In this document: one piece after another, positions 1-64,000 of the stretch
How the letters are laid out: the number at the start of each line of letters is the position of its first letter
Position numbering within the stretch: the stretch's first letter is position 1
Assembly: GCF_009689005.1 (NCBI RefSeq)
Contig: NZ_AP021879.1
Location: 5,076,652 to 5,140,651 of the forward strand
DNA length: 64,000 nt
DNA from: Desulfosarcina ovata subsp. ovata
GTDB lineage: Bacteria; Desulfobacterota; Desulfobacteria; Desulfobacterales; Desulfosarcinaceae
Direction: 5' to 3'
The notes under the pieces: model-generated
Databases searched by the model: none
What the model saw: only the letters and a program-made list of their open reading frames with translations
What the model was told of the DNA's origin: nothing
Position numbers and translations under genes: made by a program

Positions 1-10
1 GTAAAGATTT

Positions 11-97
11 GCGAGAGTGGCGGAATTGGTAGACGCACTGGACTTAGGATCCAGCTCTGGCGACAGAGTGGGAGTTCAAGTCTCCCCTCTCGCACCA
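11..97 (+). tRNA. tRNA-Leu (anticodon UAG)
   Basis: Class II tRNA with a long variable arm. The acceptor strands GCGAGAG (11-17) and CTCTCGC (87-93) pair fully, followed by discriminator A and an encoded CCA (95-97). The anticodon loop CTTAGGA (43-49) gives anticodon TAG at 45-47. It lies just upstream of the tig-clp-lon block. Confidence 0.97.
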
Positions 98-131
98 AGT
101 TTCATCCCGGCATCGCTTTTGGTTTGGCGGG

Positions 132-173
132 GCGGACCGGTCGACCCTGCGTCGTTGACGCAATCCGGTCCGC
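132..173. other. composite hairpin between tRNA-Leu and tig
   Basis: A perfect 9-bp inverted repeat, GCGGACCGG (132-140) against CCGGTCCGC (165-173), encloses a second small hairpin, GCGTC-GTT-GACGC (149-161). No T-run follows, so it is not a classical intrinsic terminator. It could be a processing or folding element of the tRNA 3' trailer or of the tig leader. The function is unknown. Confidence 0.45.
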
Positions 174-239
174 ATTGACCGTGGGCGATGACTACCGGTC
201 ATTGCAAGTCGATATGATAACCGGGATTTGTCAAAGGAG

Positions 240-275
240 CCCTGATGCTTGTTGCGTCAGGGCGCTTAATTTTTT
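240..275 (+). terminator. probable intrinsic terminator upstream of tig
   Basis: Stem CCCTGATGC (240-248) pairs with GCGTCAGGG (254-262) with one G-U pair around a TTGTT loop. A short spacer leads to a T-rich tail at 267-275. It probably ends the tRNA-Leu transcript or acts as an attenuator ahead of tig, about 80 bp upstream of the tig start. Confidence 0.5.
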
Positions 276-356
276 ACCTGAATCGAGCCGTATATGGCGT
301 CGGTCGGCGGCAACCACGCCGGAAGGTGGGCAGCTTCAGGGCTAGAAAGGAAAATT

Positions 357-1679
357 ATGAAGGTTACCGTTGAAGATCGCAGCTCCGTAAAAAAGGTCAT
401 GCACATCGAAATCCCCGAGGCGGATGTGACCCGAGAACTGGATGATGCCTACAAAACACTGAAAAAAAATGCCAAGGTAAAGGGGTTCCGTCCCGGAAAA
501 ACGCCGCGTGGGGTGCTCGAGCGACTTTATAAAAAGGACGTTCATGCCGATGTGGTTTCTAAGTTGATTCAGGATGCCTACGTGGAGGCGCTGACCGAGA
601 CCGAACTCAAGGTCGTCGGGTCGCCTGTTGTGGATCCACCCGAATTGGTCCCCAAGGCGGATTATTGTTTTGATGCAGAGGTAGAAGTTCATCCAGAAAT
701 CGCCGATATCGACTTTCATGGCCTGAAATTGACCAAGACGCTTTACCAGGCCAGCGATGAAGAGGTGGACCTTCAGATAAAAATGATGCAGAAAAACTTG
801 GCCAAGCGGGAACCGATCGAAGAGACTCGGCCTGCCCAGACCGGTGATTTTGTGCAGGTGGATTACGAGGGGTTTAAAGACGGCAAACCGTTCGATGAGA
901 CCAAAAAAACCGAAAATTTCGTGATCAAACTTGGCGACGGGCACATTAGCGAAGATTTTGATAACGGCGTCGTGGGAATGAATCCTGGTGAAGAGAAAGA
1001 TATCACCGTCAATTTCCCAGAGGACTATTTCAACAAAAAGCTGGCCGGTCATACCGTGGATTTCAAGGTTAAACTCAACGAGATCCGTAAGGAGGTGCTG
1101 CCGGAGATTGACGATGAAATGGCCAAACAGCTGGGCCCCTTCACCACCATGGATGAAGTTCGCCAGAAGATTATGGAAAATCTGAAAGAGGGATACGATA
1201 AGCGTACCGAACAGGAACTCAACGAGCAGATTTTCAGTCAGATTCTGGAAAAAACCGAATTTGAAGTTCCCGATGTGATGGTCGATTATGAACTCAATCA
1301 AATCATTGCCGAAGCGGAGCGGTCTTTTTCATACCACAACAAAACCTTTGAAGAGGCCGGTATTTCCAAGGAAAGCTTGGCCGAACAATATCGTGAGACG
1401 GCTGAAAAACAGGTCCGCCGGCAACTGATTCTGGGGAAAATTATCGAGCAGGAAAAGATGGAACTCGCCGACGAGGAACTGGAAAAAGGCTTCTCCGAAA
1501 TGGCCGCTGCTTACAACCAGCCGGTGGATGTGGTCAAGGGCCTCTATGAAAACAGCGATGATAAGCTTGCGCTTTTTACACACGCTTTACTTGAAAAGCA
1601 GGCGATTAAGCTTATAATGGAAAGGAATGATATCGAATCCGTGGAGCCGGAAAAGGAAACCACAAATGCTTCAGAATAG
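357..1679 (+). CDS. tig: trigger factor, ribosome-associated chaperone and PPIase
   Basis: Predicted 440-aa trigger factor, the usual family length. It binds the ribosome exit tunnel and shields nascent chains. The N-terminal ribosome-binding domain carries a GFRPGKTPR stretch, close to the GFRxGKxP signature that contacts the ribosome. The middle is an FKBP-like domain beginning at TGDFVQVDYEG, and the C-terminal half is helical. ATG 357 is chosen because AGAAAGG sits 6 bases upstream and the protein then starts MKVTVEDRSS, as family members do. It is first in the conserved order tig-clpP-clpX-lon. Identity is firm from sequence and synteny. Confidence 0.97.
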   Translation: MKVTVEDRSSVKKVMHIEIPEADVTRELDDAYKTLKKNAKVKGFRPGKTPRGVLERLYKKDVHADVVSKLIQDAYVEALTETELKVVGSPVVDPPELVPKADYCFDAEVEVHPEIADIDFHGLKLTKTLYQASDEEVDLQIKMMQKNLAKREPIEETRPAQTGDFVQVDYEGFKDGKPFDETKKTENFVIKLGDGHISEDFDNGVVGMNPGEEKDITVNFPEDYFNKKLAGHTVDFKVKLNEIRKEVLPEIDDEMAKQLGPFTTMDEVRQKIMENLKEGYDKRTEQELNEQIFSQILEKTEFEVPDVMVDYELNQIIAEAERSFSYHNKTFEEAGISKESLAEQYRETAEKQVRRQLILGKIIEQEKMELADEELEKGFSEMAAAYNQPVDVVKGLYENSDDKLALFTHALLEKQAIKLIMERNDIESVEPEKETTNASE

Positions 1680-1826
1680 GGTATCTGCCAAGTCTCAAGA
1701 TTTTGTGCCGAGACGCGGCGGCTTCTGTTGAAACCATATTTGGCGGCGTGTTAGCGGATCGAACCGGTGCGATTTCGGGCATGCACCTTCACCGGAAAAC
1801 TTGAGCGATGTAAAGGAGATAAGAGC

Positions 1827-2441
1827 GTGGCATTAATTCCGATGGTCATCGACCAAACCAGCAGGGGGGAACGGGCATACGACATCTATTCGCGGCTCCT
1901 GAAAGATCGGATTATTTTTTTGGGGACCGCGATCAATGACGATGTGGCCAATCTGCTGATCGCCCAGATGCTTTTCCTTGAATCAGAGGATCCGGAAAAG
2001 GATATCAACCTTTACATCAATTCCCCTGGTGGCGTTGTCACCTCCGGTCTGGCGGTTTACGATACCATGCAGTACATCAAGCCTGATGTGACGACGGTAT
2101 GCATCGGACAGGCGGCCAGTATGGGGGCGTTGCTTTTGGCTGCCGGTGCGGATAAGAAACGGTATGCCCTTCCCCATGCGAGAATCATGATTCACCAGCC
2201 CATGGGCGGTTTTCAAGGGCAGGCGTCCGATATTGCCATTCAGGCCAAAGAGATTCTGCGCATGAAGGATGCGCTCAACGACATCCTGGTGCGTCACACC
2301 GGACGAAGTGTGGACGATGTTCAGAAAGATACCGACCGGGATAATTTTATGTCCGGTGCTGAAGCCAAGACCTATGGCATCGTTGACCATGTTATCACCA
2401 ACCGGGATGACCTGGACAAACTAACCGACACGGAGGCATGA
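1827..2441 (+). CDS. clpP: ATP-dependent Clp protease proteolytic subunit
   Basis: Predicted 204-aa serine protease that forms the ClpP tetradecamer and degrades substrates unfolded by ClpX. The catalytic triad is visible: Ser98 in [10 protein letters not shown], His123 in MIHQP and Asp172 in TDRDNF, matching the spacing of Escherichia coli ClpP. The start is GTG 1827, preceded by AAAGGAG at 1812-1818, giving the typical N-terminus [21 protein letters not shown] longer open frame begins at 1767 but has no good ribosome site. clpX follows one base after the stop. Confidence 0.97.
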
Positions 2442-2442
2442 C

Positions 2443-3687
2443 ATGGCCAAAAAAGATGAGCCCAATGACAATCTCTTCTGTTCATTCTGTGGTAAGAATC
2501 AGAAGGAGGTTAAAAAGCTGATCGCCGGGCCGGCTGTTTACATCTGTGATGAGTGCATTCAGCTGTGCAGTGAGATCATTGAGGAAGAGAACGAGAAGGA
2601 GGCCGGTGAATTTGAGAACCTGATGATTCCCCAGGAAATCAAATCCCGCCTGGATGACTACGTCATCGAACAGGATGTGGCCAAAAAGATTTTGGCGGTG
2701 GCCGTATACAACCATTACAAGCGGCTGGATTCCAGTGTCAGTTCCGGCGAGGTCGAGATCCAAAAAAGTAATATTTTGCTGATCGGACCTACCGGATGCG
2801 GGAAGACGCTTCTGGCCCAGACCCTGGCCCGTTTCCTTAACGTTCCGTTTACCATTGCCGACGCCACCAGCCTGACCGAAGCCGGCTATGTGGGCGAAGA
2901 TGTGGAAAACATCATTCTTGCATTGCTGCAAAACGCTGATTACGACGTGGAAAAGGCCAAACGGGGCATCGTCTACATTGACGAGATCGATAAAATTGCC
3001 AGTAAATCGGATAATCCGTCCATTACCCGGGACGTCTCCGGTGAAGGGGTTCAGCAGGCGCTGCTCAAGATTATCGAAGGAACCACGGCCAGCGTGCCGC
3101 CAAAAGGTGGACGCAAGCATCCCCAGCAGGATTTCGTAAAGGTGGATACCTCCAATATCCTGTTTATCTGCGGGGGAACCTTCAACGGGCTGGAACAGAT
3201 CATCAACCGGCGTATGGGCTCCAAACTCATGGGTTTCGGCGCCAAGGTCAGCAAGGAGAAAGAGCGCAGTCTTGGCGAGACCCTGCTGCATGTTCAGCCG
3301 GAGGACCTGATCAAATTCGGTTTGATCCCCGAATTTCTGGGGCGGCTTCCGGTCATCGCCACGCTGGATGAACTCAGTGCCGGCAGTTTGGTGCGAATCC
3401 TTACCGAACCCAAGAATGCCCTGCTTAAACAGTATAAAAAGCTGTTTGAAATCGAAGGGGTAAACCTGCGATTGACCGACAGTGCCTTGGATGCCATTGC
3501 CGACGAGGCGCTGAAACGCAAATCCGGTGCCCGCGGCCTGCGGGCCATTCTGGAATCCTGCATGTTGGATATCATGTACGATATTCCTTCCAAGCAGGAC
3601 GTCAAAGAGTGTGTGATCGGTGAAGAAGTGGTATTGAACAAAGAAGAGCCCATTTTGCTTTACGAACCGTCAAAAAAGCAGGCCTGA
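2443..3687 (+). CDS. clpX: ATP-dependent Clp protease ATP-binding subunit ClpX
   Basis: Predicted 414-aa AAA+ unfoldase that recognises substrates and feeds them into ClpP. The N-terminal zinc-binding domain has its four cysteines at 13, 16, 35 and 38. Walker A GPTGCGKT is at residues 115-122 and Walker [10 protein letters not shown] at 177-185; the hallmark GYVGEDVEN precedes it. The C-terminal sensor-2 GARGLR motif is present. The gene starts one base after the clpP stop, with GGAGG at the clpP 3' end as its ribosome site, so the two are translationally coupled. Confidence 0.97.
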
Positions 3688-3754
3688 TCCGGCTTGGTCG
3701 TTACGGTACGGGGTTTACAGATATTCATCGGCAAGCGAGGGCTTGGGCAACAAT

Positions 3755-6199
3755 ATGGTTAATATTCCAAAGTTTTTTAAAAATCCGGATGGAGAGGCGG
3801 CCCGTGATATTTTACCGCTGCTGCCCCTGAGGGACATTGTTGTGTTCCCCCACATGGTTGCTCCGCTTTTTGTCGGGCGCAACAAGTCTGTCAGTGCGCT
3901 TTCCAGCGCCATGAACAAGGATAAACGCATTTTTCTGGCAACCCAGACCAATGCCGGCGTGGACAACCCCACGGAGAAAGATATTTCCGGGGTCGGCGTG
4001 ATCGGGACGGTGCTTCAATTGCTGCGTTTGCCTGACGGTACCGTCAAGGCGCTGATCGAAGGCAAGCAGCGTGCCCGTATCGATCACTATATTTCCAATC
4101 CTGAGTATTTTGAAGTCGAGCTGTCCCTGCTTCCGGACACGCCCGGCGATACGGTAGAAATGGAAGCGCTGACGCGTGCGGTGATCGATAGCTTCAGCGA
4201 ATATGCCGGTATCAACAAAAGTATTTCCAAAGAACTGCTGGCCAAAATATCAGCCATCACTGAGCCTTCCAAACTGGCCGATTCGGTGGCCTCGCACTTC
4301 TCTTTCAAGCTGGAGGACAAGCAGGGCCTGCTCGAAACCACCGATCTCACCAAACGGTTGTCCCTCTTGGTAAAGTTGATCAAACTGGAAATTGAGGTCT
4401 ACCAGATGGATCAACGGATCAAGGGGCGGGTCAAAGAGCAGATGGAAAAGACCCAGAAAAATTACTATCTCAACGAGCAGATGCGGGCCATCAAGAAAGA
4501 GATGGGCGCAGAAGACGAGATGGCCGATGAGCTGAAAGATCTGGAAAAAAAGATCAAACGCAAGCGGATGTCCAAGGAGGCATCGACAAAAACTCGCCAG
4601 GAGTTTAAAAAACTGAAGCTCATGACACCCATGTCGGCGGAAGCCACTGTGGTGAGAAATTATATTGACTGGATCATTTCGCTGCCTTGGTTCAGCCGCA
4701 GCAAAATTCGTAATGACCTGGTCGAAGCGGAGAAGATCCTCAATGAGGACCATTACGGCCTGGAGAAACCCAAAGAGCGGATTCTTGAATATCTGGCCGT
4801 ACAGACGCTGGTGAAAAAACTGCGGGGTCCCATCCTCTGCCTTGTCGGACCGCCTGGTGTGGGGAAAACCTCCCTGGCCAAATCTGTTGCTCGCGCCACC
4901 GGACGAAAATTTGTCAGACTGTCGCTGGGCGGGGTGAGAGATGAGGCTGAAATACGGGGCCACCGACGAACCTATATCGGGGCCATGCCCGGGAAAATCA
5001 TCCAGTCGCTTAAAAAGGTCGGTGCAAACAATCCGGTTTTCTGCCTCGACGAGGTGGACAAGATGAGCATGGATTTCCGGGGCGACCCTTCGTCGGCCCT
5101 TCTGGAAGTCCTCGATCCCGAGCAGAACTACAGCTTCAATGATCACTATATGGATCTGGACTACGATCTGTCGGAGATTCTGTTTATCACCACGGCCAAC
5201 ACCCTGCCGGATATCCCGCTTCCCCTGCAGGACCGCATGGAGATCATCCGCCTGCCCGGGTACACGGAACTGGAAAAATATAATATCGCCAATGAATTTC
5301 TGGTGCCCAAGCAGATTGAGGCCAATGGTCTCAATCCGGACGATATCTCCTTTTCCAAAGCGGCCATTTATATGATTATCCAACGGTATACCCGCGAGGC
5401 TGGGGTTCGTAACCTGGAGCGGGAGATTTCATCCATTTGCCGCAAGACCGCCCGAAAGGTAGTCAATGAGAAAGACGGCAAAAAGCATGTGATCTCGGCC
5501 AACACCGTCACCACGATGCTGGGGCCGCCTCCGTTTAAAATCAGCCAGATTGAAGAAAAGGACCAGATCGGCCTGGTGACTGGGCTGGCCTGGACCCAGG
5601 TGGGCGGTGAGTTGCTTTGTGTGGAGACCCTCACCATGCCCGGCAAGGGCCACGTCAATGTGACCGGCAAACTGGGCGACGTGATGAAGGAATCCGCCCA
5701 GGCGGCGGTGAGTTTTGTGCGCTCGCGGGCAGCCAATCTGGGGATCGAAAACAACTTTCACAAAGAATTGGATCTGCATATCCATATCCCCGAAGGGGCG
5801 ATCCCCAAAGACGGCCCTTCCGCAGGCATTGCCATGTGCACCGCCCTGGTTTCGGCCCTGACTCGCCGACCGGTACGCCGCGATGTGGCCATGACCGGTG
5901 AGATTACCTTGCGGGGCCGGGTGCTCCCCATTGGCGGGCTGAAGGAAAAAATGCTCGCCGCGCACCGGGGAGGGATCCGGAAGGTCATTATCCCTGCAGA
6001 AAATGAGAAGGACTTGAGGGACATTCCCAAGGTGGTGACCCGGCAGATGAAAGTGGTTACGGTGGAGCATATGGATGAGGTTCTGGTCCATGCCCTGGTA
6101 CTTGACAGCGACGAACGGCTGTTCACCAATACCAATGATGCAATGACCATTCCGGTGGAGAGCAACGGGGCCGAACCGACCCAACCTGCCATCAATTAA
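3755..6199 (+). CDS. lon: ATP-dependent protease Lon
   Basis: Predicted 814-aa LonA-type protease, of normal length, with the N-terminal substrate-binding domain, a coiled-coil region, an AAA+ module and a C-terminal protease. Walker A GPPGVGKT lies at about 365-372. The Ser-Lys dyad is Ser689 in KDGPSAG and Lys732 in GGLKEKM, separated by the canonical 43 residues. ATG 3755 is chosen; an in-frame TTG at 3743 would add four residues. The AGCGAGG upstream is not ideally spaced for either, so the start is uncertain by four codons. It ends the tig-clpP-clpX-lon block. Confidence 0.96.
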
Positions 6200-6301
6200 A
6201 AAATAGGATCTGCCTGATTTTTGCGCTTGACTTTGTTGGGGTGAATTGGTAGCTATGCATTTCCTTTTTCACCGGCAGATTGAAAAGGTTCTTTTTAAAA
6301 C

Positions 6302-6377
6302 GGGCGGATAGCTCAGTTGGGAGAGCACCGGCCTTACAAGCCGGGGGTCACAGGTTCAAGCCCTGTTCCGCCTACCA
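6302..6377 (+). tRNA. tRNA-Val (anticodon UAC)
   Basis: A 76-base cloverleaf: the acceptor arm GGGCGGA (6302-6308) pairs with TCCGCCT (6367-6373) including one G-U. The anticodon loop CTTACAA between CCGGC and GCCGG gives TAC. The T arm GTTCAAG is present and CCA is encoded (6375-6377). Confidence 0.96.
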
Positions 6378-6400
6378 GCTATCGTACCGACACCAATTTC

Positions 6401-6478
6401 GGGGGCGTAGTTCAGTTTGGTTAGAACGCCGGCCTGTCACGCCGGAGGTCGCGAGTTCGAGTCTCGTCGCTCCCGCCA
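6401..6478 (+). tRNA. tRNA-Asp (anticodon GUC)
   Basis: The acceptor GGGGGCG (6401-6407) pairs with CGCTCCC (6468-6474) with one G-U. The anticodon loop CTGTCAC gives GTC at 6436-6438. The discriminator is G and CCA is encoded. It sits 23 bp after tRNA-Val and probably shares its transcript. Confidence 0.96.
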
Positions 6479-6490
6479 CAAATAAAATCA

Positions 6491-6523
6491 GGGGTTCACA
6501 AGCAATTGTGAACCCCTTTTTTT
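6491..6523 (+). terminator. strong intrinsic terminator after the tRNA pair
   Basis: A perfect 11-bp stem GGGGTTCACAA (6491-6501) / TTGTGAACCCC (6506-6516) has a GCAA tetraloop and is followed by seven T residues (6517-6523). It ends the tRNA-Val/tRNA-Asp transcript. Confidence 0.93.
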
Positions 6524-6659
6524 ATTCGCTTAATTAGGGTACAATCCCCTTCGATACAAACCGCTTCCAGGTTGATTCCAAACCCGGAATATTCTTAAAA
6601 GCGATTCTCCTGATCGGTTTTTCCACCGAGCCGGTCACCCTAAAAAACAGGTGAAAGAT

Positions 6660-7865
6660 ATGGGTCGTGATTTTCAAGTGCCTGCCGATGAAATCCGCTG
6701 GCGGCAGAACAGACTTCAAAAACAGATGCAGGAAAAAGGGATTGCCGGACTGCTGATCGTTCAGCGGGTGGATCTATTCTACTTTTCGGGGACGTCCCAG
6801 AGCGGTTTTCTCTACGTTCCGGCCGAAGGCCAGCCGTTGCTGATGATTAAAAAATACCTTCCCCGGGCCAGAAAAGAATCGAGCCTTGAAAACATTGTGG
6901 GCATCCATTCGATCAAATCGATTCCCGCCTTGATCGCGGATACCTATGGTACGATGCCCGATGTGCTCGGCCTGGAACTCGATGTCCTGCCGGTCAATTA
7001 TTTTTACAAGCTCCGCAACCTGCTGGGCGTCCGCGAGGTGGTGGACGGATCGCCATTGATCCTTGGAACCCGAATGATCAAGTCGGCCTGGGAAGTCGAA
7101 CAAATGCGGCGAGCGGCGGCGATGTCCTATCAGACCTTCGAATACATGGCCGGGGCCATTCGTACCGGCCTGAGTGAGATCGAATTTACCGGCATGTACG
7201 AGGCGTTTGCCCGAAAACAGGGGCATGGCGCCATGCTGAGGGTCAGGGATTTTCTGACGGAGGGGTACGCGTGGCATCTTCTTTCCGGCTGGAGCGGGGG
7301 TATGGTCGGCGTGCTGGACTCTCCGGCCAGCGGAGAGGGGACGTCGGCAGCATTTCCTTGCGGTGCCGGCCATAAGCTGCTGGCGGCCGATGAACCGATC
7401 ATGATCGACTTCTCCTGCGTACTCAACGGCTATCACATGGACGAGACGCGGATGTTCGCCATTGGCAGCATGCCGGAGCGGGCCATGCAGGCCTGCCAGG
7501 CGGCCGTGGCGATTCATGACGCGGTGCTGGACCATGTGAAGCCCGGTGTCGCCATCGGAGAACTGTTTGACGTCTCCGTCGCCAAGGCGGCGGCGCTTGG
7601 CTATGCCGACCAATATCTTGGTCCGCCGGGCAACAAAGTCACGTTCATCGGTCACGGCGTCGGTCTTGAACTGGTCGAGGCACCGATCATCGCCAAGGAC
7701 AGGAAAGATGTGCTGAAGCCGGGCATGACCCTGGCCCTCGAACCCAAAATGGTATTCGAAAATGAATTCTCGGCGGGCATCGAAGATGTCTTTCTGGTCA
7801 CCGAGACGGGCTATGAAATGGTCAGCCAGGTGCCCGGGAAGGTGTTCGTATGCCATCCATCGTAA
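6660..7865 (+). CDS. M24 family metallopeptidase (Xaa-Pro aminopeptidase-like)
   Basis: Predicted 401-aa cytoplasmic dinuclear metallopeptidase of the creatinase/aminopeptidase P fold. The N-terminal creatinase-like domain covers about 1-150. All five metal-ligand positions of the family can be seen: Asp in MIDFSC, Asp in HMDETR, His in GHGVGLE, Glu in LALEPK and Glu in IEDVFL. ATG 6660 is preferred because AGGTGA (6649-6654) then serves as ribosome site; an in-frame GTG at 6651 overlaps that site. It likely cleaves N-terminal residues from proline-containing or related peptides, but the substrate cannot be told from sequence. It appears monocistronic. Confidence 0.85.
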   Translation: MGRDFQVPADEIRWRQNRLQKQMQEKGIAGLLIVQRVDLFYFSGTSQSGFLYVPAEGQPLLMIKKYLPRARKESSLENIVGIHSIKSIPALIADTYGTMPDVLGLELDVLPVNYFYKLRNLLGVREVVDGSPLILGTRMIKSAWEVEQMRRAAAMSYQTFEYMAGAIRTGLSEIEFTGMYEAFARKQGHGAMLRVRDFLTEGYAWHLLSGWSGGMVGVLDSPASGEGTSAAFPCGAGHKLLAADEPIMIDFSCVLNGYHMDETRMFAIGSMPERAMQACQAAVAIHDAVLDHVKPGVAIGELFDVSVAKAAALGYADQYLGPPGNKVTFIGHGVGLELVEAPIIAKDRKDVLKPGMTLALEPKMVFENEFSAGIEDVFLVTETGYEMVSQVPGKVFVCHPS

Positions 7866-8151
7866 GGTGGCTCGATGCCCATTCAGGGTTTGAAAAAAAA
7901 ATTCAAGATTGATTTGGTGTTACTGGTTGACAAAATGCAACAATGCCCCTAATCAAACGATATCGCGTGATACGAAATTGCGCATTTTTTATAACTAATT
8001 GAAAAAAATACAATAATTTGTAAACTGGGCAAGTGCCCATGTCGGATGGGCCCGGCATGGAGCGGTGGCTGAAGATGGATTCCCTGTACGGGGGATGATC
8101 ATCCACAGGTCATTACGTCCTTTTGCAAAAACGCCAAATTTATCCATAACC
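7866..8151 (+). other. non-coding leader region upstream of the TonB operon
   Basis: No convincing gene lies in this AT-rich stretch. A -35-like TTGACA (7927-7932) is followed 17 bases later by TAATCA, a weak -10. From about 8033 the DNA becomes GC-rich and can form small hairpins, such as GCCCAT/ATGGGC. It then runs into an intrinsic terminator at 8152. The arrangement of promoter, structured RNA, terminator and operon suggests an attenuated leader or riboswitch. I could not assign a known class, and there is no B12-box GCCACTG. Confidence 0.35.
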
Positions 8152-8207
8152 AAAAAGCCAAGAAGGCGAACTGGATCAGTATCCAGCTTCGCATTCCTGG
8201 CTTTTTT
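8152..8207 (+). terminator. intrinsic terminator or attenuator 150 bp before the TonB receptor gene
   Basis: A long hairpin: AAAAAGCCA (8152-8160) pairs with TGGCTTTTT, with further inner pairing through GAA/TTC and GGCGAA/TTCGCA to CTGGAT/ATCCAG around a CAGT loop. It ends in TTTTTT (8202-8207). It could end readthrough from the peptidase gene, or act as a conditional attenuator for the downstream operon. A-rich 5' and T-rich 3' flanks make it potentially bidirectional. Confidence 0.75.
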
Positions 8208-8359
8208 CGTTGGCAACCCAGACGATACCAACACGACCCGCCGCCTGGGCAGGCCGATGGATGGGATAACGGAAATTTTGTTGTGCGGTGGACCTTTTAT
8301 CTCGGTTGGAAGGAAATGGCACACTCACTTGCCGGAAAAAATGGTGGAAAGGAGTTACG

Positions 8360-10507
8360 ATGCACGGATTGCGGTTTGTTGTTTATTGGACGGTGGTGTT
8401 GGCTTTTTGTTTGCCGATGGCAGTCGGCGCAGATGAGATAGCGGAGGAGACGGTTAAACTTCGAGAGGTTGTGGTCAGTGCACCAAGAACGGATCGAAAA
8501 CTGGTGGAAACGCCTGCCAGTATTACCGTTATTACGGGTGAAGAAATAGAGGAAATGGGCGCAAGGAACATTGTGGACGTCGTGAAGAATATCCCTGGCG
8601 TGGTGAAAGACAGTGACAGCCGCGACCGGCTGACGTTCAGAGGAAATCGGAGTTCCCAGTCGGCGGGCGTTCTGGTATTGATCGATGGTGTCCCGGCAAA
8701 CACAGGCATTTCGGGTTATTCGGAATATGATGCCATACCCGTCTCCAATATCGAGAGAATCGAAGTGCTCCGTTCTTCCGGGAGCGTGGCGCTTGGCCCC
8801 GATGCAGCCAGGGGCGCGATCAACATCATCACCAAGAAAGGGCAAAAGGGTGCCCCTCAGGTAAAAACAACTGTTTCTTACGGCTCCTGGGAGACCTGGA
8901 AGGCCTCGGCCAGTGTTACGGGAAGAACCGCTGACTTGGATTATGCCTTCAGCGCTTCCGGATTGGATACAGATGGCTATGCGGACGACAGCAAGCAAAG
9001 AGGTACTGCCCGTTTGAATTCCGGTTACCATTTTTCGGAAGATACCCGCTTGGGAATCAATTTGAGTTGGCAAAAGGTGGACTATGACACCATCTACGGG
9101 AAAAGCGAATGGCAAGTGGAGAACTATCGTCGGGAAAAAATTTTCCCCACGTCGGAGACCAACCCGACCCTCGTACACCACCGTGAGAATGAAAATGAAA
9201 ATACGACCGTGAGTCTCACATTCAACACGGAAAAAGCAAATTATTTTGTTAACAGCCTTGTTTCCTACGATCACACGGATCATGTATACGACTATCTGCC
9301 AAAACGGCTTAACCCGACATACAGCAAGACCAGCTCGTATTACGATTACCGGGAGGACCGCGACCAGGACCGATATATGGGTAAAATCTCCGGTGGTTAT
9401 CATTTTTTCTTTGGTGGCGTTAACTATACGCCGGTACTTGGAGCCGATTATGAGAAAATCGAATTTGACCAGGAAAAATCATACCCATGGTCTCCGTCCC
9501 CCCTTTCCAGCTCCCAGGAAACGGCTGTCGCAGAGGGCTCTATCGATACCGAACGGAAGCGCTATGGAGCCTTTATGAGCAATGAGCTCGATTTCGGTGA
9601 GCATTGGGAACTCAATGTCAGCGGCCGGATCGACCGTGTCGAGTATGAGGTCCAAAACGAGGTGCCTGAAGAAGTTGCCAAGGATCACGAGGATTTCAGT
9701 TGGGACATCACCCCGGCCTTTCATCCCAGCTCCGATTCGACCATTTATATCTCGGCATCGCGATCCTATTGGTATCCGGTGCTTCAATATTATACCTATG
9801 CCATGAAGTATGGAGACGATCAGAACCGGGCGGAGGATCTGGAGCCGGAGGAGTATCTCACCTATGAACTGGGCTATAAACACTATTTCGGTCCGAAATT
9901 CAGCCTTGCCCTGACGGCCTACACCATGACAGTCAAGGATAAATTTCTCTCACTTTACGATGAAAGCGACTGGAAAGGCTACCAGAACGTTGGTGAATCC
10001 GAACACCGGGGTGTCGAACTGGAACTGGACGGACGCCTCTGCCCGTATTTCGGATATCGTCTCCGGGGGGCGTATCAGCATGCCGAATGGGACGATGCGA
10101 CTTTCCGGGCATACGTCTGGGGGGACACGCCTGCTGACGACACCCGTGAGAATGTCGATATCTCCGGTGAGAAAGTTCCCCATGTGCCGGAATTCACCGG
10201 CACCCTCGGGCTGGATTTTTATTTCCTGGAATATTTTAAATTCAGCACGGATGTGAATTATTATGGCCGGCAATATGTCGATGTGCTCAACCGTTATGAA
10301 ATCGATGACTATGTGACGACCGATGCCATGCTGTCCTACACCAGGGAGAACTTCAAGATCTGGATGCTGGCCAACAACCTCTTCGATAGAGAGGTGGAGA
10401 ACAAGTTCAATGAAACCGGTGACAGGAACGCGGACGGCAGCCCGAATTACCTCTATTACCCCTTGGACGGAAGATACCTGGAAATTGGAGTGAGCGTTGA
10501 ATTCTAA
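8360..10507 (+). CDS. TonB-dependent outer-membrane receptor
   Basis: Predicted 715-aa outer-membrane transporter for a scarce ligand, probably a metal chelate, cofactor or siderophore. A signal peptide occupies about 1-24, ending at AVGA. A TonB-box-like LREVVVSA follows, then the plug domain (ITGEEIEEMGARNIVDVVKN, LIDGVPAN, IERIEVLRSSGS) and a 22-strand-type barrel ending in Phe (GVSVEF). ATG 8360 has AAAGGAG at 8348-8354; the frame is open further upstream, but that part lacks a signal peptide. It is the first gene of the 8360-16005 operon. The ligand cannot be deduced from sequence; expression may be controlled by the preceding leader and terminator. Confidence 0.93.
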   Translation: MHGLRFVVYWTVVLAFCLPMAVGADEIAEETVKLREVVVSAPRTDRKLVETPASITVITGEEIEEMGARNIVDVVKNIPGVVKDSDSRDRLTFRGNRSSQSAGVLVLIDGVPANTGISGYSEYDAIPVSNIERIEVLRSSGSVALGPDAARGAINIITKKGQKGAPQVKTTVSYGSWETWKASASVTGRTADLDYAFSASGLDTDGYADDSKQRGTARLNSGYHFSEDTRLGINLSWQKVDYDTIYGKSEWQVENYRREKIFPTSETNPTLVHHRENENENTTVSLTFNTEKANYFVNSLVSYDHTDHVYDYLPKRLNPTYSKTSSYYDYREDRDQDRYMGKISGGYHFFFGGVNYTPVLGADYEKIEFDQEKSYPWSPSPLSSSQETAVAEGSIDTERKRYGAFMSNELDFGEHWELNVSGRIDRVEYEVQNEVPEEVAKDHEDFSWDITPAFHPSSDSTIYISASRSYWYPVLQYYTYAMKYGDDQNRAEDLEPEEYLTYELGYKHYFGPKFSLALTAYTMTVKDKFLSLYDESDWKGYQNVGESEHRGVELELDGRLCPYFGYRLRGAYQHAEWDDATFRAYVWGDTPADDTRENVDISGEKVPHVPEFTGTLGLDFYFLEYFKFSTDVNYYGRQYVDVLNRYEIDDYVTTDAMLSYTRENFKIWMLANNLFDREVENKFNETGDRNADGSPNYLYYPLDGRYLEIGVSVEF

Positions 10508-11576
10508 CCATGGCGGCCGTTTGTTTTCTACAGGAATCGTTGTTTTCGCCATATCCATCGGAGCGCTTCTTTTTGGGAGGGACACACCGGCCGAAGCAAC
10601 ACGTTCGCTGTCAACGATAGCGGAGACGATCCGTATCGAGGACTCCAAAGGGGTGTCCGTGGCGGTCAGGCTGCCAGTCAGGAGGCTGGTCGTCCTGACC
10701 TCCGACGCGCTGGAGATCGTGCGTGCGTTGGGCGCGGTGGATTTTGTGGTCGGTGTGTATTCCGATATTGAGAAGAATCCTTTGTTCTGGCCGACCTTGA
10801 AGGACAGGCCCAAGGTCGGGAGTTGGAAAGCGATCAATTATGAACGGGTTGTCGAGTTGCATCCGGATGCCGTGCTGTGCTATGCGCAGCGTCCCGGCCG
10901 GGAGATGGAAAAAAAACTCGAGCCCTTCGGCATTCAGGTGATCCGCCTCGATTTTTTCAGGATTGAGCGATTGGCAAAAGAGATTGAAACGCTGGGCCGG
11001 ATTCTTGAAAGAGAGAAAAGGGCCGGAGCGCTTTCGGCCTGGTACCGGCGCCACCTGCATCATCAGCGGGATATGCTCAAAACGATCACTGCCTGCCCGA
11101 GGGTCTATATCGAAGGCGATTCCAACTACCATACTGCGGGACCCGGATCGGGGGGCAACGATATGTGCCTTCTGGCCGGAGGGTGCAATCTCGCCGCAAA
11201 GCTTTCCATTCCCTACCCGGAGGTCTCCCCGGAATGGGTTGTGACGGGCGATCCGGACGTAATCGTCAAAATTACCACTCGCAGCATTTGCGATTCATGC
11301 TATAGCATGACAGAAAGGACGCCGTTAAAAAACATAAGTGACCGGCTGATGGCCCGGCCGGCTTGGCGTCATATCGGTGCTGTCAAAAAAGGCCGCGTCC
11401 ATGTTATTGCTAATGAAATCTGGACCGGTCCAAGGGCCATCATCGGAACATCCTACCTGGTCAAATGGTTTTACCCTGAATTGTCGACGGAATTTGATCC
11501 TGAGGCCCTTCACCGGGAATACCTGGAATCGTTTCAAGGCATCCGCCACCAGGGGATTTACGTCTATCCGGAGTGA
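10497..11576 (+). CDS. periplasmic metal-chelate/cofactor-binding protein of a FecCD-type ABC importer
   Basis: Predicted 359-aa periplasmic binding protein of the helical-backbone class (Peripla_BP_2, BtuF/FepB-like). An N-terminal hydrophobic signal ends near AEA, and the paired lobes begin at VRRLVVLTSDALEIVRALGA. A CxxC in SICDSCYSMTERT near residue 265 is unusual and might bind metal or form a disulfide. The start is TTG 10497, inside the receptor gene's last codons, with GGAG six bases upstream. That 11-base overlap implies translational coupling. It should hand ligand from the TonB receptor to the permease encoded next. Confidence 0.9.
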   Translation: MNSNHGGRLFSTGIVVFAISIGALLFGRDTPAEATRSLSTIAETIRIEDSKGVSVAVRLPVRRLVVLTSDALEIVRALGAVDFVVGVYSDIEKNPLFWPTLKDRPKVGSWKAINYERVVELHPDAVLCYAQRPGREMEKKLEPFGIQVIRLDFFRIERLAKEIETLGRILEREKRAGALSAWYRRHLHHQRDMLKTITACPRVYIEGDSNYHTAGPGSGGNDMCLLAGGCNLAAKLSIPYPEVSPEWVVTGDPDVIVKITTRSICDSCYSMTERTPLKNISDRLMARPAWRHIGAVKKGRVHVIANEIWTGPRAIIGTSYLVKWFYPELSTEFDPEALHREYLESFQGIRHQGIYVYPE

Positions 11577-11594
11577 GTATTTCAGGGGGGAGGA

Positions 11595-12617
11595 ATGCAG
11601 GACATATGCGCGCAATACAGGGGGGCTGGAACCAAAAAACGGTTAATCCTGCTTGGCCTGGCCGTGGTTTTGTTTGGCGTTGCCCTGGCCGCCATTTCCC
11701 AGGGCGCTTCGTCCGTTGGGTTTTTCGATTCATTTCATGCGTTTTTCAAGGCGTCCGGAATCGCCCATGACATCGTATGGGAGCTGCGGCTCCCCCGAAT
11801 TGTCATGGCCATTCTTGTCGGTTGCGGTCTCGGGCTTGCCGGAAGCGTATTCCAGGCCATATTGAAAAACCCCCTGGCGTCACCCTACACCCTTGGAATG
11901 GCCTCCAGCGCCGGATTTGGCGCGGTTCTGGCTATCATTTTTGGTGGCGGTTGGTGTGGCCATTATCTCATTGCCGGCAGTGCGTTTTTCTTCGCCCTGC
12001 TTGCGTCTCTTCTCATTCTCGGAATTGCCAGATACAAAAGCGCCACGCCGGAGACGATGATCCTGGCCGGTATCGCCATTATGTTTCTCTTTTCGGCCCT
12101 CAGTTCTTTCCTCCAATATATGGGAACGGTCAATGAGGTTCACGAAATCGTATTCTGGTTTTTCGGGAGCCTGTCCAAAGTCGGATGGCGGGAGATCGGA
12201 ATCGCCGCCGTGATGATCCTTGTTCCCGTTCCTGTTCTGTTAAAGTGGTCCTGGGATTTTAATCTGCTCACCGCAGGTGATGAATCGGCAACGGCACTCG
12301 GCGTAAACGTAATAAAAATCAGGATGGGCGGGGTCATTTTTGCCTCCCTGATTACGGCAGCGGCCATCTGCTTCACCGGGGTGATCGGCTTTATCGGGCT
12401 TGTCGCCCCGCACATCGCCAGAATGGTGATCGGCGGAGACCACTGGTTCCTCATTCCGGGATCCGCACTGATCGGCGCCATTCTCGTATTGACGGCAGAC
12501 ACCCTGGGAAGGACCTGCTGGGCGCCCCAGATCATCCCTTTGGGGATTGTTACCGCTTTTATCGGCGTCCCTTTCTTTTTTTACCTGTTAATGAAAAAAA
12601 AGCGAGAATACTGGTAA
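11595..12617 (+). CDS. FecCD/BtuC-type ABC transporter permease
   Basis: Predicted 340-aa inner-membrane permease with about nine to ten hydrophobic segments. Family signatures include LRLPRIVMAILVGCGLGLAG, NPLASPYTLG, and the cytoplasmic-loop region FIGLVAPHIARM that contacts the ATPase. ATG 11595 is preceded directly by GGGGGAGGA. It presumably works as a homodimer with the ATPase whose start codon overlaps its stop (TAATG). The N-terminus before the first membrane helix is slightly longer than usual. Confidence 0.94.
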   Translation: MQDICAQYRGAGTKKRLILLGLAVVLFGVALAAISQGASSVGFFDSFHAFFKASGIAHDIVWELRLPRIVMAILVGCGLGLAGSVFQAILKNPLASPYTLGMASSAGFGAVLAIIFGGGWCGHYLIAGSAFFFALLASLLILGIARYKSATPETMILAGIAIMFLFSALSSFLQYMGTVNEVHEIVFWFFGSLSKVGWREIGIAAVMILVPVPVLLKWSWDFNLLTAGDESATALGVNVIKIRMGGVIFASLITAAAICFTGVIGFIGLVAPHIARMVIGGDHWFLIPGSALIGAILVLTADTLGRTCWAPQIIPLGIVTAFIGVPFFFYLLMKKKREYW

Positions 12618-13393
12618 TGCTTTGTATCGAAGGGCTTTGTTTCCATTATAACAAAACAGCGATTCTGGAAAACATCGGCATCGACCTGCACCGGGGACAG
12701 ATGCTGAGTATCGTGGGTCCTAATGGAACCGGGAAAACGACACTTTTAAAATGCATCGCCGGAATCGCTACGCCCAGAAGTGGCAAGATTCTTATTGATG
12801 GTGTGGATATGTCCCGGATGAGCCGAATGGACCATGCCAAGCGCATCGGGTATGTTCCCCAGAGTTCACCCGGAAAATTTCCCATTACGGTGTTTGACGC
12901 GGTGTTGATGGGCAGGCGGCCCTACATGACCTGGAGACCCTCTGAAAAGGATCTGGAGGCCGTTGCGAATGTTCTGAAGTCCCTGAACCTGGAGAATATC
13001 GCCTTGAGGGATTTTGACCAGTTGAGCGGGGGGCAGAAGCAAAAAGTGCTGTTGGCCCGGGCAGTGGCCCAGGAGACGGATTACCTGCTCATGGATGAGC
13101 CGACCAGCAACCTTGACCTGAAACACCAGATGGAGGTCCTGGAGATGGTGTCCGGAATGGTGAAAAAAAGCGGTGTGGCCGCCATGCTGGCGATGCACGA
13201 CCTGAACCTTGCCGCCCGGTTTTCCGACAGAATCGTGATGTTGAACAAGGGCAGGATATTTTGCAGCGGCCGGCCGCGGCAGGTCATGACCGCCCAAAAT
13301 ATAAGATCGATCTACGGTGTGGAAGCCACGATCAACGAAACCAACGGCCACCCGCATATTCTGCCGATCAGACCGGTGAGCGCCCTGGGATAA
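12617..13393 (+). CDS. ABC transporter ATP-binding protein, FepC/BtuD type
   Basis: Predicted 258-aa ATPase that powers the FecCD-type importer. Walker A is GPNGTGKT (about 34-41), the ABC signature is LSGGQKQ, Walker B is YLLMDEPTS, and the H-loop is AMHDLNLAARF. The start codon shares one base with the permease stop, so translation is coupled. The C-terminal tail (YGVEATI...) is typical of the iron-chelate/cobalamin ATPase subfamily. Confidence 0.95.
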   Translation: MLCIEGLCFHYNKTAILENIGIDLHRGQMLSIVGPNGTGKTTLLKCIAGIATPRSGKILIDGVDMSRMSRMDHAKRIGYVPQSSPGKFPITVFDAVLMGRRPYMTWRPSEKDLEAVANVLKSLNLENIALRDFDQLSGGQKQKVLLARAVAQETDYLLMDEPTSNLDLKHQMEVLEMVSGMVKKSGVAAMLAMHDLNLAARFSDRIVMLNKGRIFCSGRPRQVMTAQNIRSIYGVEATINETNGHPHILPIRPVSALG

Positions 13394-13397
13394 GCCA

Positions 13398-14354
13398 ATG
13401 GGTTCCGTTTGGGTATCGACGCTCATCTCCTCGGCCAAGTTTCTCGCCGCCATGATTCCGGTTTTTGCCGTTGGCGTGATCGTCGCCGAATTCCTGGTCG
13501 CTTTGGGGTGGATCCATCGGATTGCCTGGATCACCCGTCCGTTGACCGCTTTCGGCCATCTGAAACAGGAATGTGGTGCCAGTTTTATCACCGCTTTTCT
13601 TTCTCCGGCGGCCGGCAATGGCATGCTGGTTCGCTATCACGAAGCGGGTCGCATCGGCAGCCGGGAGCTTCTGATTGCCGCCATTGTGAACACATTTCCG
13701 GGGATCGTCATGCACTGGCGGACGATGCTGCCCATGGCAATTCCGCTGATCGGGGGGTGGGGACTGGTTTACTATGGTTTTCTGGTGCTGGTGGGCTTCA
13801 TTAAAACCATGCTGGCCCTTTTGATGGGTCGGTTTCTTTTGGAACCCGGCGATCCGGCGGTTTCGGAAATTCAGTCTGAAAAGGGAGACGCCCGAGCCTT
13901 ATCATGGCAGCTGGTGGCGGACAGCGCCGCAAAAAGCCGGAAAATTGTTATTCGTATGATACGGACTTCGGTTCCCGTGACTGTGGTGATGTTTTTGCTG
14001 ATCCATGCGGGCGCATTGGATCGCCTGAACCGCTGGCTGGCGTTGATGACGACATGGATGCCGCTTTCGCCCGATGCCTTGTCCATTGTGGCGACGCGGC
14101 TGGGGAGCAACATGGGTGCCTTTACCGTGGCCGGTAACCTTCTCTATGCTGGGCGCATCACGGGCAGGGATGTGGTGCTTGCGCTGCTCATCGGCAATCT
14201 GATGGCCAGCGGAATCAATTTGAGATATCTGGTCCCCTATTACTTTGGAATTTTCGGCTCCGGCGTGGGCGTGCGGGTACTTACGATCTCGACCGGCCTT
14301 CGGGTGGTGATCATGCTCGGACTGATCGTCATCCTGTTCAAAACATGGGGATAA
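13398..14354 (+). CDS. Gate (nucleoside-recognition) domain membrane protein
   Basis: Predicted 318-aa multi-pass inner-membrane protein with two Gate-type halves. One runs from about 1 to 130 and contains FLSPAAGNGMLVRYHEAGR and FPGIVMHWRTMLPMAIPLIG; the second follows a hydrophilic loop at about 155-185. Gate domains occur in FeoB, nucleoside transporters and spore-maturation proteins, and often sit beside metal-chelate transporters. Here the gene starts four bases after the ATPase gene, so it probably assists uptake or export of the same ligand or its released metal. The direction and substrate are unknown. Confidence 0.8.
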   Translation: MGSVWVSTLISSAKFLAAMIPVFAVGVIVAEFLVALGWIHRIAWITRPLTAFGHLKQECGASFITAFLSPAAGNGMLVRYHEAGRIGSRELLIAAIVNTFPGIVMHWRTMLPMAIPLIGGWGLVYYGFLVLVGFIKTMLALLMGRFLLEPGDPAVSEIQSEKGDARALSWQLVADSAAKSRKIVIRMIRTSVPVTVVMFLLIHAGALDRLNRWLALMTTWMPLSPDALSIVATRLGSNMGAFTVAGNLLYAGRITGRDVVLALLIGNLMASGINLRYLVPYYFGIFGSGVGVRVLTISTGLRVVIMLGLIVILFKTWG

Positions 14355-14380
14355 ATAGGGGCATAAAAAGGAGGCGTGTG

Positions 14381-14947
14381 ATGAATTGGGAGTCTGTCAA
14401 GGAGGATGCGTATTACCGGGGAAGGATGCTGGAGAGTGACGCCCGGCGTTCTTCCGATCCCCAAAAATGGGAGGAATACGCAGACCTAAAAACCCGAAAA
14501 GGCAGCTATACCCTGGCCATTCATGGATATTTGAATGCCGCTGTCCAATATGAGAACCGGAGGGAGACGAATGCGGCCCTATCCGCCTACGAAAGTGGGT
14601 GGTCTGCTGCCATGCGGGCCGATAACAAGGAGTTGGCCGTCATTCTGACCTACCGGATGGCCCAGCTCCACGAACAGCAGGAAGACTGGGATGCCGCCAT
14701 CGGGGCCTACGAACGACTCGGTGCGTTCTGCGAGAAAAAGGGCGCCCATTTTCAGGCGGCCGATGCCTATGAGCACGCCGCCGAAGCCATGCTCCGGGCT
14801 GGCAAAAGTGTGGTTCATTACCAAAAGCCCATTGCCCTGTGGGAACGGAACATCCACCATTGGGAGGCCCATGGCCACGATCACGATGCCGTATGGAGCC
14901 GGAAGCATATCGACCTTTATAAAAAATTATTCGGAGTGGAAGAATGA
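14381..14947 (+). CDS. TPR-like helical protein of unknown function
   Basis: Predicted 188-aa soluble protein made of repeated helix pairs resembling TPR/SNAP repeats: YTLAIHGYLNAAVQYENRRE, AIGAYERLGAFCEKKG and ADAYEHAAEAMLRAG. It has a histidine-rich tail (HHWEAHGHDHD). ATG 14381 is taken because AAAAGGAGG lies at 14366-14374; the frame is open to 14345. The stop overlaps the next start by four bases. Its His-rich C-terminus and operon position suggest a protein-protein or metal-handling role in the transport system, but this is inference. Confidence 0.75.
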   Translation: MNWESVKEDAYYRGRMLESDARRSSDPQKWEEYADLKTRKGSYTLAIHGYLNAAVQYENRRETNAALSAYESGWSAAMRADNKELAVILTYRMAQLHEQQEDWDAAIGAYERLGAFCEKKGAHFQAADAYEHAAEAMLRAGKSVVHYQKPIALWERNIHHWEAHGHDHDAVWSRKHIDLYKKLFGVEE

Positions 14948-16005
14948 TCGGGATTCTTTTTCACGGACCGGAGGTCTTTGACTCCGGTTGGGGGCGACAA
15001 ATCATTGATACAATGAAAACCAAGGATGATCTGCGCTGCGTTTTGGCCGGTACCATGGGGCGAACCGCCGTTTTCGACAGCGGCATCGATGGCATTGAAT
15101 TCTGGAATCAAATGCCCAGTGCGTGTCTTTCCGAGCTGGCTTCGGAGGCCAGTTTGATCCTGATCGTCAATTTCGCAAAATCCGCGGAAGCCGGCCTGGT
15201 TTTCGGCGGCATGGTCGTCGAAAGGTCCGGGGTAACCGTTCCGGTCGTGCAGGTCGAGTGCAGCGGTCCTTTTTGGGTGGAGTGGGTCGACGGTTGCGAT
15301 CCGGGCCTTATCGAAACATTGCATCGGATGGGGCTTTCACGGCGAGCGCCAAAACCGGTCGCTTCCTCAATCTGGCAGGCGGATGGGAACCTCTATCGCC
15401 GCATGACGACGGCCGGTGCGGGCGATTTCATTTTCGTGGATGGGATTATGGTCGGCCGGGCAACCGGGGACGTGGTGACGCTGATTTCCCGGGATGGACA
15501 ACTCTGCGAAATCCAGGGCGCCGACGTCAAAGCCCATGGTCTTGAAAAACTGGAGCGATTTGGCGGTGTCGATCTGCAAACGGCCAAACTGGCGTCCTCA
15601 CCGACGATTCGCCGAACAGCTAAGCAGCCCCGTATCATGAAAACGACGGGCAACGGATTGGTTTTTATCGATCATGCCGGCATGCATGTTTATGAATTGA
15701 CGGGCGACGTGGAAGGTGCCGTTACGGTTGGCGATGACACCACCGTGGTGGTCGGCGATATCCTGTCGCGGTTTCAAATTCCCGTGATCGGGATTGTGGA
15801 CGGCGACGAAGACGTTATCCTGGAAAACGGCCGTTTTGCGTCCGGTTCGGCAAAATTGACCGTCCGGGCGGATGATCGGTTCGGGATGAAAGTTTTCGAT
15901 GAGATTTTCAACCACGAGAAACAGATTGGCATACCTTTCGAGGAGGCGCTGAGAAAAATTGTGAAACTCGCTGGAGACGATTTGGTGAATCTGCAGACGT
16001 TTTGA
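14944..16005 (+). CDS. DUF2117-like protein, last gene of the TonB/Gate operon
   Basis: Predicted 353-aa cytoplasmic protein that I recognise, from memory and not from a search, as resembling DUF2117, a family known mainly from methanogenic archaea. Supporting motifs are HGPEVFDSG near the N-terminus, GTMGRTAVFDSGID (about 36-49), a central DFIFVDGIMVGRATGDVV, and C-terminal VGDDTTVVVGDI (about 261-272) and IGIVDGDED. The Gly- and Asp-rich motifs suggest a nucleotide- or metal-binding Rossmann-like fold. It overlaps the TPR-like gene by four bases. No biochemical function is known to me; a role in processing or sensing the imported ligand is inferred from the operon only. Confidence 0.65.
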   Translation: MIGILFHGPEVFDSGWGRQIIDTMKTKDDLRCVLAGTMGRTAVFDSGIDGIEFWNQMPSACLSELASEASLILIVNFAKSAEAGLVFGGMVVERSGVTVPVVQVECSGPFWVEWVDGCDPGLIETLHRMGLSRRAPKPVASSIWQADGNLYRRMTTAGAGDFIFVDGIMVGRATGDVVTLISRDGQLCEIQGADVKAHGLEKLERFGGVDLQTAKLASSPTIRRTAKQPRIMKTTGNGLVFIDHAGMHVYELTGDVEGAVTVGDDTTVVVGDILSRFQIPVIGIVDGDEDVILENGRFASGSAKLTVRADDRFGMKVFDEIFNHEKQIGIPFEEALRKIVKLAGDDLVNLQTF

Positions 16006-16110
16006 TCGGATCCGGCAACACCCGCCGCCATCATCGAACCCCCACACGCCATGCCTGCCCGCCGACATCAGCTATCCGCTCACCCGGTTTTTTGAATCAG
16101 ATAGCGACGC

Positions 16111-16899
16111 CTATTCAATCAGACAGACCAGGTGGTCGTGCTGCCCCCGTTCGATCTGAAATTGATCGTTGTGTTTTTTCAGCAGATCGGCAAAGCTGCG
16201 GCAGCCGTAGTTGGCTTCGTCGAAGGTCGGATCGAGGCGCTTGACCACCGGCCGGATCGCCGCCTTGAGCACCCATTTGTCGCCATTTCTCAGGGCGATC
16301 TGCTTGATGGCCTTGGTGATCAACTCGGCGGCGTCCTTGATGGTGGCGGTTTCGGTCTCGTCTTCTTCGCAATTGTCGCACTGGGGTTCTAAGGCGAACG
16401 TCTCGTAGTATTTGAAATCCGAACAGCTGTTGGCCCAGTGGCGGTTGGTGGCGTTTCGGCACCCCACACCGATCAGATCCTTGCCGGCGGCCTTGAGCTT
16501 CTGGGCCAGGGGAATGAAATCGCTGTCACCACCGACCACGACGATGGAAGAGATGTGCGGAAAGCGCAGGATATCCTCCACCGCATCCAGCGAGAGTTTG
16601 ATGTCGGCCCCGTTTTTGGCCAGTGGCCCCGGGGGGAACAGCTGGATCAGTTCGACGGCGCATTTGAGCAGGCTCTGGCGGTAGTTGCTGAACCAGTGCC
16701 AGTTGCAGTAGGCCTTGTTGATGGCCACATTGCCATAGGTGGTGGCAAAGTCGTAAAGGCCCTGAACGTCAACCAGTACCTCCTGCTGCCGGTTGCGGTT
16801 GGCCGGTTTCGGATAGGTGCCGCTGCCGTTGATGGTGTCGAAGATGCTGGCGTGCAGATTCTCGAAATCCCAATAGATGGCGACTGCTTCCTTGGTCAT
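16111..16899 (-). CDS. NYN (PIN-like) domain protein with C-terminal LOTUS/OST-HTH-like domain
   Basis: Predicted 262-aa protein. The NYN domain keeps the conserved acidic residues of PIN-like nucleases: Asp in IYWDFEN (near residue 11), Asp in NGADIKLSLDA (about 96-104) and GGDSDF (about 123-128). A cysteine pair (PQCDNC) and acidic linker separate it from a C-terminal helix-turn-helix-like region, about 190-262 (KWVLKAAIRPVVKRLDPTFD...YGCRSFADLLKKH), as in OST-HTH/LOTUS domains that bind RNA. It is probably an RNA-cleaving or RNA-surveillance factor. It is transcribed opposite to its neighbours and converges on the DUF2117-like gene. Confidence 0.82.
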   Translation of the reverse strand: MTKEAVAIYWDFENLHASIFDTINGSGTYPKPANRNRQQEVLVDVQGLYDFATTYGNVAINKAYCNWHWFSNYRQSLLKCAVELIQLFPPGPLAKNGADIKLSLDAVEDILRFPHISSIVVVGGDSDFIPLAQKLKAAGKDLIGVGCRNATNRHWANSCSDFKYYETFALEPQCDNCEEDETETATIKDAAELITKAIKQIALRNGDKWVLKAAIRPVVKRLDPTFDEANYGCRSFADLLKKHNDQFQIERGQHDHLVCLIE

Positions 16900-17141
16900 G
16901 GGGGCCTCATTTCACGGGGCTTGCCCGCCTTGATCGTAAATGCCGGACAAACCCGTTGGAAACATAAATTTTTCTACCGATGCAGAATCATTGCGACTCG
17001 GGCAAACATTAAAGGGGTTCGTTGAATTTGTCAATTTTGTGATGACCGGGGCAAAATAATCGGCTTCTGCCTTTTACCGGAGCGATTCCGTGTTATAGTG
17101 TTGCCCATGTTGAAGCCCGGCTCAGCCGTGTCCATCGCCGT

Positions 17142-18554
17142 TTGTCCGGTAACCATGACCGCCATAAAAGGGAACTCCCACTGAAATCTGCCCCCCCCGC
17201 CCATGTCGCACCGCCGTTATCGCCCTTTGCGGTGAACAATGTCCGCCGATTTATCGCTTTCCGGGTTTTTTTCAACTGTCGGTTCTACTATCCGGTATTC
17301 ACGGTTCTGTTCATCGATTTCGGGCTCAGTGTGGCCCAGTTTTCGATCCTCAATGCGGTCTGGGCCGCCACCATCGTCCTGGCCGAGGTGCCGTCGGGCG
17401 CCCTGGCCGATATCGTCGGCCGTCGCCGGTTACTGGTGTTCGCCGCCTTTTCCATGCTGCTGGAGATGGCCATCCTGTGCCTGGCCCCCCGGGGGAACCC
17501 CTCCCTGCTGTTCGTTTTTTTTCTGGTCAACCGGGTCCTCAGCGGGCTGGCCGAAGCAGCGGCCAGTGGCGCCGATGAGGCCATCGCCTACGACGCCCTG
17601 CAGGCCCGGGGCCTGGCCGACCAGTGGGGGCGGGTGCTGGATCGCCAGATGCGCTGGCGATCGGTCACATTCATCCTCACCATGACCGTGGGTGCCGCCG
17701 TCTACGATCCGGACCTGATGTCGCGGCTGTTTGCCGCCATCGGATGGCCGCATGCGTTTACCCAGTCCGAGACCCTGCGGCTGCCCCTCTACTTGACCTT
17801 GGGCCTGGCCCTTTTCACCCTGGCCGCGGTCCTGGGCCTGGACGAAATGTCGGGCGCTGCCGGTGGTGAGGGCACCCACCGGAACGATACCGGCGGATCG
17901 GCATTTGCCGCCTTCCGGCTGACCCTCGACTCCGGTCGCTGGATTCTCAAGACGCCTTTTGTTTTGGGGGTGATCCTTTTCGGTCTGCTTTTCGACGGCA
18001 TCCTGCGCATGGTCATCACCCTGGCCAGCCAATACTACCGCATGGTTCAACTGCCCGAGTCCAGTTTCGGACTGCTGGGATCAATTATGTCCGTCACCGG
18101 CATATTCATCCCCCGCCTCTCCCTGTGGATCGCCGAGAACCGTTCCCCCGTCTTCTGCCTGTGGTCCACCGCAGCCACCGCCCTGGCGGGCCTTGGCGGC
18201 ATGGCTTTTTTCTGGCCTTACGTGGGCCTGCTGCCGGCGCTGGTAGCCTTTTCGGCCCTCTACATGGTCGGCTTTTATGTGAGCTATTTTGTCAATCAAC
18301 AGGCATCTTCGTCCCGTCGGGCCACGGTGCTCAGCTTCAAAGGGCTGGCCTACAACATCTCATACGGCCTGATCGGGGTATTTTACGCCGGGTTGCTGGA
18401 ATTCAAGAAAAATGCCGCCGCCGGTGATATGGGCGGACAACTATTGGAGAATGCGGTGTTCAAGGAGACTTTTTTCTGGTTTCCGGCCGGACTGACCCTG
18501 GGGCTGATCATGCTGGTTTCGGCTACGGCGGTTTACCGGGGGAAACGTCACTAA
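17142..18554 (+). CDS. MFS transporter
   Basis: Predicted 470-aa 12-helix major facilitator. The first cytoplasmic loop GALADIVGRRRL between helices 2 and 3 matches the family signature. The start at TTG 17142 is uncertain: there is no clear ribosome site, and the first 30 or so residues are hydrophilic; an in-frame GTG near 17232 is the main alternative. The substrate is unknown. The stop codon touches the first arm of a 144-bp palindromic element. Confidence 0.8.
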   Translation: MSGNHDRHKRELPLKSAPPAHVAPPLSPFAVNNVRRFIAFRVFFNCRFYYPVFTVLFIDFGLSVAQFSILNAVWAATIVLAEVPSGALADIVGRRRLLVFAAFSMLLEMAILCLAPRGNPSLLFVFFLVNRVLSGLAEAAASGADEAIAYDALQARGLADQWGRVLDRQMRWRSVTFILTMTVGAAVYDPDLMSRLFAAIGWPHAFTQSETLRLPLYLTLGLALFTLAAVLGLDEMSGAAGGEGTHRNDTGGSAFAAFRLTLDSGRWILKTPFVLGVILFGLLFDGILRMVITLASQYYRMVQLPESSFGLLGSIMSVTGIFIPRLSLWIAENRSPVFCLWSTAATALAGLGGMAFFWPYVGLLPALVAFSALYMVGFYVSYFVNQQASSSRRATVLSFKGLAYNISYGLIGVFYAGLLEFKKNAAAGDMGGQLLENAVFKETFFWFPAGLTLGLIMLVSATAVYRGKRH

Positions 18555-18697
18555 GAGCCTGTTTGATAAATCCGTCTAAGGCCCGCTAACGGCGTTGGAA
18601 AGTGTCTCAAAATGCTCACATATTACCTATATGCTCCGCTTTCGAGCCACTTTTCGCCTTGTTATCGGGCCTGATCCAGACTTCTCAAACAGGCTCT
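18554..18697. repeat. intergenic palindromic element A
   Basis: About 144 bp forming one imperfect inverted repeat. The outer 13 bases AGAGCCTGTTTGA (18554-18566) recur as an exact reverse complement at 18685-18697. Further matching blocks follow inward (AGGCCCG, TAAC, AAAGTG, CTC), giving roughly 70 percent pairing over the whole length. It lies between MFS and EamA genes and contains no gene. It resembles elements at 41992 and 48297 in design. Confidence 0.8.
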
Positions 18698-18710
18698 AAA
18701 AGGATCGACT

Positions 18711-19562
18711 GTGGACCGTGCAACGGCAAAAGGCGTTTTTCTCATTCTGCTGGCAACGCTGTGTATCGTTCTGATGAACACCTGCGCCCGGGTGAGCAGT
18801 ATCCACCACGGACCGGTGGAAATGGTGTTCTACCGCGGCGTGGTCGCGCTGTCGCTGCTGGTGCCTTACATGCTCGCCACTCACCCGGTGTCGGTGTTTA
18901 AAACCCGCCGGGTGGGGGCCCACCTGTACCGCTCCATTATCGGTAATATCGGGGTCGGCCTGGTGTTCTGGGCCTATACCCTCCTGCCCATGGCCAATGC
19001 CACGGCCCTGCTTTTCTCCGCCCCCCTGTTCGTCACTGCCCTGTCGCCGCTGCTGCTTCGTGAACACGTCGATGGGCAACGCTGGATGGCGGTGGCCCTG
19101 GGCTTCGGCGGGATTCTTTTGATTGCCAGGCCTTCCATGGGCCTTGTCACCGATCCGGCATCCATGGTGGGGCTGGGCGCCGCACTGTGTATCGCCCTGG
19201 TGGACATGGCCCTGCGCAACCTTGGCCGAACCGAACATCCCCTGACCACCGTGTTCTATTTTATTCTGGGCGGGGTGATTTTCTCGGCGCCCTACACCTT
19301 TACCGTTGGCAGCCTGCCCCAAGGGCACCTGATCCTGTGGCTCGCCGGTATCGGCCTTTTTACCGTTGTTCAGCAACTGGGCAAAACCGCTGCCTATCGT
19401 TTTGCCGAGGCCTCTTTTCTGGCACCATACAGCTATACGGCGATCCTTTGGGCTACCCTGATCGGCTGGCTGCTCTGGCGTGAGTGGGTTTCTGTACGCG
19501 TCGTTGCCGGCAGCGCGGTGGTCATCGCCAGCAACCTGTTCATCCTGAAACGGGCCCGCTGA
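18711..19562 (+). CDS. EamA/DMT family transporter
   Basis: Predicted 283-aa inner-membrane protein with ten hydrophobic helices in two EamA repeats (about 8-137 and 150-280), the drug/metabolite transporter fold. The first repeat carries VEMVFYRGVVALSLL and the second ASFLAPYSYTAILWATLIGW, both typical. The start is GTG 18711 with AAGGA seven bases upstream. The substrate is unknown. A repeat element follows the stop directly. Confidence 0.88.
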   Translation: MDRATAKGVFLILLATLCIVLMNTCARVSSIHHGPVEMVFYRGVVALSLLVPYMLATHPVSVFKTRRVGAHLYRSIIGNIGVGLVFWAYTLLPMANATALLFSAPLFVTALSPLLLREHVDGQRWMAVALGFGGILLIARPSMGLVTDPASMVGLGAALCIALVDMALRNLGRTEHPLTTVFYFILGGVIFSAPYTFTVGSLPQGHLILWLAGIGLFTVVQQLGKTAAYRFAEASFLAPYSYTAILWATLIGWLLWREWVSVRVVAGSAVVIASNLFILKRAR

Positions 19563-19579
19563 ACGCTGGCCCATCGGAA

Positions 19580-19805
19580 AGGGCAATTGCATGTATATTT
19601 CCGGGTTGCTTTTCTTTCCAAAATTAGAGCGTCCATGAATGTCAAAGACCAAATGAAAAATGCCAAATGGTGGTATTCTATCTATTTCAAAATCGATTTC
19701 ATCCTTCATTTGACATTTGGGCTTTGGCATTTGGCATTTTCCCACTTTCGGAAATGGTGCGTGTTCAGGAACGGCCGGTTTTTAATTTTACTTGCGATTG
19801 CCCTG
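19580..19805 (+). repeat. 226-bp repeat with nested inverted repeats, copy 1
   Basis: The left end (AGGGCAATTGCATGTA) and right end (ACTTGCGATTGCCCTG) are inverted copies. Inside, AAAAATGCCAAATG (about 19654) is inverted as CATTTGGCATTTT (about 19728). A core reading AATGCCAAATGGTGGTATTC is shared exactly, in the same orientation, with the copy at 32062-32288. No gene lies inside. It looks like a MITE-like or REP-type element without coding capacity. Confidence 0.75.
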
Positions 19806-20105
19806 GCCCATCGCAAAGTCCATATTGACAAGGAAAAAGCATTTGCCTTATTGTGCTAACCGTTGCTGCCGGTTTTTCCAAGTGAACCACAACGATTTCG
19901 GGCCTGATGCGCCGAAGGCCACCCCTTTCCGACTGAATTCACCATTGATCCCGTTGGCGGCTGAACCGTGACCATCCGGATTGCCGCTGCCGACCTGTTT
20001 CCGGGTCGCCAATCAGCCGGTCGCAACCCATCCGGTATGGGGGCCTCCCTCACGGGTCGACGACAACGCTTGAAAACAACAAGAGCCAATCAAGAGTTAT
20101 CAATT
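19806..20105 (+). other. non-coding region before the debranching enzyme gene
   Basis: No independent gene is seen. A perfect -35-like TTGACA at 19825-19830 lacks a good -10 at normal spacing. The debranching-enzyme frame stays open back to 19968, but the residues encoded there look non-homologous, so this is treated as leader sequence. Confidence 0.35.
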
Positions 20106-23100
20106 ATGGTCCAATCCGATGCGATCCAACAGCAGCCCGCCCCGGGCAGTCGTCAGCTACATTTTGCCGGTGACACCCTCACGTTTCATCTGAGGGTGCC
20201 CGAATCATGGCAGGGCCAGGCCTGGCTGCGGACCAGCCTGGGCCATGCCCGCTCCGTCCGCCGCGAGATCGTTCGCCAGGTGGACCGCCGGGAAAATCCA
20301 CTGGGCCGCAGCTGGTACGACCTCCCCATGACACCGCTGGGCGGGGGGCAGTATACGATTACCGTGGTTCTCACCGAAGTGGGCCATTTCGAGGCCAAGG
20401 GCTATTTCCTGAGCGACGACCGCGTCGATCCCCTGTGGCCGCCGGGAACCAATACCGCCATCAACGTGGCCCCGGCGGATACCTGCTGCGCCAACATTAT
20501 CTATAACGCCTTTGTCCGCCAGTTCGGACCCAACAAGAACGGCGGCATGGCCGACATGGACACGCTTGCCCGGCCGCTGGACAAGGCCGGTTACACAGTT
20601 ATCCCGCCATCCGGGACCTTCCGGGACCTGATCCGGGAGCTGGATTTCATCGTCGGCCAACTGGGCTGCCGCATCATCCAGCTGTTGCCCATTCACCCCA
20701 CGCCCACCACCTATGCCCGCATGGGGCGTTTTGGCAGCCCTTACGCGGCCCTGAGCTTTACCGCGGTCGACCCGGCCCTGGCCGAGTTCGACCCCAAGGC
20801 CACCCCGCTGGAGCAGTTCATCGAACTGGTGGATGCCGTTCACGCCCGCGGGGCACGGATCTTTATCGATATCGCCATCAATCACACCGGCTGGGCCGCC
20901 AGCCTTCACGAGAGCCACCCCGAGTGGCTTTCGCGCGAGCCCGACGGCCAGATCGAAACCCCCGGCGCCTGGGGGGTGGTCTGGGCCGACCTCACCCGGC
21001 TGGATTACACCCACGAGGACCTGTGGCAGCACATGGCCGATGTTTTTCTCACCTGGTGCCGCCGGGGCGTGGACGGTTTCCGCTGCGATGCCGGTTACAT
21101 GATCCCCACGCCGGCCTGGCGTTACATCATCGGCAAGGTCCGCGACCAGTTTCCCGGAGTGATTTTTTTGCTGGAGGGGCTGGGCGGCAAGGTCTCGGTG
21201 ACTCGCGACCTGCTCAACTGGGCCGATTTCAACTGGGCCTACAGCGAACTGTTTCAGAACTACGACCGGGGCCAGATTGAGCACTACCTGCCCGACGCCC
21301 TGGAGATCGCCCGGGCCGACGGGGCCACGATCCATTTTGCCGAGACGCACGACAACCTGCGCCTGGCCGCCACCTCGGCGGAATATGCGCGCATGCGCAC
21401 TGCCTTGTGTGCGCTGCTCTCCAGCCAGGGCGGCTTCGGGTTCGCCAACGGGGTGGAGTGGCTGGCCACCGAAAAAATCGATGTGCACGGATCGCCGTCC
21501 CTGAATTGGGGGGCGCCGAAGAATCTGGTGGGGCCCATCCGCCGGCTCAACGCCATCCTGGGCACCCATCCGGCTTTTGCCCATCCGGTGCAGGTGGAGA
21601 TGATTCAAACCGGTGAGGGCAATTGTATCGTTGCCAGCCGCCGTCATGGGCCATCGGGCCGGGGGCTGCTGATCTTGGTCAATCTGGACGCGGAGACGGG
21701 CACCATGGCCAGCTGGCCCCGTGACCGCACCCCGCTGAAGGCGGTTCAATGGATCGATCTGATCGATGGGGATCCGGTGACGGTTGATGCTGCCGGGGAA
21801 ACCCTGGGCCTGTCCCTGGCACCGGGCCAGGTGCGCTGCCTGTCCGACGATCCCGGCGATCTGGCAGCCCTGATGGCCAGCGAAACCCGTTTTCCACGCA
21901 CGCCGGCACATGTCCTGGAACAACGCCAGCGCGCCAAGGTGCTGCAGGTGTGGCGCTATTACCGGGGGGTGGGGGATCTGGCGGACTGGGATGTGGATGC
22001 GGCCGTGCGGGCGCTTGGCGCTGATCCGCTGGGTTTCTGTCGTTCCATGAATCCGGAGAGCAGGGCGCCGCGAACCGTGGTCTGGAACTATCCCGAAGAT
22101 CTCAGGCGGGAGGTGATGGTCCCGCCGGGCCACTTCGTGCTGGTCCGGGCCGCCGACCCTTTTCGGGCGTCGATTTTCGAAAACCAGACCGCCATGGCGG
22201 TGGAAGAGAGTTTGGACGACGATACCGGCAATGCCTTTGCCCTTTTCATGCCCCTGCCGGTGGCCGGCCGGCACAGACCCCGCAGCCTTAAAGTTTCCTG
22301 CTACCATACGGAGGCGTGCAGCCACCATACCGCACCCCTGCTGTACCTGACGGACGCCGCTAATGTGCGTGTCCGGCAAATCTTTGCCCGGCCGCGCCGG
22401 CATCTGGCCACGATTCATATGCTCGGCACCAACGGCCGGGGGGGCATGGCCCGGGCCCATGCCCACTGGACCCGCTTGCCCAGCCGCTACGATGCCCTGC
22501 TGGCGGCCAACCTGAGCCCCGTTGTCCCCGAAGATCGCCGCATTCTGCTCACCCGCATGCGCGGGTGGGTGGTTTTTCAGGGGTTTTCCCAGGAGATCGG
22601 GCCGGATTGCCTGGACCGCTTCGGTGTCGATTTTGACGGCACGGGATGTTGGGAGTACCATATCCCCTCCGGCCAGGGGCAGCACGTGGTGCTACGGGTG
22701 GCCATGCGTATGCCGGCGGGGCAGAACGCCATCGAAATGGCTTTCCACCGGCTGCCCGCTGCCGGGATCAAGGACCGGCTGGCCGATGACCGGCCGGTGA
22801 CCCTGATCCTCCGGCCGGACGTCGAAGACCGCGATTTCCATGAGGCCACCAAGGCCTATGCCGGTGCGGAGACGCTTTTCCCCGCGGCGGTGACCAGCCG
22901 GGAGAAGGGTTTTGTTTTCGCCCCCCATGACGGATATGCCCTCGAGGTGGCGGCCGGGCGGATCGATTTTTTCTACGAACCCGAATGGCAGTATATGGTG
23001 TACCGGCCCCAGGAGGCCCAGCGGGGCCAGGACCCGGATTCCGATCTGTTCAGTCCCGGCTATTTTTCCGGGCCCCTGGCCGGCGGTGCCTGCGAACGGC

Positions 23101-24419
23101 TCCGGGCCCGTGTTCCGGAAAACGTTTCCTCCCGGGAAGAGACGGGTGACCTTAGCGAGCGGACGACCCGCTTTTTCGAAACCACGCCCCCTTCGGCCAC
23201 ACCGGTAGAGGCCCTGAAAAATGCTTTGGACCTGTACATCGTCAAGCGTGACCAGTACGCCACGGTGGTCGCCGGTTATCCCTGGTTTCTCGACTGGGGC
23301 CGCGATACCCTGATCGTGGTGCGGGGGATCATCGCCGCCGGTCGGCATGCCGATGCCCTGGCCATCATTCAACAGTTCGCCGCCTTTGAGCGGGGGGGGA
23401 CCATCCCCAACATGATCCGTGGCACGGATACGGGCAACCGGGATACCTCCGATGCCCCCTTGTGGCTTTTCCGGGTCTGCGATGAACTGGGGGCGGTGAT
23501 GGGCCAGAAAACGGTGCTGGCCACCGACTGCGGGGGGCGGCCGTTGAAACAGGTGCTGCTGGCGATTGCCCGGGCGATCATGGCCGGTACCGCCAACGGG
23601 ATCGTTATGGACGGCGACAGCGGGCTGATTTTCAGCCCGGCACATTTTACCTGGATGGACACCAACTACCCGGCCGGCACCCCACGCCAGGGATATCCCA
23701 TCGAAATCCAGGCCTTGTGGCATGCCGCCCTGGACTATCTGGGTCGGGTGGATGCTACCAAGGACCGCCAGGGATGGCATCAGCTGGCCCGGCAGGTACG
23801 CCGGTCCATCCGACAGCTGTTCTTTCATGAAGACCTGGGCTACCTGGCCGACTGCCTGCACGCCAGCCCGGGTACCCCGGCCCGCTCAGCCACGGCTGAC
23901 GACGCGCTGCGGCCCAACCAGCTGTTTGCCCTGACCCTGGGCGCGGTAACGGAGAAGCCGGTGGTCGAAGCGGTGCTCGCCGCCTGTCAGGCGCTGCTCG
24001 TTCCCGGTGCCATTCGCAGCCTGGCCGACCGTCCCGTCCATCCACCGCTGCCGATCTATCACAACGGCGAGCTGGTCAACGATCCCAAGGCCCCGTATGT
24101 GGGCATCTATGGCGGCGATGAGGATACCCTCCGCAAACCCGCCTACCACAACGGTACGGCCTGGACCTGGGTGTTTCCCAGTTTCTGCGAAGCCTGGGCC
24201 GACGGCTACGGCCTGGCCGAACGGCCGACCGCCATGGCCTGGCTGGCCAGCAGCAGCCGTCTGATCAATGACGGCTGCGTGGGCCATGTGCCCGAGATCG
24301 TGGACGGGGATGCCCCGCATTGTCAACGGGGGTGCGATGCCCAGGCGTGGGGCGTCAGCGAACTGTTGCGCGTGTGGATCAAAATCGGTGCAATGGAAAA
24401 AAGTGAACCAACGGGTTGA
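20106..24419 (+). CDS. bifunctional glycogen debranching enzyme (GH13 glucanotransferase plus GDE_C amylo-1,6-glucosidase)
   Basis: Predicted 1437-aa enzyme with the two-activity layout of eukaryotic-type debranching enzyme. After an N-terminal E-set-like domain, the GH13 barrel holds DIAINHTG (about 255), the nucleophile in GFRCDAGY (about 325), the acid/base Glu in LLEGLGG (about 356) and AETHDN (about 411). A long middle region follows. The C-terminal (alpha/alpha)6 GDE_C domain has WFLDWGRDT (about 1060), TPRQGYPIEIQALWHA, and YHNGTAWTWVFPSF (about 1347). ATG 20106 with AAGAG nine bases upstream is preferred over the open frame from 19968. It removes branch points of storage glucan, working with the phosphorylase downstream. 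Confidence 0.9.
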   Translation: MVQSDAIQQQPAPGSRQLHFAGDTLTFHLRVPESWQGQAWLRTSLGHARSVRREIVRQVDRRENPLGRSWYDLPMTPLGGGQYTITVVLTEVGHFEAKGYFLSDDRVDPLWPPGTNTAINVAPADTCCANIIYNAFVRQFGPNKNGGMADMDTLARPLDKAGYTVIPPSGTFRDLIRELDFIVGQLGCRIIQLLPIHPTPTTYARMGRFGSPYAALSFTAVDPALAEFDPKATPLEQFIELVDAVHARGARIFIDIAINHTGWAASLHESHPEWLSREPDGQIETPGAWGVVWADLTRLDYTHEDLWQHMADVFLTWCRRGVDGFRCDAGYMIPTPAWRYIIGKVRDQFPGVIFLLEGLGGKVSVTRDLLNWADFNWAYSELFQNYDRGQIEHYLPDALEIARADGATIHFAETHDNLRLAATSAEYARMRTALCALLSSQGGFGFANGVEWLATEKIDVHGSPSLNWGAPKNLVGPIRRLNAILGTHPAFAHPVQVEMIQTGEGNCIVASRRHGPSGRGLLILVNLDAETGTMASWPRDRTPLKAVQWIDLIDGDPVTVDAAGETLGLSLAPGQVRCLSDDPGDLAALMASETRFPRTPAHVLEQRQRAKVLQVWRYYRGVGDLADWDVDAAVRALGADPLGFCRSMNPESRAPRTVVWNYPEDLRREVMVPPGHFVLVRAADPFRASIFENQTAMAVEESLDDDTGNAFALFMPLPVAGRHRPRSLKVSCYHTEACSHHTAPLLYLTDAANVRVRQIFARPRRHLATIHMLGTNGRGGMARAHAHWTRLPSRYDALLAANLSPVVPEDRRILLTRMRGWVVFQGFSQEIGPDCLDRFGVDFDGTGCWEYHIPSGQGQHVVLRVAMRMPAGQNAIEMAFHRLPAAGIKDRLADDRPVTLILRPDVEDRDFHEATKAYAGAETLFPAAVTSREKGFVFAPHDGYALEVAAGRIDFFYEPEWQYMVYRPQEAQRGQDPDSDLFSPGYFSGPLAGGACERLRARVPENVSSREETGDLSERTTRFFETTPPSATPVEALKNALDLYIVKRDQYATVVAGYPWFLDWGRDTLIVVRGIIAAGRHADALAIIQQFAAFERGGTIPNMIRGTDTGNRDTSDAPLWLFRVCDELGAVMGQKTVLATDCGGRPLKQVLLAIARAIMAGTANGIVMDGDSGLIFSPAHFTWMDTNYPAGTPRQGYPIEIQALWHAALDYLGRVDATKDRQGWHQLARQVRRSIRQLFFHEDLGYLADCLHASPGTPARSATADDALRPNQLFALTLGAVTEKPVVEAVLAACQALLVPGAIRSLADRPVHPPLPIYHNGELVNDPKAPYVGIYGGDEDTLRKPAYHNGTAWTWVFPSFCEAWADGYGLAERPTAMAWLASSSRLINDGCVGHVPEIVDGDAPHCQRGCDAQAWGVSELLRVWIKIGAMEKSEPTG

Positions 24420-24511
24420 GGCCCCGTGCGTTTCCAAATGAAGCGCAAACATTGGCCCATTACCCTGATGATGACGGACCCCTTTTTCGGAATTTTACCA
24501 GGAGGCATGAC

Positions 24512-24820
24512 GTGAGTTTGAAAAAACAATACCTAAAAAAGAGCGTACGGTGTAAAGTGACCTTCCGGCTTCCCAAGGCGGCGGCGGCAACGGCAAAAAC
24601 GGTTCACATCGTCGGCGAATTCAATGATTGGAGCACGGTCAGAACCCCCATGAAACGGCTGAAAAACGGTGAATTCAAAGTCGTTGTGGATTTGGTGCCG
24701 GGGCGGGAATACCAGTTTCGCTATTTGATCGATCAGACGGTATGGGAAAACGACTGGGAGGCCGATCGTTATGTGAAAAGTGATTTCGGCGATTGTGAAA
24801 ATTCCGTCGTGGCGGTGTAA
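24512..24820 (+). CDS. stand-alone CBM48 glycogen-binding domain protein
   Basis: Predicted 102-aa protein consisting of a single isoamylase-N/CBM48 fold: VRCKVTFRLP, HIVGEFNDW, the MKRLKNGEFKVVVDL strand pair, and YQFRYLID. It lacks any catalytic domain. GTG 24512 is chosen because GGAGG (24501-24505) lies six bases upstream; the open frame runs back to 24416. Similar free CBM48 proteins may dock glucan enzymes on glycogen. It lies between debranching enzyme and phosphorylase genes. Confidence 0.85.
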   Translation: MSLKKQYLKKSVRCKVTFRLPKAAAATAKTVHIVGEFNDWSTVRTPMKRLKNGEFKVVVDLVPGREYQFRYLIDQTVWENDWEADRYVKSDFGDCENSVVAV

Positions 24821-24953
24821 TTTCGCCCATTGGGTGCCGATGATCAGCTGAACCGATAACATTCCAGGCCGGTTCCCCCTGAAGCGCTTCTCGATCGGGT
24901 GGCCGGCGGCGGGCGAACGGCCATTTGTGCCAATTCGTCCGCAAGGAGTTCCC

Positions 24954-27500
24954 ATGAAGTCAATTCAAACATTCCAGGTGTTTCCCGATATTCCCGAACC
25001 GTTGTCGTTCATAGAGACCTTGTCGCGCAATTTGTGGTGGAGCTGGAACCAGAATGCCATTGAGCTGTTCCGCCGCATCAATCCACGGGTATGGGAGATC
25101 TCGGGCAGGAACCCCATCGTTTTTGCCACCCTGATTCCCCAGGAACGGTTTGAGGAACTGGCCCACGATGACAGCTACCTGGCCCATCTCAACCATGTTC
25201 GTCGACGTTTTGAAAACCGGGTCCTCAACCAGGTCGACAGCGAAAGTCCGTGGGATCAGCAGGAACTGATCGCCTATTTCTCCATGGAATTCGGCATCCA
25301 CGAAACCCTGCCGCTGTTTGCCGGTGGCCTGGGCATTCTGGCCGGTGACCATCTCAAAGCCGCTTCGGGGATGAAAATTCCCCTGGTGGGGGTCGGGCTG
25401 CTCTACCGCGAGGGGTACTTCCGCCAGTATCTGGACAAGGACGGCTGGCAGCAGGAGTCCTATCCGGAAACCGATCTGTTCCACCTGCCCCTGTCCAAGC
25501 AGAAGGACCGCAAGGGAAACGATCTGGTGATCCATCTGACCGGAATCGGCCGCGACATTCATGCCCAGGTATGGAAAATCCGTATCGGCCGGATTCCCCT
25601 GATTCTGCTGGATACCAACCTGCCCGACAATCCGCCGGAAATCCGGGATATCACCGCCCGGTTATATTCCGGCGAGCAGCATATCCGCCTGGCCCAGGAG
25701 GTACTGCTGGGCATCGGCGGCCTGCGTGCCCTGGAGGCGCTGGACATGCACCCCACGGTGTGCCATCTCAACGAGGGCCATTGCGCCTTTGTGGGCATCG
25801 AGCGGCTGCGTCAGGTCATGGAACAGCATCAGATCAGCCTGGACATGGCCCGCGAAGTGGTGCCGCGGACCACCGTTTTCACCACCCACACCCCGGTGGC
25901 CGCCGGTCACGACGAATTCCCGCCGTCCATGGTCAAACCTTACCTGGAACCATTTGTGGAACCCTTCAAGATGACCGCCGACCAGCTGGTGGCCATGGGC
26001 CAGGCGGACGGTGCCGCACCGGAGTCTCCCTTTTCCATGTTTATCCTCGGTCTGCGCACCGCCCAGTACATCAACGGCGTGAGCAAGCTCCACGGCCAGG
26101 TGGCCCGCCACATGTGGTCCCACATCTGGCCCACGCGATCTGATGACGAAACGCCCATCACCCACGTCACCAACGGTGTGCATATCCCCAGCGTGCTGGC
26201 GCCGGAAATCAAGCTGCTTTTTGAACGTCATCTGGGACCGCAGTGGAATATGGGCTCCACCATCCCGGAAAATGCCGATCGCATTGACGATGTTTTCGAT
26301 GAGGAGTTGTGGCAGGCCCATGAAATGTGCCGCTCGCGTCTGATCCGGACCGTTCGCGAACTGATGTACCGCCAGTATTCGCGCCGCAACGCTCCGCTGA
26401 ATATTATGAGGGCCGTTGAATCGGTAATGGATCAGGACACCCTGACCATCGCCTTTGCCCGGCGATTCGCCACTTACAAGCGCGCCCACCTGCTTTTCCA
26501 GGATCCCGATCGGCTGGAGGCGATCATCAACTCCAAGGATCGGCCGGTCCAATTCGTTTTTGCCGGCAAGGCCCACCCCAAGGACAACGAAGGCAAGGGG
26601 ATTATCCGCAGCCTGGTGGATTTCGGCCGGCGAACCAACCTCCGTCACCGGTTCATCTTTCTGGAAGACTACGACATGCACATTGCCCGCTTTCTCGTCC
26701 AGGGGGCCGATGTGTGGCTCAATACCCCCCGGCGGCCCATGGAGGCGTGCGGCACTTCGGGCATGAAGGCGGCGCTCAACGGCGTGCTCAATATGAGTAT
26801 CCTGGATGGCTGGTGGTGTGAGGGCTACAGCCCGGAGCGGGGCTGGCGGATCGGCAACGGAGAAGAGTACAACGATCACAACTACCAGGATACCGTCGAA
26901 AGCCAGGCTCTGTACAATATTATCGAAAATGAAGTCGCGCCGCTTTACTATGACCGGCCCCACGGTGGAACCCCCACCGAGTGGCTCAAGATGATGAAGG
27001 CGTCCATGAAGATGGCCATGGCCCATTTCTGCAGCCTGCGCATGATATCCGAATACGAAGAGCGGTTTTACCTGCCTGCCAGCCGCCGTTTCGAGGAACT
27101 GGTGGCCAAGGGCGGAGCGGAAGCCCAGGAACTCAGTGCACAGCACCACCGCTATCTGGAGAAGTGGCATAAAATACAGCTTTCGGCTCCCCAGCGCAGC
27201 CACAAGGGGCCCTTTCGGGTCAATCAGGCCTTCGAGGTTACCACGGTGGTTCAAACCGGTGACCTCAAGCCGGAAGAGTTGAACGTGGAGCTATACTATG
27301 GCAAAATGAGACATCTGGACCGAATCGACGATCCCCGCGTAAAAATGATGCATGTCAAGGAGATTCGTTCGCCCGGCGTTTATCTTTACGGGTGTGAGCT
27401 GCCCTGCAGCGATTCGGGACGTTACGGCTTTACCGTGCGGGTGACCCCCAATGCCGATGCCTGGATTCGGTTCCGGCCGGAGTTGCTGACCTGGGCCTGA
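24954..27500 (+). CDS. glgP: alpha-glucan (glycogen) phosphorylase
   Basis: Predicted 848-aa PLP-dependent phosphorylase releasing glucose 1-phosphate from the non-reducing ends of alpha-1,4-glucan. It belongs to the shorter bacterial/archaeal class with an N-terminal DUF3417-like region (LSRNLWWSWNQNAIELFRRI). The FSMEFGIHETLP motif and ITHVTNGVH follow. The PLP-lysine motif EACGTSGMKAALNG is intact. ATG 24954 has AAGGAG at 24943-24948. It sits in the glucan cluster with glgA and glgB; its product feeds the phosphoglucomutase at 37242. Confidence 0.94.
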   Translation: MKSIQTFQVFPDIPEPLSFIETLSRNLWWSWNQNAIELFRRINPRVWEISGRNPIVFATLIPQERFEELAHDDSYLAHLNHVRRRFENRVLNQVDSESPWDQQELIAYFSMEFGIHETLPLFAGGLGILAGDHLKAASGMKIPLVGVGLLYREGYFRQYLDKDGWQQESYPETDLFHLPLSKQKDRKGNDLVIHLTGIGRDIHAQVWKIRIGRIPLILLDTNLPDNPPEIRDITARLYSGEQHIRLAQEVLLGIGGLRALEALDMHPTVCHLNEGHCAFVGIERLRQVMEQHQISLDMAREVVPRTTVFTTHTPVAAGHDEFPPSMVKPYLEPFVEPFKMTADQLVAMGQADGAAPESPFSMFILGLRTAQYINGVSKLHGQVARHMWSHIWPTRSDDETPITHVTNGVHIPSVLAPEIKLLFERHLGPQWNMGSTIPENADRIDDVFDEELWQAHEMCRSRLIRTVRELMYRQYSRRNAPLNIMRAVESVMDQDTLTIAFARRFATYKRAHLLFQDPDRLEAIINSKDRPVQFVFAGKAHPKDNEGKGIIRSLVDFGRRTNLRHRFIFLEDYDMHIARFLVQGADVWLNTPRRPMEACGTSGMKAALNGVLNMSILDGWWCEGYSPERGWRIGNGEEYNDHNYQDTVESQALYNIIENEVAPLYYDRPHGGTPTEWLKMMKASMKMAMAHFCSLRMISEYEERFYLPASRRFEELVAKGGAEAQELSAQHHRYLEKWHKIQLSAPQRSHKGPFRVNQAFEVTTVVQTGDLKPEELNVELYYGKMRHLDRIDDPRVKMMHVKEIRSPGVYLYGCELPCSDSGRYGFTVRVTPNADAWIRFRPELLTWA

Positions 27501-27544
27501 TGATTGGATTATCCTGAGCCCGCCACTTGTGAAAGGAGATGTCG

Positions 27545-29056
27545 ATGCCCAAGGCCAAACGGAACCCACGGGTGCTCATCGTCACCCCCGAAGTGACCTA
27601 CCTGCCCGACCGCATGGGAAATTTCTCCCGCTACCTGACCGCCAAGGCCGGTGGCTTGGCCGACGTATCGGCCGCCCTGGTCAGTGCCCTGTTCAACGAG
27701 GGTGCCGATGTCTACGTGGCGCTTCCGGATTACCGCTCGATCTTCCATGATCGCCTGGCACCCTTTCTCGAGCGCGAGCAGTGGGCCATTCGCAACGTCA
27801 TGCCCGACGACCGGGTGCATCTGGCCGAGGACCGGGCCTTTTTCTACCTGAACCGGGTCTACTCGGCCTATGGCGGTGAGAACACCAAGCTGTCCCTGGC
27901 CTTCCAGCGCGAGGTCATCAACAACATCGTGCCCCGGGTGCGGCCGGACCTGATTCACTGCAACGACTGGATGACCGGCCTGATTCCGGCCATGTCCCGG
28001 CAGATGGGGGTTCCCTGTCTTTTCACGATTCACAACATCCATACGGTCAAGGCCACCCTGGCGCACATCGAGGATCGCGGGATCGACGCCGCCTATTTCT
28101 GGCAGCATCTTTTCTACGAGAAGTTTTCGGCCAGCTACGAGGAGGCCTGGGAATCCAACCCCGTCGACTTCCTGGCCAGCGGCGTGTTTGCCGCCCACTT
28201 CGTCAACACGGTCAGCCCCCGCTTTCTCGAAGAGATTGTCGAGGGCCGTCACGGTTTTGTGGAGGGGCCGATCCGCCAGGAGCTGACCAACAAGTTTTAC
28301 GCCGGTTGCGGTACCGGCATCCTCAATGCGCCGGACCCCTCCTTCAATCCGGCCAAGGATCCGGAGATCCATCGCAATTACACGGCCCAGGACCATTCGG
28401 CCGGCAAACGGGAGAACAAGCGCCATCTGCAGGAGGTTCTCGGACTGATACCGGACGAGCAGGCGCCGCTTTTCTTCTGGCCGTCACGTCTGGATCCGAT
28501 CCAGAAGGGCTGCCAGCTGCTGGCCGAGGCATTTTACGGCATTATTTCCGATCACTGGGACATGAATCTGCAGGTGGTCTTCGTGGCCAATGGTGATTAT
28601 CAGCAGATCTTCCGGGATATCGTCAACCACCACGGATTTCAACAGCGCGTGGCCGTTTGCGATTTCAGCGAGAAAATGGAGCATCTGGCCTACGCGGCGG
28701 CGGATTTTATTCTCATGCCATCCCTGTTCGAACCCTGCGGCCTGCCCCAGATGATCGCGCCCATCTACGGGGCGCTACCGGTGGCCCACGATACCGGCGG
28801 GATTCACGACACCATCGTCCATCTGGATGCCGGCCGGGACACCGGAAACGGCTTTCTGTTCAACACTTACGATTCCGCCGGACTTTACTGGGCGATTACT
28901 CAGGCGGTAGCGTTTTTCAAGTTGCCCGAAGCGGAGAAGACGCGCCAGATCACGCGCATTATGCAGCAGAGCGCGGCCACCTTCAACCATGCCAACACCG
29001 CCCGCCGGTACATTGACCTGTATGAGAAGATGCTGGAACGGCCGTTGATCAATTAG
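27545..29056 (+). CDS. glgA: glycogen synthase, GT5 family
   Basis: Predicted 503-aa glycosyltransferase that elongates alpha-1,4-glucan, normally from ADP-glucose in GT5 enzymes. The N-terminal Rossmann half has VLIVTPEV and the substrate-binding TAKAGGLADVS in place of the usual KTGGL. The C-terminal half has FFWPSRLDPIQKG and MPSLFEPCGLPQMIA with the conserved Glu. ATG 27545 is favoured over ATG 27539, because AAGGAG ends at 27538 and leaves proper spacing only for 27545. No glgC (ADP-glucose pyrophosphorylase) gene is present in the window. Confidence 0.92.
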   Translation: MPKAKRNPRVLIVTPEVTYLPDRMGNFSRYLTAKAGGLADVSAALVSALFNEGADVYVALPDYRSIFHDRLAPFLEREQWAIRNVMPDDRVHLAEDRAFFYLNRVYSAYGGENTKLSLAFQREVINNIVPRVRPDLIHCNDWMTGLIPAMSRQMGVPCLFTIHNIHTVKATLAHIEDRGIDAAYFWQHLFYEKFSASYEEAWESNPVDFLASGVFAAHFVNTVSPRFLEEIVEGRHGFVEGPIRQELTNKFYAGCGTGILNAPDPSFNPAKDPEIHRNYTAQDHSAGKRENKRHLQEVLGLIPDEQAPLFFWPSRLDPIQKGCQLLAEAFYGIISDHWDMNLQVVFVANGDYQQIFRDIVNHHGFQQRVAVCDFSEKMEHLAYAAADFILMPSLFEPCGLPQMIAPIYGALPVAHDTGGIHDTIVHLDAGRDTGNGFLFNTYDSAGLYWAITQAVAFFKLPEAEKTRQITRIMQQSAATFNHANTARRYIDLYEKMLERPLIN

Positions 29057-29160
29057 GCCTTTCGGCTGAAGGGTGAAGGGGCGGGAAGAACGAATGCCGT
29101 GGTGCGAACCATGCCAGCGAGCCTGATTCTGTGGATAATTGCGAAAGAGGAAAGGAACGC

Positions 29161-30003
29161 ATGATATATTTTACGGAAAGCGAGATCGACCAGCTGATCG
29201 AGGATGATGTCCCCTTGGGTGACATGACCACCGGAATGATGAATCTGTCCGGCAAGAAGGCAAAGATCACCCTTTTGGCCCGTAACCCCATGGTGGCCTG
29301 CTGTACGGAAGAGGCGGTACGGTTATACCGTAAAGTCGATCTGAAGGTGCATCATGCGGTGGCCTCGGGAACCGAACTGAACCCGGGTGACCCGCTGATT
29401 TCCGCCGAAGGCGATGCCGCCGCCGTTCACCTGGTCTGGCGAACCGGCAGCGCGCTTGTCGAATTTGCCTCCGGGGTCGCCGGTCGGACCCGGCAACTGG
29501 TCCAGAACGCCCGGGCGGAAAATGCCGCCACCACGGTGGCCGGCACGCGCAAACACCCGCCTTACATGAAAAAGGTGGCCCTCAAGGCCCTCATGGCCGG
29601 CGGTGGCGTACCCCACCGTACCGGTTTGTCCGACACCATTCTGATCTTCAAGGAACATCTGCTGTTTACCGGCGGTTACGACAACCTTGCCGAAACGGTC
29701 ATGAAAATGAAAGCGATCCAAAAGGAGCGCAAGATCGTCGTCGAAGGCCATACCGAGGCGCAGGCCATGGCCATCGTTCGCTCGGGTGCCGATGCCGTTC
29801 AGGTGGACAAGATGACGCCGGAAGAATTTTCCGCCTGTGCGAGCGTCTGCAGGCAGGCCAATCCCGGCATTTGCATGATCGCTGCCGGCGGCATCAACGG
29901 GACCAATGCCGCTGCTTACGCAAAGGCGGGGGCCGATGTGCTGGTCTCCTCGTGGATCTATTTTGCACCGCCGGCGGACGTCAAGGCGCAGATCGCCCCA
30001 TGA
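29161..30003 (+). CDS. modD: ModD-type pyrophosphorylase homologue, molybdenum-linked
   Basis: Predicted 280-aa relative of nicotinate-nucleotide pyrophosphorylase (NadC fold) of the ModD subgroup that accompanies molybdate transport genes. Signs are the N-terminus MIYFTESEIDQLIEDDVPLG DMTT, the TRKHPPYMKK phosphoribosyl-pocket motif, HRTGLSDTILIFKEH, and the barrel end MIAAGGINGTNAAAYAKAGAD. ATG 29161 follows GAAAGGAA. The function of ModD is not established, and NadC activity cannot be excluded. Its place between glgA and glgB is odd, since no mod transport genes are nearby. Confidence 0.85.
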   Translation: MIYFTESEIDQLIEDDVPLGDMTTGMMNLSGKKAKITLLARNPMVACCTEEAVRLYRKVDLKVHHAVASGTELNPGDPLISAEGDAAAVHLVWRTGSALVEFASGVAGRTRQLVQNARAENAATTVAGTRKHPPYMKKVALKALMAGGGVPHRTGLSDTILIFKEHLLFTGGYDNLAETVMKMKAIQKERKIVVEGHTEAQAMAIVRSGADAVQVDKMTPEEFSACASVCRQANPGICMIAAGGINGTNAAAYAKAGADVLVSSWIYFAPPADVKAQIAP

Positions 30004-30022
30004 TCACTGATTCGGTTGATCG

Positions 30023-32080
30023 ATGAACCAAAAGAACGATATCTCCGCCCTGGTGGATTGCCTGATTGCCGCCGATTCCTATCTGGGGGACCATCGCGAC
30101 GCCCTGACTCGGCGGATTGCGCACATTCAGGCCATGCGCAAAAGAATCACCGAGGGCCGCGTGGATCTGTTGGACCTGGCGTCAGGTCATGAGCACTTCG
30201 GTCTGCACCGTACGGCCAACGGCTGGAGCTTCCGGGAATGGGCGCCCCATGCCACGGCCGTCTACCTGGTAGGCGATTTCAGCGAATGGCGAGAGGATCC
30301 GGCCTATGCCCTGACCCGCCTGGAAACCGGCGGCGGCCAGTGGGAGATCCGCCTGCCGCCGGAGCGGCTGCACCATGGGGACCTGTTTCGCCTGCGCATC
30401 CACTGGCCGGGAGGGGTTGGGGACCGCATCCCGGCCTATGCCCGCCGGGTGGTCCAGGATCCGCAGACCCTGATTTTCAACGCCCAGGTGTGGGCGCCGT
30501 CCTCGCCCTACCGCTGGCGGCATGCCGAATTTACCAGGCCGGATCGGCCGCCGCTGATTTACGAGGTGCATGTGGGCATGGCCCAGGAGGCGGAGACGAT
30601 CGGCACCTGGGGAGAGTTTACCGAACGCGTCCTGCCGCGCATTGTTCTCGCCGGGTACACCACCATTCAGCTCATGGCCGTTCAGGAACATCCCTACTAC
30701 GGCTCTTTCGGCTACCATGTGTCCAGTTTTTTTGCCGCCTCGTCCCGCTTCGGCACGCCCGAGGACCTCATGGCCCTGATCGACGTGGCCCATGGCCAGG
30801 GCATTGCCGTGATCATGGACCTGGTGCACTCCCACTCGGTTTCCAACACCGTGGAAGGCCTGGGGCAATTTGACGGCACGGAGTACCAGTATTTCCACGA
30901 GGGGTCCCGCGGCCATCACCACGCCTGGGACAGCCGTTGTTTCGACTACGGCAAGCCGGAGGTGGTGCACTTCCTGCTATCCAACTGCCGCTACTGGCTG
31001 GATGCCTTCCATGTGGATGGATTCCGGTTCGACGGCATCACCAGCATGCTCTATACCCACCACGGCCTGGAGCGCGCCTTTACCGGGTACGGCGATTATT
31101 TCAACGATGCTGTGGACGAGGACGCCCTGGCCTACCTGGCCCTGGCCAACGAGGTGATTCATCGCCTCAGGCCCGACGCCATCACCGTGGCCGAGGACAT
31201 CAGCGGTATGCCGGGGCTGGCCCTGCCCGTGGCGGCGGGCGGAGTGGGCTTTGATTACCGCTTTGCCATGGGGGTTCCCGATTACTGGATCCGGCTGACC
31301 AAGGATATTCCCGACGAGCACTGGCCCATGGGCCATCTGTGGCACGAGCTGACCAACCGAAGGCAGGAAGAGAAAACCATCAGCTATACCGAATCCCATG
31401 ACCAGGCTCTGGTGGGGGACAAGACCCTGATTTTCCGCATGGCCGATGCGGCCTTGTACGGGCACATGTCCAGGGATGACCCGGATCTGGGGGTGGACCG
31501 GGCCATGGCCCTGCACAAGATGATCCGCCTGATCACTCTGGCCACGGCGGGCAACGGCTACCTCAATTTCATGGGCAACGAATTCGGCCATCCCGAGTGG
31601 ATCGATTTCCCCAGGGAAGGCAACCAGTGGAGCTGCCGCTACGCCCGGCGCCAGTGGTCCCTGGTGGATGATCCGGGGCTCAAGTACCATCTGCTGGCCC
31701 GCTTCGACCAGCGGATGATCGCCCTGTGCCGACAAGCCGACCTGCTGTCGGCACCTGACCTTTCTCTCCTGTGGGACCACGACGGGGACAAGGTGCTGGC
31801 CTTCCTGCGCGGCGGATGGATTTTCGTTTTCAACTTTCACCCCCAGCACTCGTTCACCGATTACGGGATCCCGGCACCCGACATTGCCTACCGGATGGTG
31901 CTGGACACGGATGCAAGGCCTTTTGGCGGGCACGGACGGCTGGCACCGGATCAGGTCCACCACACCCTGCCGGACCCGTCCAACCCCTGGGGCACCCGTC
32001 TCTCCCTCTACCTGCCGTCGCGTACGGGCATCGTGCTGGCGCCCCGGGCGTGCGGCCAAGGCCAGGGTAATCGCATTTAA
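30023..32080 (+). CDS. glgB: 1,4-alpha-glucan branching enzyme, eukaryote-like short form
   Basis: Predicted 685-aa GH13 enzyme creating alpha-1,6 branches. A CBM48 domain (FREWAPHATAVYLVGDFSEW) precedes the barrel with DLVHSHS (about 266), nucleophile GFRFDG (about 332), acid/base AEDISG (about 390) and ESHDQ (about 456). GNEFGHPEWIDFPREGNQWS is typical of the eukaryotic GBE1-like group rather than the longer Escherichia coli type. The start ATG 30023 lacks a clear ribosome site; coupling to modD 19 bp upstream is likely. The stop codon lies inside the left arm of a repeat element. Confidence 0.92.
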   Translation: MNQKNDISALVDCLIAADSYLGDHRDALTRRIAHIQAMRKRITEGRVDLLDLASGHEHFGLHRTANGWSFREWAPHATAVYLVGDFSEWREDPAYALTRLETGGGQWEIRLPPERLHHGDLFRLRIHWPGGVGDRIPAYARRVVQDPQTLIFNAQVWAPSSPYRWRHAEFTRPDRPPLIYEVHVGMAQEAETIGTWGEFTERVLPRIVLAGYTTIQLMAVQEHPYYGSFGYHVSSFFAASSRFGTPEDLMALIDVAHGQGIAVIMDLVHSHSVSNTVEGLGQFDGTEYQYFHEGSRGHHHAWDSRCFDYGKPEVVHFLLSNCRYWLDAFHVDGFRFDGITSMLYTHHGLERAFTGYGDYFNDAVDEDALAYLALANEVIHRLRPDAITVAEDISGMPGLALPVAAGGVGFDYRFAMGVPDYWIRLTKDIPDEHWPMGHLWHELTNRRQEEKTISYTESHDQALVGDKTLIFRMADAALYGHMSRDDPDLGVDRAMALHKMIRLITLATAGNGYLNFMGNEFGHPEWIDFPREGNQWSCRYARRQWSLVDDPGLKYHLLARFDQRMIALCRQADLLSAPDLSLLWDHDGDKVLAFLRGGWIFVFNFHPQHSFTDYGIPAPDIAYRMVLDTDARPFGGHGRLAPDQVHHTLPDPSNPWGTRLSLYLPSRTGIVLAPRACGQGQGNRI

Positions 32081-32288
32081 CTATTTTTCAATCTTTCTAC
32101 CCGATAGCGATGGGTCACAAATGTCAAATGTCCAATGAAAAATGCCAAATGGTGGTATTCTGTCCATTTATAATCGATAGGATCCTTCAATTGACATTTG
32201 GATTTTTTCATTTGGCATTGATTGAATCGGGGCGGTGGGTTTCTGATAACACCACCACCAAGAATACATCCAAATGCGATTGCCCTGG
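32062..32288 (+). repeat. 227-bp repeat with nested inverted repeats, copy 2
   Basis: The left end CCAGGGTAATCGCATTT (32062-32078) is inverted at the right end as AAATGCGATTGCCCTGG (32272-32288). The inner AATGCCAAATG is inverted as CATTTGGCATT. Size, end sequences and core match copy 1 at 19580-19805 in the same orientation. Its left arm supplies the last codons and stop of glgB, so the gene's C-terminus may have been altered by the insertion. Confidence 0.78.
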
Positions 32289-32343
32289 GGCCAAGGCGGA
32301 TAGATTTTGACTTCGTCTGCCATCCGCTCTATATCGATTCCCG

Positions 32344-33354
32344 ATGCAATCCCATACCCATTATCCCATCATCCATTTGAATACCTTTGGCGTCGGGGGC
32401 GTCGCCCAGCGGTATGTCCGCTTTGACGCCGATACCGAGATCGCCGGGTTTCTGCGGGATACGCCCCTCGGTGATTGCCCCTACCTGATCCTGGGCGGGG
32501 GCAGCAACCTGCTGTTCACCGGTGACTACCCGGGTATGCTGCTCCATCCGGCATTCAAGGGGGTTACCGTGCTGGGCGACGACGGCTACCACGTGCGGAT
32601 CCGGGCCATGGCCGGTGAGACCTGGGACGATCTGGTGGCCTTTAGCGTGGAAAACGGCTGGGGGGGCATCGAAAATCTCTCGCTGATTCCCGGCCATGTG
32701 GGTGCCAGCGCCGTGCAGAACATCGGTGCCTACGGGGTCGAGGTGGAAACGGTGGTCGAGCAGGTGGAGGCAATCGCCCTGGATGGCGGTGAAACCGTTC
32801 ACTTGACAGCCGGGGAGTGTGGGTTCGGCTACCGCAGCAGCCATTTCAAAAGCCGCTGGGCAGGGCGTTTCATAGTTACGGCAGTGGTGTTTCGTCTTCG
32901 CCGGACGCCTCGTTACGTGCTCGATTATCCCGGTGTGCGCGAAGGCGTCGAAAGGCGGGGCGCGGTCAACCTGAAAACCATCCGCCAGACCATCATCAGC
33001 ATCCGGCAGGCCAAACTGCCTGATCCGGCCGAGACCGGCAATGCGGGCAGTTTTTTCAAGAATCCGGTGGTCGATAGCGGCATCCTGCAAACCCTGCTGA
33101 ACCGCTATCCGGATTTGCCCCACTATCCGCAAGGGGAGGAGCGGTTCAAACTGGCCGCCGGCTGGCTCATCGAACGCTGCGGGTGGAAGGGGCGGCACGT
33201 GGGCCGGGCCGCCGTCCACGACCGGCAGGCCCTGGTGCTGGTCAACCGGGGCGGAGCCACGGGCCGTGAAATTCTGGACCTTTCCGAAACGATCGCCGCA
33301 TCGGTGGCCGATCATTTCGGCGTCCGGCTGGAGCGGGAGGTGCGGGTGGTCTGA
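32344..33354 (+). CDS. murB: UDP-N-acetylmuramate dehydrogenase
   Basis: Predicted 336-aa FAD enzyme that reduces UDP-GlcNAc-enolpyruvate to UDP-MurNAc in peptidoglycan synthesis. The FAD-binding segment has ILGGGSNLLF and ENLSLIPGHVGASAVQNIGA. The catalytic serine is in NAGSFFKNPVV, and the C-terminal Glu region is LVNRGGATGREILDL. It is a type I MurB (Tyr-loop containing) by length and motifs. It starts at ATG 32344 with a weak ribosome site. It is not in a mur operon here, lying alone after the repeat. Confidence 0.93.
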   Translation: MQSHTHYPIIHLNTFGVGGVAQRYVRFDADTEIAGFLRDTPLGDCPYLILGGGSNLLFTGDYPGMLLHPAFKGVTVLGDDGYHVRIRAMAGETWDDLVAFSVENGWGGIENLSLIPGHVGASAVQNIGAYGVEVETVVEQVEAIALDGGETVHLTAGECGFGYRSSHFKSRWAGRFIVTAVVFRLRRTPRYVLDYPGVREGVERRGAVNLKTIRQTIISIRQAKLPDPAETGNAGSFFKNPVVDSGILQTLLNRYPDLPHYPQGEERFKLAAGWLIERCGWKGRHVGRAAVHDRQALVLVNRGGATGREILDLSETIAASVADHFGVRLEREVRVV

Positions 33355-33443
33355 AATTGACATTCCGGCCCGATTCATCCACAATGCCGCCCGACTATCG
33401 ATTACTGAAACGTTAACCGAACATTCCCGATGAAGAGGTCCTC

Positions 33444-34070
33444 ATGCTACCCATAGAGACCCTGGCACCGTTTTTCATGGCGTCGATCCTGCTTGCCCTG
33501 GCCCCTGGCCCGGACAATATCTTCGTGCTCACCCAGTCGGCCCTGAGAGGCCGGGTGGCCGGTCTGCTGGTTACCCTGGGACTGTGCACCGGCCTGATCG
33601 TTCACACCACGGCCGTGGCCTTCGGCGTGGCGGTGATCTTCAAGGCCTCGGCCCTGGCCTTTACCGCCCTGAAGCTTTTCGGGGCCGGCTATCTGCTCTA
33701 CCTGGCCTGGTTGATCTTCCGTTCCTCGGCGGAGACGATCGCCGCCGGTCAGCGCAGCGAACTCAGTTATGCCCGGCTCTATCGGCGGGGCATCATCATG
33801 AACGTGACCAATCCCAAGGTTTCCATCTTCTTTCTTGCTTTTCTGCCGCAGTTCGCCGATCCGGCGCGGGGCTCGCTGACCCTGCAGATGCTGCTTCTGG
33901 GCGGCGTCTTCATCGTCTCCACGATACTGGTGTTTGGCGGCATCGCGTTTCTGGCCGGGTCGATCGGCGGCTGGCTTAACCGCTCTCCCCGAACCCAGGT
34001 GATCATGAACCGCCTGGCCGGGATGGTGTTTGTGGGGCTGGCATTGAAGCTGGCCACGGTCAAACGGTGA
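33444..34070 (+). CDS. LysE/RhtB family amino-acid exporter
   Basis: Predicted 208-aa inner-membrane protein with about six helices. The family signature LALAPGPDNIFVLTQSALRG is at residues 17-36, followed by VTNPKVSIFFLAFLPQF. Members export amino acids or homoserine lactones; the substrate here is unknown. The start is ATG 33444. A small cupin gene follows 22 bp downstream and may be co-transcribed. Confidence 0.9.
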   Translation: MLPIETLAPFFMASILLALAPGPDNIFVLTQSALRGRVAGLLVTLGLCTGLIVHTTAVAFGVAVIFKASALAFTALKLFGAGYLLYLAWLIFRSSAETIAAGQRSELSYARLYRRGIIMNVTNPKVSIFFLAFLPQFADPARGSLTLQMLLLGGVFIVSTILVFGGIAFLAGSIGGWLNRSPRTQVIMNRLAGMVFVGLALKLATVKR

Positions 34071-34092
34071 CGGCTTTCGTAAGAATAATACC

Positions 34093-34488
34093 ATGGACCA
34101 TGATCTGTTCCCATCTGTGCGTCGGACCAACCCGGAGAAAGAGTATTTCTTTCAGGAGGGCTGCTTTATTCTCGAACTGACCAACGGGCCGGGGGACCCG
34201 GCGGTCTCTATTGCCCGGGCACGGGTGGCACCGGGCGTGACCACCCGGTTGCACCGGCTGGAGGGCATCACCGAGCGCTATGTGATTCTCGAGGGCCGCG
34301 GATCCGTGGAAGTCAACGGAATGACGGCCCAGCCGGTTGGCCCGGGAGACGTGGTGTGCATCCCGCCTGCCTGCCCCCAGCGCATCACCAACACCGGCAC
34401 GCTGGACCTCATCTTTCTGGCCGTCTGCACGCCGCGGTTCGTTGCCGAGGCCTATCGAGACATGGACGATGGTGCGGAAACGTCCTGA
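34093..34488 (+). CDS. small cupin-domain protein
   Basis: Predicted 131-aa single-domain cupin. Motif 1 is TTRLHRLEGITERYVILEG, with a single histidine and a Glu; the second motif GPGDVVCIPPACPQRITNTG lacks the usual histidine. It is reminiscent of cupin_2 sugar- or metal-binding proteins. The function is unknown. Confidence 0.82.
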   Translation: MDHDLFPSVRRTNPEKEYFFQEGCFILELTNGPGDPAVSIARARVAPGVTTRLHRLEGITERYVILEGRGSVEVNGMTAQPVGPGDVVCIPPACPQRITNTGTLDLIFLAVCTPRFVAEAYRDMDDGAETS

Positions 34489-34792
34489 GCGGGCGTTCCA
34501 TTGTGCTGACGATTCTTTTTTTACCGAGGGACATGCAATCAAAAATGCCGTTTTTGCATTTGCCCCCCGCTCCATCTTCTGGCATGCTTGATTCATCCCA
34601 AACGCTACCCTCTGCCTGAATCTGATAACCATACGGCGATTTCCGCCGCCGGTTGCTCACTTTCACGTCTCATCATCTCCTAATGTTGACCGTCTATCCT
34701 ATTGCCATGGCGTTTTGAGCGGAGTTCTTTCTGGCCCGGCTTTATCCATTCATTTAAAAAAAAGCGGCCTGCAGGCCGTGGAGGTTTTTATC
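34489..34792 (+). other. non-coding region upstream of the sigma-54 activator gene
   Basis: No gene is supported. The main structure is a perfect 14-bp palindrome CGGCCTGCAGGCCG at 34765-34778, immediately before the ribosome site (GGAGG, 34780-34784) of the next gene. It could be an operator or an RNA hairpin limiting translation. Confidence 0.45.
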
Positions 34793-35872
34793 GTGCCCAG
34801 CAAAGCGATAGCCCCTTTCAATGGTAAGCCTGCGACGGCTGTGATGGTGGACCTGGCGTCCGGCCAACAGGCGCTTGCGGGGTCCCCTATCACCCCGGCC
34901 TTTTTTCTGCACTGTCACCGGCCGGCGCTGTCCGATGACCCGCCGTTGCCGGTACCGTGGCATGGAATTGTGGGCGAAGATTCCAAGATAAAGGCCATCT
35001 TTCAGCAGATCCGCCATGCGGCACCTTACGACTATCCGGTGCATCTTTCCGGTGCAACGGGTACGGGCAAGGAGCTCGCCGCCCGGGCCATCCATGACCT
35101 CAGCGGCCGCAAAAGCGGACCGTTCGTGCCGGTGAACTGCGGGGCGATTCCCGAAGAGCTGGTGGAAAGCGAGCTGTTTGGCCATATGAAGGGCGCTTTC
35201 AGCGACGCCCACCGCCAGCGCAAAGGCTGCTTCGAGCGGGCGCACCGGGGGACCCTGTTTCTGGATGAAGTGGCCGACCTTTCCCTTTACAATCAGGTCC
35301 GGTTGCTGCGGGTGCTGCAACGGGGCGTGTTTGAGCGTGTGGGCGGGGAGCGCAGCCTTCGCGTTGATGTGCGGGTGATCAGTGCGACCAACCGCCCCCT
35401 GAAACAGGAGATGGCTGATGGAACGTTTCGCGAGGATCTGTTCTACCGGCTCAATGTGGTGCCCATCCACATGCCGCCCCTGAACGCACGGCGGGGTGAT
35501 ATCACACTGCTGGCGCGATATTTCCTCGATCGTGCGGCCCGGCGTTACGGCCGTTACCCGGTTCGCTTGACCCGACCGGCCCTCAGCCTGCTGCAAGGCC
35601 ATGACTGGCCGGGAAATGTGCGTGAATTGCAAAACGCTGTCCATTTCGGCTTTGTGCGTGCCGGTGGCCCCATCATCGATGCCGGGCACCTTCCGCCGAC
35701 GGTCCGGCAGCGTGCAAAAAAGGTTCGGTTCCGGCGGTTGGACCCGACCTCCGTTTCCCATGCCCTGGCATGCTGCGGTGGTAACAAGTCCCGGGCCGCC
35801 CGCTACCTGGGTGTGGGCAGGGCGACGTTGTACCGCTTTCTGCGTCTTCATCAGCCCTTTCTGGGGGGGTGA
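34793..35872 (+). CDS. sigma-54-dependent transcriptional activator without receiver domain
   Basis: Predicted 359-aa bacterial enhancer-binding protein. The AAA+ domain has Walker A GATGTGKE, the sigma-54 contact loop as GAFSDA instead of canonical GAFTGA, Walker B GTLFLDEV, and FREDLFYRLNVV. The C-terminus has a Fis-type HTH (NKSRAARYLGVGRATLYRFL). The N-terminal 75 residues are not a response-regulator receiver and hold no recognised sensor domain. GTG 34793 with GGAGG eight bases upstream is chosen over a TTG at 34715. The targets are unknown; a sigma-54-like promoter occurs near amt. Confidence 0.88.
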   Translation: MPSKAIAPFNGKPATAVMVDLASGQQALAGSPITPAFFLHCHRPALSDDPPLPVPWHGIVGEDSKIKAIFQQIRHAAPYDYPVHLSGATGTGKELAARAIHDLSGRKSGPFVPVNCGAIPEELVESELFGHMKGAFSDAHRQRKGCFERAHRGTLFLDEVADLSLYNQVRLLRVLQRGVFERVGGERSLRVDVRVISATNRPLKQEMADGTFREDLFYRLNVVPIHMPPLNARRGDITLLARYFLDRAARRYGRYPVRLTRPALSLLQGHDWPGNVRELQNAVHFGFVRAGGPIIDAGHLPPTVRQRAKKVRFRRLDPTSVSHALACCGGNKSRAARYLGVGRATLYRFLRLHQPFLGG

Positions 35873-35917
35873 TCGGGGTTTCATTGCCGGTGGTGGGCGA
35901 TGCGCGTGCGCCTATCC

Positions 35918-37126
35918 CTAGGGAATATGCGGTGGTGCGCCGGTGGCCGTGCCGCGGATCAGGTCGCTGCGCCAGGTACAGACCGTGAAGACGAGGATGC
36001 CGGCAAGCATGCTCAGGGCGCCGAACAGGAAGGCCTGCCGAAGCTGAAACAGATCCATCATCATACCGGCCAGCAAGGAACCGCCCAGCAGACCCAGGCT
36101 GTGGGCCACGGTCAGAAGCGCCATGACTGATCCCATGGCTTTGCTGCGGCTGCCCCACAACACGGCTACGGCCATCATTGCCGGCATACAGATCCCGCCG
36201 CCGATACCAAAACCGATACTGGCGTAAAACATATACCAGAAGCCCGTGGCGTGGCTGAAGGCCCAGATCGCCGCGGTGACGATGAGGCCCCCCAGGATGA
36301 CCATACTTTTGCGGTCGAAGCGATCCGCTGCCCAGCCCATGGGAACCTGGAATATGCCGCTGACAAAAATGCCCAGGGCCACCAGCGTGCCGATGGCCGA
36401 GGCGGAAATGGCAAATTCCACGTCGGCGAAGACCGGCAGGAATCCCCAGATGATGCCAATGCAGGCCGTGTAGGTCAGACGGAAGAAAAAAAGGCCGGCG
36501 ATGGTTCGGTCGGTGAGAATTTTTGACCACTGGACCGGTGTGCGGCGTTTCAGTACCACCTGCTCCTCGGCGGTGGGCGGAAGAAACGACAAACTCAGGC
36601 CGAAGGCGACCACGGAGAGCACGCCCATGCTGACAAACGCCCCCTGCAGGCTGAAACGGTCCTTGATCACACCGCCGATCATGGGGCCGGCGCTCAGACC
36701 GATCATCAGGGACATGTTGAACAACCCCATGACCCAGCCCTCCCTACCCTTGGGGGTGAGATCCCCCACATAGGCCTGGACCACCGGCATGATCATGGCC
36801 GAGGCGATGCCCTGGACGAAGCGGATACCGATCAGGGATTCCACATTGGTGGAGAAAATGAAGGCCACCGAGATAACCGCATAGGACAGAAGACCGGTAA
36901 CAATAAAGGGTTTGCGCCCCTTGCGGTCGGAGAGACTGCCGAAGAAGGGCAGGAAAAAAGTCCGCGAAAGGGAGAAGGCACCGAAGATCAGGCCGATATA
37001 AATACCGGACGCCCCCAGGTCGTGGGCATAGACCGGCAAAAGGGGCACCACGATGCCGACCCCGGTGACGGAGGTAAAGATGGAGAAAAAGAGGGTGCCG
37101 AGAACTCTGCGCTGGATGCGGTTCAT
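35918..37126 (-). CDS. MFS transporter
   Basis: Predicted 402-aa 12-helix major facilitator resembling multidrug and sugar exporters. The loop GSLSDRKGRKPFIVTG after helix 2 is the family signature, repeated in the second half as GWAADRFDRKSMVILG. The chosen ATG at 37126 (MNRIQRRVLGTLF) gives a normal N-terminus; the frame stays open to 37243. It is divergent from the phosphoglucomutase gene, with 115 bp between starts that must carry both promoters. Confidence 0.88.
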   Translation of the reverse strand: MNRIQRRVLGTLFFSIFTSVTGVGIVVPLLPVYAHDLGASGIYIGLIFGAFSLSRTFFLPFFGSLSDRKGRKPFIVTGLLSYAVISVAFIFSTNVESLIGIRFVQGIASAMIMPVVQAYVGDLTPKGREGWVMGLFNMSLMIGLSAGPMIGGVIKDRFSLQGAFVSMGVLSVVAFGLSLSFLPPTAEEQVVLKRRTPVQWSKILTDRTIAGLFFFRLTYTACIGIIWGFLPVFADVEFAISASAIGTLVALGIFVSGIFQVPMGWAADRFDRKSMVILGGLIVTAAIWAFSHATGFWYMFYASIGFGIGGGICMPAMMAVAVLWGSRSKAMGSVMALLTVAHSLGLLGGSLLAGMMMDLFQLRQAFLFGALSMLAGILVFTVCTWRSDLIRGTATGAPPHIP

Positions 37127-37241
37127 GGGGTGCGTCGGGGACTCCTTCAAGCCCTTGTCAATGCGGATAAAAAATGAAATACTAATTCCCCTTTCAGACG
37201 GGCATCCATTGACTTTTACACCCAACAACGAGGATAACGGC

Positions 37242-39365
37242 ATGGACCATTACCAGACCCTGGTTGAAAAAGCAAAAAAAGGATTTCGGACCTTAGATAC
37301 CCCCGATACCTTGGCCGATGCCGCCCTGGATGGGCTGCAGACCTGGCTTGGCGATGAGATGTTCGCTGCGTATGTGCCCCAGATCGAGCATCTGATCAAA
37401 TCCGGGCAGTGGGATTTCCTGCTGGATTCCTTTTACCAGGTGATTCCCTTCGGTACCGGCGGCCGCCGGGGGCCGGTGGGCATCGGCCCCAACCGCATCA
37501 ACCCCTGGACCATCCAGGCATCGGCCCAGGGGCACAGCCAGTATCTGATCCAGACCCATGGGGAATCCGCCCGCCAGCGGGGCGTGGTGCTGGCCTACGA
37601 CGTGCGCTGTTTCACCGACACCCGCTATTATGCTGCAAACCGGCCCAATCCGGTGGCCAATCTGGATGGGCGGCAGCTGGCCGAAGCCGCGGCGCGGGTA
37701 TATGCGGCCAACGGGATCCGTGTTTACCTGTTTGACGGTGCCCGCAGTACGCCGGAACTCTCTTTTGCCATCCGCCATTTGAACGCCATCGCCGGGTGCG
37801 TTTTCTCCGCCAGTCACAACCTGCCCACCGACAACGGCAAGAAGGTTTACGACCAGTTCGGCGGCCAATTGATCGCGCCCCATGACCAGAACCTGGTGGA
37901 CGAAGTGACCGGCAATGTCTCCACCATCGACACCCTGGATTTCGATGCGGCGGCTGAGAAGGGGCTTCTATCCATGATCGGCGCCGAAGTAGACACGGCC
38001 TATCACCAGGCCGTGAGCGATCTCAATCTCAGTGACGCCAGAGGGATACGCATTCTCTACAGCCCGTTGCACGGCACCGGTCTGACCTCGGTCTACCCTG
38101 TACTGAAGCGCATGGGATTCGACATCCACCTCGATCCGGCCACGGCCAACCCGAGTGGCGCATTCGAAAACGTGACCTTCAACATCCCCAACCCGGAAGT
38201 GATCCAGTCCTTCGATACGGCCCTGCCCAATGCCGACGCCATTGGCGCGGATGTGATCATGAGCACGGATCCGGATGCCGACCGCATCGGCATCATGGTG
38301 CGGCACAATGATCGCTGGACCTTTGTTAACGGCAACGAGATTGGCATCGTGCTCAGCGAATGGGCCATCGACCGGTTCCGCGAAAACGGGCGACTCACAG
38401 CAAACAGCGTGATCATCAAGACCGATGTCACCGCTTCGCTCATCGACACCATTTCTGCAGAAAACGGCATCCAGTGCATCGGTGATCTTCTCGTGGGGTT
38501 TAAATACATCGGTGAGGAGATGAACCGCCTGGAGGCCGCCGGCCGACAGGCGGACTTTATCCTCGGCACCGAGGAGAGCCACGGGTATATCATGGGCAAT
38601 TACGTGCGCGATAAGGATGCGGCCGGCGCTGCCGTGTGGCTGGCCGAGTTGGCCTCTGGGCTCAAGGCAGAGGGACGCACCCTGGTGGATTACCTTGACG
38701 CCGTTTACGCCAAATACGGCTATTGCCACAATTATCTCACCGAAATTCGCCTCTTGGGGGCCAAGGGCATCGGACAGATCGCCGGCATCATGTCTCACCT
38801 GAGGGAGAGCACCATCGATCGCATCGGGGATTTCGCGGTCATGGAAAAAATCGACCGCTGGCAGGGAGACCCGCAGCCCCATCTGTCGCCCACCGACACC
38901 GCTTCGCGCAATGTGCTGATCCTTAAATTGAAACCGCTGACCGGGACCCGTGGCATCCGTGTTACCGTGCGGCCATCGGGAACCGAGCCCAAATTCAAGA
39001 TTTACATTGAAGTCCTCGGCCGGCCCTTCGACCCCGCCGACCGGGACGCCGTTAAATCGTCGATCGCCAATATCCGGGAGCGCTTGGAGCGTGCCTTCAT
39101 GGGCCATTGCTACCATATCCTGGGCGTGGACTTTCCCGAGCGGGGGTTCCTGCTTTTCTGGCAACTGCCCCTGGACGACAAGCTGAAGTATTTCACCCTT
39201 GAGGATCGGCTGGCCGGACTGACCGCCGTTGCCGATCCCAATGAGCGCCAAAGCCAGATGGACGCGCTTCTAGCATTTCTGGGCGCCAATCCCGTGCAGA
39301 AAGTGGATCAGGCCTTTGCCGCGCGATTCGGCACAAGGGTGCTGGACTACCTGGGGCTGGCGTAA
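37242..39365 (+). CDS. phosphoglucomutase/phosphomannomutase family protein
   Basis: Predicted 707-aa alpha-D-phosphohexomutase, longer than the usual 450-550 aa because of extra N-terminal and C-terminal segments. The phosphoserine loop is FSASHNLPTDNGKK, the Mg-binding loop STDPDADRIG, the sugar loop EESHG and the phosphate-binding loop RPSGTEPKFKIYIE. After that, about 120 extra residues follow (HILGVDFPERGFLLFWQLP...). ATG 37242 has GAGGA eight bases upstream. It probably interconverts glucose 1- and 6-phosphate, linking the glucan cluster to glycolysis. The extension is a distinguishing feature of unknown role. Confidence 0.9.
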   Translation: MDHYQTLVEKAKKGFRTLDTPDTLADAALDGLQTWLGDEMFAAYVPQIEHLIKSGQWDFLLDSFYQVIPFGTGGRRGPVGIGPNRINPWTIQASAQGHSQYLIQTHGESARQRGVVLAYDVRCFTDTRYYAANRPNPVANLDGRQLAEAAARVYAANGIRVYLFDGARSTPELSFAIRHLNAIAGCVFSASHNLPTDNGKKVYDQFGGQLIAPHDQNLVDEVTGNVSTIDTLDFDAAAEKGLLSMIGAEVDTAYHQAVSDLNLSDARGIRILYSPLHGTGLTSVYPVLKRMGFDIHLDPATANPSGAFENVTFNIPNPEVIQSFDTALPNADAIGADVIMSTDPDADRIGIMVRHNDRWTFVNGNEIGIVLSEWAIDRFRENGRLTANSVIIKTDVTASLIDTISAENGIQCIGDLLVGFKYIGEEMNRLEAAGRQADFILGTEESHGYIMGNYVRDKDAAGAAVWLAELASGLKAEGRTLVDYLDAVYAKYGYCHNYLTEIRLLGAKGIGQIAGIMSHLRESTIDRIGDFAVMEKIDRWQGDPQPHLSPTDTASRNVLILKLKPLTGTRGIRVTVRPSGTEPKFKIYIEVLGRPFDPADRDAVKSSIANIRERLERAFMGHCYHILGVDFPERGFLLFWQLPLDDKLKYFTLEDRLAGLTAVADPNERQSQMDALLAFLGANPVQKVDQAFAARFGTRVLDYLGLA

Positions 39366-39509
39366 CGGTCTATCCAACAAAGCGCCACATTCAGAAAGGC
39401 TGATGGTGGAAGGCATCAACGACAATAAACACGCATTGCCTTTCGCGGAGGTAACCTTTCGCAAGATCGATACGAATTGATGCTCTTTCACTCGGAAAAC
39501 GGAGGCTCA

Positions 39510-40016
39510 ATGCCATATTACAAATGCAGCAACCAGGCTTGTCCGACCGGGGGCGAGGCCTTTTCCCTTACCTCGGCAGGCCAGACGTTCTGTCCACGCT
39601 GCTACACGGCGAACGCGCTTACGTCGGTCGCGACCCCTGTTGTGGGTCCGTTGACCAAAACGCGCGTGATCCAAAGCAGCAACACCATGCACTCGTGTCC
39701 GAAAAAGGTGGAGGTGGAGGTCCAGCTTCTGATCGACAAGTGGGATCTCAATTCGGTATCGACCTTGGAAGCGAAGAAGACCAAGGACTACCTTTTCACC
39801 TTAAATACGAACGCCAAGCGAATCGACAGGGAAGGGCCGGTGACTATTGGTTCTGAAAAAACGGTCACGCACGGCAAGTTCCGCCTTCAGTTTGGCAACA
39901 GGACTTATGCGGGAGTGCGTATCCAGGTGGACGTTATCCTCAACGCGGCGGTTATCAGACGAGCGTTCAAAGAAAGCTTGGTAGCTGGAAAATACGTCGA
40001 AGTCTATCTCGGTTGA
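39510..40016 (+). CDS. unknown 168-aa protein with N-terminal zinc-ribbon-like cysteines
   Basis: The family is not recognised. The N-terminus has two cysteine clusters (CSNQACPTGG and CPRCYTANALT), which could form a small zinc ribbon. The rest is rich in beta-strand-like alternation and ends KYVEVYLG. ATG 39510 has GGAGG four bases upstream. It stands alone between the mutase gene and a gene-poor stretch with lower GC than its neighbours. Confidence 0.65.
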   Translation: MPYYKCSNQACPTGGEAFSLTSAGQTFCPRCYTANALTSVATPVVGPLTKTRVIQSSNTMHSCPKKVEVEVQLLIDKWDLNSVSTLEAKKTKDYLFTLNTNAKRIDREGPVTIGSEKTVTHGKFRLQFGNRTYAGVRIQVDVILNAAVIRRAFKESLVAGKYVEVYLG

Positions 40017-40180
40017 TCGTGCAGCGCGATCACGCGGCCCGTATGGATTGGATTTCCGGCGTCGTTGCCTCCCCCGGCTTGCCATGACAAAGGGTCAAGT
40101 CGGCTCTTGCCCCCCCCCCTTATCGTTTAGGAAAATGGTCACAAGCGGCATCATATTTGATTGCGTGCGAAAATTTTTGA

Positions 40181-40322
40181 GACAATCAATAATATCGAGT
40201 CCGGCCAGGCTATAGTCGAACCACGAATCGCTCCCGGCCACCAGCACCTCGCCGGGCTTGGCGGCTTCCCAGATGATTTCAACGGACTGGTCTTCCAGGT
40301 CGACGACAATCGCGGCGACTTC
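40181..40322 (-). pseudogene. possible remnant of a minus-strand coding region
   Basis: Inside the 486-bp gap 40017-40502, the minus strand can be read for about 47 codons as protein-like sequence (IVVDLEDQSVEIIWEAAK, GSDSWFDYSLAGLDII) with high third-position GC. A TAG immediately precedes the first codon and there is no start or ribosome site. The flanks are AT-rich. This looks like a decayed fragment; chance cannot be excluded. The rest of the gap holds only the promoter region of the CoA-transferase gene. Confidence 0.3.
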
Positions 40323-40446
40323 CTAAAAAAATATAAAATACAAATGGTTAGATTGTTGGTGACGTTTTCGGAATTTTTTCTTGACTTCCGGCATCCTACT
40401 GCTTAGCTTAAATAAGTTTCACCGAATGGTATTCAGTGAAAATGAT

Positions 40447-40464
40447 TCTATGAATATTCATTCA
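40447..40464. promoter_or_regulatory. FadR-like TetR operator upstream of the CoA-transferase gene
   Basis: TCTATGAATATTCATTCA matches the Bacillus FadR-type operator TGAATGAnTAnTCATTCA (recalled from the literature) at all but two positions. It contains the perfect palindrome ATGAATATTCAT (40450-40461). It lies 39 bp before the CoA-transferase start, a typical repressor position, and a TetR gene lies at 42295. A half-site TGAATGA also occurs at 42178-42184, upstream of tetR. Confidence 0.5.
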
Positions 40465-40502
40465 ATGGCAAGCAAATTCCTTTTCAGCAAAAGGAGGACC
40501 CA

Positions 40503-41843
40503 ATGGAAAGGTGGAAAAAACTCGAACGTGTTCCGGCACCGGCAATCATCCCTTCGTATGGCCCCTTGACAGGCATGCGGGTTCTGATGACCGGCAGTAT
40601 CGTGGAGGCCCCCTTTGCGGCGGGTATGCTGGCGGATTACGGGGCAGAGGTGATTCATGTTGAACGACCCGGTGTGGGCGATCCCTATCGGGGCCAGTCT
40701 CCGGTGATTACTAGTGGTAATGGCGACGAGGAATTTGTCCTGGCCGATTCGGACATCCCGGACGATGAAAAGGTCAGTTGCGCATGGATCCAGGAGGCCC
40801 GGAACAAGTTGAGCCTGACCCTGGAACTGAATATGAAGATTCCGGAAATCAAGGAGATTTTTTTCTCCCTGATCAAAAATTGCGATGTATGGATGGAAAA
40901 CATGGTCTGGGTGGAAAAGCTCGGGCTTAACGATGAGATGCTTTTCGAGGTGAATCCCAAGCTGGTCATCGCCCATCTCAGTGGATTCGGGCGTCCCCAG
41001 TTCGGCGGCGTGCCGGAAGAGTGCGACCGTCCCTCCTATGACCCCATCGGTCAGGCCGAAGGGGGCTGGATGTATATCAACGGATTCCCCGAACCTTCAC
41101 CGCCGGGATACGGGAGCTCGTTTATCAACGACTACATCAGCGCCGTATTCTGTGCCAACGGGGTGATGATGGCCTATATCAACGCCCAGAAGACGGGGAA
41201 GGGCCAAGTGGTCGATGTCGCCCAAATTGAGTGCATGAGCAAGTGCCTGAACGACACCTTCGTCAATTATTTCACCCTGGGGCGGGTGAAGGAGCGTGCC
41301 GGCAACCATGTGCCCGTTTTTCAACCCGCCAACCTGTATCGGACCAAGGACGGATACCTTTATATCGGCGCCTTCGGGCCGTTTGTGTACGAGCGGGCCC
41401 TCAAGGCGATGGATATCGATGTCGAGAAATATCCCCATGAGAAGGCCGGGGCGTCCAGGGAAGCCCTGGAATCCGAGTTGGGGAGGGAATTGGACCGTCT
41501 TATCGACAAATGGATGCGCGCACGCACGTCCGAAGAAGGCCAGGCCATTCTCAAATCCAAGAAAGTTCCCTGCGGTATCCCGAGAAACGCCAAGGACCTC
41601 GCCAATAGCGAGCACTACAAGTGCCGTGGCAACTGGATCGAATACGAGGATCAGACACTGCATAAAAAAGTGACCGCTTATGGATTCGTTCCCAAGATGA
41701 GTGGCACGCCCCCGCGTGTCTGGCGGGGATCACCCCGCCTCGGCCAGGATACGGACATAATTCTGGAGAAAATCGCCGGCTACAGCAAAGCGGAGATCGA
41801 TATGCTGAAGGGCAGGGGGTTTGTCGACCCCATGCTTAACTAG
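40503..41843 (+). CDS. class III (CaiB/BaiF family) acyl-CoA transferase
   Basis: Predicted 446-aa CoA-transferase moving CoA between carboxylic acids. Family features are YGPLTGMRVLMTGSIVEAPF at the start, ADYGAEVIHVERP, PKLVIAHLSGFG, and the presumed catalytic Asp210 in FINDYISA. The tail MSGTPPRVWRGSPRLGQDT resembles carnitine CoA-transferase CaiB. AAAAGGAGG precedes ATG 40503. A FadR-like operator upstream suggests control by acyl-CoA. The acid substrate is unknown. The stop codon overlaps the first base pair of palindromic element B. Confidence 0.88.
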   Translation: MERWKKLERVPAPAIIPSYGPLTGMRVLMTGSIVEAPFAAGMLADYGAEVIHVERPGVGDPYRGQSPVITSGNGDEEFVLADSDIPDDEKVSCAWIQEARNKLSLTLELNMKIPEIKEIFFSLIKNCDVWMENMVWVEKLGLNDEMLFEVNPKLVIAHLSGFGRPQFGGVPEECDRPSYDPIGQAEGGWMYINGFPEPSPPGYGSSFINDYISAVFCANGVMMAYINAQKTGKGQVVDVAQIECMSKCLNDTFVNYFTLGRVKERAGNHVPVFQPANLYRTKDGYLYIGAFGPFVYERALKAMDIDVEKYPHEKAGASREALESELGRELDRLIDKWMRARTSEEGQAILKSKKVPCGIPRNAKDLANSEHYKCRGNWIEYEDQTLHKKVTAYGFVPKMSGTPPRVWRGSPRLGQDTDIILEKIAGYSKAEIDMLKGRGFVDPMLN

Positions 41844-41984
41844 TGCCCATCCAGAAATGGCCAATTTGCCAGATATCGGCGTTGCGCGAAAAATTTTATC
41901 CTCGGAATATAAACCATATGCCTGTGGTAAAATTTTTCGGGCGCCTTGATCTCAACCAAATTTGCCTATTTCTGGACAGACACT
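41842..41984. repeat. intergenic palindromic element B
   Basis: About 143 bp with arms of roughly 58 bp. The outer left AGTG..TCCAGAAAT is inverted at the right as ATTTCTGGA..CACT, and the inner CGAAAAATTTTA pairs with TAAAATTTTTCG, around a loop of about 25 bases. It begins inside the stop codon of the CoA-transferase gene and could act as its terminator. There is no coding content. Confidence 0.8.
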
Positions 41985-41991
41985 AACTAAA

Positions 41992-42144
41992 AGGCGGTTT
42001 GAAACGCCGTCTATTTTCCACTACCAGTGCTGGAAAACGGATCAAAATGCTCTTGCATTGAATATCGCTCAGTTTTTAGATCCGTTTTCCGTGCTGTTGG
42101 CGGAGGCTATCCCACCTTCTGCAAACAGGCGTTGCAAAACGCCT
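41992..42144. repeat. intergenic palindromic element C
   Basis: About 153 bp immediately after element B. The outer arms AGGCGGTTTGAAACGCC and its inverted partner near 42128-42144 are each themselves palindromic. The inner GGAAAACGGATC (42032-42043) is exactly inverted at 42079-42090. The central ATGCTC...CTC segment resembles the centre of element A. The rest of the gap to tetR (42145-42294) holds no gene. Confidence 0.75.
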
Positions 42145-42294
42145 CCCCCCTTTTTCTACCCACCGGTTTTCCAAGTTTGAATGATAGCGCTCATGGCAGG
42201 AAAATTGCTCTTTGAATGCAAATCTGTTACGAAGTACCCTTGTTTATCAATACGATGGCATTCGATTGCCGATGCATCAGAGAAAAGCACTATT

Positions 42295-42879
42295 ATGGCA
42301 AAATTGACCAAACGAAAACTTCAGGCCATCAAAACAAAGGCGATAATCTATAATACATTCCTCGAAATGGTCCAGGAATGTGAATTCGAGAAACTGACTG
42401 TCGAGAAAATCTGTAAGCGGGCGAACGTTTCTGTGGGCACCTTCTATCACCATTACAGGAACAAGTACGACATCATGGAGGAAATTTTTCATCGGGCGGA
42501 TGATTTTTTTCAGGAAAAGATGTTAAACAATCAGATCAAAGGCAAGACGGCAATCGAAAAGATTATCGGCTTTTTCGATCTCCTTGCTCAGATCTATACC
42601 CGCTACGGATTAGGATTCAGCAAGGCCCTGTTCAACACCCGGAACAATCTGTTTGTTAACGACAAGCGGATCATGGTTACCATGCTGCGGGATATTCTTG
42701 TTCAGGGAGTCGAGGACAATCAAATTGTTTCGGATTTAACGGCCGAGGAATTAAAGCGCATTCTTTTTACCACGGCACGGGGGATTGTCTTTGATTGGTG
42801 TTTGCGAGACGGGGACTTTTCATTGGAAAAGGCCATGCACCAGTATATTCTGCTTGTCGTGCGTGCCGTTGCCCCTTGA
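42295..42879 (+). CDS. TetR/AcrR family transcriptional regulator
   Basis: Predicted 194-aa repressor. The N-terminal HTH is LTVEKICKRANVSVGTFYHHYRNKYDI; the C-terminal ligand domain is all-helical with no recognisable specificity. ATG 42295 is used because homology-like sequence begins there; the frame is open to 42181. With a FadR-like operator at 40447 and a half-site before its own gene, it may control the CoA-transferase and itself. Confidence 0.88.
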   Translation: MAKLTKRKLQAIKTKAIIYNTFLEMVQECEFEKLTVEKICKRANVSVGTFYHHYRNKYDIMEEIFHRADDFFQEKMLNNQIKGKTAIEKIIGFFDLLAQIYTRYGLGFSKALFNTRNNLFVNDKRIMVTMLRDILVQGVEDNQIVSDLTAEELKRILFTTARGIVFDWCLRDGDFSLEKAMHQYILLVVRAVAP

Positions 42880-42954
42880 GACGATCCTGGACCCGCCGGG
42901 ACCGTCACCGATCGATTTTTAAGGATACCTTAACCCAGACGATAGGAAATGTGA

Positions 42955-44637
42955 TTGCCGATGCCGTTGAACCCCTTTGATCTTCCGGACCCCATGCTTA
43001 GACAGATGATCCGCACGATGTCCCCAGCAGCGTTGCGCCGGCAACTGATCCAGATGGCCGATACCCTGGGAGACGAGGCGTTTGGCGCCCGTATGGCCAG
43101 AGAAATCGTGGCGCGCACCCGACCCGATCAGGCCATCCCCGACACTTATGCCAGGTATCGGTCCCTGGTCCGTGACGGCATCGAGTTCTTTCTCAGCCAG
43201 ATCAGTCGCAGGCGGATGCTTGACCTGGTGATCAGCCAACTGGCCATGGATGCGGACACCTGCTGCCAGGAGCGACTGCTGGCCCTGGCTCAGCGTTTCC
43301 CGACACTTCACAAACTGGGTCAGCTCATTGCCCGCCACCCCGACATCGATCCGGCTGTCCGGGGGTGGCTCATCAATCTGGAAAACGGTCTTTACGGCAC
43401 CAACCCCGATAAACTGGAGGTCCGGATCCATGCGGAACTAGGATCAACAGGCAAAGCGGCCAATGTTCATGTGACGCCCACCATCCTGGCCGAGGCCAGC
43501 GTGGGCGCAGTGATACCGTTCCATTGGCAACCATCGCCGGATGGCTCTTTGCAACACGGGGTGTTCAAGGTGCTACGCCCCGGAATACGGCGTCATTTGA
43601 ACGAAGAGTTGGGCATCCTGGGAAAAACCGCCGTCTTTTTCCACGACCACCGGACGCGTTATCCGCTCAAGGATTTCCGTTTCCTGGAAATTTTTGAGGA
43701 TGTGCGCGAGATGATGATCCACGAGATCGATCTGGCGGCCGAACAGCGTCTTCTGGGTGAGGCCAGCCATTTTTACGCGGACATGCCGGATATCCGTATT
43801 CCGCGGCGTCTGCCCCTGTCCACCAGCGCCATGACTGCCATGGACCATTTGGACGGACCCAAACTCCTGGATGCTGACCTGAACGGACCGCAGCGAAAAC
43901 GGATGGCCGACCTCCTTTTTACGGCAGTCGTTCTGAACCCGCTGTTTTCAAAGTACAATTCGTCCCTTTTTCACGGTGATCCCCATGCCGGTAACATCCT
44001 GGCCGTTTTTACCGATGAATCGACGGATCCGGCCATCGGCCTGGTGGACTGGAGCCTGGCCGGTCATCTGGCCCGCAGTGACCGTGTTGAAACCGTACAC
44101 CTGATTCAGGCACTCCTGAAAAACGATTTGACCGGGATGTGCGATGCTATCCGATCCCTTGCCATGGGAGGCAGCCAATCGACGCCCAAGCCGCGTAAAT
44201 ACTTACGCGACCTGATTTCTGGATGGATGCACGAACCGGCAAACAAGCGGTTGCCGCTGGTCAAGCAGACCTTCCGGCTCCTGGAATCCCTCTCCATGGA
44301 AGGGCTTGTTTTCCCCGCCGACCTGATGCTTTTTAGAAAGGCGATTTTTACCCTTGAAGGGGTCTTGCACGACCTCTGGCCGGCGTTCGACATGGACGCT
44401 GCCATTGCCTGCCACCTGATGGCCCTCGTCCAACAGGAGTTTCCCCTCCGACTGGTCAACCTGCTTTTTCCCCTGGCCGACCGGCCCGAAAAGTACACCA
44501 GCCTGATCTCCAACCAGGACCTGCAATTTCTCATCGCCCACCAGTCTATCAATGCTCTGTTCGCCTCCAGTCATCGGCTTATGGGACCGCTAATGGGATG
44601 GAACCGGGCGATCGGTGTTGCCTGGTGTCCGGGGTAG
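42955..44637 (+). CDS. ABC1/UbiB-like atypical kinase domain protein
   Basis: Predicted 560-aa protein with an ABC1/AarF-type kinase-like core at about 150-400. FKVLRPGIRR supplies the lysine and LFHGDPHAGNIL the catalytic-loop HGD. GLVDWSLAGHL is the metal-binding motif, with D-W in place of D-F/FG. The Ala-rich nucleotide loop appears as ILAEASVGAVI. The family is linked to isoprenoid quinone or lipid metabolism. TTG 42955 has AGGA seven bases upstream; ATG 42961 would remove two residues. Confidence 0.85.
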   Translation: MPMPLNPFDLPDPMLRQMIRTMSPAALRRQLIQMADTLGDEAFGARMAREIVARTRPDQAIPDTYARYRSLVRDGIEFFLSQISRRRMLDLVISQLAMDADTCCQERLLALAQRFPTLHKLGQLIARHPDIDPAVRGWLINLENGLYGTNPDKLEVRIHAELGSTGKAANVHVTPTILAEASVGAVIPFHWQPSPDGSLQHGVFKVLRPGIRRHLNEELGILGKTAVFFHDHRTRYPLKDFRFLEIFEDVREMMIHEIDLAAEQRLLGEASHFYADMPDIRIPRRLPLSTSAMTAMDHLDGPKLLDADLNGPQRKRMADLLFTAVVLNPLFSKYNSSLFHGDPHAGNILAVFTDESTDPAIGLVDWSLAGHLARSDRVETVHLIQALLKNDLTGMCDAIRSLAMGGSQSTPKPRKYLRDLISGWMHEPANKRLPLVKQTFRLLESLSMEGLVFPADLMLFRKAIFTLEGVLHDLWPAFDMDAAIACHLMALVQQEFPLRLVNLLFPLADRPEKYTSLISNQDLQFLIAHQSINALFASSHRLMGPLMGWNRAIGVAWCPG

Positions 44638-44682
44638 ATGCCTATCCTCTAAAAACTCTGTTTCCTGTATAATAACGAGCCC

Positions 44683-45816
44683 TTAACGTTCCTGGGGGCG
44701 CCAAGGCCCGCTGCCCTTTTCCGGAAAGACGATAAACCGCCTGCCCAAGAAATTCAGGAGCAATGCAAGGCCCGTCGCACTCAGCTTGGCAATGACCGGC
44801 GATGCCCCCCAATTGAGAAGATATTTCACAGCCATCAGGTCTACACAGGCGACGCCTCCAACAACCCCCATGTAAGTGAGCATTTCCATCGGTGCCTTCC
44901 ACCGGACTTGATGTTTGAATAAAATAAAAATGCAAAGCACATAATTGATGATGGCAGCGCTAATGAATGCGACCGGCGCGCACAATGAGACTTTGATTCC
45001 CGCATGGTAAAGGGACAGAAACAGAAACAGGTTAAACATGGCCGCAACACCGCCGATGGCCAGATAGATTAGAAATTGCATGGGCAGCGGCGCTTTATGG
45101 GCATTGTACTTCAGGATGCAGTAGAGTGCCCGAAAACCGTCTTTTACGCCGATTTTTTTTCCCTCTTCATAGGTCCTGCCGGAATACGATATGCCTATTT
45201 CAAAGATACGGACGCGCATCTGGGCCACCTTGGCAACGACTTCCGGCTCAAATCCGAATCGATTCTCTTTCAAATCAATGCGCTGAATGATTTCACGCTT
45301 GAATACCTTATAACAACTTTCCATATCCGTCAGATTCAGGTCAGTAAACATGTTCGACATCAGGGTGAGAAACCGGTTGCCAATCGAGTGCCAGAAATAG
45401 AGGACGCGGTGGGCGCCCGAGGAAAGAAAACGTGACCCGATGACCACATCGGCACGGTTGTCACGCAACGGCAATAGCAGCATTTTGAGATCCATCGGAT
45501 CGTACTCAAGGTCGGCATCCTGAATAGCAACAAAATCGCCGGTTGCGTTTTGGAATCCGGTTTTGAGAGCGGCCCCCTTGCCCTTGTTTATCTTGTGTTT
45601 CAGGACGAGAATTTCTTTTTCATGGCGCTGGGCGAGTTCCCGGGCAATGAGGAGACTGTTGTCGCTCGACGCGTCATCTACAATGATGATCTCTATTTTT
45701 AAATTATCATCCTTTACTTCCAATACCCGATCCACGCAAAGCCGGAGGGTCGCTTCTTCGTTGTAGCATGGTATGATGACAGATAGCTTAACTGGCCCTG
45801 CCTGGATAGCCCGCAT
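44683..45816 (-). CDS. GT2 glycosyltransferase fused to a GtrA-like membrane domain
   Basis: Predicted 377-aa protein. Residues 1-225 are a dolichyl-phosphate-mannose-synthase-like GT2 domain (LSVIIPCYNEEATL, IIVDDASSDNS, metal-binding QDADLEYDP). Residues 235-365 form four hydrophobic helices of the GtrA type (FLIYLAIGGVAAMFNLFLFL, LLLNFLGRRFIVF). It likely transfers a sugar to polyprenyl phosphate and flips or modifies it. The start at 45816 (MRAIQAG) has GGAGG eight bases upstream; two upstream ATGs are less well placed. Confidence 0.87.
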   Translation of the reverse strand: MRAIQAGPVKLSVIIPCYNEEATLRLCVDRVLEVKDDNLKIEIIIVDDASSDNSLLIARELAQRHEKEILVLKHKINKGKGAALKTGFQNATGDFVAIQDADLEYDPMDLKMLLLPLRDNRADVVIGSRFLSSGAHRVLYFWHSIGNRFLTLMSNMFTDLNLTDMESCYKVFKREIIQRIDLKENRFGFEPEVVAKVAQMRVRIFEIGISYSGRTYEEGKKIGVKDGFRALYCILKYNAHKAPLPMQFLIYLAIGGVAAMFNLFLFLSLYHAGIKVSLCAPVAFISAAIINYVLCIFILFKHQVRWKAPMEMLTYMGVVGGVACVDLMAVKYLLNWGASPVIAKLSATGLALLLNFLGRRFIVFPEKGSGPWRPQER

Positions 45817-46325
45817 CGATGTTTCCTCCATGTTGATCGATTGAAATAACCGGTTCACTGACAGCAGCGAGCGTCTGTAGATCTGTGAGAAACAGAATGG
45901 TAATCAGGATGGCGGTTTCGGGAACTTGTATAGATAGGCCGATGCGCCAACCGCGGTAATTTTTTCTAAAAATTTCCTCACCGTTTTTCAAGCTATTTTT
46001 CTCGCCATTTCTGCGTGCACACTGCGTTTGGATATGCTGTTTTCTTACTTGCTTAAAAATGACAAATTAGTAATATATTTGGCAATAACTTTTCACTTTT
46101 GTAATACGGTATGCCGCCAGCTCTACCTTAATCTACTATAAAAGCGAATAAAAACAGCAAGGTGAACTTATCTACAAAAAGGTATGTGGGTTGCATGCTT
46201 CTTCGCGGTTGGCAATTTTGTCGGATTTCCGCGTCAGGACCCTGTGTCTACGCCGAAATCCATGCCCCACGCTTCCCCCCGTTTTATTCTTAACATACAA
46301 AAATAATTTGAAAAATGGAGGAACC
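45817..46325. other. AT-rich divergent intergenic region between glycosyltransferase and amt
   Basis: No gene is supported. This 509-bp AT-rich gap must hold promoters for both divergent genes. A sigma-54-like site is annotated separately at 46181. No repeat or obvious operator was found in the remainder. Confidence 0.5.
46181..46195 (+). promoter_or_regulatory. sigma-54-like promoter upstream of amt
   Basis: GGTATGTGGGTTGCA shows the invariant GG and GC dinucleotides spaced by ten bases, with TTGCA matching the -12 element; the -24 element is weaker than consensus TGGCAC. It lies about 130 bp upstream of the ammonium transporter start, as expected for NtrC-type nitrogen control. Confidence 0.4.
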
Positions 46326-47654
46326 ATGGCGTTTTTTGCGAAGATTACAATTTTGATGTTTGCGTTGCTGCTGCCGTCCACGATCGTTTTGGGTGCGGAT
46401 CCGGGTGTTGTCGATACGGGGACGACGGCCTGGATGCTGATCTCCACGGCCCTGGTTCTGCTCATGGTGCCCGGTCTGGCCATGTTCTACGGTGGTTTGG
46501 TGCGCACCAAGAATGTGCTCGGTACCATGATGCACAGCTTTGTTTCGATTGCCATCATCGGCGTTTTGTGGGTGGTATGCGGTTATGGCCTGACCTTCGG
46601 GAAAGGTATTCTTGGGGGTTTCGTGGGCTGGAGCGGAGATTATTTTCTTCTCCGGGGCATCGACGACACCATTACCAACGGCGTTCCCGAATATGTGCTG
46701 GCCATGTTTCAGGGAAAGTTTGCCATCATCACCCCGGCGTTGATTAGCGGCGCCCTGGCCGAGCGGGTTTACTTCAAAGGCTATACGTTTTTTATCGTTC
46801 TCTGGTTTCTTTTCATCTACTGCCCCCTGTGCCACTGGGTCTGGGCCGCTGACGGCTGGCTGTTCAACAGCGGGGCGGCTGGTGTGATCGATCTTGCCGG
46901 TGGTTTGGTGATTCATGTTTCAGCGGGGATCAGCGCACTTGTCGTGGCCCTCTACCTGGGACCGCGCAAAGGGTATCCGAAATCCTCCATGGCGCCCAAC
47001 AACCTGGTGATGACCATGATGGGCGCCGGCCTGCTGTGGGTGGGCTGGTTCGGTTTCAATGCCGGATCAACGGTTCAGAGCGGCCTGGATACCGCCCGTG
47101 CGCTGACCATGACTCAGGTCTCCGCAGCCAGCGGGGCCCTGACCTGGATGCTGATTGAAGCCTTCATTTTTCGCAAAGTCACCTCCCTGGGATTCGTTTC
47201 CGGTATCCTCGCCGGCCTGGTGGTGATCACACCCGCCGCCGGTGTGGTCCTGCCTGGCGGGGCCATCGTCATGGGGGCTCTGTCGAGCAGCCTCTGTTAC
47301 CTGGCCCTGAACCTAAAAATGAAGATCGGCTACGACGACAGCCTGGACTGTTTCGGGATTCACGGTGTCGGCAGCGGGCTGGGCGTACTGCTGCTCAGTT
47401 TTTTCATCCGGGACAGCTGGATGGCGGCGGCTCGCCAGAATGTGGCCGGCTGGAGTTGCTGGGACCAACTGCTGGTACAGGTCAAAGGCATGGGGGCGAC
47501 CATTGCCCTGGCCGCCGTCGGTACGGTTGTGATTTGTGTGCTGGTCGAAAAGAGTGTCGGTTTCCGCATCGACGAGCAGGATGAATTCGACGGTCTGGAC
47601 AAATCCCTGCACAGTGAGAACGGCTACGGATTGATTTTCCCGGAATCACGGTGA
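46326..47654 (+). CDS. amt: ammonium transporter, Amt/MEP/Rh family
   Basis: Predicted 442-aa inner-membrane channel with a cleavable signal peptide (ending near VLGADPG) and eleven helices. Pore histidines are in LVIHVSAGISALV and FGIHGVGSGLGVLLL, and the signature Asp region is ALISGALAERV. The C-terminal tail VGFRIDEQDEFDGLD is the conserved regulatory tail that binds GlnK in relatives. ATG 46326 has GGAGG four bases upstream. No glnK is adjacent, which is unusual. A sigma-54-like promoter precedes it. Confidence 0.95.
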   Translation: MAFFAKITILMFALLLPSTIVLGADPGVVDTGTTAWMLISTALVLLMVPGLAMFYGGLVRTKNVLGTMMHSFVSIAIIGVLWVVCGYGLTFGKGILGGFVGWSGDYFLLRGIDDTITNGVPEYVLAMFQGKFAIITPALISGALAERVYFKGYTFFIVLWFLFIYCPLCHWVWAADGWLFNSGAAGVIDLAGGLVIHVSAGISALVVALYLGPRKGYPKSSMAPNNLVMTMMGAGLLWVGWFGFNAGSTVQSGLDTARALTMTQVSAASGALTWMLIEAFIFRKVTSLGFVSGILAGLVVITPAAGVVLPGGAIVMGALSSSLCYLALNLKMKIGYDDSLDCFGIHGVGSGLGVLLLSFFIRDSWMAAARQNVAGWSCWDQLLVQVKGMGATIALAAVGTVVICVLVEKSVGFRIDEQDEFDGLDKSLHSENGYGLIFPESR

Positions 47655-47727
47655 CGTATTGTCTCAAACGGCCTGTTTCCCCTTTGGGGCGGTCCGTCCT
47701 AAAAATGAGGGGGCCGGGTGCTTGATA

Positions 47728-47756
47728 TTGACGTAAAACTTCTCATAGTAGATGAT
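47728..47756 (+). promoter_or_regulatory. sigma-70-like promoter
   Basis: TTGACG (47728-47733), a 17-base spacer and GATGAT (47751-47756) lie about 50 bp before the start of the next gene. Confidence 0.4.
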
Positions 47757-47807
47757 ATGGGAGAGATGATTTACGGCGGCGGTCAACCTAAAAAAATGGA
47801 GGTCGAT

Positions 47808-48296
47808 ATGCGTGAACTGAAAACCCTCACCCCTGAAGCCGTACCCTCTGCACTTGAGAAAGCCAAGCAATATCGACTGCTCGGCGAACCGTACGAGACG
47901 GAAAGCATCTGTATGGATATCCTGGCGGTCGATCCCCACCACCCGGAGGCCTTGAGCACCCTGGCATTGGCCCTGACGGACAAGTTTGCCTATGTTGGGC
48001 TGCAACCTTCGTTCGATCAGGCCATGGATGTTGTCTCCCGGCTGGAGGCGGCATACGATAAATCCTACTACACGGGGCTCGTCTATGAGCGGCGGGCCAA
48101 GTTCCACTTCCGGCAGGGGGAACCCGAGGCGGTTGCCACGGCCTATGCCTGGTTTGCCAAGGCCATGAACGCATACGACCAGGCGATTTCCGGCGGTGCG
48201 GCGGACAATCAGGATGCTGTTTTGCGCTGGAATTCGTGTGCCCGTTTCATCGAAAGCCACCAGGCACTCAAATCCTTCGATGCCGGCCAGGGGTAA
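47808..48296 (+). CDS. small TPR-like helical protein
   Basis: Predicted 162-aa all-helical protein with a TPR-like repeat (YETESICMDILAVDPHHPEALSTLALAL) followed by a second helical stretch (EAVATAYAWFAKAMNAYDQAI). There is no signal peptide. ATG 47808 has GGAGG five bases upstream; the frame is open from 47718. The function is unknown. It is followed directly by a palindromic element. Confidence 0.75.
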   Translation: MRELKTLTPEAVPSALEKAKQYRLLGEPYETESICMDILAVDPHHPEALSTLALALTDKFAYVGLQPSFDQAMDVVSRLEAAYDKSYYTGLVYERRAKFHFRQGEPEAVATAYAWFAKAMNAYDQAISGGAADNQDAVLRWNSCARFIESHQALKSFDAGQG

Positions 48297-48453
48297 GGCG
48301 ATTTCTGTCAAAGAATATACCCGCCTGCTTGTCTTTTCATCCGTCTTCTGCGTTGGACTTTTCCACACATAGCCCCACTATGCGTAAAAAAGCCCGCCTT
48401 GAATACGAATGAAAATCCTGCGCATCCTGGTATATTCTTATCCGTCAATCGCC
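48297..48453. repeat. intergenic palindromic element D
   Basis: About 157 bp. The left GGCGATT (48297-48303) is inverted as AATCGCC (48447-48453); further in, AAGAATATACC pairs with GGTATATTCTT, CTTTTCAT with ATGAAAA, and ACATAG with CTATGC near the centre. It lies between two convergent genes, begins right after one stop codon, and may serve as a terminator for both. Confidence 0.75.
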
Positions 48454-48476
48454 TAATCGCCGGGCCGAATCAAATT

Positions 48477-50060
48477 TCAATCGGCATGATCGGGCTTCAG
48501 ATCGACAATCTGGGTAACGAACAGAGACCGGATTTCCTGCCCCATGGTCGGACTGTCGGGGCCATGGGGAAGATCGGACAGTTGCGTAAAGACTCGGGGG
48601 ATCAACCGCTCCTCCCGCTGAACGCCGAAAGTGATCCGTTTCATCTGCCGGGCGGACAGATGGCCGAAAGCCGATTTGGTAATCAAGATGGTCCCCCCGT
48701 TGGCGATGGCGGAAAGATGAAAGGCCTGGTCCGCCGCACCGCCGGGAAGCATGAACGCCATGCTGGCGCTGGGATCTTCCTTGGGAAGATGATCCTTGCC
48801 GCTGCTGATGCCGATGTTCAGGCGAATGTCGGCCATCCACCCGCCGTCTGCTTTCAGGGATGTTTCGATTTCATGTATTTTCCCCTTGAGCTTAACGGCG
48901 CAACGGATGGCGTCGAAGGCCGGGTCCGTACCTGAGTGTTGGGCAATGAGATACTGCACGTCGGTGCCGCTGCGTTTGGCCCGCTGCCCGCCGCAGGATT
49001 CAGCGATGCGGTCCGTTTCATCCCAGATACGCGTCATGAGCTGGAAATAGGTTTCGGGCAGGAGAGTGTCCACGATATGCCGGGAATCATCGAGCCTGGC
49101 CGACAGGACACTGAATACGGTTTTCCCGGTACCGGTACCGTCTGCCGTTGCTCCGGAGATGAGTGCCTCTGCTGTTTTTAATTCCCAGCTGTCCGGCTCA
49201 TGGGCCGCATCGAGAATACAGAGGGTTCCTTCGTCCACCGCCATGGCATAAAACCGCAATTGCCTGATGCCGCCATCCGCTTCGAAGCAGATCGGGCAGC
49301 TGTCGATCAGGGGGGGGCGTTGGGGTGCATTGCGGTTTTCCCTGGAGATCGGATCGATGGCGTCGATGGGCAAGGCGATCCTGGGCGCCAGACGGCTGAA
49401 CGTTTCCGGTGGCGTGGTTGCCTGCAGGAAGCGATAGATAACGGCAAACATCGGTTTCCAGTCGAAAACCAATTCCTTCAGGGAGGCCCGCAGCAAAATA
49501 TCGAACACCGTTCCCGACGGATTGTCATTCCATTCATTGTTGATGGTCTCAAACAGATGGTCCTCCGGAGCGACCGTGATCCAACTGATGTGCATGGTCC
49601 GGTCGACAAGCAATGCCGATCCAGGGATGGTGTTGACGGCCAGATGAAAGCGGAATGCGGCACTTTTTTGAGGTTGTTTCCCTGACATTGCCGTTGGGGG
49701 GACCGGGGCGTGGGAAGGCGCATCATCGGCAGTGCCTGGCATGTTGCCCGCCTGCTTCAGGCTCGCCGCAATGGCTTCCGGGGTGTGGCCTTGATCGATG
49801 AGCTGTTTCCACCTGGTGACATGGCCCAGAATGGATGCCGAAAAGGCGGTTATTTTGTGCATTCCATCAGGGCCGGCCGGTGAGACCTGGATCATGGAAG
49901 ACGGCAGCACCTTCAACTGGATGAACCGGATCAGATCCTTTTTGGCGATGCCGGTCCGGGCGAGAAGTTCGGCAACGGTCAACCCGTTCGCATCGGCCGG
50001 ATCCAATTTGTTTTTTTTGCCGGACAGCGGCTTCACCGTCTGCGCCATTTCCGTTTCCAT
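48477..50060 (-). CDS. MerR-like HTH protein fused to a degenerate class III nucleotide cyclase domain
   Basis: Predicted 527-aa protein. Residues about 25-105 look like a MerR-type HTH and dimer helix (LTVAELLARTGIAKKDLIRF). The middle (about 135-310) resembles a PAS-like or unrecognised ligand domain. The C-terminus (about 320-515) follows a cyclase homology domain: the helix DTLLPETYFQLMTRIWDE, GGQRAKRSGTDVQYLIA, IRLNIGISSGKD, and ILITKSAFGHLS. The first metal Asp (FADI) is replaced (VLSARLDD) and the GDxVNxAARL region reads GGAADQAFHLS, so catalysis is probably lost. It may be a ligand-sensing regulator. The start could also be 12 bp downstream. Confidence 0.7.
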   Translation of the reverse strand: METEMAQTVKPLSGKKNKLDPADANGLTVAELLARTGIAKKDLIRFIQLKVLPSSMIQVSPAGPDGMHKITAFSASILGHVTRWKQLIDQGHTPEAIAASLKQAGNMPGTADDAPSHAPVPPTAMSGKQPQKSAAFRFHLAVNTIPGSALLVDRTMHISWITVAPEDHLFETINNEWNDNPSGTVFDILLRASLKELVFDWKPMFAVIYRFLQATTPPETFSRLAPRIALPIDAIDPISRENRNAPQRPPLIDSCPICFEADGGIRQLRFYAMAVDEGTLCILDAAHEPDSWELKTAEALISGATADGTGTGKTVFSVLSARLDDSRHIVDTLLPETYFQLMTRIWDETDRIAESCGGQRAKRSGTDVQYLIAQHSGTDPAFDAIRCAVKLKGKIHEIETSLKADGGWMADIRLNIGISSGKDHLPKEDPSASMAFMLPGGAADQAFHLSAIANGGTILITKSAFGHLSARQMKRITFGVQREERLIPRVFTQLSDLPHGPDSPTMGQEIRSLFVTQIVDLKPDHAD

Positions 50061-50191
50061 TCCAATCCGCCTTCGGCATTCTCATTCAGGCCCATCGGTG
50101 TGTTATTCGGCGCTTTACCACTGAATCTGAAGCGCAAAAAACAACCCTTCCAGGATTCACGGCGGTATCTTGCTTTCGGCTTGCCTTCAGG

Positions 50192-51022
50192 TTAACCGGT
50201 CAAGGCGATTGCCAGGGTGACCAGTCCTACCAGCCAGCAGTAGGGCGCGAAGCGGTGCAGCTGACCCCGGTCCACCACCCGTAGCAGGATCACCAGGGCC
50301 AACCAGCCCACGGCCGCCGAGACCAGCGAGCCGGCGATGATGGTGGCCAGAGGGATGCGGGTCGCCAGTTCCGGTGCATCCAGGCCCAGCACCAGGGCCC
50401 CGACGATGGCCGGAATGGAGAGCAGGAAGGAGTAGCGGCCGGCCAGTTTTCGTTCCACACCGAGAAACAGGGCGGTGGCAATGGTGGAACCGGACCGGGA
50501 GATCCCCGGCAAAATGGCCAATCCCTGGACGATACCGATCAGGCAGGCGTCCTTTAGCGTCGTACGGGCCACCGGCCGCCCCTGGGTACGAATCCGGCGG
50601 GTCAGCCAGAGCAGGGTGCCTGTGACGATAAGCATGCAGCCGACAATGGCCGTGGAGCCGAAAAGCTGGTCGGTGATTTTTTTGAACAGCAGGCCGATGA
50701 TGGCCGTGGGCACCGATCCGATCACGATAAGCAGGGCCATGCGGATGTCCGGATCGACCTGGAAGAGCCGCAGGAGTCCGCCGGCGCTTCTCATCCGTCT
50801 GGGAAGCTGGATCAGGGCCGTGAGAATTTTCAGGATCTCCCGGTAAAAGACGATGATTACCGCCAGCAGGGTGCCTACGTGAAGGCAAATGTCAAAGAGC
50901 AGTTCCGGCTCCTTGAGCCCGAAGAGGTTTTGAAAAAGCACCAGGTGGCCTGAACTGCTCACCGGCAGAAATTCGGTCAGTCCCTGGACCGTGCCCAGTA
51001 TGATGGCTTCGATGGTATTCAC
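50192..51022 (-). CDS. uppP: undecaprenyl-diphosphatase
   Basis: Predicted 276-aa BacA/UppP membrane phosphatase recycling undecaprenyl pyrophosphate for cell-wall synthesis. The signatures are GLTEFLPVSSSGHLVL near the N-terminus and GLAILPGISRSGSTIATAL in the middle, which hold the catalytic Glu/Ser/Arg residues. GTG 51022 is chosen because GGAG lies nine bases upstream and the protein then starts in the first membrane helix; the open frame reaches 51097. It is divergent from the SDR gene across 226 bp. Confidence 0.94.
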   Translation of the reverse strand: MNTIEAIILGTVQGLTEFLPVSSSGHLVLFQNLFGLKEPELLFDICLHVGTLLAVIIVFYREILKILTALIQLPRRMRSAGGLLRLFQVDPDIRMALLIVIGSVPTAIIGLLFKKITDQLFGSTAIVGCMLIVTGTLLWLTRRIRTQGRPVARTTLKDACLIGIVQGLAILPGISRSGSTIATALFLGVERKLAGRYSFLLSIPAIVGALVLGLDAPELATRIPLATIIAGSLVSAAVGWLALVILLRVVDRGQLHRFAPYCWLVGLVTLAIALTG

Positions 51023-51248
51023 AAAAACAGACTCCAATATGGATAATGGTGGTTGAAAGGGTTGATCAGATTCGAGTATAAACCACCAGGCCGGCATGGC
51101 AAGGGCAATGTTGCCTCAATGGTGTCGGCGGCGCTTTTTTGCTATTGACCTTTGTGTTCTGCAGGTGCCTTAATTGCCCTTGGCGCCACCGGAACCTGTC
51201 TCACATCACAGTCAAAATCGGTTGGGATAAAAAAGATTGAATCAATCA

Positions 51249-52016
51249 ATGGAATTGAAGAATAAAGTCGCCATTGTAACCGGCGCAAGCCGCGGTTTGG
51301 GGAAAGCAATTGCCATGGGACTGGCCATGGCTGGCGCACGGGTTGTGGTTGCTGCGCGAAGTGAGGTCGTTAAGGATAAAAAACTTCCCGGAACGATTTC
51401 AAAAACAGTTGAAGCCATCGAAGCCGCCGGGGGCGTCGCAATGGCTGTTCGATGCGATGTTACCGATGAAGGCAGTGTCCGGACAATGGTTGAGAGAACC
51501 ATCGCTGCCTTCGGGCGCATCGACATTCTGGTCAATAACGCCGGGGTGGCCTTTTACTACCCGGTGGTCGAGACGCCGCTGTTACGCTGGGACCTTGTTC
51601 TTAAAGTCAATCTTCACGGGACCTTCCTCTGTTCAAAGGCGGTCCTCCCGACCATGATTGATCAAAAAAGCGGAAGCATTATCAATATTTCCTCACTGGC
51701 CGCCGACGAGCGTGACGAGGGGACAGTGCCCACCGGCGTCGCCTATGCCGTGGCCAAAGCCGCGGTCGACCGTTTCTGTTATGGATTGGCCACAGAGGTC
51801 GGCTGCCATAATATCGCGGTCAACGGAATCAAGCCCAAGGCACCGGTCGATACCGAAGGGATGCGGTATTGGGAACCGGATGAGAAGACAACGGAAGGTT
51901 GGGTTTCACCCGACAAAATGGTCAAATGTGTTCTTTTTCTTGCCGCCCAAGATGCCAGTGGCGTTACCGGAACGGTCTCCACGGATGAGGAACTCAGCAA
52001 ATGGCACGGCTTGTAA
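51249..52016 (+). CDS. short-chain dehydrogenase/reductase
   Basis: Predicted 255-aa Rossmann oxidoreductase. The cofactor motif is TGASRGLG near residue 13 and the structural motif NNAG. The catalytic Ser-Tyr-Lys are Ser in INISSLAA, Tyr and Lys in GVAYAVAKAA. The C-terminal substrate region is short (VTGTVSTDEEL). ATG 51249 is chosen over a TTG at 51237. The substrate is unknown. A -35-like TTGACC at 51145 may be part of its promoter. Confidence 0.87.
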   Translation: MELKNKVAIVTGASRGLGKAIAMGLAMAGARVVVAARSEVVKDKKLPGTISKTVEAIEAAGGVAMAVRCDVTDEGSVRTMVERTIAAFGRIDILVNNAGVAFYYPVVETPLLRWDLVLKVNLHGTFLCSKAVLPTMIDQKSGSIINISSLAADERDEGTVPTGVAYAVAKAAVDRFCYGLATEVGCHNIAVNGIKPKAPVDTEGMRYWEPDEKTTEGWVSPDKMVKCVLFLAAQDASGVTGTVSTDEELSKWHGL

Positions 52017-52040
52017 GGTTTGTAGATGTCATGGCATACG

Positions 52041-53963
52041 CTACCGGAGGCGTACCATCATCATGGTGATGTCGTCGGCCTGGGGCGCCGAGCCGGCAAA
52101 GGCATTCACATCCTGCATGACGCTTTCGATGATCTGGCCCGGTGATAGCCGATCCTTGCCGCTGAGCTGCCCGAGCAGCCGCTCTTCGGCGTAGAGTTCG
52201 CCGCTCGCATCCATGGCTTCGGTGATCCCGTCCGTGTAGATAAACAGGCCGTCGCCAGGGGCCAGCACGATGCGCCGTTCGGCGTATTCAAGATCCGGCA
52301 GGGTGCCGAGCAGCACCCCATCGGTGCCTTCGAGAAAAATTGGCGCTTCGTTTTTTCTCAGCAGAACCGGTGGATTATGACCGCCATTGGCATACCACAA
52401 CTCGCCGGAGCGGATGTCCAGGACCCCGCAAAACAGGGTCACGAACATGCACGCGGCGTTGTCCTGGCTCAGTTGGGCATTAACTTCCTTAAGAATCTGG
52501 CCGGGGTGTCGGCGCTTGGCCGCCGTCATCTTGGTCAAGGTCATGGTAACCGCCATGAATAGCGACGCCGGCACCCCTTTTCCGGATACATCGCCGACCA
52601 CGAAGCAGACACGGGTGTCATCCATGCGGTAGAAATCATATAAATCTCCGCCCACTTCCCGCGCCGGCTGGATCATGGCGAAGAGGTCGAAGCCGGAGAT
52701 ATCCGGAAACGGGGGAAAAAGCTTGGGCAGCAGCCCCATCTGGATCTCGTGGGCGATGTTGAGTTCGCTTTCGATCCGCTCCTTGGCCGCCGTGGTATCG
52801 ACCAGCTCGCGAATGTGTTCATTCAGCGCATCTTTCATGTACGCGAAGGATTCAGCCAGGGCACCGACTTCGCCGCCGCTGTTCAATCCCGGGATGGCCA
52901 CCGTCAGATCGCCGGTGGCCATCTGCCGGGCGGCGGCGGAAAGGGTGCGCAAGGGCCGCGTAATGGTGCCGGCCACCAGCCAGACGATCAGGATCAGCAG
53001 CAGAATGCCGCATGCCAGAAGAAAGAGCCCCTGATCCCGAAAGGCGTTGAGATCGGCCATCAGTTCGCTCTCGGGAAAAAAGACCCCCACGGACCAATGG
53101 CTGAGACCGATGGGCGCGAAGTAGAGAAATCCAAGCCTGCCGGACGGATCGCCGGTAAAGCTCACAAATCCCGACTCGCCGTGGATCATGCGCTTGCCCA
53201 GGCGGCGCAGGTCGGTGTCCTGTCGGCTTTCGGCGATGCTGAAAATCGTTTCGTTCATCACCCAGCGCTGCTGGGGATGGGTAATAAAGGTGCCGCTGGA
53301 TGAGAGGATGAACGCATACCCGGAGTTCAGGACAGGGGTCTCGCAAACACTCTTTTCGAGCCATTGCAGGGAGATGTCAGCCGTCACGACGCCGGCGAAA
53401 CGTTGCGCGTCCGCCTTGTTGCAGCAGAACGGGCGGGCGTAGGTGGCCATGAGAATGTTTCCCCCGCCCGTGTCAAAATAAGGCTCGCTCCAGAACGGCT
53501 TTCCGGTTTCCCGTGGAATCAGGTACCAATCCTGATAAAAATAGTTGTACTGGGCACCCCCCAGATGGGTCACATGGATCGCTTTTTCCCGACGTAAGAG
53601 ATAGAGGCAGTCATCGATCGTCGCCGGGTCATGGGCATACGGCGCGAAGGCGATGGCCGTGCCGAAGACGACCGGACTGGTTTCCAGGGCGCGCCTCAGG
53701 ATACCGGTCATCTGCCCTTCATCCAAATCTACGGATTCCAGTACGGCGGCGAGATGGTCGGGCAGTTTTTCCACCGGGGCAAGCACGGACGCGATCTGAT
53801 GAGCGATCCGCAGGGCGAGGTTTTCGGCATTCTTCTCCACGTTGCGGGTGATGGCCGATTTGGAATGGATGTATCCCGCGGCAAAGATCGCCAGGAAGAC
53901 CAGAAGACTGCCGGCCAGCACCGATGCCGCGAGCTTGAAGCTGATGCCTCTTTTTCGGATCAT
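52041..53963 (-). CDS. Cache-HAMP-PP2C (SpoIIE-type) transmembrane serine phosphatase
   Basis: Predicted 640-aa membrane receptor phosphatase. Helix 1 is at about 10-30; an extracytoplasmic double-Cache-like domain (about 35-300) includes WYLIPRETGKPFWSEPYFD. Helix 2 (about 308-330) is followed by a HAMP (TITRPLRTLSAAARQMATGD) and the SpoIIE phosphatase with metal-binding VGGDLYDFY, VGDVSGKGVPASLFMA, DGITEA and the terminal ADDITMM. It likely dephosphorylates a STAS antagonist, as in RsbU. Its start overlaps the preceding binding-protein stop by four bases, linking it to the STAS and kinase genes of the same operon. Confidence 0.92.
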   Translation of the reverse strand: MIRKRGISFKLAASVLAGSLLVFLAIFAAGYIHSKSAITRNVEKNAENLALRIAHQIASVLAPVEKLPDHLAAVLESVDLDEGQMTGILRRALETSPVVFGTAIAFAPYAHDPATIDDCLYLLRREKAIHVTHLGGAQYNYFYQDWYLIPRETGKPFWSEPYFDTGGGNILMATYARPFCCNKADAQRFAGVVTADISLQWLEKSVCETPVLNSGYAFILSSSGTFITHPQQRWVMNETIFSIAESRQDTDLRRLGKRMIHGESGFVSFTGDPSGRLGFLYFAPIGLSHWSVGVFFPESELMADLNAFRDQGLFLLACGILLLILIVWLVAGTITRPLRTLSAAARQMATGDLTVAIPGLNSGGEVGALAESFAYMKDALNEHIRELVDTTAAKERIESELNIAHEIQMGLLPKLFPPFPDISGFDLFAMIQPAREVGGDLYDFYRMDDTRVCFVVGDVSGKGVPASLFMAVTMTLTKMTAAKRRHPGQILKEVNAQLSQDNAACMFVTLFCGVLDIRSGELWYANGGHNPPVLLRKNEAPIFLEGTDGVLLGTLPDLEYAERRIVLAPGDGLFIYTDGITEAMDASGELYAEERLLGQLSGKDRLSPGQIIESVMQDVNAFAGSAPQADDITMMMVRLR

Positions 53964-54952
53964 GGGAAATCGACTTTCTTGAAGAACGCCGTGTAGGACG
54001 GGGACGTGCGGATCAACCCGCCGAGGCGCAGAATATCCGCCACGCGCCGGAAGTCGTCGGCGTTCAGTTCACCCATAGCCCCCCTGTCCGGGGAAGGCTG
54101 CATCAGATCGCGCATCCGGTCGAGCATCCAGCGCTGGTGAACCCGGTTGGCCGGGATGTGGGCCGCCTGCATGATCGACAGAATCAGGTCGATGGCCGTT
54201 TCCGGGTGGGCAAAGGCGTCGCGCCATCCTTCCATGGTGGCGGCAACGAATGCCCGGACCGCCTCGGGGTGGTTTTCGAGTGTCGTTTTTTGCAGATAGA
54301 TTCCGTCCTCGGGAAAATTGAGATCGGCGTCTTCGAAACGGAACAGGCGGATTTCATTCGAATCGAGTCCGGCATTGATCAGCGTGTGGTACTCATTGTA
54401 CCACATGAGTGACGTGATTTGGACACCGCCATGCAGAAACAGATGCACGGGGTTCGCCGCGGTCACCACCCGCACATCCAACTGATACTTGTCAAAGAAG
54501 GCCCGTGGCTGGATCTGGAAGTCCGCTGGCCAGAGGGCGACCTTTTTTCCGTTCATGTCCGCCGGCCGGATGATTCCCGCGCGGGTGCGCACTGCCAGGC
54601 ACAGGGCCGAGTGCTGGATGAGCTGGCCCACGTTGACGATGGCCACGCCCTGGTCGGCGAGCTGAAGGGCGGTTGACAACCACAGGGTGACGATGTCGGC
54701 ACTGCCGGTTTTGAGGGCCTCCACCGGTAGCCGGTGAGGGCCTCCCGGCAGGATCGTCAGATCGATCCCATGCCGGCGGTAGCAGCCATTCTGCCGGGCC
54801 AGGTAGAACCCGGCGAACTGGGCCTGGGGAGACCACTGGGGCAGAAAGGTGAGATGGGGCAACCCCTGGGTCTCGGCCGACGCCGGACGGCACGGCGCGA
54901 TCCCCGTCGCAAGGATCAGGAAGAAAAGCAGCATCCGATACCATGGCATCAT
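53960..54952 (-). CDS. NMT1/THI5-like periplasmic binding protein
   Basis: Predicted 330-aa secreted binding protein. The signal peptide covers about 1-27 (PCRPASAE). The NMT1 fold begins LTFLPQWSPQAQFAGFYLAR, and LKTGSADIVTLWLSTALQLA and MNGKKVALWPADF follow. Relatives bind thiamine precursors, riboflavin or sulfonates. No permease or ATPase gene is nearby; instead it is coupled by a four-base overlap to the receptor phosphatase, so it may present a ligand to the Cache domain instead of feeding a transporter (inference). Confidence 0.88.
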   Translation of the reverse strand: MMPWYRMLLFFLILATGIAPCRPASAETQGLPHLTFLPQWSPQAQFAGFYLARQNGCYRRHGIDLTILPGGPHRLPVEALKTGSADIVTLWLSTALQLADQGVAIVNVGQLIQHSALCLAVRTRAGIIRPADMNGKKVALWPADFQIQPRAFFDKYQLDVRVVTAANPVHLFLHGGVQITSLMWYNEYHTLINAGLDSNEIRLFRFEDADLNFPEDGIYLQKTTLENHPEAVRAFVAATMEGWRDAFAHPETAIDLILSIMQAAHIPANRVHQRWMLDRMRDLMQPSPDRGAMGELNADDFRRVADILRLGGLIRTSPSYTAFFKKVDFP

Positions 54953-55389
54953 GGCGTCTCTCCCGGGTGAATGCCGAGCCGCAGTTGCAGCCGGTTGTGG
55001 TTTCCCTCGCGCCGGTAGTGAACCTCATCCATGAGACGGCGCACCAGGTGGACGCCCAGGCCGCCGATCCGGCGCCGTTCGATATCCGGGGAAAGATCGG
55101 CATCGGGTGCTTGAGTCATGTCGAAGGCAATGCCCTGGTCGCTGATTTCCACCACCAGATGTGCTGTTTCCACCCGGCAGTCCACCTGTATCAAACCGGC
55201 GGTGTGCGGGTAGGCGTGGGTGATGATGTTGACCAGGCACTCTTCCAGGGCGAGTTCCAGGTGAAGGCAGCGCTCCTCGTCCATGGCCAGGGATCGGGAC
55301 ACGGCCAGTACCGGTGCGATCCAGCGCGGCAGGTTTTCCAGACGGGCCCTTGCCGTAACGCTGGCCGGTGGGGCTTCAGGCCTGTGCAA
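54949..55389 (-). CDS. RsbW-like serine kinase / anti-sigma factor (HATPase_c)
   Basis: Predicted 146-aa GHKL ATPase. N box ALEECLVNIITHAY, G1 box EISDQGIAFD, and G2 box RIGGLGVHLVRRLMDE are in order. Such proteins phosphorylate a STAS partner and sequester a sigma factor or other target. The start is TTG 55389, which overlaps the STAS gene by 14 bases; other starts would cut into the domain. It is located between the STAS and binding-protein genes. Confidence 0.88.
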   Translation of the reverse strand: MHRPEAPPASVTARARLENLPRWIAPVLAVSRSLAMDEERCLHLELALEECLVNIITHAYPHTAGLIQVDCRVETAHLVVEISDQGIAFDMTQAPDADLSPDIERRRIGGLGVHLVRRLMDEVHYRREGNHNRLQLRLGIHPGETP

Positions 55390-55708
55390 GGGCCGCGTCC
55401 AGGGTATCGAAGTGTTTGAACAGCGTAAAGAAGCCTGAAATCTGAAACACTTTTCTCACCGGCCCGCCGGATTCGGCAAGCAGGAGTTGTCCGCCGCGCG
55501 ATTTGAGGGTTTTCCCCGTGCTCAGGAAGACGCGCAGCCCGGCACTGCAGATGTAGTTCAGGCCGGATAGGTCGAAGGCCAGAACGGTCGTTTCCGGTTC
55601 AATGGCTCCGGTCACCGCTTTTTCAAAGGCCGGGGTATTCACCGTGTCCATGCGTCCTCGAACGATTGCCACCAGGGTAGCACCTTCGGTGCGAAAGTCA
55701 ATTTCCAT
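55376..55708 (-). CDS. STAS-domain anti-anti-sigma factor
   Basis: Predicted 110-aa STAS protein, the expected substrate of the adjacent kinase and phosphatase. The signature DLSGLNYICSAGLRVFL carries the phosphorylatable Ser in CSAGLR. AAGGAG precedes the ATG. It overlaps the kinase gene and follows the GNAT gene by five bases. Confidence 0.93.
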   Translation of the reverse strand: MEIDFRTEGATLVAIVRGRMDTVNTPAFEKAVTGAIEPETTVLAFDLSGLNYICSAGLRVFLSTGKTLKSRGGQLLLAESGGPVRKVFQISGFFTLFKHFDTLDAALAQA

Positions 55709-55713
55709 TCAAT

Positions 55714-56748
55714 TTACTCCTTATGGGTTCGCTGCCAATCGGCCTGAACCATTCCGAAGATCTGGCGGTGCCGGTCGGCATGCATGCAGATGCCATCCCA
55801 GTCGGGGATTTTGCGAATCTTCTGCATCAGCAGACCGTCGGTGTCAAACCAGCGCTGCAGCACCCCTCCCAGAAAGTATTTTTTGCTTCTCAGTATCTCC
55901 ACCGCTTCGCCGACCCACGCCTCACCCAGGTTGAGCCACATCTGGGTCACCACAATCCCTTTTTCCGCCAGGTCCTTTTCCAATTGATCCAGGCAGGCCC
56001 GAAAATCCGCTCCCGTCGCATGCACGGCGATACGGGCCACGCCGGCGTAATCGAAGATCTGGGGGCGCAGGTCGGTTACGCTGCCGGACGGTACGGGGGA
56101 CTCGGCCGGACGAAATTCGCGTTGGTCATCCAGCCCCGCGTAGAGGAAATCGAGTTCCGTCCTATAACAGCGGGGCAGGAACACCGCATGGGACTTTTTG
56201 CGAAAGGTCCGGAAATCGAGAAACGCCGCCACCCGGCCGCTGGCACTGCCCTCCTTCCGGTAGGCGGCGGCCGGCATAAGATCCACCTCCAAGGCCCTGG
56301 AAATGAAGTTCATCTTCATGGTCAGTTTCTGGCTGTAGGGGTGGTTGCAGACCGGCTCGCCGAAGACAAGGTTGACCGCTGGCAGGGTTTTCGCCAGATC
56401 GAGACCGTGGGCGACCATTTCGGTGAAGATTCCCTTGCCGCCACGGAAGGCCGCGTGCACCACGCCGGCCCCGGATTCGTAGGTCCCCGGATGGGCGGCG
56501 CTGTTGTACAGGGCATTGTGGCCGACGATTTTTCCCCGGGCGGTGCGGGCCACGCTGGAGATCGTTCGTAGGGCCTCGTTTTCTCGGATCAACAGGTTCG
56601 GCTCCAGGTAGGTTTTTACCGGATAACCGCTGCCGTAAACCGACCGGAAGAGGCTGGCCACGCCTTCGGCATCCGCAGAGGTGAAGCGGTCGATGGTGTA
56701 GGCCTGTCCTGGTTCGACGTCAGCGCCGGGCGTTTGTTCAATACTCAT
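55714..56748 (-). CDS. GNAT-like acetyltransferase, two-domain, linked to the partner-switch genes
   Basis: Predicted 344-aa protein with a GNAT-type N-terminal half (DAEGVASLFRSVYGSGYPV, GHNALYNSAAHPGTYE, GAGVVHAAFRGGKGIFTEM for acetyl-CoA binding) and a second, divergent GNAT-like half (about 230-340). A paralogue lies decayed at 57944-58229 and another at the window edge. It overlaps the MFS gene stop by four bases. The target may be a small molecule or a protein; unknown. Confidence 0.8.
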   Translation of the reverse strand: MSIEQTPGADVEPGQAYTIDRFTSADAEGVASLFRSVYGSGYPVKTYLEPNLLIRENEALRTISSVARTARGKIVGHNALYNSAAHPGTYESGAGVVHAAFRGGKGIFTEMVAHGLDLAKTLPAVNLVFGEPVCNHPYSQKLTMKMNFISRALEVDLMPAAAYRKEGSASGRVAAFLDFRTFRKKSHAVFLPRCYRTELDFLYAGLDDQREFRPAESPVPSGSVTDLRPQIFDYAGVARIAVHATGADFRACLDQLEKDLAEKGIVVTQMWLNLGEAWVGEAVEILRSKKYFLGGVLQRWFDTDGLLMQKIRKIPDWDGICMHADRHRQIFGMVQADWQRTHKE

Positions 56749-57947
56749 GGGTGGGCCCCTTTGAAAACGATGAGGGCAGCGGCCAGAAGGCTCAGGCCGC
56801 CGCAGAGAAGGTAAAGGGTCCCGTATCCCGACGCGGCCAAAAGAGGGGCGCCGATCAGGGGGCCGAGGAAGAAACCGGCCTGGAACATCTGCATGCCGAG
56901 ATTGATGTTAAATGCCCGATAGCGCTGGCAAGAGGCATCGAAGAGGAGGCCGTTGAATACCGGCATGGCCACCCCCCATCCCAGACCGAAGAACAGGCCC
57001 AGGCCAAAGAAGATCCACGGGTCGGGCGTCTGGGCCAGCATCCCATAGGCGATGCCCAGCCCCGCGAGGGTTGCGGCGGCCAGAATATGCTTGGGCAGAC
57101 GGTCGAACAGGGACCCGGCGGCCAGGCGGACACCGATTTCACCGGCCGTAGAGAGGCTCAGAAAGAATCCCGCATAAGCCATTCCCAGAGATCGGCCGTA
57201 GCCGTCAAGGAAAAAGAAGACCATGGCATGGCCGCAATAGAGTAGCAGCATGGCGGTGAGAATCCGGAGGATGCGCGTATCGGTCAGGTTCTGCACGATC
57301 TCCCGGCCCGACAGGGCCGAGGCGCCGCTTCCGGCGACCGGTGAATCTTCGCTGCCGGACGCTGTTGCGGCAAGGGGCAGGATCAAGAGGGTCAGCGCGG
57401 CGAACCCGAGCAGGATGTGGTTGAATCCGCCCAGGTGCGCGTCAAGCGCCGGCAGCAGCGGCGGAATCAAGGTGTAGGGCAACAGGGTGACCACCGCCAG
57501 GTAGCCGAAGAACTGGGCGCTTTTGCCGTTGGGGATGAGACCGACAATCAGCGTTAAAAGCGCCGTGCCGAGAAGAGCAAAGGCCGTGCCGTGGAAAAGT
57601 CGCACCACCAGCATGCTCCAGAACCCGGTGGCCAGGGAATAGGCGGCCAGCGACGCGGCGGCCATGAGCGTACCGAACAGCAGCATCCGGCGGGCGTTGG
57701 CGGCATGGCACAGGGGGCTGATGACCGGCCGCGCGACCAGGGCGGCCGCTGCAAGCGCCCCCACGAGCAGACCGTAATCCGCCGCAGCGATGGGGAGAGT
57801 TCTCAAATGGTCAACGAAACCGAAGAAGACGGAGATATTGGCGTATGCCAGAAACGCGGCGATCATCAGAGAAACCGATCCCCTGGAAAAAAAAGGTATG
57901 GCGGAGAAGTTCTCCTTCTTATCCGCCGCGGCAGCCGTATCCGTCAC
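56745..57947 (-). CDS. MFS transporter of the partner-switch/molybdenum operon
   Basis: Predicted 400-aa, 12-helix facilitator when started at GTG 57947, which has GGAGG about ten bases upstream and follows the remnant GNAT stop (GTGA overlap). The frame is also open to 58229 and would add 94 residues derived from a broken GNAT gene; that longer form is probably not original. Features are FFSRGSVSLMIAAFLAYANI, AGEIGVRLAAGSLFDRLPKH and MPVFNGLLFDASCQRYRAFN. It resembles sugar/drug exporters; the substrate is probably the compound handled by neighbouring enzymes. Confidence 0.85.
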   Translation of the reverse strand: MTDTAAAADKKENFSAIPFFSRGSVSLMIAAFLAYANISVFFGFVDHLRTLPIAAADYGLLVGALAAAALVARPVISPLCHAANARRMLLFGTLMAAASLAAYSLATGFWSMLVVRLFHGTAFALLGTALLTLIVGLIPNGKSAQFFGYLAVVTLLPYTLIPPLLPALDAHLGGFNHILLGFAALTLLILPLAATASGSEDSPVAGSGASALSGREIVQNLTDTRILRILTAMLLLYCGHAMVFFFLDGYGRSLGMAYAGFFLSLSTAGEIGVRLAAGSLFDRLPKHILAAATLAGLGIAYGMLAQTPDPWIFFGLGLFFGLGWGVAMPVFNGLLFDASCQRYRAFNINLGMQMFQAGFFLGPLIGAPLLAASGYGTLYLLCGGLSLLAAALIVFKGAHP

Positions 57948-58229
57948 AGGCCGTCCCCCTCCACGGACCGCTGCCAGTCGGCCCGGATGATTTCCAGCAT
58001 CCGCCGGCATTTTTCCGTCGATATCCCCCCCGGGCGTTCTTACCACGCTGGAGACAACCCGCATCGCCGCGTTCTCACGGATCAGCAGATCCGGTTCCAC
58101 ATAGGTTCGAACCGGGTATCCGTCTCCATAAACAGCACGAAAAAGGCGGGCCACGCCGTTGGCATCCTTCGGCTCGAACCTGAAAACGTCCCAGGACTGA
58201 CCGGGTTCTATTTCATCGTGTTCCGTCAT
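57944..58229 (-). pseudogene. GNAT gene remnant with internal deletion, reading into the MFS frame
   Basis: Codons 1-70 from ATG 58229 (GAGG upstream) match the start of the intact GNAT at 56748: GVARLFRAVYGDGYPVRTY against GVASLFRSVYGSGYPVKTY. Homology stops after RTPGGDI. In a shifted frame the DNA then reads EKCRRMLEIIRADWQRS to a TGA at 57944, matching the intact protein's C-terminus RHRQIFGMVQADWQR. About 250 codons are missing and the join shifts frame, so the first frame runs on into the MFS gene. The 286-bp length is not a multiple of three. Confidence 0.85.
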
Positions 58230-59619
58230 TTTTTTCCTCGTTTTCCGATGTGAATACGGTGGGAAGCCGGAGCATCAGGTTCCCGGCCACCCTGCGCCGG
58301 TACTCGGCGGAAGCCCGGACATCGTCAATGGGTGCCACACGCTCGCGGACGGCGGGAATGACCGCGTCCAGGCTTTCCCGGGAGAAAGGCCTGCCCGCCA
58401 GGGATGCTTCGATGTCGGGAAACCGCAGGACCCCGGGCCCCACGCTTCCCCAGGCGAACCGGGCCTTCTCGATCCTCCCGTCGGGGGATATGGCCAGGAG
58501 GGCCGCCAGACTGGCCACGGCGCAAGCCATGGCCTTCCGAAGCCCCACCTTTTCGAAATGCTGAAGCAGCCCCTCCTCCGGTTTCGGGATAACGATCCCC
58601 GACACGATCTCCCCGGGGACAAGGGCCGTCTTCCCCGGCCCATGGATAAAGGCATCCAGGGCAAGACGCCGGGTGCCGTTTCCCGATGCCAGGACCACTT
58701 GGGCGCCGAGCACGACCAGGGGCGGAAGGGTGTCGCCGGCCGGAGAAGCGGTCACAATGTTGCCGCCAAGGGTGCCCATGCGCCGGATATGAGGAGACCC
58801 CAGGGTTTTCAGGGCCTGGGCCAGCACCGGAAAGAAGCGGGCGATCGCCGGGGCTTCCAGAAGCGCTTCATGGGTCGTCCCGGCCCCGATCCACACCTCC
58901 TTCGGATGCTCGACAATCCCGCGAAGGGCGTCAATTCGGTCCAGACAAACGAGGGCCCGTGGATTGATTTTTTTACTCCGCAGCCAGACCAGCAGATCCG
59001 TGCCGCCGGAAAAAACCCGTGCCTCGGGATGCGCCGCCAGGAGTTGCCAGAGGGCTTCGAGGGATTCCGGAAGAAAAACCGGTCTCGGGTTCTCTTCCTT
59101 TGAATCGACGGTGACGGATCGGGTGCCCGCGGTCTCTTCCCCGGACCCGCTCCGGGGAACCGCCTGCTTCAGGTCCACGGAAAGCACGGCATCCAGGATT
59201 TTTTCGTAGCCGGTGCACCGGCAGAGGTTTCCGCTCAGGGCCGCCGCCGCTTCCGGACGCCGGGGGTCCGGATTCCGGGAGAGAAAATCCATGGTGGTGA
59301 GGATCATCCCCGGGGTACAGAATCCGCACTGGACCGCCCCCTTTTCCATAAAGGCCTTCTGGACCGGATGAAGCGTCCCGTTTTCGGAGAGCCCTTCGAT
59401 GGTGGTGACGCGTTGACCGGAGAGCTGGGCGGCGGTCATCAGACAGGAGAGACGGGTCCGGCCGTTTATCAGCACGGCGCAGGCCCCGCACTCCCCGGCG
59501 CCGCACCCCTCCTTTACGCCGGTAAAGCCGAGATCTTCCCGGAGCAGATCCACCGCCCGCCGGTCGGCCGGCGCATCCAGGCATACGGCCCTTCCGTTCA
59601 GTTGGAATTCAATCTTCAT
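58213..59619 (-). CDS. molybdenum hydroxylase, fused [2Fe-2S] and FAD subunits
   Basis: Predicted 468-aa fusion of the small and medium subunits of a xanthine dehydrogenase/CO-dehydrogenase-type enzyme. Residues 1-150 hold two iron-sulfur clusters: the plant-type CGAGECGAC...C and CGFCTPGM...CRCTGY. From about 175 there is the FAD-binding CoxM-like domain (VFSGGTDLLVWLRSK, SPHIRRMGTLGGNIVTASPAGD). Fusion of these subunits is less common than separate genes. It overlaps the Mo-subunit gene by four bases and the GNAT remnant by 17. The substrate is unknown. Confidence 0.93.
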   Translation of the reverse strand: MKIEFQLNGRAVCLDAPADRRAVDLLREDLGFTGVKEGCGAGECGACAVLINGRTRLSCLMTAAQLSGQRVTTIEGLSENGTLHPVQKAFMEKGAVQCGFCTPGMILTTMDFLSRNPDPRRPEAAAALSGNLCRCTGYEKILDAVLSVDLKQAVPRSGSGEETAGTRSVTVDSKEENPRPVFLPESLEALWQLLAAHPEARVFSGGTDLLVWLRSKKINPRALVCLDRIDALRGIVEHPKEVWIGAGTTHEALLEAPAIARFFPVLAQALKTLGSPHIRRMGTLGGNIVTASPAGDTLPPLVVLGAQVVLASGNGTRRLALDAFIHGPGKTALVPGEIVSGIVIPKPEEGLLQHFEKVGLRKAMACAVASLAALLAISPDGRIEKARFAWGSVGPGVLRFPDIEASLAGRPFSRESLDAVIPAVRERVAPIDDVRASAEYRRRVAGNLMLRLPTVFTSENEEKNDGTR

Positions 59620-61922
59620 GGTGCGTCCTTTTTCACAAGGGCCGTCAGAATCCGCTCCGGGGTCATGGGAAACTTGAGAAGCCGAACTCCGCAGGCATCA
59701 AACAGGGCGTTAGCGACCGCGGGCAGGGGGATATCGATGCCGATCTCTCCGGCTCCCTTGAGGCCAAACGGCCCGGCCTCCTCAGCCAGAGCAACGGCCA
59801 CGGATTCGATCTTTGGCGCGTCCAGGGCGGTGGGAATGATGTAGGTGGTGAAATCCCGAGTCATCATGCGGCCCTTATCTGCAATCACCTCTTCGTAGAG
59901 GGCGTAGCCCAACCCTTGAACCACGGCTCCCTCCTGCTGCCCGGAAAAATTCTGAGGGTTCAGAATCCGTCCGCAATCGTTCACCCCAAGATATTCCGGC
60001 ACCGACACCTGCCCGGTCAACGCGTCCACCTCCACCCGGACCAGGTGCGCCGCATGGGAGAAGATGGAATGCGGAAAACCGTGGAGCCGCAGGTTCCCAT
60101 CCGGGTGGGGTGCCTCCCCCGAAACAGGGGCGCGGTAATGATAGGTGGCGAAGCGTTCAGCGGGGTTCAGGAACATCCCCAGGCGGGAAAGGGTTATTTC
60201 CCTCCCCGTGGCAAGATGCCGGACGGCGCCGGGAACCAGTATCAGTGCCGACGTATCCGAAACCATAAGGGCATCGGCCGCCCGGGCGAAAATCCGCTCT
60301 TTGAGGGCCCTTGCAGCTCCAATCAGGGCATTTCCGTAGGTGAAGGTGGTCCGGCTGGCCGATGACGAGCCGCTGGGAAATGTTTTGTCCGTATCGGGCA
60401 GAACGGGGATCAGATGTCCGGGTGGCTGTGAGAGGATGTCCCCCGCCATCTGGAGATAGGCGGCGGCGTTCCCCTGTCCCATATCCACGACACCCGCCAT
60501 TACCTCAAACCTGCCGTCATCCATGAGGCGGATACCGGCCGTGGCAGAGTCGGGAACCGTGGGGCCGTAGCCCATGCCGTGGGAGATGCAGGCGATCCCG
60601 GTCCCGCGCATTGTATTGGGCCCAGCCGAAGCCTTCCAGTGCTCCCGCTCTTTCCATAGCGGGTGAGCCTCCAGGGTTTTCAGACATTCCAGGAGCCCCA
60701 CGGAGCCCTGACGGGTCACCCCGGCCGGGCACCGGTCTCCCCGGACCAGGGCGTTTTTTCGCCGCAGGGCCAGGGGGCAGATCCGGAGTTTTGCCGCCAC
60801 CATGTCCATCATGGACTCCATGGCTGCGGCCACCTGGGGCACGCCGAAGCCCCGGAAGGCGCCGGATACAGGGTTGTTGGTGTAGGCCGCCCAAACCGCG
60901 AGATCGGCATGGGGAATCCGGTAAGGCCCGCCCGCATGCTCGAGTCCCAGGGCCGCGACCACCCCGCCCAGATGGTCATAGGGGCCGGTGTCGAGGTAAA
61001 TGCGGGCGCTCACGGCTTTCAACGTGCCGTCACGGTCGGCCCCCAGCCGGTAGTAGAGCCGGGCCGGATGGCGCTTGACGCCGGCCAGAAAGCTTTCCTC
61101 CCGCCGCCACCACATCTTGACCGGCCGGCCCGGGCAGCTCAGCGCCGCCAGGGCCAGAAGACTCTGCACGGTGATGCCGTCCTTGCCGCCGAAGGCGCCG
61201 CCGCAAAAGGGCGCCCGGATGCGGATGCGGTCGACGGCCAGCCCCAGGGCCTCGGCCACTTCCAGGCGGTCCCGGAAGGGGGTCTGGGTGGAGACGGTGA
61301 TGTCGAGCCGCCCCTCGTCGTCAGCCAGGGCCCAGCCGTTTTCGGTCTCCAGAAAGGCGTGGGCCTGGCGGGGCAGGTCGAAACACCCCTCCACGACAGC
61401 GTCGCAGTCGCTCAAGGCCTGCTGCGGGTCCCCGTTTTGGATGGTGGCGTGGAAGAGGGTGTTGCCGCCAGCGTGATCCGGATGGATCAGAGGGGCATCG
61501 TCTCTCAGGGCTGCTTCGGGATCGAAGATTGCCTCCAGGGGGTCGAGATCGAGGACGATCCGGTCCAGGGCCGCCTCCAGGGCCGCGGAGCTCTCGGCGA
61601 CCACCAGGGCTACGGCATCCCCGCAATGGCGGACCCGATCGTCGGCCAGCACTGGCTGGTCCTTGCGGATCACGCCCTGGCGATTGGTGCCGTTTACATC
61701 ACGGGCGGTGAGCACGGCCCGGACACCAGGAGTGGTTTGTGCCGCTTGGATGTCGATGCCGCGGATGCGGGCGTGGGGTACGCCGCCCCGCTTGACGCCG
61801 GCCCACAAAAGGTCGTTTCCGTAGGTGTCGATGGAGAATTTCTCCGCACCGGTGGCTTTGCCGAGGGCGTCGGAGCGGGGCATGGCTTCACCGATCTGGT
61901 ATACGCGGTGGTCAGGCGGCAT
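59616..61922 (-). CDS. molybdenum hydroxylase, molybdopterin-binding catalytic subunit
   Basis: Predicted 768-aa catalytic subunit. The aldehyde-oxidase head (KATGAEKFSIDTYGNDLLWA) is followed by the Mo-binding body: STQTPFRDR, APFCGGAFGGKDG, GAFRGFGVPQ, VDMGQGNAAA and the active-site base Glu in GLKGAGEIGID. The CoxL signature AYRCSFR is absent, so it is more XdhB/aldehyde-oxidase-like than true CO dehydrogenase. GAGGTG precedes the ATG. Together with the fused subunit it probably oxidises a heterocycle or aldehyde in the cytoplasm. Confidence 0.93.
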   Translation of the reverse strand: MPPDHRVYQIGEAMPRSDALGKATGAEKFSIDTYGNDLLWAGVKRGGVPHARIRGIDIQAAQTTPGVRAVLTARDVNGTNRQGVIRKDQPVLADDRVRHCGDAVALVVAESSAALEAALDRIVLDLDPLEAIFDPEAALRDDAPLIHPDHAGGNTLFHATIQNGDPQQALSDCDAVVEGCFDLPRQAHAFLETENGWALADDEGRLDITVSTQTPFRDRLEVAEALGLAVDRIRIRAPFCGGAFGGKDGITVQSLLALAALSCPGRPVKMWWRREESFLAGVKRHPARLYYRLGADRDGTLKAVSARIYLDTGPYDHLGGVVAALGLEHAGGPYRIPHADLAVWAAYTNNPVSGAFRGFGVPQVAAAMESMMDMVAAKLRICPLALRRKNALVRGDRCPAGVTRQGSVGLLECLKTLEAHPLWKEREHWKASAGPNTMRGTGIACISHGMGYGPTVPDSATAGIRLMDDGRFEVMAGVVDMGQGNAAAYLQMAGDILSQPPGHLIPVLPDTDKTFPSGSSSASRTTFTYGNALIGAARALKERIFARAADALMVSDTSALILVPGAVRHLATGREITLSRLGMFLNPAERFATYHYRAPVSGEAPHPDGNLRLHGFPHSIFSHAAHLVRVEVDALTGQVSVPEYLGVNDCGRILNPQNFSGQQEGAVVQGLGYALYEEVIADKGRMMTRDFTTYIIPTALDAPKIESVAVALAEEAGPFGLKGAGEIGIDIPLPAVANALFDACGVRLLKFPMTPERILTALVKKDAP

Positions 61923-63024
61923 GATTCAACACCTCGTGCAGCGCATCCACCAGGGCGGTCATGGCATCGGGCAGACCGATGGTGATGCGAATCCAGTTGG
62001 GGAAGCGGAAACCGGTCATGCTGCGTACCATCACCCCGCGGGTCATCAGCCGGCGATAGGCCAGGCTGTCGCTCATGGGCAGCCGCAGCATGATAAAGTT
62101 TCCCTCGCCGGCCACATGGGGCAGCCCCAACCGCTGGAATTCACGGGTCAGCATCGTCTTGGTTTCGCGCACCAGGGCCCGGGTGGCCCGCACGTGCGCT
62201 TCGTCATCCAGCGCCCGCAAGGCCGCTTCCTGGGCCAGGCCATTGACCGAGTAAACCACGCAGGTCCGCCGGATGATATCCACTACCGCCGGCGCGCCGG
62301 CCAGATAGCCGATACGCAGCCCGGCCAGGCCGTACATCTTTGAAAACGTCCGGAAGACCACCAGGTTGGGGTATTCCTCGATCAGCCGCAGCCCGTCGGG
62401 AAAGTCCTCCTTTTCCACGAACTCGCAATAGGCCTCGTCAACCACAACGATCTGCCGGCCGGCCACGTCGTCCAGGAATTTCCGCAGCCGCGCCTCGGAC
62501 CAGTAGGTTCCGGTGGGGTTATTGGGGTTACAGACAAACAGGATCTTGGTCCGCTGGTCAATGGCCGCCAGCATGGCCGCATCGTCGAAAGTAAAATCCG
62601 TGAGCGGCACCAAGCGGGCGTCGATGCCGGAAAAGGCGGCGACCCATTCATAGACCGCAAAGGTTTTGTCGGCGGTGACGATATTGTCCCCCTCCTGGCA
62701 GAAGGCTTTGATGACGAACCCGATCACCTCGTTGGCGCCGTTGCCCACGAGGAATTGATCCGGGTGCAGGCCGAAACCGTCGGCCAGTCGGTGCCGCAGG
62801 TGGTAGGCGTCCCCGCTGGGGTAGATGGCCGCCCGGGGGGAGGGAAAGCCGTCGATGATCGTGCGTGCCGCCGACGGGGGGCCCAGGGGATTTTCGTTGT
62901 TGTTGAGGCGGAAAAGACGGGTGCAGCCCGCCATTTTCATCAGCACGTCGTCGGGTTTGCTGGGGATGTAAGCCTCGAAATGCCGCACATGCTCGGGCAC
63001 CAAGTGATCGATGGTGGGGGTCAT
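61912..63024 (-). CDS. histidinol-phosphate aminotransferase-like PLP enzyme
   Basis: Predicted 370-aa fold-type I aminotransferase of the HisC branch. NNNENPLGPP is the HisC start motif, GNGANEVI follows, NPNNPTGTY binds PLP, VVDEAY contains the Asp, and the PLP lysine is in RTFSKMYGLAGLRIGY. The ATG at 63024 has GGAG nine bases upstream; the earlier ATG at 63033 sits on the ribosome site. It overlaps the Mo-subunit gene by 11 bases and the GNAT-like gene by four. No other his gene is near, so it may act in a different pathway. Confidence 0.87.
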   Translation of the reverse strand: MTPTIDHLVPEHVRHFEAYIPSKPDDVLMKMAGCTRLFRLNNNENPLGPPSAARTIIDGFPSPRAAIYPSGDAYHLRHRLADGFGLHPDQFLVGNGANEVIGFVIKAFCQEGDNIVTADKTFAVYEWVAAFSGIDARLVPLTDFTFDDAAMLAAIDQRTKILFVCNPNNPTGTYWSEARLRKFLDDVAGRQIVVVDEAYCEFVEKEDFPDGLRLIEEYPNLVVFRTFSKMYGLAGLRIGYLAGAPAVVDIIRRTCVVYSVNGLAQEAALRALDDEAHVRATRALVRETKTMLTREFQRLGLPHVAGEGNFIMLRLPMSDSLAYRRLMTRGVMVRSMTGFRFPNWIRITIGLPDAMTALVDALHEVLNHAA

Positions 63025-64000
63025 TGATCGCATCTCCGCTGGAAGATCACGCGGTCCGCGGCTCCGGCGTAGGGCAGGAGCAGCCGCGGCCGGAATCCGA
63101 GCTGCAGCAGGCCGGGGGTGAACTGGGCGTGCCAGGCAACCCCCAGGTCCATTTCAAAGCGGATGTCGGCCATGCCTTCCCTGTCCAGGAGCGCCACGTG
63201 GGCGGCAAGGTTTTCCGAACCGTCCCGGCCGGGCCAGATCGGCCTCAGGGTGGAACGGCCCAGGTGCCGGTCTGTCTCCACGCTGAGCACGGAGAAGGCC
63301 GAGTCGGTTTCCCCCTCGGCAACCACCGGCTGAATCTCCCGGGGAAAGACCAGGCGGCGGTATTCATCCCGCAGAAACGCTTCCAGGTCGGGGTGGGACC
63401 ACACCACGCAGCCCGTGTCCTCGTGCATCAGGCGGAAGACGGCCGTCAGCGGGAGTGCTGCGCCATCCGATGCGGGGATGTCGAGGCTGCCCAGCATCTC
63501 GAAGTAGCCGTCGGGAAGCTGGAACGTGGGCATCCGGTTGATCAGCACCAGGGCCGGCGACCGGGCGATGTCCGCGATGCAGGCCTCTACCAGAGAAATG
63601 GCCATGTCGGAATTGCTCGGGTCGCCAAACAGGTAGGGCCCGAAACACGCCACGGTTCGGGTGCCCTCCCAACGCCATGCCATGCCACCGCCGATCTCGC
63701 CGCCCGGACCGACGAGCAGGCGGAGCCGATAGTCTCCGGCGTCGGCCATATCAACCATCTTCCCCGGGTAACGGAAATCCATCGGGAAAAGGGTCTGTGG
63801 GTAACACTGGTTTACCAGGCGAACGAACCATTTGATCTGCGCCGCGTCGGGCACTTCGAGGCGGACGTTGGCCAGGGCGTCGGGAATCTTCAATGGTGTA
63901 CCCGTGTCGATGCCGGGGTATGGCCGGTCCTTGACCAGGGAGAGGCGCAGGCGGCCGCCGGCCGGGCGGGAGACGCGAAAGCGGTCGGCCAGGCGCGATG
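63021..64000 (-). CDS. GNAT-like protein, 5' end beyond the window
   Basis: At least 326 codons. The frame is open to the window edge, and the upstream codons (LADRFRVSRPAGGRLRLSLV) look coding, so the TTG at 63893 is probably not the start. The last 120 residues (LLDREGMADIRFEMDLGVAW, LLQLGFRPRLLLPYA) resemble the C-terminal half of the GNAT at 55714-56748, with a downstream helix-strand pattern. It couples to the aminotransferase gene by a four-base overlap (ATGA). Confidence 0.7.
   Translation of the reverse strand, partial: SRLADRFRVSRPAGGRLRLSLVKDRPYPGIDTGTPLKIPDALANVRLEVPDAAQIKWFVRLVNQCYPQTLFPMDFRYPGKMVDMADAGDYRLRLLVGPGGEIGGGMAWRWEGTRTVACFGPYLFGDPSNSDMAISLVEACIADIARSPALVLINRMPTFQLPDGYFEMLGSLDIPASDGAALPLTAVFRLMHEDTGCVVWSHPDLEAFLRDEYRRLVFPREIQPVVAEGETDSAFSVLSVETDRHLGRSTLRPIWPGRDGSENLAAHVALLDREGMADIRFEMDLGVAWHAQFTPGLLQLGFRPRLLLPYAGAADRVIFQRRCDQ

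Follow-up and report, generated by a model that had tools for sequence, protein, structure and literature searches.

In the 64,000-nucleotide stretch of the Desulfosarcina ovata subsp. ovata genome analysed here (the window), we identified a seven-gene operon that, judging from its sequence and its relatives, probably imports nickel or a nickel chelate and handles the metal inside the cell through a TPR protein and a DUF2117 protein. The best reading of the RNA leader that precedes these genes is a candidate new nickel-linked attenuator acting in place of NikR.

The operon occupies positions 8360–16005 of the forward strand and is composed of seven co-directional open reading frames, all of which were confirmed in a check of the window. 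The first encodes a TonB-dependent outer-membrane receptor (8360–10507) with recognisable barrel (PF00593, 2.5e-39) and plug (PF07715, 1.8e-22) domains, and overlaps by 11 bp the gene for a periplasmic binding protein (SBP, Peripla_BP_2; 10497–11576, TTG start; PF01497, 1.3e-24). These are followed by a FecCD-family permease (11595–12617; PF01032, 3.1e-90) and an ABC ATPase (ABC_tran; 12617–13393; PF00005, 2.1e-33), and the Pfam assignments of permease, ATPase and SBP together identify a type II importer. Among solved proteins the permease is most closely related to FhuB, HmuU, HI1471 and BtuC, with FhuB the nearest, a set that does not fix the ligand; the SBP and the receptor have distant relatives only among solved proteins. 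A Gate-domain membrane protein (13398–14354; PF07670, 9.5e-08, in two stretches) comes next and gave no meaningful match to the PDB by sequence. The TPR helical-repeat protein (14381–14947) is all-helical in its AlphaFold model (pLDDT 94.7), and its gene most likely starts at the ATG at 14381, behind an AGGAGG and 26 bp past the Gate gene. It overlaps by 4 bp the last gene, which encodes the DUF2117 (COG4048) protein (14944–16005). The first-pass annotation had described a seven-gene TonB/FecCD operon extended with Gate, TPR and DUF2117 genes, and every frame and family in that description was confirmed.

The last protein, previously called DUF2117-like, is a true full-length member of the family, scoring 338.8 bits against PF09890 (3.7e-101; curated cut-off 25) over residues 4–324 and profile positions 1–324 of 325. 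Many acidic, histidine, lysine and arginine positions are invariant in the DUF2117 alignment, among them H7, E10, D13, E105, C106, K196, H198, D243 and H244, and the motifs VTVGDDTT and DGDxD are conserved; because of these invariant positions the sequences suggest an enzyme or a metal- or phosphate-binding site. The confident structural model (pLDDT 87) matched no PDB fold at E ≤ 0.001, and comparison with the PDB by sequence gave no meaningful match. In 2007, COG4048 was listed from methanogens only, with the exception of Methanosphaera stadtmanae (PMC1852104). A Sinorhizobium protein has been credited with “six DUF2117 domains” (PMC3484140), which in our judgement seems to be a mistake for a different DUF family. 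The TPR protein had been described as histidine-rich and TPR-like; it is of the TPR type, but homologues do not conserve its HGHDHD tail, and the idea of a conserved histidine-rich metal site was rejected.

A pattern scan for bacterial DUF2117 loci, with one genome per species, recovered 10 besides the window, and in all 11 the TPR and DUF2117 genes are adjacent. Within the phylum the family is rare, with two full-length matches in 395 genomes. Three related Desulfobacteraceae MAGs (L010, L011 and L012) carry all seven genes in the same order at 58–83% identity. Three further loci (L013, L014 and L019) lack only the Gate gene, and in three others (L015, L016 and L017) a Gate–TPR–DUF2117 set is retained at 35–49% identity. 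In L018 the TPR–DUF2117 pair is divergent from a TonB–SBP–FecCD–ABC block and has no Gate gene beside it. The Gate domain noted earlier is thus present in the window but is an optional component, undetected next to the pair in L013, L014, L018 and L019. Most of the 11 loci have a TonB receptor gene next to the pair, and 8 have SBP, FecCD and ATPase genes as well, a result that bears out the linkage of DUF2117 to transporters. Loci labelled as lying outside the window's phylum come from Acidobacteria (L015), Elusimicrobiota/Elusimicrobia (L016 and L017) and Brachymonas (L018); these four are all MAGs, so that binning errors are possible, and since most of the relatives are MAGs, some absences may be artefacts. 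One genome (G407) contains an apparent decayed DUF2117 remnant, which directly follows genes for a TonB receptor, a DUF4198-like protein and a NikL-like protein. In L010, putative benzoyl-CoA-reductase/2-hydroxyacyl-dehydratase-type proteins, ASKHA ATPases and a CooC-like ATPase are encoded 2–3 kb past the DUF2117 operon (L010:13517–18535).

Nickel was indicated by the gene order in the Elusimicrobia. L017 has the arrangement nikR-TonB-Gate-TPR-DUF2117, and L016 has hypC-hypD-...-hypE-...-hypF-nikR-Gate-TPR-DUF2117, with nikR and hyp genes in place of the importer genes and no receptor in the stretch covered. The NikR_C domains of both loci and the HypC, HypD, HypF and AIRS (HypE-type) domains were confirmed by Pfam. 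The NikR operator of delta-proteobacteria has the form GTGTTAC-[N13/14]-GTAACAC, in either orientation (PMC545781). Boxes that deviate from it by one mismatch precede the module in both L016 and L017 and also nikR of L017, and a weaker one with two mismatches precedes the module of the Acidobacteria MAG L015, where the NikR gene lies elsewhere in the genome; shuffled regions gave 0 to 0.005 boxes. Each of the four module-carrying genomes outside the Desulfobacterota encodes NikR. NikR (PF08753) was undetected in all seven Desulfobacterota module genomes, including the closed genome of the window (G000), and occurs in 3 of 194 genomes of its order. A NikR-like box with two mismatches in the window leader (7917–7943) is not kept in L010 and L011 and was set aside. 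The earlier reading, import combined with intracellular handling of a metal ligand, remains the best one, and the metal is, with fair confidence, nickel.

The region upstream of the receptor gene, overlooked in the first-pass annotation, is a structured leader (~7927–8207; z −3.85) with a terminator at its end; all its features lie on the forward strand. It begins with a promoter-like region (7927–7955; TTGACA-17 nt-TAATCA, second hexamer weak), the TTGACA of which recurs at a similar distance before the first hairpin in L010 and L011; a consensus promoter scan did not call this region. Hairpin H1 (7965–7983; GCGTGAT-ACGAA-ATTGCGC) is followed at a distance by hairpin H2 (8157–8167; GCC-AAGAA-GGC), which lies within the 5′ arm of a terminator hairpin with a U-run (8154–8207). 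By their pairing H2 and the terminator are mutually exclusive. This holds for the other leaders except that of L013, where an ANGAA hairpin sits inside the terminator loop. H1 and H2 are separated by a median of 42 nt. The distance in the window is 173 nt, or about 60 nt without a self-closed structured insert of 113 nt (8017–8129; z −2.7 alone). This insert is atypical, resembles a three-way-junction RNA domain and has no match in 40 relatives, where a DNA search matched the terminator part only, and no Rfam family.

The hairpin GCC-ANGAA-GGC, with an H1 of the same loop kind upstream, recurs well beyond this operon. When the 110 nt next to each of 54 sites were examined, an ANGAA hairpin with a stem of 4 bp or more occurred at 17 of them; 1.0 was expected, and none of 200 shuffles exceeded 4. 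For most altered loops the count at the same sites was 0–2, with AAGNA reaching 7 and NGAA tetraloops 16. Two or more ANGAA hairpins (stem of at least 3 bp) precede all seven Desulfobacterota DUF2117 operons, whereas 1000 shuffled sets averaged 0.2 such leaders and never had more than 2. Of 40 relatives, 14 contain the terminator pattern AAGCCANGAAGGC...TGGCTTTTT, as do 51 of the 194 genomes searched in the order and 41 of the 395 in the phylum; the reversed pattern gave 0, 0 and 1, respectively.

Strict sites of this pattern lie mostly 5′ of TonB, SBP, FecCD and DUF4198 genes. An import-type gene (TonB, SBP, FecCD, ABC, DUF4198, NikL-like, ExbB/D, ChlI and genes travelling with them) is found no more than 1.45 kb downstream of 41 of the 55 strict sites, a count biased upward because these loci supplied part of the reference set, and upstream in 10, of which several belong to regulon pairs arranged divergently or in tandem. 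The wider set of targets also includes CbiK, CobN and ChlI homologues, a point against a nickel-only regulon. A pattern-independent test started from the CbiM/NikM genes of 40 relatives and took in as much as 5 kb of upstream sequence at 20 loci. The full H1–H2–terminator element was present on the sense strand at 12 of these loci and at none on the reverse strand or in shuffles, which served as controls for a detection rule written after the first examples had been seen. All 12 belong to the 17 loci without a cobalamin riboswitch (the other five have no detected element), and none of the three riboswitch loci has it. Thus the element tracks presumed nickel transport and not B12-controlled cobalt transport, the nickel or cobalt specificity of the CbiM/NikM proteins being presumed rather than independently assigned.

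One leader-controlled operon (L071:729–10876) comprises ChlI-like, SBP, FecCD and ABC genes and a CobN-type chelatase, which suggests a tetrapyrrole branch of the leader regulon. Another locus (L009:9790–18400) has a pair of TonB operons under such leaders, and both include genes for a DUF4198-like protein and a tetrapyrrole methylase. Of the methylases, at least the one at 17525–18400 (PF00590) begins with a signal-peptide-like segment and so may be periplasmic. A cluster similar to these operons adjoins the DUF2117 operon of L012. ExbB/ExbD/TonB-like energiser genes lie beside a lipoprotein-like DxDxDGxxD-repeat protein in L070:5672–9521 and L074:8681–11945; the repeat gene is 3′ of a two-hairpin leader in L070, as are similar repeat genes in several other genomes.

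Comparison of the leader with Rfam covariance models gave no match at the gathering score and, up to an E-value of 10, two chance miRNA matches only, so that known riboswitches, including cobalamin, were ruled out. No description of such a two-hairpin leader was found among open-licence papers. The ANTAR target RNAs of NasR, AmiR and EutV are similar in that they consist of a pair of small hairpins, with an intrinsic terminator overlapping the second. These RNAs carry hexaloops with A1 and G4 and, in E. faecalis eut, a linker of 5–12 nt (PMC3369931), whereas the leader has ANGAA or NGAA loops and a median linker of 42 nt. An ANTAR gene (PF03861) is associated with the element only weakly (odds 2.6, p 0.008) and is absent from 15 of 51 genomes that have the element, one of which (G448) carries four sites at 97% completeness. 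Together, the loop, linker and co-occurrence tests rule out ANTAR as the universal factor of this leader. The only ANTAR gene of the window's genome (L067:4462–7181; G000:C1 ~5556461–5559180) precedes a putative glutamate-synthase-like gene, the leader of which has two hexaloop hairpins, cttacAATGGCgtaag and agacAACGGCgtct (loops AATGGC and AACGGC). Both hairpins are of the canonical ANTAR type, and the locus appears to form a separate, ordinary ANTAR regulon.

Among the other ligands considered, the one of greatest interest is a nickel tetrapyrrole, namely coenzyme F430 or a breakdown product of it from methanogens or ANME, which the DUF2117–TPR pair would bind or dechelate. The permease is akin not to FhuB alone but also to HmuU and BtuC, several relatives have sediment or sludge sample labels, DUF2117 would deal with nickel because it is encoded beside nikR, and COG4048 has been listed as methanogen-only (PMC1852104). 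We nevertheless consider this ligand unlikely, since the L016 module is grouped with genes for hydrogenase maturation and lacks a receptor in the stretch covered, and no tetrapyrrole-binding signature was identified. Moreover, Methanosphaera stadtmanae is without COG4048 although F430 is needed by methanogens. A BtuBFCD-like corrinoid or cobalt importer, with TPR–DUF2117 acting on the corrinoid, would agree with the high scores of BtuC and corrinoid ATPase models for the permease and ATPase, and with the CbiK and CobN genes of the wider leader set; it seems very improbable given that the window has no cobalamin riboswitch, that the element is absent from all three riboswitch-bearing CbiM loci, a small number, and that the module is NikR-linked in other genomes. 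A ferric-siderophore importer followed by unrelated genes would suit the receptor and FecCD class and the closeness to FhuB, and can hardly be sustained when TPR and DUF2117 are neighbours in all 11 bacterial loci, when importer genes or nikR accompany them in different phyla, and when the leader is common to NikM loci.

The import path of TonB receptors and FecCD/BtuCD importers is known. Under the nickel reading, the receptor would carry a nickel complex across the outer membrane and the SBP and FecCD/ABC importer would bring it into the cytoplasm, with the Gate protein as a possible accessory metal permease. The TPR and DUF2117 proteins would jointly release or buffer the nickel or deliver it to enzymes such as [NiFe] hydrogenase. 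Points that count against this reading are the distant relationship of SBP and receptor to solved proteins, the atypical insert in the window leader, the CbiK, CobN and ChlI homologues among the leader targets, and the five riboswitch-free NikM/CbiM loci with no detected element. We hypothesise that H2 competes with the terminator and that a factor binding H1 and H2 would cause read-through, presumably at low nickel; in relatives of other phyla, NikR controls the module instead. The broader proposal, that this new attenuator and its RNA-binding factor replace NikR across this order of sulfate-reducer-type bacteria and that TPR–DUF2117 is a new cytoplasmic nickel-release or delivery module which methanogens also have, we regard as evenly balanced. 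Nickel handling would be the first testable function for DUF2117, reported as methanogen-specific and lacking an assigned function. A nickel-linked RNA switch is also indicated in a NikR-poor order, which makes the control of nickel uptake there directly testable. In anoxic sediments, hydrogenases, CODH and methane chemistry are limited by nickel supply.

Compared with known systems, the permease, ATPase and SBP belong to the families of BtuCDF, FhuBCD and HmuUV, whereas the window operon has a single permease gene together with TPR–DUF2117, and homology does not set the ligand. Set beside the methanogen DUF2117/COG4048 proteins (MMP0311; PMC1852104), the DUF2117 protein shows full-length homology to the Pfam family, which was built on archaeal proteins, but is bacterial and is encoded alongside importer genes and a TPR partner. 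The metal import logic is shared with the NikR-controlled NikMQO and NikK/NikL uptake of delta-proteobacteria (PMC545781), an operator of the published type lying before the Elusimicrobia module and DUF4198-type genes being frequent leader targets, as well as with TonB-dependent nickel uptake, known for FecA3, FrpB4, CntO and others (PMC11247825). The window operon differs from these nickel uptake systems in combining a FecCD importer with Gate, TPR and DUF2117 proteins, and in having an RNA leader rather than NikR.
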